IMG/VR virus record: IMGVR_UViG_3300029448_000332
Span: 1-27,528 of that record
Length of the DNA: 27,528 bases
Direction: 5' to 3' (one strand)
From: a virus
In this document: one piece after another, positions 1 through 27,528 of the stretch
Numbering within the stretch: the stretch's first letter is position 1
How the letters are laid out: each line of letters starts with the position of its first letter
Notes under the pieces: model-generated
The model's database searches: none
What the model was told of the DNA's origin: nothing
Seen by the model: only the letters and a program-made list of their open reading frames with translations
Translations under genes and position numbers: made by a program

Positions 1-99
1 ATAGACGCAATACAAAACAAATATAGAATAAAGCGTGAAGACGAGGCGGCATTACTCGAAAGCCAAAAGCTAGAGCTAGAAAAACAAAGACAGCTAGCC
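1..99. repeat. 99-bp terminal overlap, left copy
   Basis: Identical to 27430-27528. The repeat lies inside the tape-measure gene, which continues in frame when the ends are joined, so this is the overlap left by assembly of a circular or circularly permuted molecule rather than a biological repeat. 99 is also a common assembler k-mer size. Confidence 0.95.
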
Positions 100-699
100 G
101 AGCTAGAACGTCTAGACGCTACAGAGGCACAAAAGGCAGACATAATAAGTTACTATGCTGGAAAAATAAAAGATGCAAAAGACAAAGAGGGAGTCGAAGA
201 CGCGGCACGCGAAGAGCTTATAAAAAACCAAAAGCTAGCAAGTATAGGACAAACTTTTGGGCAAGTAGCTAACATTTTAGGAAAAAACAGTGCGGCTGGT
301 AAAGCGGCAGCTATTGCAGCGGCTACAATAAACACCTACCAAGGGGTTACGCAAGTATGGAAAAATGAAAGTGTTTTGCCAGAGCCATTTGCCACAATAC
401 AAAAAGTAGTTTCTACAGCAACCGTACTGGCGTCTGGGTTAAAGACAGTACAGCAAATAAAAAGCGTACCGAAACCAAAAGGCGTAAAAGGTGGCAGTAG
501 TGGCGGCTACGGTGGCGCACCTAGTAGCGGACGTGCGGCAGCACCAGCTTTCAATATAGTAGGCGGCAGCGGTACAAACCAATTAGCAGACACTATAGCC
601 GAGGCATCAAACAAGCCGTCCAGGTCTTACGTAGTTTCGTCTGACGTTAGTACGGCACAGGAATTAGAGCGCAAAACTGTTGCAGACGCTAGTATTTAA
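1..699 (+). CDS. Tape measure protein, C-terminal part (gene continues from 26464)
   Basis: This is the 3' part of the tape-measure gene that starts at 26464 and crosses the circle junction; joined length is 1,665 bp, 554 aa. The piece starts in frame at base 1 and contains a charged coiled coil (rich in KLELEKQRQLAELE-type sequence), then the Ala/Gly-rich hydrophobic stretch around AAGKAAAIAAATINTYQG that is typical of C-terminal regions of phage tape measures, then a Gly/Ser-rich linker and a short polar tail. The protein sets tail length and is packed inside the tail tube. An ATG-less internal start near 376 can be ignored because the frame is open from base 1. Function is confident from composition, motif and position between tail genes and the head protease. 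Confidence 0.93.
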   Translation: MDAIQNKYRIKREDEAALLESQKLELEKQRQLAELERLDATEAQKADIISYYAGKIKDAKDKEGVEDAAREELIKNQKLASIGQTFGQVANILGKNSAAGKAAAIAAATINTYQGVTQVWKNESVLPEPFATIQKVVSTATVLASGLKTVQQIKSVPKPKGVKGGSSGGYGGAPSSGRAAAPAFNIVGGSGTNQLADTIAEASNKPSRSYVVSSDVSTAQELERKTVADASI

Positions 700-716
700 C
701 AAATAATAAAAAATAA

Positions 717-732
717 ACGTTATATATATATG
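717..732 (+). promoter_or_regulatory. ACGTTATATA late motif before the protease gene
   Basis: ACGTTATATATATATG runs into the ATG at 730; the A of ACG is 13 nt before the start codon. The same motif and spacing occur at 1852, 5581 and 19291, and the motif with longer spacing at 21508. It is probably a phage late promoter (the TATATA as the -7/-10 box, giving a nearly leaderless mRNA) or a translation-initiation element. Confidence 0.55.
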
Positions 733-1362
733 AAAATTATAGAGCTAATTATAGACGAGACAGACGAGTACAGCGGCGTTGACGCCATAAGTCTAGTCGA
801 ATACCCAGCCATTGAGGAAAACTGGGTGGCGTTAAATAAAAACAATAAGGAATATAAATTTAAGTCTGTAGACGACGACAAACGTATACTTATGGGTGCG
901 CTTTTAGTGCCTAACAAAATGATATATCGTAAAGACGGCGACGAAGAGTATTACATACACTTTACAAAAGAGACTGTAAAAAAGGCTAGCGAGTTATACT
1001 TACAAAGAGGCAATACTAACAACGCAACCTACGAGCATATAAAAGAGGTCGACGGCGTTTCACTAGTCGAAAGCTGGATAGTCGAAGACAAAGAAAACGA
1101 CAAAAGTAATTTATACGACCTTAATTTGCCTGTGGGTACGTGGGTAGGTGCTGTAAAAGTAAACAACGAAAAACTTTGGGAAATGGCAAAGGTCGACGGA
1201 TCAATAAAAGGCTTTAGCATCGAGGGGTTTTTTGCTGAAAAAGCGCAACGACCAAAAGAGCAAATAAGCGAAGACCTAGCCGCTGAATTGTCGGCAGCTA
1301 AAAAGCTACTAAAAATTAAACAGGCATTACTAGAAATGTCATTAAAAAAAAAACTGAATTAG
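730..1362 (+). CDS. Prohead maturation protease, XkdF-like
   Basis: A 210-aa protein matching the XkdF-type putative phage serine protease family by eye: N-terminal SLVEYPAIEENW, then LMGALLVPNKMIYRKD (54-69), a YEHIKEVDG block with H103, VESWIVED (113-120) with S115, and GTWVGAVKV plus IKGFSIEGFF (159-168) with S163. H103 with S115 or S163 would be the catalytic pair; I cannot decide which serine acts. Expected role is cleavage of the scaffold and head proteins during procapsid maturation. The gene follows the tape measure after a 30-bp gap holding the ACGTTATATA motif and lies upstream of the scaffold and capsid genes. Its 3' end has an A10 run, after which the zero frame stops within three codons while the -1 frame continues into a conserved domain (see 1344-1664). 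Confidence 0.85.
   Translation: MKIIELIIDETDEYSGVDAISLVEYPAIEENWVALNKNNKEYKFKSVDDDKRILMGALLVPNKMIYRKDGDEEYYIHFTKETVKKASELYLQRGNTNNATYEHIKEVDGVSLVESWIVEDKENDKSNLYDLNLPVGTWVGAVKVNNEKLWEMAKVDGSIKGFSIEGFFAEKAQRPKEQISEDLAAELSAAKKLLKIKQALLEMSLKKKLN
1344..1353 (+). other. A10 slippery run at the end of the protease gene
   Basis: Ten A in a row, read TTA AAA AAA AAA CTG AAT TAG in the zero frame. A -1 shift here continues for 103 more codons. A/T runs of nine or more are known sites of RNA polymerase slippage as well as ribosomal slippage (A AAA AAA). A natural or assembly length error of one base is the plain alternative. Confidence 0.6.
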
Positions 1363-1664
1363 AGAGCTACAACGACTACCCACAAAGCGCAGTTAACAAT
1401 GCTAAAAGAGCTTTAAAGTGGGCAGACGAAAACGGCTGGGGTAGCTGCCTAGAGGCAACAGGAAAAAAAAGAGCAAACCAAATAGCTAACAAAGAAAAAC
1501 TAACAGTCGACACTATTAAACGAATGGCAAGTTTTAAAAGACACCAACAGCATAAAGACGTGCCGTATACAGAGGGTTGCGGTGGTCTAGCCTGGGACGC
1601 CTGGGGTGGCAGCTCTGGCGTAAACTGGGCAATTAACAAACTAAAAAAGCTAAACAATGAATAG
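1344..1664 (+). CDS. -1 frame extension of the protease: conserved C-terminal domain
   Basis: The -1 frame is open from the stop at 1317-1319 to the TAG at 1662. It encodes KTELESYNDYPQ, then AVNNAKRALKWADENGWGS, KKRANQIANKE, RMASFKRHQQHKD and GCGGLAWDAWGGSSGVNWA. This domain resembles one I know from C termini of Bacteroidota phage and prophage head proteins (W...G...G..RA.QLA..E..S..TI.RM.SF..H pattern). No usable start codon precedes it: the first in-frame ATG is at 1524, inside the conserved block. It is therefore most likely made as a fusion with the protease (311 aa in total) through slippage on the A10 run. The function of the domain is unknown; it may bind the prohead or limit the protease to it. 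Confidence 0.7.
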   Translation, partial: KKKTELESYNDYPQSAVNNAKRALKWADENGWGSCLEATGKKRANQIANKEKLTVDTIKRMASFKRHQQHKDVPYTEGCGGLAWDAWGGSSGVNWAINKLKKLNNE

Positions 1665-1830
1665 ACGTAAACGCCGAAATAAATATGTAGCTGAAACTGG
1701 TAACAACGCATCGCCTAGAGGCGGTAGTCGAGCTTGCCTGTGTAAAGACGAAAAAACATACAGTATAGACTGTTGCGACGGCTCGCTATGGGCGCAAGGC
1801 ATAGGCAATATAACAGCTGTACGCAGCTAA
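1657..1830 (+). CDS. Small Cys-rich protein of the head region
   Basis: A 57-aa ORF whose ATG overlaps the end of the protease extension by 8 bases. It starts MNRRKRRNKY and carries ACLCKDEKTYSIDCCDGS, followed by LWAQGIGNI. The CxC ... CC arrangement could bind a metal. I recognise a similar short protein (ACLC...Y...CCDG.L.AQGIG) from related Bacteroidota phages, but no function is known to me. The basic N terminus and its place beside the protease and scaffold suggest a minor head or assembly role; this is inference only. Codon use (GAC, AGC, GGC) matches its neighbours. Confidence 0.7.
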   Translation: MNRRKRRNKYVAETGNNASPRGGSRACLCKDEKTYSIDCCDGSLWAQGIGNITAVRS

Positions 1831-1851
1831 AATGCAAAAAAAAACAAACTA

Positions 1852-1867
1852 ACGTTATATATTTATG
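1852..1867 (+). promoter_or_regulatory. ACGTTATATA late motif before the paralog cluster
   Basis: ACGTTATATATTTATG, with the A of ACG 13 nt before the ATG at 1865, preceded by an A-rich stretch. Same motif and spacing as at 717. It would drive the three paralogs, the scaffold and the capsid as one unit ending at the terminator at 4893-4935. Confidence 0.55.
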
Positions 1868-2317
1868 AGTACAGAAAAAGTAGTATTTAAGAAACTGTTT
1901 AAGGACAAAACCAAATTGTCTAAGCATAAAATAAAATTAAGTCTAGCAGACGACTTAAACGACGCTATAAACTTAATTGCACCGTTAATTAAAGACGGCG
2001 AAGAGTACGACGCTAAACTAAGAGACTTAGGTAAGCGTATAGGCGAATTAGCAAACGAGGCTGAAACCACTATAAGTATGGCTAGCGCATTTTTAGGAGT
2101 AGGCTATAATGGCACAGAAAAAGTAGACGAAGTTTTACAAAATGTACGAGTAAAAAGCGAAGAGCTAGGCGTCGACCCAGCAGTAATAGACGGCTTTACT
2201 GAATTAGAAGAGCTAGCGCAAATTGACTACTTTAGAATAAAAGGTATAGAAGACGCATACTGGGAAGACGTTAAGTCTAACACTGATGACTTAAAGGCAA
2301 TAGTAGATAATTTTTAA
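1865..2317 (+). CDS. Paralog 1 of 3: putative internal head protein with scaffold-like peptide
   Basis: A 150-aa, acidic, mostly helical protein. It begins MSTEKVVFKKLF, nearly the same as the starts of the next two genes and like the end of the scaffold protein (TTQNRVFNKIF). A basic stretch follows (KDKTKLSKHK), then KLSLADDLNDAINLI, and near the C-terminal third KSEELGVDPAVI, a block shared with the other two copies (K(S/T)xELG(I/V)DP). Similar single-copy proteins with the ELGVD block occur in capsid regions of related phages, as far as I recall, without known function. Position between protease and scaffold, plus the shared peptide, suggests a protein carried into the prohead. The start is fixed by the late motif just upstream. 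Confidence 0.75.
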   Translation: MSTEKVVFKKLFKDKTKLSKHKIKLSLADDLNDAINLIAPLIKDGEEYDAKLRDLGKRIGELANEAETTISMASAFLGVGYNGTEKVDEVLQNVRVKSEELGVDPAVIDGFTELEELAQIDYFRIKGIEDAYWEDVKSNTDDLKAIVDNF

Positions 2318-2320
2318 ACT

Positions 2321-2764
2321 ATGAGTACAGAAAAAAGAGTATTTAACAAGCTATTCAAGACAGCTAAAAAGGCTGTAGAATTAAAAGTAGTAGACGAATT
2401 AGAGCAAGCCTTAGACTTAGCAAGCGACAGTTACACACACGCTTTTGACGGTTTCCAGTTTATGAATGACATAGAGAGTAGAATTATAGACTTTAGAGCT
2501 GAAATAAACAGGGAAATAAAAGGTTTTTTTAATTCTGGCGAAGTTTTAAAAATTGACGAAAACGTAGAAAATTTACAAAGACTTTTTGACGAATTGATAG
2601 AAAAAACAGACGAATTGGGTATTGATCCTGGAGTTTTATTTCCTAGAATTGAAAGCGCTATGACTATACTTAACCAAGCTGGCACAATAAAAACAGACTT
2701 TAAAGGCGCATACAATAGGGTAGTAGACGAAAGCAATATAGGTTTAATAAATTTTTTAGACTAA
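2321..2764 (+). CDS. Paralog 2 of 3: putative internal head protein with scaffold-like peptide
   Basis: A 147-aa protein starting 3 nt after the stop of paralog 1. N terminus MSTEKRVFNKLFKT is the closest of the three to the scaffold end RVFNKIF. It then has KKAVELKVVDELEQALDLA, matching the KLSLADDL block of copy 1, and a late KTDELGIDPGVL block. The middle is diverged and helical, with no membrane segment. The first 25 bases of the gene are the same as those of paralog 3, while the rest has diverged strongly, so the N-terminal peptide is under special constraint or was copied recently. Function unknown; see the paralog finding. Confidence 0.75.
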   Translation: MSTEKRVFNKLFKTAKKAVELKVVDELEQALDLASDSYTHAFDGFQFMNDIESRIIDFRAEINREIKGFFNSGEVLKIDENVENLQRLFDELIEKTDELGIDPGVLFPRIESAMTILNQAGTIKTDFKGAYNRVVDESNIGLINFLD

Positions 2765-2767
2765 AAT

Positions 2768-3229
2768 ATGAGTACAGAAAAAAGAGTATTTAGTAGAATG
2801 TTTGACGGCGACAAACACGCCGCAAGACTAAGAGCAGAAAAACGCAACTTAAAATTGTCCGCACTTAGCGACATTGAAGACAACCTAGACCGTTTCGACT
2901 ATGCCGAAAGCGACGCAAGCTGGCTAGCTTACGAATGGGGGGACATGATAATGGACGAATATAACGACTTTAAAATGCGTAACAACCTAGACGACTTTGT
3001 AGTAAACGGTAACGTTAGAGACTTAGAAGAGGTCGCTGAAATTATGCGAAACGCATTAAACGACCTAGAGGTAAAAAGCGAAGAGTTAGGCATTGATCCT
3101 AGCGACGTGTACCCAGACTACGAAGACCTAAAACAAAGAGTAGACAACGCCGAGGCTTTAGAAAAAGACGCTAAGGACAAATACTACGAGGTACAGCAAT
3201 ATGCTGGTTACGCAAACTTTTGGAATTAA
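2768..3229 (+). CDS. Paralog 3 of 3: putative internal head protein with scaffold-like peptide
   Basis: A 153-aa acidic protein, 3 nt downstream of paralog 2. It begins MSTEKRVFSRMF, followed by a basic patch (KHAARLRAEKRN), LKLSALSDIEDNLDRF and, in the last third, VKSEELGIDPSDVYPDYE. It shares with the other two copies the N-terminal peptide, a KL.L..(A/L).D(L/I/E) segment and the ELG(I/V)DP block, in the same order and spacing, so the three are tandem duplicates. It is rich in Trp and Tyr compared with the others. A role inside the head or as scaffold helper is inferred; no enzyme motif is visible. Confidence 0.75.
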   Translation: MSTEKRVFSRMFDGDKHAARLRAEKRNLKLSALSDIEDNLDRFDYAESDASWLAYEWGDMIMDEYNDFKMRNNLDDFVVNGNVRDLEEVAEIMRNALNDLEVKSEELGIDPSDVYPDYEDLKQRVDNAEALEKDAKDKYYEVQQYAGYANFWN

Positions 3230-3249
3230 ATAATAAATAAATAATAAAT

Positions 3250-3855
3250 ATGAAAGCAACAGAAATGTTAAAGCAAATAAAAACTTTGCTACGTGCTAGA
3301 GTAGGTCTAGCGCAAATGACACTTGAAGACGGCGAAACAGTTATTGAGGCAGACGCTTTAGAGGCTGGGCAAGCGGTTTTTATTGTTTCCGATGACGAGC
3401 GCATAGCATTGCCAGTAGGCGAGTATACAACCGCAGACGGTCAAGTTATTGTCGTTACCGAAGAGGGTCTAATTGCAGAGGTAAAACTAGGCGTAGAAGA
3501 CTTAGAAGACGACGAAGAGGAAATGGAAAAAGAAAACGAAAAAGAAGAGCTAGAAGAGGTAGTCGTAGAAGACGTGCCAGAGGCAGCAGCCGAAGAGGTG
3601 GCAGCTATTGTAGAGGCGGTAGTCGACGTAATAGCACCAGTCATTGAAGAGGTTAAGGCAGAAATTGAAGAGCTAAAAAAGAAATACGAAAGCGACGAAG
3701 ACAAAAAGGAAAAAATGTCTAGTCAAAAACCAGCTCGTAAGCCAATGAAGCATAACCCAGAGGCTAAAAAAGACGTTAACACTACTTTATATAGTCAAGG
3801 CGCAGATGCGAATACAACACAAAATAGAGTATTCAACAAAATTTTTAATAAATAA
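3250..3855 (+). CDS. Head scaffolding protein
   Basis: A 201-aa protein directly upstream of the major capsid gene, the usual scaffold position. Residues 1-85 look beta-rich (VGLAQMTLEDG, EALEAGQAVFIV-like, LPVGEYTTADGQVIVV), resembling the N-terminal domain of scaffold proteins in flavobacterial phages. Residues about 88-155 are extremely acidic and helical, a probable coiled coil. The tail is basic, with KPMKHNPEAKKD (about 165-176), and ends TTQNRVFNKIFNK (189-201). Short amphipathic or basic C-terminal segments are where many scaffolds bind the coat. The last 11-13 residues match the N termini of the three preceding paralogs. It is expected to be removed by the XkdF-like protease. Confidence 0.8.
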   Translation: MKATEMLKQIKTLLRARVGLAQMTLEDGETVIEADALEAGQAVFIVSDDERIALPVGEYTTADGQVIVVTEEGLIAEVKLGVEDLEDDEEEMEKENEKEELEEVVVEDVPEAAAEEVAAIVEAVVDVIAPVIEEVKAEIEELKKKYESDEDKKEKMSSQKPARKPMKHNPEAKKDVNTTLYSQGADANTTQNRVFNKIFNK

Positions 3856-3881
3856 AAAAAGTACAGTTAAAACTAATTAAA

Positions 3882-4871
3882 ATGAGAAAAACACACTTAC
3901 GTACAATTACTGGTAGCGGCTCTGTCGACACCATTACTACAAGCTATGAAGGGCAATACTTAGGACAAATTATTTCCGCAGCATTGTTATCTGGCGACAC
4001 TATTGAAAAAGGCGGTATTACCGTTAAACCAAATGTAAAATACAAAGAGGTAGTTAAGAAATTAGATACTACAGGTATTGTTACAGATGCTAGCTGCGAC
4101 TTTACAGTTACAGCCGACCAAGTTACATTAAGCGAGCGTATTCTAGAGGTAGAGCCGTTCCAAGTTAACCTACAACTATGTAAAAAGGACTTTTTGAGCG
4201 ACTATCTTGCTTTAGAAATGGGCAACAGCGCATACAAAAATTTGCCTACATCGTTTGCAGACTACATTATGGCGCACGTTGCGGCAAAAGTAGCTGAAAA
4301 CGTTGAAAAGTCTATCTGGGGTGGCGTTGCTGCAACAGACGGCGAGTTTGAAGGTATTACAGTAGCAGCAGCGGCTGACGCTAACGTAAACGACGTACCA
4401 GGCGTAACAGCTACAGCGTTTACAGCTGACAACATTATTGACGAGCTAGGCAAAGTAGTAGACGCAATACCAACAGCAGTATACGGCAAAGAAGACTTAC
4501 ACTTATACCTACCTACTGTAGCGTTCCAAAAGTACGTTAGAGCTTTAGGCGGTTTCGGTGCAATTACAGGCGGTGCTGGTGCAAACGGAGTAGACAACAG
4601 AGGGTCATTATGGTATGACAACGGCGGTCTTACTTTCGAGGGTATCAAAGTATTTAAAACACCTGGTATGCCAGCAGACCACATTGTAGCGGCTGAAAAA
4701 AGCAACCTATTCTTTGGTACAGCGTTACTAGAAGATATGGGACAGACAAGTGCCAAAGTTTTAGATATGGCAGACCTCGACGGTAGCGACAATGTAAGAA
4801 TTGTCCTACGTTATCAGGCTGGCGCACAGTACGGCGTTTCGCAAGACTTAACGCTATACACGTTAGCATAG
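3882..4871 (+). CDS. Major capsid protein
   Basis: A 329-aa protein that follows the scaffold gene and is followed by a strong terminator. Its sequence resembles the HK97-fold major capsid proteins of Bacteroidota siphophages: an N-terminal part with YEGQYLGQIISAALLSGDTI, a central LEVEPFQVNLQLCKKDFLSDYLALEMG block, ADYIMAHVAAKVAENVEKSIW (spine-helix-like), and a C-terminal GMPADHIVAAEKSNLFFGT and RIVLRYQAGAQYGV segment near the end. It forms the head shell. No large N-terminal delta domain is present, in keeping with the separate scaffold gene. Confidence rests on position and family resemblance; I could not run a structure comparison. Confidence 0.85.
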   Translation: MRKTHLRTITGSGSVDTITTSYEGQYLGQIISAALLSGDTIEKGGITVKPNVKYKEVVKKLDTTGIVTDASCDFTVTADQVTLSERILEVEPFQVNLQLCKKDFLSDYLALEMGNSAYKNLPTSFADYIMAHVAAKVAENVEKSIWGGVAATDGEFEGITVAAAADANVNDVPGVTATAFTADNIIDELGKVVDAIPTAVYGKEDLHLYLPTVAFQKYVRALGGFGAITGGAGANGVDNRGSLWYDNGGLTFEGIKVFKTPGMPADHIVAAEKSNLFFGTALLEDMGQTSAKVLDMADLDGSDNVRIVLRYQAGAQYGVSQDLTLYTLA

Positions 4872-4892
4872 TATAAACCAATTATATAAATT

Positions 4893-4935
4893 AAGGGTGG
4901 GTAAGCCGTATTGTGCCTACCTACCCTTTTTTTTT
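4893..4935 (+). terminator. Intrinsic terminator after the capsid gene
   Basis: AAGGGTGGGTA (4893-4903) pairs with TACCTACCCTT (4918-4928) with one G-T pair, followed by a run of T to 4935. It closes the unit that holds paralogs, scaffold and capsid. Confidence 0.9.
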
Positions 4936-4958
4936 AACTTTAAAAACATTAAATAATT

Positions 4959-5495
4959 ATGAGCTGTAATTCATTAAGTATCGGACGTAAATTGCCTTGT
5001 ACTAGCTCTGTAGGTGGTATTAAAGCGTTTTACGTTACCGACTACGGCACACTAGGCGACCTCACAATAAGTCCAACAACAGGCGAGTTAACCGCTATTT
5101 CTGGCACGCCTAGTCTTTACAAATACGAAGTAGAGGGTAGCAACGGACTAGAGCAAGCTATAACAGCGTCGGCTGAAAACGGCAGTATTTTCTACGAGCA
5201 AACCTTAACGGTTACTTTGAAAAAACTAGACCTAGCGACGCAGCACGAATTGACACAAATGCTAAAAGCTAGAACGCACATTTTTGTAGAAGACTATAAC
5301 GGAAACTATTTTCTAATGGGCGCAACAAACGGCGTACATAGTTCTGGTGGGTCAATTTCTACAGGGCAAGCGTATGGCGACCTTAGCGGCTTTAGTGCAT
5401 TGACATTTGCCGCACAGGAAACTATACCAGCATATTTCACAGCGTCTACTATTGTTACTAGCAATGTAGAGGCATCACAAATTGAGCCAGCATAA
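4959..5495 (+). CDS. Major tail protein (tail tube)
   Basis: A 178-aa protein beginning MSCNSLSIGRKLPCTSSVGGIKAFYVTDYG, an N terminus I recognise from Bacteroidota siphophage tail tube proteins (CxxLxxG....C..S.GG...). The sequence is beta-rich, with SLYKYEVEGSNGLEQAI, FYEQTLTVTLKKL, and a C-terminal GLTF-like FSALTFAAQET segment, as expected for a tube-forming fold. It stacks as rings to form the non-contractile tail tube. The gene is bounded by a terminator on each side (4893-4935 and 5534-5560), and no clear promoter or late motif is seen in the 23-bp gap before it, so it may rely on read-through. Confidence 0.82.
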   Translation: MSCNSLSIGRKLPCTSSVGGIKAFYVTDYGTLGDLTISPTTGELTAISGTPSLYKYEVEGSNGLEQAITASAENGSIFYEQTLTVTLKKLDLATQHELTQMLKARTHIFVEDYNGNYFLMGATNGVHSSGGSISTGQAYGDLSGFSALTFAAQETIPAYFTASTIVTSNVEASQIEPA

Positions 5496-5533
5496 ATAGG
5501 GGTTATTATAGGTATATGCTTTAGGCTATAGAG

Positions 5534-5560
5534 AGGGCGCAGCAATGCGTCCTTTTTTTT
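5534..5560 (+). terminator. Intrinsic terminator after the tail tube gene
   Basis: Eight-pair stem AGGGCGCA / TGCGTCCT closed by a GCAA (GNRA) tetraloop at 5542-5545, followed by T8 (5553-5560). A late motif at 5581 restarts transcription for the next block. Confidence 0.9.
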
Positions 5561-5580
5561 ATGCAAAAAACCCAAAAACA

Positions 5581-5596
5581 GCGTTATATATATATG
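5581..5596 (+). promoter_or_regulatory. GCGTTATATA late motif before the portal block
   Basis: GCGTTATATATATATG ending in the ATG at 5594, with 13-nt spacing as at 717, 1852 and 19291. It lies 20 nt after a terminator, which supports a promoter. It also decides the start of the next gene (5594 instead of an upstream in-frame ATG at 5561 that would put the motif and the terminator tail inside the coding region). Confidence 0.6.
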
Positions 5597-6010
5597 AAAG
5601 TTTTAAAGCCGACAACTGACGAGCAAACGTTTTATTTTATACCAAAGGTTTACGACTTGTCTGGGTCTTTATTTTTTAGAGACGACCAAACAAACGAGGT
5701 AGTAGAATACACGCCTACAACGGTAAAGGAAAACGACTTTATTAAAGTTACAGGCGTATTTAATTTAATAGAGGGTCATTTTTACGACCTATCACTAGTT
5801 AACGACTTTGATGTATGGAATGAAAACCTAGACCAATGGCAAGCCGCAAACTATAACTGGGAAGACGCAAAGCATAAAGTTACACAAAGTTTTGACAAAG
5901 TTTTCTGTACGGATCAAACTATAGACCAAAACAGAAATAAAGAGTATACCATAAATAAAGGCGTTTACAAAACAGACGACAGTTTCGACAATGACTATAT
6001 AGTATTATGA
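5594..6010 (+). CDS. Conserved small structural protein upstream of the portal
   Basis: A 138-aa protein starting MKVLKPTTDEQTFYFIPKVYD. It is beta-rich and ends with VFCTDQTI, NKEYTINKGVYKTDDSFDNDYIVL-like sequence. I recall similar short proteins (KVL.P......I.PR.Y...; RGKIFCTDQ) among structural genes of Bacteroidota phages, where their function is not established. It overlaps the portal start by 4 nt (ATGA), so the two are translationally coupled. A minor head, neck or tail component is inferred. The ATG at 5594 was chosen over 5561 because of the late motif and the terminator just upstream. Confidence 0.7.
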   Translation: MKVLKPTTDEQTFYFIPKVYDLSGSLFFRDDQTNEVVEYTPTTVKENDFIKVTGVFNLIEGHFYDLSLVNDFDVWNENLDQWQAANYNWEDAKHKVTQSFDKVFCTDQTIDQNRNKEYTINKGVYKTDDSFDNDYIVL

Positions 6011-7998
6011 AAAAAACCAATAAAAAACCGAGTAGCAATACAGGGTTAAAATTTATTAACCTAAACACGTATACCTCGCCAGAAATTATAGAAGACAAAA
6101 ACCAAAGCTGGGTTTCGTATGGCTCTGACAATGACTACTACGGTTATTTAAATGACTTATTTAATGGCTCGCCTACAAATTCGGCAGCTATTAACGGAAT
6201 AGCACAGCTTATTGCTGGTCGAGGCGTAGACGCTACAGACAGCTCGAAAAACCCAAACGGTTACGCTGTAATGAAAAAGCTATTTACAGACGAATGTTTG
6301 CACAGGGTAGCTATTGACTTAAAACTATTCGGACAGGCAAGCGTCCAGGTTATTTACAATGAAGAGCGCACACAAATAGTACAAGTCGAGCATTTTCCTA
6401 TAGAGACGCTTAGACCAGAGCGTTGCAACGAAGACGGCGAAATTGAGGTTTACTATTACTCTAACGACTGGCAAGACGTAAAAAACAAAAGCGAATTAAA
6501 ACGTATACCAGCTTTCGGAATGTCAACAGAGCCTATAGAAATACTATGTATTAAACCCTACAAGCCTGGCTTTTATTATTTTTCGCCACCAGACTACCAA
6601 GGCGCATGTCAATATATAGAAATGGAAACCGAAATTTCAAATTTTCACTTAAACAGCTTGCTAAACGGAATGTCGCCAAGTCTTTTAATGAATATGAATA
6701 GCGGCATACCAGACGAAGAGACGCAAAGGGAAATAGAACAAAAAATTTATCAAAAATATACTGGCACGTCAAATAGTGGTCGCATAATTTTAGCCTTTAA
6801 TAATGGTGCTGAAGAGCAAGCGACTATAGAGACGGTGCAACTATCGGACGCACACCAACAATACCAGTTTTTAAGTAGTGAAAGCGGCTTGAAAATTTTG
6901 GTAGGTCATAGGATTACTAGTCCGTTATTACTAGGTATTAAAAGCGACGGTAACGGTTTTTCGTCAAATGCCGACGAGCTAAAAAACAGCTCTATTTTAT
7001 TCGACAATACAGTAATTAGACCGTTTCAAGACTTAATTTTGAAAGCGTTTGACACTATACTAGCATTTAACGACGTTAGCTTAAACCTATATATTAAGAC
7101 ACTACAGCCGCTAGAGTTTGTAGACTTAGAAAACGCTAACACAAAAGAAGAGGTCGAAGAGCAAACAGGGCAAAAATTATCTTTAAAAGCTGTAGAAATA
7201 GACGGAATAGTAGCGTATAGCACAAAAGAAGAGGCGGAAAAAGCTGCAAAAGAAAAAGGCTGCGGCGGACACCACGAAATGGAAAACGACGGCGTTACAT
7301 ATTATATGCCATGCGAAAGCCACGACTTAAAAGCACCCTGTTGGGACGGTTACGAGCAAATAGGCACAAAAATAAAAGACGGCAAAGAAGTGCCAAACTG
7401 TGTGCCTATGTCGGCAGCGGACGAAATTCGCCAAAAACTTTATGAAAGGCTTATGGAAATAGGCGAAGACGAAGACCTAGAAAACTACGACTTAATAGAC
7501 GCTAGACCAGCAAACGAATACGACGCAGACGTAAGAGACGGTTTAAACCTAGCTAGCGTAGTACGTAGCACACCTAGTAAAAAAAGCGAGCAAGACACGT
7601 TAATTTTAAAAGTGCGTTATGCTTATATGGGTAACAACAACCCACAGCGAGAGTTTTGTAAGAAAATGTGGAATGCTAAAAAAGTATACCGAGTAGAGGA
7701 CTTAGACAGCGACAACCCAAACTATAACGGAAACGCTAACGGCGTAAACCCAGGCTTAGGCATAGACGGTGCGGACAATTACAATATATTTTTATATAAA
7801 GGCGGCGCAAACTGTAGGCATTATTTCGAGCGTAGAACGTATTTAAGAAAAAACAACAAAAAAATTACAGTTACAGAGGCTATTAAGAAAATTAACGAGC
7901 TTGACCCTAGCTTACGCAAAGAGGCACGCATTGTTAAAAACCCAAAAGAGGTAGCTATGTACCCAGCAGACATGCCAAACAACGGTTATTACAGATAA
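6007..7998 (+). CDS. Portal protein with Cys/His-rich and head-morphogenesis-like C-terminal extension
   Basis: A 663-aa protein. Residues 1 to about 390 are the portal core of the Bacteroidota siphophage type: SWVSYGSDNDYYGYLNDLFNGSP, NSAAINGIAQLIAGRG, then LKLFGQASVQVIY, a stem helix region and HRITSPLLLGIKSDGNGFSSN. Residues about 415-467 hold a Cys/His-rich stretch (C419, H422, H423, C436, H439, C445, C465) that may bind metal, with PCWDGYEQIGTK and PNCVP motifs seen in other phage head proteins. Residues about 520-663 form another domain with REFCKKM (C551), VYRVEDLD, GADNYNIFLYKGGANCRHYFERRTY (C603), and a PADMPNNGYYR end. The portal forms the dodecameric vertex through which DNA passes. 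The extension may act in head morphogenesis; similar sequence occurs at portal C termini in relatives, so the fusion is probably not unique. Confidence 0.87.
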   Translation: MKKTNKKPSSNTGLKFINLNTYTSPEIIEDKNQSWVSYGSDNDYYGYLNDLFNGSPTNSAAINGIAQLIAGRGVDATDSSKNPNGYAVMKKLFTDECLHRVAIDLKLFGQASVQVIYNEERTQIVQVEHFPIETLRPERCNEDGEIEVYYYSNDWQDVKNKSELKRIPAFGMSTEPIEILCIKPYKPGFYYFSPPDYQGACQYIEMETEISNFHLNSLLNGMSPSLLMNMNSGIPDEETQREIEQKIYQKYTGTSNSGRIILAFNNGAEEQATIETVQLSDAHQQYQFLSSESGLKILVGHRITSPLLLGIKSDGNGFSSNADELKNSSILFDNTVIRPFQDLILKAFDTILAFNDVSLNLYIKTLQPLEFVDLENANTKEEVEEQTGQKLSLKAVEIDGIVAYSTKEEAEKAAKEKGCGGHHEMENDGVTYYMPCESHDLKAPCWDGYEQIGTKIKDGKEVPNCVPMSAADEIRQKLYERLMEIGEDEDLENYDLIDARPANEYDADVRDGLNLASVVRSTPSKKSEQDTLILKVRYAYMGNNNPQREFCKKMWNAKKVYRVEDLDSDNPNYNGNANGVNPGLGIDGADNYNIFLYKGGANCRHYFERRTYLRKNNKKITVTEAIKKINELDPSLRKEARIVKNPKEVAMYPADMPNNGYYR

Positions 7999-8002
7999 AA
8001 TT

Positions 8003-8524
8003 ATGGCGACAGCATTATTCATAAATAGAACAGACCTAGTAAAAAACACTATAATAAACGGAAACGTAGACACCGACTTATTTTTGCAGTCGGTAAAATT
8101 AGCGCAACAAACGCATATTTTGCAGTATTGCGGCTCGGCGTTATATGATCAAATTTCAAACAAAATACTAGCTAGTCAAGCGGACGTTCCAGTTCCTATA
8201 GATGCAGACACCGAGGCATTACTAAAAGACTATTTACAGCCTATGCTTATACATTTTAGTATGGTCGACTATTTGCCTTTTTGCAGTTTTCAAATTAAAA
8301 ATGGTGGTTTATTCAAAACTACTAGTGAGACAGGCGCAAACGTAAATAAAGACGAGGTCGACTATTTAGTGCAAAAACACCGTAGTAGTGCCGAGTTTTA
8401 CACTAGACGTTTTATTGACTATATGAGTTTTAACGCATCGGCAAAATTTCCAAAGTATTACGAAAACAGAAACGAGCAAATGCAGCCAGAAAAAAGCGCA
8501 GCATTTACAGGCTGGGTATTATGA
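8003..8524 (+). CDS. Head-tail connector protein (DUF6712-like)
   Basis: A 173-aa helical protein: ALFINRTDLVKNTIINGNVD, then DLFLQSVKLAQQTHILQYCG, LYDQISNKI, LLKDYLQPMLIHFSMVDYLPF and a C-terminal YYENRNEQMQPEKS. This pattern (FINR.DL......I......D........QD..I...LG..LYD.I) is that of the DUF6712-type Bacteroidota phage family, regarded as head-completion or connector proteins. It lies 4 nt after the portal gene, as connector genes usually do. The stop overlaps the next short ORF (TTATGA). Confidence 0.75.
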   Translation: MATALFINRTDLVKNTIINGNVDTDLFLQSVKLAQQTHILQYCGSALYDQISNKILASQADVPVPIDADTEALLKDYLQPMLIHFSMVDYLPFCSFQIKNGGLFKTTSETGANVNKDEVDYLVQKHRSSAEFYTRRFIDYMSFNASAKFPKYYENRNEQMQPEKSAAFTGWVL

Positions 8525-8622
8525 AAAAAGAGTATAAAATAAAAAACATAAACGTAAAAAAGCTAGTTAGCTACTTACGTAAGCAAAAAAAAGAAAATGG
8601 CAAATACAATAAACTGGGGTAA
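8521..8622 (+). CDS. Very small basic protein (33 aa), tentative
   Basis: ATG at 8521 overlaps the stop of the connector gene (ATGA) and the ORF ends at 8622, 26 nt inside the next gene. The product is strongly basic: MKKEYKIKNINVKKLVSYLRK and a Lys-rich tail. The coupling and codon use look real, but at 33 aa without a known relative it could also be chance reading of the AT-rich linker. Confidence 0.4.
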   Translation: MKKEYKIKNINVKKLVSYLRKQKKENGKYNKLG

Positions 8623-9085
8623 AATTTATTGCTATATGTCCGACTGGTACAGCTGGGGGGACGTGCAAAACAAAAAGAGCATACAAAACGTAGCTGCACC
8701 AGACTGTTTAGTAGAACAAGTAGCTTGCGGTGGCGAGAGTAGTTTTAGTGGTGGGCAAACGTTTCCTACATTTTTGAATATAAACCTAGGTACTGGCACA
8801 GGCGTAGTAACACTTACTTTTGATGCTTACGGAATACCAGACAAATTCGAGGTATGGTTTGACGGCAATAAAGTTATAGATACTGGCTACAGAGGCGACG
8901 CATTTAGACAGGCTGAATTAGACGCAGCTTTAGCCGAGAGAGGCTTGCCAAGCGAGCCAATAGTAGGTGCGCCATTTGGTACAGCTACCTTTAATAAAAC
9001 GACAACAACGCAAACGGCACAAATTAGAGTATACGCACCTATAACCAATACAGGCTGGATAACCGAATTGAGCTGTCCTGTTTAA
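8597..9085 (+). CDS. Beta-rich virion surface protein, possible adhesin or fibre component
   Basis: A 162-aa protein: INWGKIYCYMSDWYSWGD, then a beta-sandwich-like part with VVTLTFDAYGIPDKFEVWFD, GNKVIDTGYRGDA, AALAERGLPSEP, GTATFNKTTTTQTAQIRVYAP and a final GWITELSCPV. I recognise the block PDKF...G..VIDTGYRG...Q..L..AL...GLP...I.G...GT..F.K......V.VYAP from proteins of Bacteroidota phages and prophages near fibre genes; it may be a carbohydrate- or cell-surface-binding module. No signal peptide. It sits directly before the long fibre gene, in keeping with a host-contact role, but no function is proven. Confidence 0.65.
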   Translation: MANTINWGKIYCYMSDWYSWGDVQNKKSIQNVAAPDCLVEQVACGGESSFSGGQTFPTFLNINLGTGTGVVTLTFDAYGIPDKFEVWFDGNKVIDTGYRGDAFRQAELDAALAERGLPSEPIVGAPFGTATFNKTTTTQTAQIRVYAPITNTGWITELSCPV

Positions 9086-9102
9086 TAATATAAAAAAAAG
9101 AT

Positions 9103-11124
9103 ATGAGTTCATTAACTAATAAAAAAATTAGCAGCACGTATAAAGGTTTACTAAAAACCGCAGACGAAAGCACGCTATCGGCAACACCAAAAGCCATAAC
9201 AGACGGCGACGGAAATAATTCTGGCGTACTTTTAGACAATAGCGGAAACTTAAAAGTAAATAATACTGTAGAGTTTGGCAACCTTAAAGACGCTGGCGAA
9301 GACATTACTATTGAAAAATTTGTTGACGAGGCAGACGGCATAGCAAACAATGACAACGACACTAGCCTACCAACTAGCGCAGCTGTAAAAGACTATGTAG
9401 ACAATACTATAACAGCCGAAGACTTAGACTTTAGCGGTAATAACGGCACAGGCGACGTAGACCTAGACAGCGAGTTTTTTGCTATTACAGGATCAAACGG
9501 CATAACGACTACAGCTTTAGACAATACGCTAGACATTGACGGTAGTACGTTACAAACGGCTATAAACACCAATACATCAAACATAGCTACAAACGTTACT
9601 GATATTGCTACAAACGTTAGCGACATAGCTACAAACGCTGGAAATATAGCTACAAACGCAAACGGTATTTCTACGAATGCAACTAACATACAAAACAATA
9701 GGGACGACATAGACGACCAAGAAGTCTTAATACAAACTAACCAAGCTAACATAGCAACTAACGTTACAAACATAGCAACAAATACAGCTGACATTACAAC
9801 TAACGAGGCTAACATAAGCACAAATACAGCTAACATTGCTACTAACACCACAAACATTGCTACGAATACTGGTAATATAAGTCAAAACAGTACAGATATT
9901 GCTACCAACGCAACAAACATAGCTAGCAACGATACCGATATTTCGGCTTTACAAACAAACGTAGGCACAAACACTAGTAACATAAGCACCAACACGTCGA
10001 ATATATCTAGCAATACTACAAATATAGGGACTAACACTAGTAATATAGCTACTAACGCTGCGGACATCGCAACAAATGTAGGTAACATAACTACTAACGC
10101 TACAAATATATCAACTAACGCAGCTGGGGTTTCTACAAACGCAACAGCTATTTCAACTAATGCTACCAACATTGCAACTAACACAGGCAGTATAAGTACG
10201 AATGCGACTGGCATTTCTACAAATTCGAATGATATATATAACAACATTGGGGATATATCGACAAATGAGGAAAACATTAACTTAAATACAATAGCTATAA
10301 CAGGCAAAGTTTCTAAGCAAGGGGACACAATGACAGGCGACTTGACCGTTAACGCAAACCTAAACGTTGGCGGTATTAGTGATACACGCTTTATTAAAGC
10401 AACTGACGCAAGCGGTAATGATGTTTTAAAAGTAGAAAAAACCTTTGATGATGTTAACTTATACCTAAACGACAATAATTCATCGAATAACGATAGTAAA
10501 ATAGTATTTCAAAGCGCAAGAGCAAACAACAATACATATATTGGTAATTTTAACACCTATGACGACGGCGACGAAAGCCACAATATAAGTTTTAATGTGG
10601 ACGGCTCTAGTTATTTGTCTTTAGGTTATAATGAAATTCAAGGTACACCGCAACTTGTAACATCGTATAAGCCTATTTTTGCTCAAGACGGCATCTATTT
10701 TGGTACTACAAGTGTTACTAAAAAATTAGACGATTACGAAGAGGGTACATTTATTCCTACCCTTACTTTGAGTGGAACACAGACAAGTATTAGTTTTAAA
10801 GAGGGAAAATATACTAAAATAGGCGATACTGTGTTTGTTCAAATTAGAATTAGAGACGCTGTTTCCGAAAACCAATTTAACACTGTAGTAAATTGCACCA
10901 ACTTACCGTACACTGTTTTAGATACAATTGAAAGTACTTTTATAGTCGGTTCTGCACTTGGTACTAATTATCTAAGCAGCTCAACTTATGCTGGGAGGCA
11001 GTATTGTTACGCAGCAGATAATTCAACACTTCTAAATTTTAGGAATGGACAATTAACTGGAATAGCCTTTGAGTCAGACGGTCAAACAGAAGTTTCAGCA
11101 TCTATAATTTACAAAACATCTTAA
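9103..11124 (+). CDS. Tail fibre / receptor-binding protein with heptad-repeat shaft
   Basis: A 673-aa protein. Residues 1-150 form an N-terminal attachment part (KISSTYKGLLKTADESTLSA, SLPTSAAVKDYVDN). Residues about 153-400 are more than 30 seven-residue repeats of the NIATNxT type, a pattern of trimeric coiled-coil or YadA-like stalks. KVSKQGDTMTGDLTV (about 402-416) is a common fibre hinge motif. The remainder is a receptor-binding head; from about residue 543 it has DDYEEGTFIPTLTL and FKEGKYTKIGDTVFVQI, found at the ends of many phage fibres. The last part (about 10,611-11,124) uses more GAT and TCA codons and contains no CTAG tetramer, unlike the rest of the genome, suggesting exchange of the tip. 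Expected to bind the host surface. Confidence 0.85.
   Translation: MSSLTNKKISSTYKGLLKTADESTLSATPKAITDGDGNNSGVLLDNSGNLKVNNTVEFGNLKDAGEDITIEKFVDEADGIANNDNDTSLPTSAAVKDYVDNTITAEDLDFSGNNGTGDVDLDSEFFAITGSNGITTTALDNTLDIDGSTLQTAINTNTSNIATNVTDIATNVSDIATNAGNIATNANGISTNATNIQNNRDDIDDQEVLIQTNQANIATNVTNIATNTADITTNEANISTNTANIATNTTNIATNTGNISQNSTDIATNATNIASNDTDISALQTNVGTNTSNISTNTSNISSNTTNIGTNTSNIATNAADIATNVGNITTNATNISTNAAGVSTNATAISTNATNIATNTGSISTNATGISTNSNDIYNNIGDISTNEENINLNTIAITGKVSKQGDTMTGDLTVNANLNVGGISDTRFIKATDASGNDVLKVEKTFDDVNLYLNDNNSSNNDSKIVFQSARANNNTYIGNFNTYDDGDESHNISFNVDGSSYLSLGYNEIQGTPQLVTSYKPIFAQDGIYFGTTSVTKKLDDYEEGTFIPTLTLSGTQTSISFKEGKYTKIGDTVFVQIRIRDAVSENQFNTVVNCTNLPYTVLDTIESTFIVGSALGTNYLSSSTYAGRQYCYAADNSTLLNFRNGQLTGIAFESDGQTEVSASIIYKTS
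9559..10302 (+). repeat. Protein-level heptad repeats in the fibre shaft
   Basis: About 35 repeats of 21 bp encode NIATNxT-like heptads. At DNA level the units vary at synonymous sites (for example aacatagctacaaac, gatattgctacaaac and aatatagctactaac), so they are not close tandem copies. This region is coding and is not CRISPR. Confidence 0.9.
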
Positions 11125-11135
11125 ATAAATAAAAA

Positions 11136-11378
11136 ATGGCTTTAGCAAAAACAAGAAAATTAAATAAAATAGAAATTGTAGGAAGTTTTAAACACCTACA
11201 AGCACGTTACGAAATTAAAGTAACAGACGGCGAACAAGTAATAGCAACATCTTACGAAAGAGAAAGCTATGCACCAAACGTAGAAATAACAGACCTACCA
11301 ACAGAGCTACAGTCTTACGCTACAATAGCCTGGACAGACGAAGTAATTTCTGCATACAACGAACATATAGCTGAATAA
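11136..11378 (+). CDS. Small protein downstream of the fibre gene
   Basis: An 80-aa protein, MALAKTRKLNKIEIVGSFKHLQ, then ARYEIKVTDGEQVIATSYERE and DLPTELQSYATIAWTDEVISAY. I recall short proteins of this kind (KI.....F..I.VR....I.D.....) next to fibre genes in phages infecting Bacteroidota and cyanobacteria, without known function; fibre assembly or a minor tail part are possible. It starts 11 nt after the fibre gene and its stop overlaps the next ATG (TAATG). Composition returns to the genome norm here, so the anomalous stretch ends with the fibre. Confidence 0.65.
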   Translation: MALAKTRKLNKIEIVGSFKHLQARYEIKVTDGEQVIATSYERESYAPNVEITDLPTELQSYATIAWTDEVISAYNEHIAE

Positions 11379-11533
11379 TGGACACTACAAGTTTGAAAAT
11401 ATATGCTTTCAACCTTTCGGCTATGACTGTAAGCTCTTTAAATTTAGTAGAAGACAGTCTAAAAATACTTTTGTTAATATGCACCATAGGCTACACGCTA
11501 CAAAAATGGTACGAAATGCGTAAAAAAAAGTAG
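11378..11533 (+). CDS. Small single-span membrane protein, holin-like
   Basis: A 51-aa protein, start overlapping the preceding stop (TAATG). N-terminal MDTTSLKIYAFNLSAM, a hydrophobic segment at about 26-41 (LKILLLICTIGYT), then QKWYEMRKKK, a strongly basic C-terminal end. One membrane helix with a positive tail, 44 bp upstream of the amidase gene, is typical of small holins or pinholins and of a short conserved membrane protein seen before lysis genes in Bacteroidota phages. It might be a holin, a regulator of holin 12152-12547, or a spanin-like accessory; the sequence cannot separate these. Confidence 0.6.
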   Translation: MDTTSLKIYAFNLSAMTVSSLNLVEDSLKILLLICTIGYTLQKWYEMRKKK

Positions 11534-11577
11534 ATAAAATAAACAAAAGTCATAACTCTAGGACATTGTAATAACCT

Positions 11578-12000
11578 ATGCGTAAAATAAGAAAAATTAT
11601 AGTCCATTGTACGGCTACGCCAGAGGGTAGGGACGTTACTATAAACGAAGTACGCCGCTGGCACGTCGAAGAGCGAGGCTGGCGAAACGTAGGCTACCAT
11701 TTTTTAATACGCTTAGACGGCACAATAGAAGAGGGCAGACCTATAGAGCAAACAGGCGCACACACAAAAGGTCATAATTGGGACAGCATCGGTATTGCTT
11801 ACGTAGGCGGTATGTCTAGCGACTTAAAAGAGTCAAAAGACACACGCACCGACAAGCAAAAAGACAGCTTAATTGACTTACTATGCCAGCTGCATGACAA
11901 TTACGGCGGCATTATATACGGACATAGAGACTTTAGCGACAAAAAATGTCCGAGTTTTGATCCTAAAAAAGAATACGAAAATATAAGCAACCGTTTTTAA
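11578..12000 (+). CDS. N-acetylmuramoyl-L-alanine amidase (endolysin), T7-lysozyme type
   Basis: A 140-aa single-domain Amidase_2 enzyme that cuts the bond between N-acetylmuramic acid and L-alanine in peptidoglycan. Zinc ligands visible: H10 (VHCTAT), H116 (YGHRDF) and C124 (KKCPSFD); Y40 (NVGYHF) and K122 match the catalytic Tyr and Lys of T7 lysozyme. No signal peptide and no separate cell-wall-binding domain, so it needs a holin for access, in keeping with the flanking membrane proteins. Length is normal for the family. T7 lysozyme also inhibits T7 RNA polymerase, but no such polymerase exists here. Confidence 0.95.
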   Translation: MRKIRKIIVHCTATPEGRDVTINEVRRWHVEERGWRNVGYHFLIRLDGTIEEGRPIEQTGAHTKGHNWDSIGIAYVGGMSSDLKESKDTRTDKQKDSLIDLLCQLHDNYGGIIYGHRDFSDKKCPSFDPKKEYENISNRF

Positions 12001-12155
12001 TGGCATATAGTTTTAGCATAATATCGTTAATACCTACAGGAATGGTAATAGGGTGGTCGTTTTACCCTAGAGACAAAAAAAATAATTACAGCGAGGTTAA
12101 TTTATATTTACTTTTTATACAATTACAATTTCGCTGGGCAAACGTAGCACTATGA
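12000..12155 (+). CDS. Small hypothetical protein of the lysis cluster
   Basis: A 51-aa ORF with start overlapping the amidase stop (TAATGG) and end overlapping the next start (ATGA). It reads MAYSFSIISLIPTGMVIGWSF, then YPRDKKNNYSEVNLYLLFIQLQFRW. Short proteins of this kind (FS.I.......GW..Y........Y.E...YL..F.L.W.W) occur in Bacteroidota phages near lysis or replication genes; the function is unknown. The moderately hydrophobic N terminus is not a convincing membrane span. Coupling on both sides supports that it is translated. Confidence 0.6.
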   Translation: MAYSFSIISLIPTGMVIGWSFYPRDKKNNYSEVNLYLLFIQLQFRWANVAL

Positions 12156-12547
12156 AAAAAATAATAGACTGGTTTTCTACAGGCGTAATAGGCGAAATAG
12201 GCAAAGTAATAGACAACCTATTTACAAACGACGAAGAGCGTATACACGCTAAAAACGAAATACTAAAAGTATTAAAAGAGCAACAGCTAGAATTACAAAA
12301 ACTACAGACTGAAATAATAGTAGCCGAGGCAAACGGTAACTGGCTACAACGCAGCTGGCGTCCTATCTTAATGCTAGCCTTTGGTTTTATAGTTATTTAT
12401 GTAAAGTTTGTAGCACCATTATTTGACTTAGCAATACCAGAATTAGAAAACGAGTTTTGGAATTTACTGCAAATAGGAATAGGCGGCTATGTAATAGGGC
12501 GTACAGGCGAGAAAATAGCAAAGGAATACGCTAGCACCAAAAAGTAA
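12152..12547 (+). CDS. Holin, 3TM gene-transfer-release type
   Basis: A 131-aa protein with an N-terminal amphipathic segment (IDWFSTGVIGEIGKVIDNLF), a charged helix (about 28-60), the motif NGNWLQRSWRPILM at 61-74, a membrane span about 70-92 and a second hydrophobic stretch about 103-117 (LLQIGIGGYVIG), ending GRTGEKIAKE. This is the layout of the 'holin of 3TMs, for gene-transfer release' family. It is expected to open the inner membrane for the amidase. It is the last gene of the late region and is followed by a weak hairpin and a repeat-rich gap. Confidence 0.85.
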   Translation: MKKIIDWFSTGVIGEIGKVIDNLFTNDEERIHAKNEILKVLKEQQLELQKLQTEIIVAEANGNWLQRSWRPILMLAFGFIVIYVKFVAPLFDLAIPELENEFWNLLQIGIGGYVIGRTGEKIAKEYASTKK

Positions 12548-12553
12548 TTTAAG

Positions 12554-12570
12554 AGGCTTAAAAGCCTTTA
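12554..12570 (+). terminator. Weak hairpin after the holin gene
   Basis: AGGCT (12554-12558) pairs with AGCCT (12563-12567) around a TAAA loop and is followed by only three T. It may stop some late transcription before the repeat region. Confidence 0.45.
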
Positions 12571-12572
12571 TA

Positions 12573-12659
12573 CTAGTATATACGAGTAGACTAGTATATA
12601 GTAGTATATGTATATAGTAGTCTAGTATATAGTAGTATGCTAGTATATAGTAGTATAAA
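12573..12659. repeat. Iteron-like repeats between lysis and early genes
   Basis: CTAGTATATA occurs four times (starts 12573, 12591, 12622, 12640; spacing 18, 31, 18) and TATATAGTAG four times (12595, 12611, 12626, 12644). Together they form repeated units of CTAGTATATAGTAGTAT. They lie in a non-coding gap of 185 bp. This looks like a set of binding sites, for a replication initiator or a transcription regulator. Confidence 0.85.
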
Positions 12660-12732
12660 ATATGAATACTTTGCTTAACTGCAAATTTTTTTTTGAGTTT
12701 TTTTTTAATTATTTATTTTTACTTTTACACTT
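12660..12732. other. T-rich tract downstream of the iterons
   Basis: This rest of the gap holds T9 and T10 runs and TTAATTATTTATTTTTAC just before the next gene. It could be the easily melted part of an origin. No convincing promoter or terminator hairpin is visible, although an early promoter is expected somewhere in this gap. Confidence 0.4.
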
Positions 12733-12960
12733 ATGGAATTACAAGACAGAGTACTAAAAATTGTAGGTTACAAAACCTGGACGGACAAACGCAAAGTCGA
12801 TGCACTACTAGAAATTGATGCTACAGCGTATACTAATTTAGGGACAGACAGCACCAAAACAGAAATAGAGCGTACTAAAAAAGATAGTCGTTTTATATAT
12901 CGTGCAATAAAAAGCATAGACGAAAAACTAGGCAAAGAGCTACTATTTACTCAATGCTAG
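12733..12960 (+). CDS. Small conserved hypothetical protein, first gene of the early region
   Basis: A 75-aa protein, MELQDRVLKIVGYKTWTDKR, then KVDALLEIDATAYTNLGTDST and a basic helical end (RFIYRAIKSIDEKLGK). I recall close relatives (LQDR.LKI.GYKTW..KRKVD.LL.ID...Y.NLG.DST) in marine Bacteroidota phages, usually next to the NinG-like gene, but no function. It sits directly after the repeat gap and its TAG is immediately followed by the ATG of the NinG-like gene, so the two are coupled. No catalytic motif is visible. Confidence 0.75.
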   Translation: MELQDRVLKIVGYKTWTDKRKVDALLEIDATAYTNLGTDSTKTEIERTKKDSRFIYRAIKSIDEKLGKELLFTQC

Positions 12961-13368
12961 ATGCGAGGCAAACCAACAGTAAGCAAACTAAAAAAGAAAC
13001 TAGATACTATATTTAGTAAGTATATACGTCTAAAAGATGCAGACAAAAACGGCTACGTCAAATGTTATACGTGCGGCGTAAAAAAATACTGGGAAAAAGA
13101 CGGCATGCAAGCTGGGCATTTTCTATCTAGAAAACATACGTCTACTCGTTTTGATCCTATGAATGTAAAGCCACAATGTTATTCGTGTAATTGTCATTTT
13201 TACGGCAGACAGTATGAGTTTGGCAGAAACCTAGACAAAGAGTTTGGCGAGGGTACAAGCGAGGCGTTACTACAAAAAAGCAGACAGACGCAAAAAAATA
13301 GTTTAGTAGACTTGCAAAACCTTATAGAATTATACACCAATAAATTAGACCAACTACTTAAAAAGTAG
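12961..13368 (+). CDS. ninG: NinG/Rap-like recombination nuclease
   Basis: A 135-aa protein of the lambda NinG (Rap) family, which acts on recombination junctions. Motifs: N-terminal basic helix (SKLKKKLDTIFSKYIRLKDAD), GYVKCYTCGVKKYW with C35 and C38, MQAGHFLSRKHTSTRFDPMNV with H53 in an HNH-like element, QCYSCNCHFYGRQYEFG with C73, C76 and C78, and a C-terminal helix. The paired cysteines probably bind zinc. The gene starts one base after the preceding stop and ends just before a terminator, forming a two-gene unit. It is probably part of the phage recombination set with 17444-18247 and 18247-18588. The length is shorter than lambda NinG (about 200 aa) but common for phage homologs. Confidence 0.85.
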   Translation: MRGKPTVSKLKKKLDTIFSKYIRLKDADKNGYVKCYTCGVKKYWEKDGMQAGHFLSRKHTSTRFDPMNVKPQCYSCNCHFYGRQYEFGRNLDKEFGEGTSEALLQKSRQTQKNSLVDLQNLIELYTNKLDQLLKK

Positions 13369-13417
13369 TATATTTGACGCCAGTAGCGACTTAGCTACAT
13401 TTTCTATTATATCGGAT

Positions 13418-13445
13418 AAAGGGCAGTTTTTTTAAGCTGCCTTTT
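13418..13445 (+). terminator. Intrinsic terminator after the NinG-like gene
   Basis: GGCAG (13422-13426) pairs with CTGCC (13437-13441), with flanking AAA and TTTT pairing around a bulged G, followed by T4. The loop is T-rich. The T tract overlaps the -33 element of the next promoter. Confidence 0.75.
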
Positions 13446-13472
13446 GTTTTTATTCACAATTTGTTTATATTG
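13442..13472 (+). promoter_or_regulatory. Bacteroidota-type promoter for the SSB-like genes
   Basis: TTTTG at 13442-13446, a 19-nt spacer, then TATATTG at 13466-13472. This fits the Bacteroidota housekeeping pattern (TTTG at -33, TAnnTTTG at -7) with one T missing in the -7 box. The same TATATTGCA box occurs at 21079. A start of transcription near 13479, shortly before the ATG at 13492, is predicted. Confidence 0.6.
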
Positions 13473-13491
13473 CAGCTTTAAACGATATAAT

Positions 13492-13641
13492 ATGACTAGT
13501 AATACATCAACAGCCTATCTACAGGCTAGAATACACGCTCTAGAAAAAGAGCTAGAAAAAAACCAGCAAAACATCGAATTTCTTAACGCTAAAATTGAAA
13601 TGCTAGAAACGGCAGTCAATGAGGCATATTTATTTATTTAA
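13492..13641 (+). CDS. Small coiled-coil protein
   Basis: A 49-aa protein, MTSNTSTAYLQARIHALEKEL, followed by a continuous heptad-patterned helix (KNQQNIEFLNAKIEMLETAV). It is probably a short coiled-coil dimer. I place the start at ATG 13492, not at the earlier in-frame ATG (13444), because the longer form would begin inside the terminator and the promoter. It is the first gene after promoter 13442-13472 and stands 21 nt before the OB-fold-like gene. Function unknown; it could regulate replication or be a short DNA-associated protein. Confidence 0.65.
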   Translation: MTSNTSTAYLQARIHALEKELEKNQQNIEFLNAKIEMLETAVNEAYLFI

Positions 13642-13662
13642 CCTTTAAAAACCCTTAACAAA

Positions 13663-14043
13663 ATGAAAACAGGTAAAATTACCCACATCGACCAAGGCGG
13701 TCAATGGAATGGTCTAACTAAGTACAAAGTAACGTTTGCAGACGGAAACCAGTATACGTTTTTCGCAAAAGGCGAATTTAAGTTTTCCGTAGGCGAAACT
13801 ATAACTTACGAGGTAACAAACGAAGAGTATCGAAACGCTAAAATACCTTTAGACGCATACAAAAAAGACAGCGGCGCAAGTTCAAACCCTACTGCAAATT
13901 ACAGTAGTACTAGTAAAGACACGCTTATTATACGACAGACGTGTATAAAGGCGGCAGCTGAATTTAACGCACAGCGTACAGCTGTAGACGTAAGCAATAT
14001 AATTAACGACGCAGAAATAATGTTTAACTGGATAACCCAATAA
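13663..14043 (+). CDS. Putative single-stranded-DNA-binding (OB-fold-like) protein
   Basis: A 126-aa protein. Residues 1-60 are beta-rich, MKTGKITHIDQGGQWNGLTK, YKVTFADGNQYTFFAKGEF, GETITYEVTNEEYRNAKI, which resembles an OB-fold nucleic-acid-binding barrel with several aromatic residues. After a Ser/Thr-rich linker comes a helical end with IIRQTCIKAAAEF and DAEIMFNWI, a pattern (RQ..LKAA ... A..F..W) I know from SSB-like and recombination-linked phage proteins of Bacteroidota. Likely it coats ssDNA during replication or recombination. The next gene carries an SSB-style acidic tail, so the pair may act together. Start ATG 13663 follows an A-rich stretch. Confidence 0.6.
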   Translation: MKTGKITHIDQGGQWNGLTKYKVTFADGNQYTFFAKGEFKFSVGETITYEVTNEEYRNAKIPLDAYKKDSGASSNPTANYSSTSKDTLIIRQTCIKAAAEFNAQRTAVDVSNIINDAEIMFNWITQ

Positions 14044-14045
14044 TT

Positions 14046-14375
14046 ATGAATAACACAAATAGTAAATACGAAAGCGAGTTTGTAAATAGTTTCGTTGTAA
14101 AAGACGAGCCAAAATTTGACTGGATAACCGCAAAGCTACATATAAAAGCTAGCGAGTTTGTAGACTTTTTAAGAAAACACAAAGAGCATATAAACGAAAA
14201 TAACGGCTTTATGTCTATTGACATTTTAAGAGCGCAAAAAGACCGTACAAAAATGTACGCTAAGTTTACTAAGATAAACAAACAGGCTTTAAGAGACGAG
14301 CCAAAAAAGGTCGAAACGTCCGAGTTTATGCCAGACAGAGTAGCGGCAAATAACGACGAAGACTTACCGTTTTAA
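14046..14375 (+). CDS. Small replication protein with SSB-like acidic C-terminal tip
   Basis: A 109-aa protein located 2 nt after the OB-fold-like gene. It has FDWITAKLHIKASEFVDFLRK, GFMSIDILRAQKDRTKMYAKF and ends NNDEDLPF. Bacterial SSB proteins end in a comparable acidic tip (DDDIPF) that docks partner proteins, so this protein may recruit replication or recombination enzymes to ssDNA or compete for the host SSB partners. The middle resembles short phage proteins of the 'K..I......FL...~~~~gw~~idi..s' type, without known role. A terminator follows, closing the unit. The SSB-tail reading is inference from eight residues and the neighbourhood. Confidence 0.6.
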   Translation: MNNTNSKYESEFVNSFVVKDEPKFDWITAKLHIKASEFVDFLRKHKEHINENNGFMSIDILRAQKDRTKMYAKFTKINKQALRDEPKKVETSEFMPDRVAANNDEDLPF

Positions 14376-14401
14376 ATAACGAGTAATTACATTGTGAGTA
14401 C

Positions 14402-14431
14402 AAAGGGTAGCGAAATAGTTACCCTTTTTTT
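14402..14431 (+). terminator. Intrinsic terminator after the SSB-like genes
   Basis: AAAGGGTA (14402-14409) pairs with TACCCTTT (14420-14427), with a ten-base loop and T7 (14425-14431). Confidence 0.9.
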
Positions 14432-14454
14432 ATCTTTAACCAAAACAAAACTAT

Positions 14455-15360
14455 ATGCTAGTAAACTACAACGACCAAATTAAAACTTTAAATAGCTTAC
14501 GTACTGGCGAGTTTAAGCAAGGCTTAAGGCTAGGCATACCAGAAATAGATGAGTATTTTGTAATGAAACCGCAAGACTTTGGAATATGGCTAGGGCATGC
14601 AAACGTAGGCAAGACTAGCTTAACGGTTTACTTAATGCTTTTATACGCCATAAAGCACGAACAAAAATTTTTAATATATAGTAGTGAGAATGAGCCTTAC
14701 GAGCTTATACAAAAGCTACTAGAGTTTATACTAGAGCAGCCAATAAATAAAATTATACCTACAGACTTTAACGCTGGTATTGACTGGATCAAAAAACATT
14801 TTCAATTTATAGACAACAGCAAATTATACACTTACAGAGAGCTTTTAGAAGAGGCAGAAAAACACCAAATAATTTTTAAGTATAACGGTTTTCTTATAGA
14901 CCCTTACAATAGTTTAGCTAAGGACAAAGAAATGCTTAACGGTTTAGGCGTACACGAGTACGACTACGAGGCAACGACAGACATAAGACTATTTTGTAAA
15001 AAAAATAAAGTAACGGTTTGGCTTTGTACACACGCAAACACCGAGGCTATACGACAAGTCTATAGGGACGGTATATACCAAGGCTACCCAAAAGTCCCAG
15101 AGAGTTCGAGTATTGAGGGTGGGGGTAAATTCGTTAACCGTTCTGACTTTTTTGCTGTATGCCACCGTTTTATACAGCACCCTACAGAGTTTATGAATAG
15201 CCAGCTGCATATAAAAAAGGTTAAAAGTATTTCGTCTGGTGGTCGATGCACTAGCCTAGACAACCCTATTTTAATGAAAGCAATTACTAACAACGTGGGG
15301 TACTCTATTAACAACGAAAGTCTAGTTAAAAAACTTAAATTAGACAAAGCACCTTTTTAG
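14455..15360 (+). CDS. RecA-fold ATPase, replicative helicase (DnaB-like) or Sak4-like
   Basis: A 301-aa P-loop ATPase. Walker A is GHANVGKTS at 47-55, with K53; FLIYSSENEP at 72-81 fits the strand and glutamate after Walker A in DnaB/RecA-type ATPases; Walker B is NGFLIDPYNSL with D149; WLCTHANTEA at about 190-199 is the sensor-like strand with H. GIPEIDEYF upstream of Walker A is usual in DnaB C-terminal domains and Twinkle-like helicases. No primase or DnaB N-terminal domain is present. It may be the phage helicase, or a Sak4-like recombinase; the length (about 300) and the absence of an obvious annealase leave both open. The end (DKAPF) is short and hydrophobic. It lies behind a terminator with no clear promoter. 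Confidence 0.75.
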   Translation: MLVNYNDQIKTLNSLRTGEFKQGLRLGIPEIDEYFVMKPQDFGIWLGHANVGKTSLTVYLMLLYAIKHEQKFLIYSSENEPYELIQKLLEFILEQPINKIIPTDFNAGIDWIKKHFQFIDNSKLYTYRELLEEAEKHQIIFKYNGFLIDPYNSLAKDKEMLNGLGVHEYDYEATTDIRLFCKKNKVTVWLCTHANTEAIRQVYRDGIYQGYPKVPESSSIEGGGKFVNRSDFFAVCHRFIQHPTEFMNSQLHIKKVKSISSGGRCTSLDNPILMKAITNNVGYSINNESLVKKLKLDKAPF

Positions 15361-15393
15361 CCACAGGAAATTTATTGTACCTTTTGTTGGTAT

Positions 15394-15984
15394 ATGAATT
15401 GCGTACTAACAGAAATACACAAAAAGCATAGCGTTTGGCTAGACATAGTTAAGAGCTTTAACGTAAACGATACTACATCAAAAGACGTGGTTTCTGAAAT
15501 GTATTTAAACGTACATAAACACGTACAGGAAAAAAGCGCAGACGTATACTACAACGACGACGAAATAAATTACTACTTTATATATATATGCCTACGCAAC
15601 CTAGTATACGACTTAAAGCGTAAGGAAAAAAAAGTAAGCTATTCGGAAATTAACGACAAGCTGTTTGAGGCGCAAGACGAAGAGTATACCGAAATACCAG
15701 ACCTATATAAAAAACTACGCACTATTATAGAATGGTACGAAAACCCAGAGTATTTAGACATGCTAGAAAACGACATTGTCCTAGAAGAGTTAAGCAGCGA
15801 CAAAATGCACGTCTTTTATTTGCGTAGAATTTTTAAGGAAATATATTTAGACGGCAAAAAATTAGCTAAGTTTAGTAGGGAAACTAAAATAACTTACTGG
15901 TCGTTACGTAATACATTAAAGACTATAAAAAAACAGATAAAAAATGAGCATAAAAATAGGCACAATACTAGAAACCATATTTAA
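15394..15984 (+). CDS. Sigma-factor-like protein, putative late transcription regulator
   Basis: A 196-aa protein. The N-terminal half resembles sigma-70 region 2 as found in ECF factors: SKDVVSEMYLNVHKHVQE (about 29-46; compare DvvQevFlkv) and EINYYFIYICLRNLVYDL followed by KRKEKK (57-80; compare yl..iarN...D..Rk.kr). The end resembles region 4: LAKFSRETKITYWSLRN, then TLKTIKKQIKNE (from about 155), a helix-turn-helix-like stretch with a basic tail. Similar proteins are known in Bacteroidota phages as sigma-like regulators. It is a good candidate for the factor that reads the ACGTTATATA motif before late genes. The sequence is divergent, so a DNA-binding protein without sigma activity is the alternative. 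Confidence 0.65.
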   Translation: MNCVLTEIHKKHSVWLDIVKSFNVNDTTSKDVVSEMYLNVHKHVQEKSADVYYNDDEINYYFIYICLRNLVYDLKRKEKKVSYSEINDKLFEAQDEEYTEIPDLYKKLRTIIEWYENPEYLDMLENDIVLEELSSDKMHVFYLRRIFKEIYLDGKKLAKFSRETKITYWSLRNTLKTIKKQIKNEHKNRHNTRNHI

Positions 15985-16105
15985 GTACACAGGCGTAAAA
16001 TGGCTAGTCAAAAAAATAGTCATAGACATACTGGGTTACGAGAGCTGCGGCTGCGAAGAGAGGCGAGACAAACTAGACAACTTAACATTTAGACGCAATG
16101 ACTAA
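15944..16105 (+). CDS. Small conserved protein with CGC motif
   Basis: A 53-aa protein overlapping the end of the sigma-like gene by 41 nt and the next gene by 8 nt. MSIKIGTILETIFKYTGVKW, then LVKKIVIDILGYESCGCEERR, then KLDNLTF. I recognise this short protein type (helical basic half, then CGC..R...LN) from many Bacteroidota phages and prophages, often near fibre or replication genes, with unknown function. The two cysteines could bind metal with a partner chain or form a disulfide. Conservation of the CGC motif supports that it is a real gene despite the large overlap. Confidence 0.7.
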   Translation: MSIKIGTILETIFKYTGVKWLVKKIVIDILGYESCGCEERRDKLDNLTFRRND

Positions 16106-16307
16106 AAAAGACTACAATTACTGGACTAAATTTAGAGCTAACAAGTCAAACAAAATAAGCAAAGAAGAGTTTAAGACAATAGCAGAAATGCACGCACGAC
16201 TAAAAGGGCATACGTATTACTTACCCTGTACGTGCAACCCAAAGGGTATACAACGGTTTATAGACGACCTTAACAAACTATATAATGAGCATAGAAATAA
16301 CGCATAA
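16098..16307 (+). CDS. Small conserved hypothetical protein with CTCNP motif
   Basis: A 69-aa protein, MTKKDYNYWTKFRANKSNKI, SKEEFKTIAEMHARLKGHTY and YLPCTCNPKGIQRFIDDLNKLY. The C-terminal PCTCNPK...I..LN.LY part resembles a family of short proteins found next to the CGC-type gene in Bacteroidota phages; the H and CxC could bind zinc. It is coupled to neighbours on both sides (8-nt overlap upstream, 23-nt overlap downstream). No function is known to me; a role in early host takeover would fit the place in the early region. Confidence 0.65.
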   Translation: MTKKDYNYWTKFRANKSNKISKEEFKTIAEMHARLKGHTYYLPCTCNPKGIQRFIDDLNKLYNEHRNNA

Positions 16308-16764
16308 CCTAGAAAAAGCTGTAGTAGCTATATTAAACTTTGACGACTGGCAGCTCAAATGGACTGGCGAAAGCAACAAACTATACGACGCCGAGGGGTT
16401 AACACCAGAAAAAAACGGCAAGCGTACTAGGTGCGTTATAGAAATGAAGTTTAGAAAAAAATACTACGAAAAAAAGCTAATTGAAAAAAGCAAATACGAC
16501 GAGTTAATGGCTTTAGACGAAGACATAATAAAGCTGTACTTTGTGAATGATCCAAAAGGAAATTATTTGTTTTGGCTTAACGGTATAAATATGCCAGAGC
16601 CAGAGACTAGAGACATACGTAAAACAACCCTTTGGAATAACGGACACCAGGAAAAAGAAATATATTTACTGCCAGAAGCAAAGGCTAGCATAGTAAACGT
16701 AAACCAGCCAGAGCGACCAGAAAAAAGTATATGGGACGAGTATTTCAAACGTAGGGGAAAATAA
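16285..16764 (+). CDS. Conserved protein with PD-(D/E)XK-like pattern
   Basis: A 159-aa protein. KLYDAEGLTPEKNGKR (D35) is followed by a strand with CVIEMKFRKKYYEKK (E53-x-K55) and then by LYFVNDPKGNYLFWLNGI, the D...(E)xK ... strand order of PD-(D/E)XK nucleases. I know relatives (WQ.....YDA.G.TP.G..CV.E.KFR..YY..K..E..KY) in phages of Bacteroidota, annotated only as hypothetical. It might be a nuclease acting in recombination or host DNA breakdown; alternatively the fold has lost catalysis. It is coupled to the preceding gene by a 23-nt overlap. Confidence in the gene is high; in the nuclease reading, modest. Confidence 0.6.
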   Translation: MSIEITHNLEKAVVAILNFDDWQLKWTGESNKLYDAEGLTPEKNGKRTRCVIEMKFRKKYYEKKLIEKSKYDELMALDEDIIKLYFVNDPKGNYLFWLNGINMPEPETRDIRKTTLWNNGHQEKEIYLLPEAKASIVNVNQPERPEKSIWDEYFKRRGK

Positions 16765-16816
16765 CTTTTTAACAAATTGCGTGAGGTATTAACCAATTTT
16801 TTTGTAAATTGTGCCT

Positions 16817-17137
16817 ATGCAAAATATAATAGAAGAAATTAAAAACAATGTCCTAGACGTCGAGGAAATGGCGTTTTATGGAAACTTTGAGCTAGCCAGC
16901 ACATTACTACAAGACTGGATAGAAAAAGCTGAAAAAGCTAACGCACCGAAAACAATTAACGACCTTAGAGCTTGCGCTAATGCTTTAGCTAGGATCGGTA
17001 TATACGTTAATCAAATGCAAGCTAGACAGCGAGAGTTTAACGTACAGCTAGGTAGGTTTCGTATGGCAAAGCTAGAGGCAGACGCAAAGGCGGCGGCAGC
17101 TAAACAGGAATTAGAAGACTATAAAATAGAATTATGA
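16817..17137 (+). CDS. Helical hypothetical protein
   Basis: A 106-aa helical protein, MQNIIEEIKNNVLDVEEMAF, ASTLLQDWIEKAEKANAP and an Ala/Lys/Glu-rich coiled-coil end (LEADAKAAAAKQELEDYK). No recognised family. I chose ATG 16817 rather than GTG 16811 two codons earlier, since ATG is used throughout. A 52-bp gap precedes it, containing a T-rich stretch and TAAATTG (16805-16811), which is similar to the two strong -7 boxes, but the only TTG upstream is 25 nt away, so a promoter here is doubtful. It heads a set of closely coupled genes to 19283. Confidence 0.6.
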   Translation: MQNIIEEIKNNVLDVEEMAFYGNFELASTLLQDWIEKAEKANAPKTINDLRACANALARIGIYVNQMQARQREFNVQLGRFRMAKLEADAKAAAAKQELEDYKIEL

Positions 17138-17277
17138 CAGATAAATTAGAAAAAGAGTTAAGGCAAATACAATACAGTTTAGCGCATACAGACTTTACAG
17201 GCGAGGTAGGCGAAAAACTAAAAGCCGCATTTAAAAAACGAGAGAGAGACTTAATAAATATAATAAAATACCTATGA
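17134..17277 (+). CDS. Small hypothetical protein
   Basis: A 47-aa charged helical protein, MTDKLEKELRQIQYSLAHTD, FTGEVGEKLKAAFKKRERDL. Start overlaps the previous stop (ATGA) and its stop overlaps the next start in the same way. No family recognised. The tight coupling and usual codon use are the reasons for calling it. Confidence 0.55.
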   Translation: MTDKLEKELRQIQYSLAHTDFTGEVGEKLKAAFKKRERDLINIIKYL

Positions 17278-17441
17278 AAAATTACAAAGTAGAATATACG
17301 TACTTAGCCTTTGACGGCGAAGACCTAGAGGGTTACGAGTTTGACATAGCACACGTAGAGGCTATAAGTCCAAAACAGGCTATAGAAAAAGCAAAAATAG
17401 TAGCACCAAGAAACGCAAAAAAATTTACTATATTAAATTAA
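17274..17441 (+). CDS. Small hypothetical protein
   Basis: A 55-aa protein, MKNYKVEYTYLAFDGEDLEG, YEFDIAHVEAISPKQAIEKA. The alternation suggests a small alpha/beta fold (strand, loop, strand, helix, strand), as in many short phage proteins with 'sp..AiekAk' helices. It is coupled to both neighbours (ATGA overlap upstream, 2-nt gap downstream). Function unknown. Confidence 0.6.
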   Translation: MKNYKVEYTYLAFDGEDLEGYEFDIAHVEAISPKQAIEKAKIVAPRNAKKFTILN

Positions 17442-17443
17442 AT

Positions 17444-18247
17444 ATGACAGACCAAATTACACTACTAGACGGCAACGTCTACGGAAAAAAACAGCTACTA
17501 GCCAAAATGCAAGACGACAGTTTTTATTACGGCGAGCTTTCAAAATTAGCACTTAGCAGCTCTAGCCTAAAACTATTGCTGGATAGTCCAAAGACATACT
17601 ACTATGTCAATAAGTACGGACAAAACGAAACCACAGCTGCATTACGTAGCGGACACCTTTTTCATTTGGCAATACTAGAGCCAGAAAAATACGAGCAAAT
17701 TAAATTCGTAGAGGTGCAAAGTAGAAACGCCAAAGCATTTAAAGAGGCTGTAGCCGAGTACGGCGAAGTGTTTACAGCCAAAGAGCGAGACGACAACAAC
17801 CGCTTAATAGACGCCTTTTTTAAAAACCCAAAAGCTGTTGACCTTATAGGCGACTGTAAAACCGAAGTCCCAGCTATAGGCAACGTACTAGATACTGGCT
17901 ACCCATTTAGAGGCAAGGCAGACGTATTAAAAAATAGCGGCGGCATTGTAGACATCAAAACAACGCAAGACGTACATAGCTTTGACAAGTCCGCTTTTAA
18001 ATACAAATACCATTTACAGGCAGCAATTTATTTAGACCTTTTTAGCACGCCAGAAAAACCGCTTACGCATGAAGACTTTACGTTTCTGTGTATTTCTAAA
18101 AACACGCTAGACATAGGCGTATGGAAATGTAGCGAGGCATTTATAGAATACGGACGCCAGGAATTACGCAAAGGCATAAACTTATACGAAACTTATATAC
18201 GTGAAGACTTTGACATAAACGACTATACGATACAAGGTACGTTATAA
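17444..18247 (+). CDS. RecE/YqaJ-like PD-(D/E)XK exonuclease
   Basis: A 267-aa protein. LSSSSLKLLLDSPKTYYY is the usual N-terminal motif of RecE-type and YqaJ-like phage exonucleases; RSGHLFHLAILEPEKY (68-83) holds the conserved G-x-x-x-H. Catalytic residues: E141 (TEVPAIG), D160 in FRGKAD, D170-I-K172 in IVDIKTT and Q192 in YKYHLQAAIYL. It would degrade one strand of dsDNA ends and feed a single-strand annealing protein, in the phage recombination pathway. It is coupled to the next nuclease gene by TAATG. I find no clear annealase (RecT, Erf, Sak) next to it; the candidate partners are 13663-14043, 14455-15360 or a small unknown. Confidence 0.85.
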   Translation: MTDQITLLDGNVYGKKQLLAKMQDDSFYYGELSKLALSSSSLKLLLDSPKTYYYVNKYGQNETTAALRSGHLFHLAILEPEKYEQIKFVEVQSRNAKAFKEAVAEYGEVFTAKERDDNNRLIDAFFKNPKAVDLIGDCKTEVPAIGNVLDTGYPFRGKADVLKNSGGIVDIKTTQDVHSFDKSAFKYKYHLQAAIYLDLFSTPEKPLTHEDFTFLCISKNTLDIGVWKCSEAFIEYGRQELRKGINLYETYIREDFDINDYTIQGTL

Positions 18248-18588
18248 TGGAATACAGTAACAATTTCGAGTACGACCTAAAAGTAGGGCAAGTCAAAGAG
18301 CGAGAGCTAGGCGACATACTACAAAATAAAACTATAGAGGTTAAAAAATGTACGGACGCATTTAGTAGTATTTTTATAGAATACGAAAGCCGAGGCAAAG
18401 CGTCTGGCATAAGTACAACCAAAGCCGACTATTATTGTATCGTTTTAAAAAATTCGTATGTTTTGATCCAAACCAAAAAACTTAAAAAACTATGTAAGCC
18501 GTACTTTAAGACACAGCGAGACATACTAGGCGGCGACAGTAATACGTCAAAAGGAATAAAACTACCAATAAGAGACATATATTTATGA
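18247..18588 (+). CDS. PD-(D/E)XK nuclease, putative Holliday junction resolvase
   Basis: A 113-aa protein. FEYDLKVGQVKERELGDIL (E18, E20), TIEVKKCTD (E31-V-K33), IFIEYESRGKASGISTTKADYY (E45, S53, T57-T58-K-A-D61). The order E ... ExK ... E-Y-x-S-x-x-x-x-S-G-I ... T-K-A-D-Y is that of small phage VRR-NUC/resolvase-like nucleases. It may resolve branched DNA before packaging or repair recombination intermediates. The start overlaps the exonuclease stop and the end overlaps the next gene (ATGA), so it is one operon with recombination genes. The length is complete for the class. Confidence 0.75.
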   Translation: MEYSNNFEYDLKVGQVKERELGDILQNKTIEVKKCTDAFSSIFIEYESRGKASGISTTKADYYCIVLKNSYVLIQTKKLKKLCKPYFKTQRDILGGDSNTSKGIKLPIRDIYL

Positions 18589-18764
18589 AAACAAAAAAAA
18601 GCAAATGGCGTAAAATAAACGGCAAATGGGTAAACCTAGAAGAGTTAAGCGAAAATTCTGGTAAACCAAAATATATAAAATGCGACGAGTATAGCCAAAC
18701 ATTTACTTACGCTCGTACAAACAAAAAAGCTAGTTATATACCAGACCATTTAAAAGATAAATAA
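18585..18764 (+). CDS. Small basic hypothetical protein
   Basis: A 59-aa basic protein, MKTKKSKWRKINGKWVNLEE, then KPKYIKCDEYSQTFTYAR and SYIPDHLKDK. The WRKINGKWV pattern looks like two short strands with exposed aromatics, which may bind nucleic acid. Coupled to both neighbours (ATGA upstream, TAATG downstream). No family recognised with confidence. Confidence 0.6.
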   Translation: MKTKKSKWRKINGKWVNLEELSENSGKPKYIKCDEYSQTFTYARTNKKASYIPDHLKDK

Positions 18765-18916
18765 TGAGACAAAAAAAGCTAACACAGCAACAGCGCATAG
18801 AAACCCTAGAGCGAATAGTCGCACAGCTGTACGTAAAAATTGAAAGCCTACATAACATAACACAAAAACTAACGCACAATGAGCAAGCACAAAAAAATAG
18901 CAGACCTAGTAATTAA
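18764..18916 (+). CDS. Small coiled-coil hypothetical protein
   Basis: A 50-aa protein, MRQKKLTQQQRIETLERIVA, QLYVKIESLHNITQKL, with a heptad-like pattern typical of a short coiled-coil oligomer. The start shares a base with the preceding stop (TAATG); the last 38 nt overlap the DnaA-like gene in another frame. Similar short LERxV coiled coils occur in phages beside replication genes, with no known function. Confidence 0.55.
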   Translation: MRQKKLTQQQRIETLERIVAQLYVKIESLHNITQKLTHNEQAQKNSRPSN

Positions 18917-19283
18917 ATACACAGGCGAAAATATATATAGCAAACGTAGAACGCAACCGATAGTAGACGCTAGAGCGTTGTTTGAATACATAATGCGAGT
19001 AGACTATAAAGTAACATACGCAAGCCTTACAGAGCATTACAGAAAAAACGGCAAAAGACGTAAACACGATGCAATGATATACAGCGTTAGAAATTTCCAA
19101 AAAGAAATTAGAGGCAGACGTAAAGACTTAAACGCATACTACCAAAACATACTACAGACTGAAATAACAGTAAGACAATACCAAAATGCGTACTCACTAA
19201 TTAGCCAAATAAAAAGCCAAAAACAAATACGTAAGTTTCGCAGCTATATGTCCGAGCTTTTAAAAGAGCCAGACAAAGTTTAA
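18879..19283 (+). CDS. DnaA domain IV-like protein, putative replication initiator
   Basis: A 134-aa protein. The pattern I..LV..YTG..I.SKRRTQPIVDAR (D30-A-R32) followed by LFEYIMRVDYKVTYASLTEHY and KRRKHDAMIYSVRNF (61-73, H63) matches DnaA domain IV, whose signature is DH(T/S)TV..A...I; here KHDAMIYSV takes that place. The ATPase domain is absent. Phages of Bacteroidota carry such DnaA-C-like proteins, thought to act at the origin. A natural target would be the iteron gap at 12573-12659. Alternatively it is a regulator using the same helix-turn-helix. It is the last gene of the early region; 21 bp later the late motif precedes the terminase. Confidence 0.7.
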   Translation: MSKHKKIADLVIKYTGENIYSKRRTQPIVDARALFEYIMRVDYKVTYASLTEHYRKNGKRRKHDAMIYSVRNFQKEIRGRRKDLNAYYQNILQTEITVRQYQNAYSLISQIKSQKQIRKFRSYMSELLKEPDKV

Positions 19284-19290
19284 AAAAACC

Positions 19291-19306
19291 ACGTTATATA
19301 AGTATG
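19291..19306 (+). promoter_or_regulatory. ACGTTATATA late motif before the terminase genes
   Basis: ACGTTATATAAGTATG, with the A of ACG 13 nt before the ATG at 19304, in the 20-bp gap between the early region and the terminase. Only the motif up to TATATA is kept here, which marks ACGTTATATA as the conserved core. Confidence 0.6.
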
Positions 19307-19639
19307 GTACGAGACACAAAAGACAGTAAAAAAAAGATGCTAGAGGCTCTAGAGTACAACCTAGGCATCGTTTCTACGAGCTGTGCTAGTGCTGGCGTAA
19401 GTAGAGCTACGCACTACCGCTGGATCAATGAAGACGAAGAGTACAAAGCATACGTGCAAGACATACACGAAAGCGCAATAGACTTTGTAGAGAGCAAGCT
19501 GTACGAAAAAATAAAAGACAAAGACACCGCTAGCATTATATTCTATTTGAAGAGTAAGGCAAAGCACAGAGGCTATATTGAACGCCAACAGCTAGAGGTG
19601 CAAGACGCAAAAGAGTTTACAGTTAAAGTAATTGAATAA
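19304..19639 (+). CDS. terS: Terminase small subunit
   Basis: A 111-aa protein starting at the late motif. KKKMLEALEYNLGIVSTSCASAGVSRATHYRWINEDEEY (about 9-47) is a helix-turn-helix of the type found in phage terminase small subunits (xxALe...Givs.ACk.aGvsR.TfY.W...D..F). A long helix with a charged end follows (SAIDFVESKLYEKI; SIIFYLKSKAKHRGYI). The final QQLEVQDAKEFTVKVIE is probably the part that meets the large subunit. It recognises phage DNA and regulates the large subunit. One Cys-rich mini-gene lies between it and the large subunit. Confidence 0.9.
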   Translation: MVRDTKDSKKKMLEALEYNLGIVSTSCASAGVSRATHYRWINEDEEYKAYVQDIHESAIDFVESKLYEKIKDKDTASIIFYLKSKAKHRGYIERQQLEVQDAKEFTVKVIE

Positions 19640-19815
19640 TGGCAGACATAACAAAATGCGAGGGTACAGGCTGCACAGCAAAAGACAGCTGTTATAGGTA
19701 CACAGCACCAGACGGCGTAAGACAAGTTTATTTTACAACTGTACCGCTAGAAACTAGCAGACAGCACGACGGCATAAATTGTCAATACTACTGGGACATT
19801 GCAAATAGAAACTAA
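19639..19815 (+). CDS. Small Cys-rich protein between the terminase genes
   Basis: A 58-aa protein, start overlapping the TerS stop (TAATG) and end overlapping the TerL start by 17 nt. It reads ITKCEGTGCTAKDSCYRYTAP, then QVYFTTVPLE and DGINCQYYWD. Four cysteines (C7, C12, C18, C51) suggest a zinc site. I recognise this short type (C.g..C..k..CyRy.a....QsYf......C.yfw) from marine and Bacteroidota phages. The conserved place inside the terminase operon may point to DNA packaging or simply late expression; function unknown. Confidence 0.7.
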   Translation: MADITKCEGTGCTAKDSCYRYTAPDGVRQVYFTTVPLETSRQHDGINCQYYWDIANRN

Positions 19816-20971
19816 CGTAGTTTGGAAACACCTAGAGCATACCGACAAAAAAATTGTCATAATGCAAGGGGGTACGAGGTCTGGTAAAACTTACAATACT
19901 TTACTATGGCTTATATTTTCCTATTGCCAAAAGTATAGTAATAAGACTATAACTATTTTTCGTGCTACCTACCCAGCTTTACGAGCAACCGTAATGCGAG
20001 ACTTTTTCGACATACTTAATAAATACGAATTATACAACGAGGCAAACCACAATAAAAGCAATAGCGAGTACAGACTAAACGGCAACCTATTCGAGTTCGT
20101 AAGCATAGACCAGGCGTCTAGGTTAAAAGGTCGCAAGCGTAACATTGCATTTTTGAATGAAGCAAACGAGTTTAGCTACAGCTCGTATAGTCAAGTCTTA
20201 TTTCGTACTGTAGGGACAGAGGGCGCACCGTCTATAATTCTAGACTACAACCCTAGCGACGAGTACAGCTACATATACACCAAAATAAAAACTAGAGACG
20301 ATGCAGCGTTTCACATCACTACATACAAAGACAATAAGTTTCTAGAGCAAAGCCTAGTAGACGAAATAGAACGCCTAAAAGAAACCGACGAAGACTACTG
20401 GCGTGTATACGGTCTGGGTCAAGTGGGACGCAACCGAGCTACAGTATTTAAGTTTAACGAGTGCGACAAAATACCAGAGCGAGCAAAACTAGTGGCGGCT
20501 GGCTTAGACTGGGGGTTTGTGAACGATCCAAGTGTTTTAGTAAAAACCTATGTACTAGACAACAACTTATATGTAGACGAGCTGTTTTACCAGTACGCTA
20601 TGACAAACAGGGACATACATAATAAACTAACAGACTTAGGCTTTAAGCGAAACGACGAAATTTTTGCAGACAATAGCGAAATGAAGAGTATAGACGAACT
20701 ACACCGCTACGGCTGGAACTGCAAGCCAGCAACAAAAGGCAAAGACAGTATCTTAATGGGAATAGACCTAATGAAGAGGTATAACATATACGTAACAAGC
20801 CGCAGTACAAACACTATACAGGAATTTAGAAACTACAAATGGCTAGAAGACAAAAACGGTACACTACTAAATAAACCAGAGCCACGAAACGACCACGCAA
20901 TTGACAGCGTCCGTTACAGCATATTCACAAAACTTTCAAGACCTAACGTTGCTAGGTATGCAATAAGGTAA
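19799..20971 (+). CDS. terL: Terminase large subunit
   Basis: A 390-aa DNA-packaging motor. Walker A is GGTRSGKT at 24-31 with K30; Walker B region IAFLNEANEF has E121 as catalytic carboxylate (the usual Asp is Asn120, known in this branch). The nuclease half shows GLDWGFVNDPS (D237, D243), IFADNSEMKSIDEL (D291) and PRNDHAIDSVRYS (D365, D369). The start is TTG at 19799: an in-frame stop is at 19775 and the next ATG, at 22 codons, would cut into the segment just before Walker A (IMQGGTRSGKT), leaving no N-terminal strand. The gene begins within the preceding mini-gene. The length is near that of PBSX-like Terminase_3 enzymes. Confidence 0.93.
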   Translation: MQIETNVVWKHLEHTDKKIVIMQGGTRSGKTYNTLLWLIFSYCQKYSNKTITIFRATYPALRATVMRDFFDILNKYELYNEANHNKSNSEYRLNGNLFEFVSIDQASRLKGRKRNIAFLNEANEFSYSSYSQVLFRTVGTEGAPSIILDYNPSDEYSYIYTKIKTRDDAAFHITTYKDNKFLEQSLVDEIERLKETDEDYWRVYGLGQVGRNRATVFKFNECDKIPERAKLVAAGLDWGFVNDPSVLVKTYVLDNNLYVDELFYQYAMTNRDIHNKLTDLGFKRNDEIFADNSEMKSIDELHRYGWNCKPATKGKDSILMGIDLMKRYNIYVTSRSTNTIQEFRNYKWLEDKNGTLLNKPEPRNDHAIDSVRYSIFTKLSRPNVARYAIR

Positions 20972-20987
20972 TTGAATGGTAATTAAC

Positions 20988-21039
20988 GCAAAACAGCACA
21001 AAACGTTAATAGGCGAATGATAAGTAATGCAAAACAGCA
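20988..21039. repeat. Direct repeat GCAAAACAGCA, two copies
   Basis: GCAAAACAGCA at 20988-20998 and 21029-21039, 41 bp apart (about four helical turns), each flanked by pyrimidines at the same positions (A(C/T)GC...GCA(C/T)). The second copy is also a short hairpin (AATGC/GCATT), a possible weak terminator. Both lie upstream of the promoter at 21055, so they look like regulator sites. Confidence 0.7.
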
Positions 21040-21054
21040 TTTTAGTTATTCACA

Positions 21055-21085
21055 TTTGGTTTATAAATAAATTTGTTGTATATTG
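21055..21085 (+). promoter_or_regulatory. Bacteroidota-type promoter before the structured leader
   Basis: TTTG at 21055-21058, a 20-nt spacer, then TATATTG at 21079-21085, sharing TATATTGCA with the promoter at 13442-13472. It faces the 180-nt leader and the 56-aa gene and gives an expected transcript start near 21092. Confidence 0.65.
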
Positions 21086-21089
21086 CAAC

Positions 21090-21246
21090 TGTTGCGAGTA
21101 GGCAAAGAGATAAGTCGGACAAGTGTACGAAACAATACACCACTGTAACGCAACAATGTAAGACCGAAAGCCGTAGCTATTACGAAATTAGCAGTCAAGC
21201 CTAAACTAGCCAGGCGAGCGACTTAAACTACTAAATATGGTTAGTT
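21090..21246 (+). ncRNA. Candidate structured RNA (leader or small RNA)
   Basis: Non-coding stretch in an otherwise packed genome, just downstream of a promoter. Possible pairings: TGTTGCG (21090-21096) with CGCAACA (21149-21155); GTGTA/TACAC (21123-21127/21136-21140); TAAGTCG (21111-21117) with CGACTTA (21219-21225); GCTA/TAGC (21176-21179/21189-21192); GCCT/AGGC (21199-21202/21212-21215); AACTA/TAGTT (21226-21230/21242-21246). The first and third cross, so a pseudoknot or two alternative folds are possible. No family I know matches. It could be a free RNA or the 5' leader of the next gene. Confidence 0.45.
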
Positions 21247-21263
21247 AATTAAAATACTATATA

Positions 21264-21434
21264 ATGAAAAATTATGACTACACAAAGTTAATTGAAGACG
21301 CAACGTTTGACGTCAAGTATTACGAAGACCAGTACAATAAAGCTGAAAGCAATTTATTTAGAGCAAGGCTAGCTTTAGAGGCTTTAGAAATTAGACAAGC
21401 CGAGCAAGCCGAGCCAGTCATTGAGACAAGCTAA
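21264..21434 (+). CDS. 56-aa hypothetical protein in an isolated transcription unit
   Basis: ATG AAA start after ACTATATAATG. The product, MKNYDYTKLIEDATFDVKYY, EDQYNKAESNLFRARLALEA and an acidic end, is acidic and helical, probably a short coiled coil. It has its own promoter (21055-21085), long leader and strong terminator (21457-21484), which sets it apart from both neighbouring late operons; this is the layout of a 'moron' gene. No family recognised. Codon use (GAC, GAG, CTA) is that of the phage, so the unit is not a very recent arrival. Confidence 0.65.
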   Translation: MKNYDYTKLIEDATFDVKYYEDQYNKAESNLFRARLALEALEIRQAEQAEPVIETS

Positions 21435-21456
21435 AAAGCAATTTTGCTGACTTAAC

Positions 21457-21484
21457 ACCCTTACAGAAATGTAGGGGTTTTTTT
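21457..21484 (+). terminator. Intrinsic terminator after the 56-aa gene
   Basis: Nine-pair stem ACCCTTACA / TGTAGGGGT (one T-G pair) closed by a GAAA (GNRA) tetraloop at 21466-21469, then T7. Confidence 0.92.
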
Positions 21485-21507
21485 ATGCGCTCAAATAAGC
21501 TAAATTT

Positions 21508-21517
21508 ACGTTATATA
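21508..21517 (+). promoter_or_regulatory. ACGTTATATA late motif before the tail genes
   Basis: The core ACGTTATATA is followed by TAAAACAGTTAAGAA and the ATG at 21533, so the spacing is 25 nt instead of 13. The change in spacing argues for a promoter rather than a ribosome-binding element. It lies 24 nt after a terminator. Confidence 0.6.
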
Positions 21518-21532
21518 TAAAACAGTTAAGAA

Positions 21533-22147
21533 ATGAAACTAGACTTACGAGTACCTACGTCGCTAAACGACATACCCTTACATCAATATCAAAAGTTCAT
21601 TAAAACGTTTGAAAACGAAAAAGAGCTAACAAACGACTATGCAGCTACTAAGATGCTAGAAATTTTTTGTGGCTTAAAATTAACCGAGGCTTTAAAAATA
21701 AAAATAGCCGACATGCGAAATATAACGGCAAAGCTAAATAAGGCTCTGTCCGAAAAACCCCTACTTATTACTAGGTTTAAGCTAGGATCAACCGAGTTCG
21801 GTTTCGTACCGCAACTAGACGACCTTACGTTTGGCGAGTTTGTAGACGTAGAAAATAATATAGGCGACTGGGAAACTATGCACAAAGCAATGGCTGTACT
21901 ATACAGACCAGTTACAGAGCGAGTAGGCAAAAAATATGCTATAGAAGAGTATAGAGGCGACAGCTGGCACGATGCTATGCTGAATATGCCAGCTAGCGTA
22001 GCTGTTAGCGCAATTACTTTTTTTTTTCATTTAGAAAACGACTTACTGAAAGTTACTCTGCCTTATTCGGCGAAAGCGGAAACGGAAATACAACAGGAAA
22101 AGCAGACAACTTTAACAAACAATGGGGGTGGTATCACAGCTTTATGA
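21533..22147 (+). CDS. Tail assembly chaperone, short (zero-frame) product
   Basis: A 204-aa protein matching by eye the N-terminal domain of tail assembly chaperones of Bacteroidota siphophages: LDLRVPTSLNDIPLHQYQKF, KMLEIFCGLKLTEALKIK, FGFVPQLDDLTFGEFVDVE, NIGDWETMHKAMAVLYRPV and MPASVAVSAITFFFHL. It stands before the tape measure as lambda G and HK97 chaperones do and coats the tape measure during tail assembly. A T10 run at 22018-22027 precedes a zero-frame tail (KVTLPYSAKAETEIQQEKQ...) that looks unlike a folded domain, while the -1 frame continues as a conserved chaperone domain to 22284. Both a short and a longer product are expected. Confidence 0.82.
   Translation: MKLDLRVPTSLNDIPLHQYQKFIKTFENEKELTNDYAATKMLEIFCGLKLTEALKIKIADMRNITAKLNKALSEKPLLITRFKLGSTEFGFVPQLDDLTFGEFVDVENNIGDWETMHKAMAVLYRPVTERVGKKYAIEEYRGDSWHDAMLNMPASVAVSAITFFFHLENDLLKVTLPYSAKAETEIQQEKQTTLTNNGGGITAL
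22018..22027 (+). other. T10 slippery run in the tail chaperone gene
   Basis: Ten T, read ACT TTT TTT TTT CAT in the zero frame. A -1 shift gives TTT TCA TTT AGA and stays open for about 85 codons. T TTT TTT fits the X-XXY-YYZ slippery pattern, and runs this long also permit RNA polymerase slippage. Confidence 0.75.
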
Positions 22148-22284
22148 GACTAGCCGACAACAAGTTTTTAGACCTAGAGGTAGTCGCTAAGAAAAACGTA
22201 CATAACTGTTTGACATATTTAACATACTCAAAGCAAAAAGACGAGGTACAAGACAATTACATAAAAAGTAAATTTAATAAGTAA
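22027..22284 (+). CDS. -1 frame extension of the tail assembly chaperone (gpT-like part)
   Basis: After a -1 shift at the T10 run the frame reads SFRKRLTESYSALFGESG, then DNFNKQWGWYHSFMRLAD, then KFLDLEVVAKKNVHNCLTYL and a Lys-rich end, stopping at 22282-22284. The F...WGWY...LA......V......L..L.......K pattern is the C-terminal domain of tail chaperones in related phages, which carry it in the long frameshifted product. The joined protein has 250 aa. An ATG at 22144 (overlapping the zero-frame stop) could also start a 46-aa piece, but it would miss WGWY, so the fusion is favoured. The stop shares a base with the next start (TAATG). Confidence 0.8.
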   Translation, partial: SFRKRLTESYSALFGESGNGNTTGKADNFNKQWGWYHSFMRLADNKFLDLEVVAKKNVHNCLTYLTYSKQKDEVQDNYIKSKFNK

Positions 22285-22760
22285 TGGAAAACAACGGCGC
22301 AAGAGCATTTTATTTAATGCTAGACACAATTAAAGACACGCTACTAGAAGACAAAAATGTCAACAGCGTAACGTATGGCGACCTGTCCGAAGTCGACCTA
22401 AGTAAACAGACTATTTTTCCATTGTCGCATATACTAGTAAATTCGGCTACAAACGACAGCCAGACAATGAGCTTTAATGTTACTATATTATGTATGGACG
22501 TAGTCGACATAGACAAAAGCGAGGCTAAAAATATATTTGAAAAACACACACACGAACATTACGTATTGAATACGCAACTAGCTGTAGGCAACAGACTTTA
22601 CCAATTACTACATAATGGGCAGCTAAGACTAGACGGCTACCAAGTCGACGGCGAGGCAAACTGTGAGCCTTTTGTAGACCGCTTTAGCAACAACCTAGCT
22701 GGCTGGGCAGTAACTTTTGACGTAATGGTTAAAAACGACTTATTTATATGCCAAAGCTAA
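22284..22760 (+). CDS. Tail terminator / tail completion protein
   Basis: A 158-aa protein: RAFYLMLDTIKDTLLEDKNV, NSVTYGDLSEVDLSKQTIFP, LSHILVNSATNDSQTMSFNV, ILCMDVVDIDK and, near the end, GEANCEPFVDRFSNNLAGWAVTFDV. This is the usual make-up of Bacteroidota phage tail terminators (FG.L.DVDL.K.T.FPL.H..V........ and F..R..N.LAGW). It probably caps the tail tube where it joins the head. It is coupled to the chaperone (TAATG), and the next gene starts 12 nt before its end. Confidence 0.75.
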   Translation: MENNGARAFYLMLDTIKDTLLEDKNVNSVTYGDLSEVDLSKQTIFPLSHILVNSATNDSQTMSFNVTILCMDVVDIDKSEAKNIFEKHTHEHYVLNTQLAVGNRLYQLLHNGQLRLDGYQVDGEANCEPFVDRFSNNLAGWAVTFDVMVKNDLFICQS

Positions 22761-23317
22761 AAAACGTTTTAAAGGAAATGAACGCTGTAGGCGTTAACGT
22801 TGTATCTAAGGCAAAAGCCAATTTAGGAAAAAGCAACAGCTCTGGCGCATTGTCTGAAAGCCTTACATACGAAATTGACGACAGAGACCAAAACAACCCT
22901 GTATTAAGTTTTTACGCCTTAGACTACGGCAAGTTTGTAGACCAAGGGGTACAAGGTAATGACCCACAGGCACAGCCACCAGGCGCACTAGCTAGGTATA
23001 ACAAAGCACCAGGAAGTCCGTACCAATTTGGTACAGGCAGCGGATCTGGCAGCTTACGTGGTGCTATTGACAAATGGGTAGTACAAAAAGGCATACCAAA
23101 TGTAAGAGACGAAAAAGGTAGGTTTATTAAACGCAAGTCGCTAGTTTACTTAATGACACGTAGTATATGGAATACAGGAATAAGACCGACATACTTTTTT
23201 GAAAAAGCGCAAGACGCTGAAAGTAGAGGCGTACAGCGGAAATTTGCTAAGGCATACGCAAAAGACATCGAAGACCAAATAAAAGAAGAGCAACGAAAAA
23301 AAAGAAAACGTAGGTAA
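22748..23317 (+). CDS. HK97 gp10-like tail/neck protein
   Basis: A 189-aa basic protein. LSESLTYEIDDRDQNNPVLS, FYALDYGKFVDQGVQGNDPQ, then a Gly/Pro-rich loop, GAIDKWVVQKGIPNVRDEKG, LVYLMTRSIWNTGIRPTYFF and a Lys/Arg-rich end. The YG.FVD.GV.G and W....G.......A..~~..i...G..p..Ff patterns are those of gp10-like tail-component proteins of siphophages of Bacteroidota, placed beside the tail terminator gene. It should act in head-tail joining or tail completion. It overlaps the next gene by one base (TAATG). Confidence 0.72.
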   Translation: MPKLKNVLKEMNAVGVNVVSKAKANLGKSNSSGALSESLTYEIDDRDQNNPVLSFYALDYGKFVDQGVQGNDPQAQPPGALARYNKAPGSPYQFGTGSGSGSLRGAIDKWVVQKGIPNVRDEKGRFIKRKSLVYLMTRSIWNTGIRPTYFFEKAQDAESRGVQRKFAKAYAKDIEDQIKEEQRKKRKRR

Positions 23318-24267
23318 TGGCAATAAAAAGATATTTACGCAGCACAATAAATTTATACGCAAGCGTTAGCACGCCTATTACAAACGGCTACGCTTTAATA
23401 GAATTATATAAAAACGGCGAAACCACGACGCTATATTTAGTAAGAAAAAATGCAGTAGAGCAGCCAGACGGCGACATAGAAATAAGCGACGCTTTTGCTG
23501 AGGTAGGCGAGCTTTTTAGCGACTACCTAGACATCAATTTCAACGGCGCATATACTAGCCAGTCTTTACAATGCGAGGTACGTATACGCTTTTTTGACGT
23601 AAACAACACACTAGTACAAAATACATCGTTTCCGTTTTATGGCGTAGACGGCTATACATATTTTGAAGAGGGCGCAAACGTAGAGGTAACAGACACACCA
23701 CCAGCAATTACGACACGCACGTTATACGTGCCAGAAAACACAGCTGGCTACGTACCGACATTTTCCGCAACAGGCTTTACGTATAATTCATTTAGCACTA
23801 CAGCTACTACAAAAACAGTTAATGGCGTAACGTGGAAAATAGCACGAGTTTGCGAGCCAAGGTTTGATCCTTACAAAATTACATTTGTAAATAAATACGG
23901 TGCGCTACAGGATATTTACTTTACGTTAATGAGACGAGACAGTACAGCTACAAAACACGAAACGTTTAAGCGTAACATTGTCGACAGTCAAGGCGGTTAC
24001 AGTACAAACCAGCACCAGACAAAAACATTTAATTTTCAAGGGACAGACAGCTTTACTTTAAACACGCCATTTGTAGACGAAAGTTTTAACGACACACTAC
24101 AGGAATTGATGCTAAGTAAGAAAATATGGGTAACGGAAAACAGCCAAGTTTTACCAGTAATTTGTACGACTAAGTCTCTAGAAAAAAAGACACTAAACAA
24201 CGACAACCTAGTACAATACCAAGTCGGCTTTACGTATGCGTTTGACAAAATAAATAAAGTGCGCTAA
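23317..24267 (+). CDS. Tail protein, baseplate/distal-tail type
   Basis: A 316-aa beta-rich protein: MAIKRYLRSTINLYASVSTP, ISDAFAEVGELFSDYLDINF, FPFYGVDGYTYFEEGANVEV, EPRFDPYKITFVNKYGALQD, then HQTKTFNFQGTDSFTLNTPF, LMLSKKIWVTENSQVLPV and a final QVGFTYAFDKINKVR. I recognise this set of blocks (CKY.PYK..FvNkfGalqdl.F..; N.gf.....~~~~~l~lSe.vWi) from a tail protein lying between the gp10-like gene and the large hub gene in Bacteroidota siphophages. It probably belongs to the tail tip or distal ring. No enzymatic motif is visible. It is coupled to both neighbours by TAATG overlaps. Confidence 0.72.
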   Translation: MAIKRYLRSTINLYASVSTPITNGYALIELYKNGETTTLYLVRKNAVEQPDGDIEISDAFAEVGELFSDYLDINFNGAYTSQSLQCEVRIRFFDVNNTLVQNTSFPFYGVDGYTYFEEGANVEVTDTPPAITTRTLYVPENTAGYVPTFSATGFTYNSFSTTATTKTVNGVTWKIARVCEPRFDPYKITFVNKYGALQDIYFTLMRRDSTATKHETFKRNIVDSQGGYSTNQHQTKTFNFQGTDSFTLNTPFVDESFNDTLQELMLSKKIWVTENSQVLPVICTTKSLEKKTLNNDNLVQYQVGFTYAFDKINKVR

Positions 24268-26336
24268 TGTTACAAATGCAGCTTTACATACAAGACCAAA
24301 GAGTAGACGTTTTTAAGGACGAAAGCGTTACGCTGACTGACAGCATACAAAACGTAAGAGACTTTGAAAAAATTTTTACATCTTTTAGCCAGTCGTTTAA
24401 CTTACCAGCCAGCAAGACAAATAACAAAATTTTAAAACACTACTACAATTTTAGCATAGACGAAGACTTTGCCTTTGACGCTAGAATAAAAACACCAGCT
24501 AACATAGAATTAAATAGCTTGCCGTTTCGTAGAGGCTATATAAAGCTAGAGGGGGTAGACTTAAAAGACAATATACCATATTCATATAGAATTACATTTT
24601 TTGGCGAAATAGTAAAACTAAAAGACGCAATAGGCGAAAGCAAATTGTCTGACTTAGAAGGCTTAGGCTCGCAAACGTATAATTCGGACACTATGGTTAC
24701 CTACCTAACTAGAGACCCAGCATCGTTTGACGTTGTAGCACCGTTAATTACACACACGCAACGTTTATACTGGGACAGCGGCGAAAGCACACATAACACA
24801 GGAAACCTAGCACCAGGCGGCAATAAGCATGGCGTTAAGTGGAATGAGTTAAAGCCAGCTATGCGAGTTAATAGAATTATACAAGCTATAGAAGACACGT
24901 TCCCACAGTTAGAGTTTACAAATGACTTTTTTAAAAACACTAACAACCCAAAATTTAACAACCTTTTTTTATGGCTGTCTAGGAAGTCTGGCGCAGTAGA
25001 AAACCTTAGCGGTAATACTACCGAAGTTAGTACGCTAGTAGAGTTTCCTGTGGGCAGCAGTCAAGCATTTAGTTCTGGGCAAGGTATTGTAGCCTTAAAA
25101 ACTTATTACGACTGGCAGTATGTTCAAGTTTGGCGGTATCGTTTTATTAACCCTACTGGCGGTGCATATAGAGTAGAGGTATACGACGCCGCAAGCCAGT
25201 TAGCATATTCTAGTCCTTTAACGACTAGTAGCCTTACTATAGGTTACGACGACTTAGACGGCGACTATGACTATGGTGCGTCGTTTCGTGTTTTTATTAT
25301 AGCTACTACGCCAGTTACATTTGAGGCAGTACGCTGGAATGGCGAATACGATGAGCCAGAATACTACGACTCTTTTCAAGACAACTTTGATAGGGCTTTA
25401 TTTAACTATACAACAGCTTTAGACTTTCAATTTGAATACTCAAAACAAATGCCAGATATGACCGTTTTAAATTTTCTTAGCGGTTTGTTTAGAATGTTTA
25501 ATTTAACGGCTTTTGTGCAAGACGACGGAAAAATAAAAGTACAACCGTTAGACGAGTATTACGAAGACACACCAATATACAGAGACATAACAGAATATGT
25601 AGGCATAGAAAAAAGTAGCGTAGACGCCGCACTACCGTACAGACAGGTTAAGTTTGAATTTAGCGACACTAAAAGTTTTTTAGCAAATAAGTACGGCGAA
25701 ATAAATAATAAAAAGTGGGGGTTAATACAATACAACAACGGTCAAAACGACTTAACAGGGTCGTTGTATAAAGTTACAGCACCTTTCGGGCATTTTCTTT
25801 TTGAAAGGCTTACGGATCAAAACGGCTCTACATTGAAAAACGTACAATGGGGGTGGTCTGTAGACAAAAGCGAAAACGCACTATTGTCGCAACCGCTTTT
25901 ATTTTACCCAGTAAACCCTACAGAAACCGTACCGCAAATTTCTGTCGTTACAGAGGTAAACATAGACAACGAGCCAGTCGAAGATACAACTAGAATACCT
26001 AGGTCTTTACCAATGAATAGCTATAGCAGCGTAGCGTCAACAGGCGACAATTTCCAGTTAAATTTTGCGCACGAAACTAGCGAATGGACTGGCAACTTTG
26101 ACTTTGACAAGACACTATTTAGCTCGTACAGAAAATATATTACTGGGGTATTTAACCCAAAGCAACGAATTACGAAAGTGGAGGTTATGTTACCGCTAGC
26201 AGTTTTATTGCAAATACAAATGAAAGACAGAATTATTATAGCTGGAGACCATTATTTAATAAACAAGCTAACGACAAACCTATCTACTGGAAAAAGCCAA
26301 TTAGAGCTACTAAATAACTTTAACATAGAGGCATGA
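24267..26336 (+). CDS. Large tail tip / hub protein (Tal-like)
   Basis: A 689-aa protein. The N terminus (MQLYIQDQRVDVFKDESVTL, IQNVRDFEKIFTSFSQSFNL, PASKTNNKILKHYYNFSIDE) and YKITFFGEIV-like segment are those of Bacteroidota phage tail-tip proteins next to the distal-tail gene. The middle (about 280-360) has strands that might form a carbohydrate-binding-like sandwich (GGAYRVEVYDAASQLAYSSP; DYGASFRVFIIATTPVTFEA). The C-terminal half (MTVLNFLSGLFRMFNLTAFV, DGKIKVQPLDEYY, QVKFEFSDTKSFLANKYG, LLQIQMKDRIIIAGDHYLIN) is typical of hub domains. It would form the tail tip around the tape-measure end. Enzymatic activity not seen. Confidence 0.72.
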   Translation: MLQMQLYIQDQRVDVFKDESVTLTDSIQNVRDFEKIFTSFSQSFNLPASKTNNKILKHYYNFSIDEDFAFDARIKTPANIELNSLPFRRGYIKLEGVDLKDNIPYSYRITFFGEIVKLKDAIGESKLSDLEGLGSQTYNSDTMVTYLTRDPASFDVVAPLITHTQRLYWDSGESTHNTGNLAPGGNKHGVKWNELKPAMRVNRIIQAIEDTFPQLEFTNDFFKNTNNPKFNNLFLWLSRKSGAVENLSGNTTEVSTLVEFPVGSSQAFSSGQGIVALKTYYDWQYVQVWRYRFINPTGGAYRVEVYDAASQLAYSSPLTTSSLTIGYDDLDGDYDYGASFRVFIIATTPVTFEAVRWNGEYDEPEYYDSFQDNFDRALFNYTTALDFQFEYSKQMPDMTVLNFLSGLFRMFNLTAFVQDDGKIKVQPLDEYYEDTPIYRDITEYVGIEKSSVDAALPYRQVKFEFSDTKSFLANKYGEINNKKWGLIQYNNGQNDLTGSLYKVTAPFGHFLFERLTDQNGSTLKNVQWGWSVDKSENALLSQPLLFYPVNPTETVPQISVVTEVNIDNEPVEDTTRIPRSLPMNSYSSVASTGDNFQLNFAHETSEWTGNFDFDKTLFSSYRKYITGVFNPKQRITKVEVMLPLAVLLQIQMKDRIIIAGDHYLINKLTTNLSTGKSQLELLNNFNIEA

Positions 26337-26482
26337 TAAACTTAATACTAGAAATGTTACAGCAAGCTAACGGCGAGACTGAAAACATACGCATAGCGCA
26401 AGGAAAAAACAAATTACCTAACACCCTAAAAGACGGATATACACAACTTAAAACACAAACAAAATGGCTGTTGAAAAAATAG
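26333..26482 (+). CDS. Small protein between hub and tape measure genes
   Basis: A 49-aa ORF overlapping the hub stop (ATGA) and the tape-measure start by 19 nt. It reads MINLILEMLQQANGETENIR, IAQGKNKLPNTLKDGYTQLK and ends TKWLLKK. No known family; hydrophobic N terminus, basic end. The coupling on both sides and standard codons suggest a true gene. In other siphophages small proteins between the chaperone and tape-measure or hub genes act in tail assembly, but that is only a guess here. Confidence 0.55.
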   Translation: MINLILEMLQQANGETENIRIAQGKNKLPNTLKDGYTQLKTQTKWLLKK

Positions 26483-27528
26483 GGGTAGAGTTTGAGGTAA
26501 AAAACAAAAAGGCTATAAAGCAAATAAAGGAAACTAGCCAGGCTTTAGACAAGTTTAGTGATGATCTAGACCGAAACTATGCAGGTATGCGGTTACTAGA
26601 CCAAATTACAGGCGGCGCAGTTTCGCAATTTCAAGACTTTAAAGAGGGTGCAAAGGGCGGTATTTTGGCAGTAAGAAATTTAACAGGCAGCTTTAAAGCA
26701 TTAAAGGCGTCTATTATTGCTACTGGTATTGGTGCTATTGTGGTGGCTCTGGGGTTAATTGTAGCCTACTGGGACGACATTAAAGAGTTAATAAACGGCG
26801 TAAGTGCAGAGCAAGAGGCGTTACTAGCTACGCAAAAAGAGAGCGTAGCCGCTAGTCAAATGGCAGCTGACACTATAAGCGCAACGTCAAACACTTTAAA
26901 GCTACAGGGCAAAAGTGAGCGAGACATATTAAATATGAAAAAAGCTCAAACCGACGAAACCATAAAGGCTTTAGAGGCGCAGCTAATTACGCAAAAAGAA
27001 ATAAAAGACGCACAGGTCGAAACGGCTACTAGAAATAGAAATATAGTAGCTGGGTTTGTTTTAATGGTTTCCGCACCTTTAGTAGCATTGCTAGCTTTAG
27101 TAGACGGACTTGCGCAAGGCTTAGTCGCTTTAGGTTTAATAGACCAAGGCACAAATTTAGCCGAGGGGTTTGTAATGGGTACAGCCGAGTTACTTTTTAA
27201 CCCAGACGACGTAGCCGAAAAAGGCGACGCTACTATAGCCGAGACAGAAAAACAACTACAGAAACTTAAAAACACTAGGGACGGTTACGTACTACAGCAA
27301 CAGGCGCAAGACAAAAAAATAGCAGACGAAAAAAAGGCTAAAAAAGAAAAAGAAGAGGCAGAGGCGCAAGCCAAGGCAGACGCAGCGGCACAAAAAGCTG
27401 CCAACGACGAAGAAAAACGCCAACAAGCTATAGACGCAATACAAAACAAATATAGAATAAAGCGTGAAGACGAGGCGGCATTACTCGAAAGCCAAAAGCT
27501 AGAGCTAGAAAAACAAAGACAGCTAGCC
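26464..27528 (+). CDS. Tape measure protein, N-terminal part (gene continues at base 1)
   Basis: Start ATG 26464, MAVEKIGVEFEVKNKKAIKQ. The joined gene (26464-27429 then 1-699) codes for 554 aa. N-terminal helical part, a hydrophobic segment at about 83-103 (SIIATGIGAIVVALGLIVAYW), a long helical part, a second hydrophobic stretch at about 194-226 and a strongly charged Ala/Lys/Glu-rich coiled coil at about 265-360. GGILAVRNLTGSFKALKASI and the two hydrophobic stretches are typical of Bacteroidota phage tape measures. At roughly 1.5 angstrom per residue the tail would be about 80 nm, short for the group. The last 99 bases repeat window bases 1-99. Confidence 0.93.
   Translation, partial: MAVEKIGVEFEVKNKKAIKQIKETSQALDKFSDDLDRNYAGMRLLDQITGGAVSQFQDFKEGAKGGILAVRNLTGSFKALKASIIATGIGAIVVALGLIVAYWDDIKELINGVSAEQEALLATQKESVAASQMAADTISATSNTLKLQGKSERDILNMKKAQTDETIKALEAQLITQKEIKDAQVETATRNRNIVAGFVLMVSAPLVALLALVDGLAQGLVALGLIDQGTNLAEGFVMGTAELLFNPDDVAEKGDATIAETEKQLQKLKNTRDGYVLQQQAQDKKIADEKKAKKEKEEAEAQAKADAAAQKAANDEEKRQQAIDAIQNKYRIKREDEAALLESQKLELEKQRQLA
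27430..27528. repeat. 99-bp terminal overlap, right copy
   Basis: Identical to bases 1-99; see that entry. Remove one copy to obtain the 27,429-bp circle. Confidence 0.95.

What the first reader, a model, noticed from the sequence alone, without database searches (positions are those of the whole stretch)
1865..3855. Three tandem paralogs share an N-terminal peptide with the C-terminal end of the scaffold: a possible capsid-targeting signal and internal head proteins
Seen: genes 1865, 2321 and 2768 start MSTEKVVFKKLF, MSTEKRVFNKLF and MSTEKRVFSRMF; the scaffold gene 3250-3855 ends TTQNRVFNKIFNK. The three also share a late K(S/T)xELG(I/V)DP block but are otherwise strongly diverged, so the terminal peptide is specially kept. 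Known: scaffold proteins commonly bind coat through a short terminal segment, and T4 directs its internal proteins into the prohead by a short N-terminal capsid-targeting sequence removed by the prohead protease. Inference: RVFxKLF is a coat-binding peptide placed at the C terminus of the scaffold and at the N terminus of three cargo proteins, which lie exactly between the protease and scaffold genes. The cargo could be ejected with DNA and act early in infection. I know of no description of such a set in Bacteroidota phages.
Basis: partly seen in the sequence, partly recalled or inferred. Interest (0 to 1): 0.85.

Follow-up and report, generated by a model that had tools for sequence, protein, structure and literature searches.

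The report
Scaffold-mimicking head-import tags in phages
A large group of uncultured aquatic phages, probably of Bacteroidota, carries up to four fast-changing small proteins that each begin with a copy of the scaffold protein's tail-end peptide followed by what looks like a protease site; this suggests an address label that brings them into the forming virus head, perhaps to be injected into the next host.

Summary
In 181 distinct loci holding both the S78_2-type prohead protease and the scaffold gene, 109 have one to four small genes (about 95-180 aa) between them. Their starts resemble the end of the neighbouring scaffold (mean score 18.2, against 11.1 for shuffled starts and 7.9 for other genes; 24 of 24 lineages). 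The label is modular: bodies up to 85% identical sit behind different lineage labels, and phages with 99-100% identical coat and scaffold differ by a whole body in one slot while the label stays. It matches the segment just before the catalytic core of the phage's own prohead protease and co-varies with it (P=0.0008, 18 lineages). The leader therefore looks like two signals: a scaffold-like shell-binding helix, then a protease site. Bodies are one hypervariable helical family with no known domain. Best reading: internal head proteins that work like T4 internal proteins but are not shown to be related to them, with a tag that mimics the scaffold tail. Shell binding, cleavage, packaging and ejection are inferred. 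The main rival is accessory or competing scaffolds, as in SaPI1 CpmB.

The parts
730..1362 (+). prohead protease (Peptidase_S78_2, XkdF-like)
   Evidence: Pfam PF14550 E=1.1e-14; PHROG head maturation protease/protease hits
850..873 (+). protease segment EYKFKSVD just before the catalytic core; counterpart of the second block of the cargo leaders (KKHEVELKEVD in many relatives)
1657..1830 (+). small Cys-rich ORF (ASPRGGSRACLCKDEKTYSIDCCDGSLWAQGIG), conserved in relatives with and without cargo
1865..2317 (+). tagged protein 1 (slot A)
1865..1900 (+). N-terminal tag MSTEKVVFKKLF
1928..1942 (+). second block KIKLS (candidate protease site)
2321..2764 (+). tagged protein 2
2321..2356 (+). N-terminal tag MSTEKRVFNKLF
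2372..2386 (+). second block AVELK (candidate protease site)
2768..3229 (+). tagged protein 3 (slot B tag; body otherwise found behind the MNTNK slot C tag in L001, L004)
2768..2803 (+). N-terminal tag MSTEKRVFSRMF
2846..2860 (+). second block NLKLS (candidate protease site)
3250..3855 (+). scaffold protein (N-terminal helix, small beta domain, acidic linker, coiled coil, C-terminal helix)
   Evidence: position; AlphaFold2 model; homologous to the C-terminal part of the protease-scaffold fusion of phage P12024L
3298..3315 (+). scaffold N-terminal block RVGLAQ (weak counterpart of the cargo second block)
   Evidence: no significant lineage co-variation with cargo
3826..3852 (+). scaffold C-terminal peptide RVFNKIFNK, predicted isolated helix (residues 190-199)
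3882..4871 (+). major capsid protein (by position, conservation and PHROG hit; fold not tested)

Best explanation
The three genes encode internal head proteins made as precursors with a two-part N-terminal leader. Part one (RVFxKLF) is an amphipathic helix that copies the C-terminal shell-binding helix of the phage's scaffold, so the protein docks on the same coat-protein surface and is enclosed when the prohead forms. Part two (x-V-E-L-A type block) is recognised, most likely cut, by the phage's own S78_2 prohead protease, which carries a matching segment just before its catalytic core; this would free the body inside the head. The bodies are a hypervariable all-helical family exchanged as cassettes. 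That pattern fits factors injected with the DNA that meet variable host targets, as T4 internal proteins do. Shown here: the anatomy, its distribution, modularity and turnover. Inferred: docking on coat, cleavage, packaging. Weakest step: ejection and anti-host action (about 0.4 on its own).
For: Tag confined to scaffold ends and adjacent gene starts. Tail-to-tag similarity 18.2 vs 11.1 shuffled and 7.9 other genes; score>=20 in 38% of cargo, 3% shuffled, 0.7% other genes. Own scaffold tail matches better than other lineages' tails: P=0.004 with 24 lineages, P=0.0009 with 40. Same residues, different codons in tail and tags (Leu CTG 22 of 37 in cargo, 0 of 17 in scaffold), so not a recent DNA copy. 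Body swaps behind lineage tags, e.g. L231/L283 bodies 85% identical, tags 36%. Slot replacement between near-identical phages: L017/L021 MCP 100%, slot C body 32%, tag 11/12. Second block in 95% of cargo by a loose pattern against 18% background (63% vs 1% strict), matching and co-varying with the protease segment: P=0.0008 (18 lineages), P=0.005 (7). Scaffold C terminus predicted as an isolated helix, tag predicted helical. Precedents: PMC5644958, PMC3012670, PMC12373910, PMC5694885.
Against: No direct evidence of binding, cleavage or presence in virions. With only 10 deep lineages the tail-tag co-variation is not significant (P=0.08), and finer lineages are not independent. 57 of 216 cargo lack my core pattern in the tag. 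The strict second block is found in only about a quarter of scaffold N termini, and its scaffold counterpart does not co-vary. Window-group bodies are very acidic (pI about 4.1), unlike basic DNA-associated internal proteins, though freshwater ones are often basic. No body matches a known domain or anti-defence protein. I defined the patterns after seeing the sequences.
Confidence: 0.68

Rival explanations
1. The tagged proteins are accessory or competing scaffolds. They bind coat through the shared helix, act on shell geometry or portal-vertex assembly, and leave or are degraded before packaging, like SaPI1 CpmB against 80alpha SP.
For: Direct precedent for a second protein sharing the scaffold's terminal coat-binding motif (RIIK; PMC5644958). 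Bodies are acidic and helical in the window's group, like many scaffolds. Genes sit beside the scaffold gene.
Against: Number varies from 0 to 4 in one head type, and 72 of 181 loci have none. Bodies are replaced between phages with identical coat and scaffold, which is unexpected for shell-geometry factors. The leader has a second block like the protease's pre-core segment.
Confidence: 0.2
2. The shared helix and second block bind the protease or the portal rather than coat; the proteins regulate protease activation or recruit it (decoy substrates or inhibitors).
For: The second block resembles and co-varies with the protease's own segment more clearly than the tag co-varies with the scaffold tail. 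Genes adjoin the protease gene.
Against: Does not explain why the tag resembles the scaffold C terminus, or the hypervariable bodies and rapid cassette turnover.
Confidence: 0.08
3. The shared start is mainly a recombination landing pad or recent gene-conversion tract that lets cassettes exchange, with no targeting role, and the scaffold resemblance is coincidental.
For: Tag DNA of window genes 2 and 3 is identical over 25 bases and codon use in tags is biased.
Against: Longest DNA match between scaffold tail and any tag is 8 bases and synonymous codons differ, so the scaffold match is at protein level. It holds in 24 of 24 lineages against controls.
Confidence: 0.04

Closest known systems
T4 internal proteins IPI, IPII, IPIII with the N-terminal capsid-targeting sequence (PMC3012670, PMC12373910, PMC5694885)
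   Same: Several small, dispensable, highly diverse proteins sharing little but an N-terminal leader; a prohead protease in the head module; bodies vary between close relatives
   Different: No sequence relation found; in T4 the tag brings proteins to the core and I know of no report that it copies the scaffold's end; T4-type cleavage follows x-x-E type sites (own knowledge), here the candidate is V-x-L-A type; bodies here share one helical family with an ELG motif; packaging not shown here
80alpha scaffold SP and SaPI1 CpmB sharing a C-terminal RIIK coat-binding motif (PMC5644958)
   Same: A second protein carries the scaffold's terminal coat-binding helix; basic and hydrophobic terminal motif
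   Different: There the motif is C-terminal in both and CpmB is a satellite's competing scaffold that is expelled; here it is N-terminal, in the phage's own hypervariable multi-copy family, followed by a protease-like block
P1 DarA and Hdf (PMC12810830) and giant-phage ejection proteins (PMC5694885)
   Same: Head-targeted proteins; for DarA and several giant-phage proteins an N-terminal part is removed by the prohead protease
   Different: Much larger proteins, no scaffold-mimicking tag reported in the passages read, different phages
Encapsulin cargo-loading peptides (own knowledge)
   Same: Short terminal peptide loads cargo into an HK97-fold shell
   Different: Not phage, no scaffold, no proteolytic removal

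Membership tests
T4-type capsid-targeted internal proteins | Common short N-terminal leader on otherwise diverse proteins | tested here: met
   216 cargo in 134 loci; tag kept 8-12 of 12 residues within groups while bodies often fall to 12-40%
T4-type capsid-targeted internal proteins | Sequence or fold relation to T4 internal proteins | tested here: not met
   No Pfam or PHROG relative; no PDB fold match with E<=0.001
T4-type capsid-targeted internal proteins | Leader removed by the prohead protease | tested here: inconclusive
   Conserved block matching and co-varying with the protease's own segment; cleavage itself needs experiment
T4-type capsid-targeted internal proteins | Present in the virion and ejected | not testable with these tools
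   No cultured relative with tagged genes found in the phage collection
CpmB-like competing scaffolds | Shares the scaffold's terminal coat-binding motif | tested here: met
   binding of either partner to coat not tested
CpmB-like competing scaffolds | Changes capsid size or substitutes for the scaffold | not testable with these tools
   Scaffold always present; 72 of 181 loci lack cargo
Scaffold protein (3250-3855) | Gene directly upstream of coat; coiled coil with terminal helix; fused to protease in relatives | tested here: met
   low-confidence model (pLDDT 62)

The most novel reading that the evidence does not exclude
A two-signal head-import leader, assembled from the scaffold's shell-binding tail and the protease's own pre-core segment, loads a hypervariable family of payload proteins into the heads of a very large, almost uncultured group of aquatic phages, which use exchangeable payload slots to meet host defences.
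Probability: 0.5. Interest if true: 0.87.

Novelty: new variant of a known kind. Interest (0 to 1): 0.8.

Why it matters
It gives a sequence rule (scaffold tail copied at a protein's start, then a protease-like block) for finding internal head proteins in uncultured phages. It points to a large pool of unknown, probably injected proteins, and to short tags that might load foreign proteins into a phage head. It makes testable how head-loaded factors are addressed outside T4: by copying the scaffold's coat-binding end.

Tried and rejected
Cargo profile search failed because no stretch was conserved enough. Scaffold search in bacterial genomes found nothing; coat search found one Bacteroidetes MAG contig, L299, with the same arrangement. 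Payload identity: Pfam, PHROGs, NCBIfam, PADLOC and PDB gave only scattered weak coiled-coil matches, all rejected as chance for helical proteins. Recent DNA copying between scaffold tail and tags: rejected by codons. Shared second block as a scaffold cleavage site co-varying with cargo: not significant (P=0.085 to 0.23), so claimed only for protease and cargo. Strong tail-tag co-evolution: only moderate (P=0.08 with 10 deep lineages). One ORF (L154 3798-4190) counted among the 216 cargo is really a detached protease C-terminal part; I left it in, and one ORF of 216 should not move the averages.

Full report
1. Observation. The four peptides are present exactly as reported. Within the window the motif VF-x-[KR]-[LIM]-F lies at protein termini only in these four genes. 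The gene order is S78_2 protease, a small Cys-rich ORF, three tagged genes, scaffold, coat, and further on the portal. The window is a 27.5-kb IMG/VR virus record.

2. Close relatives. A coat-protein search gave 80 loci. In relatives with coat 70-95% identical whose locus covers the region, the motif occurs at scaffold C termini and at the starts of genes between protease and scaffold. In relatives with coat about 56% identical the scaffold keeps a related end (DRVLARMNK) but there are no cargo genes. So the peptide belongs first to the scaffold and appears on cargo only in some lineages. Whole-record scans confirm that the motif is not scattered elsewhere.

3. Distant relatives. I analysed 231 distinct loci. 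Of 181 with both protease and scaffold, 109 have 1 to 4 tagged genes and 72 have none. 216 tagged proteins were collected from 134 loci. The tag changes with lineage but tends to follow the local scaffold end: tail DRVLTKMY with NVITKMYAG; tail DSVLNKIS with KSVGNKLF; tail DTVLSKIA with NNVTSKLF; tail ERVFNQLF with ERIYAQLS.

4. Tests of the tag. Mean best 8-residue BLOSUM62 score of own tail against tag is 18.2; shuffled tags give 11.1; starts of other genes 7.9; tags against ends of other proteins 7.9. All 24 lineages exceed the other-gene control and 23 of 24 the shuffle. Lineage matching by permutation: P=0.08 with 10 lineages, 0.004 with 24, 0.0009 with 40. Finer lineages are related, so I call this moderate. 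Codons differ between tail and tag for the same residues and the longest DNA match in the window is 8 bases, which argues for protein-level resemblance.

5. Modularity and turnover. Bodies up to 85% identical occur behind different tags in different lineages, with the change at or near the second block. Phages with 99-100% identical coat and scaffold differ by whole bodies in one slot and keep 10 to 12 of 12 tag residues (L017/L021, L018/L022, L018/L023). The window's third gene carries the slot B tag on a body that L001 and L004 carry behind the slot C tag. This resembles what is described for T-even internal-protein loci, where the internal proteins share only the leader (PMC3012670, PMC12373910).

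6. Second block. After the tag nearly all cargo have K/H-x-[VI]-x-L-[ASG]; 95% match a loose pattern against 18% of random windows, and 63% against 1% a strict one. The same segment lies just before the catalytic core of the protease (KKHEVELKEVD beside cargo ASHEVELALVD) and co-varies by lineage: P=0.005, 0.0008 and 0.00002 at 7, 18 and 32 lineages. In P12024L, where protease and scaffold are fused, a similar AAVKLGEV lies between the two. My inference is a site for the prohead protease, cut in cargo and in the protease itself. A docking site is not excluded. The scaffold N-terminal block does not co-vary significantly.

7. Bodies. They are one very diverged helical family: across 135 members only M1, the Leu of the block and an L-G pair reach 90%. 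AlphaFold2 gives an all-helical model for gene 2768 (pLDDT 83.5) with no PDB relative at E<=0.001. No family library recognises them. Window-group bodies are acidic, many freshwater ones basic.

8. Mechanism and rivals. The 80alpha system shows by cryo-EM and mutation that a scaffold's C-terminal helix and hook (RIIK) binds coat, and that CpmB uses a matching motif on the same site (PMC5644958). That makes docking by tail mimicry plausible, and also makes the accessory-scaffold rival serious. Variable number, absence in many relatives and body replacement between phages with identical shells favour payload over shell-geometry factors. Packaging, cleavage and ejection were not observed.

9. Novelty. 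I found no description of this set; the phage collection gave no match for the two tagged proteins tried and only P12024L/S as head relatives, besides a weak protease hit in a Rhizobium phage. Literature searches found T4, SPN3US, P1 and 80alpha/SaPI1 work, but the library is open-access only. I file it as a new variant of a known kind: it works like capsid-targeted internal proteins, without being shown to be related to T4's.

Noticed in passing
window 1342-1664: The protease ORF ends at a run of ten A; the -1 frame continues into a conserved domain (LESYNDYPQSAVNNAKRALKW...WGGSSGVNWAINKLKK). L001 has the same A run and split, L003, L018 and L022 have one continuous 311-aa ORF, others have lost the domain. 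Possible programmed -1 frameshift or slippage.
   Followed up: partly
window 718-732, 1853-1867, 5582-5596: Same motif CGTTATATAT[AT]TATG runs into the start codon of three late genes including the first tagged gene (4 matches with up to 1 mismatch, 0.01 expected); possible promoter or translation signal.
   Followed up: partly
window 1657-1830: Small Cys-rich protein (CLCKDxxxYSxxCCDGSLWAQGIG) found beside the protease in many relatives, also where cargo is absent; function unknown.
   Followed up: no
window 6007-7998: Portal protein carries a long C-terminal extension with Cys/His-rich stretches (DUF3721-like match).
   Followed up: no
L031 (record G012): Tag sites at 194-1096 and scaffold end at 27794 of a 28787-base contig: the locus is split across the contig ends, as in a circular or permuted genome.
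   Followed up: no
L062 2963-3574: A gene resembling a GIY-YIG endonuclease (MGFVYLWRNVKSNKKYIGSHKG; by eye, not searched) inserted just before the protease gene.
   Followed up: no
L299: Contig of a 'Bacteroidetes bacterium' MAG with coat relative, protease, scaffold and two tagged genes: the best hint of host phylum.
   Followed up: partly
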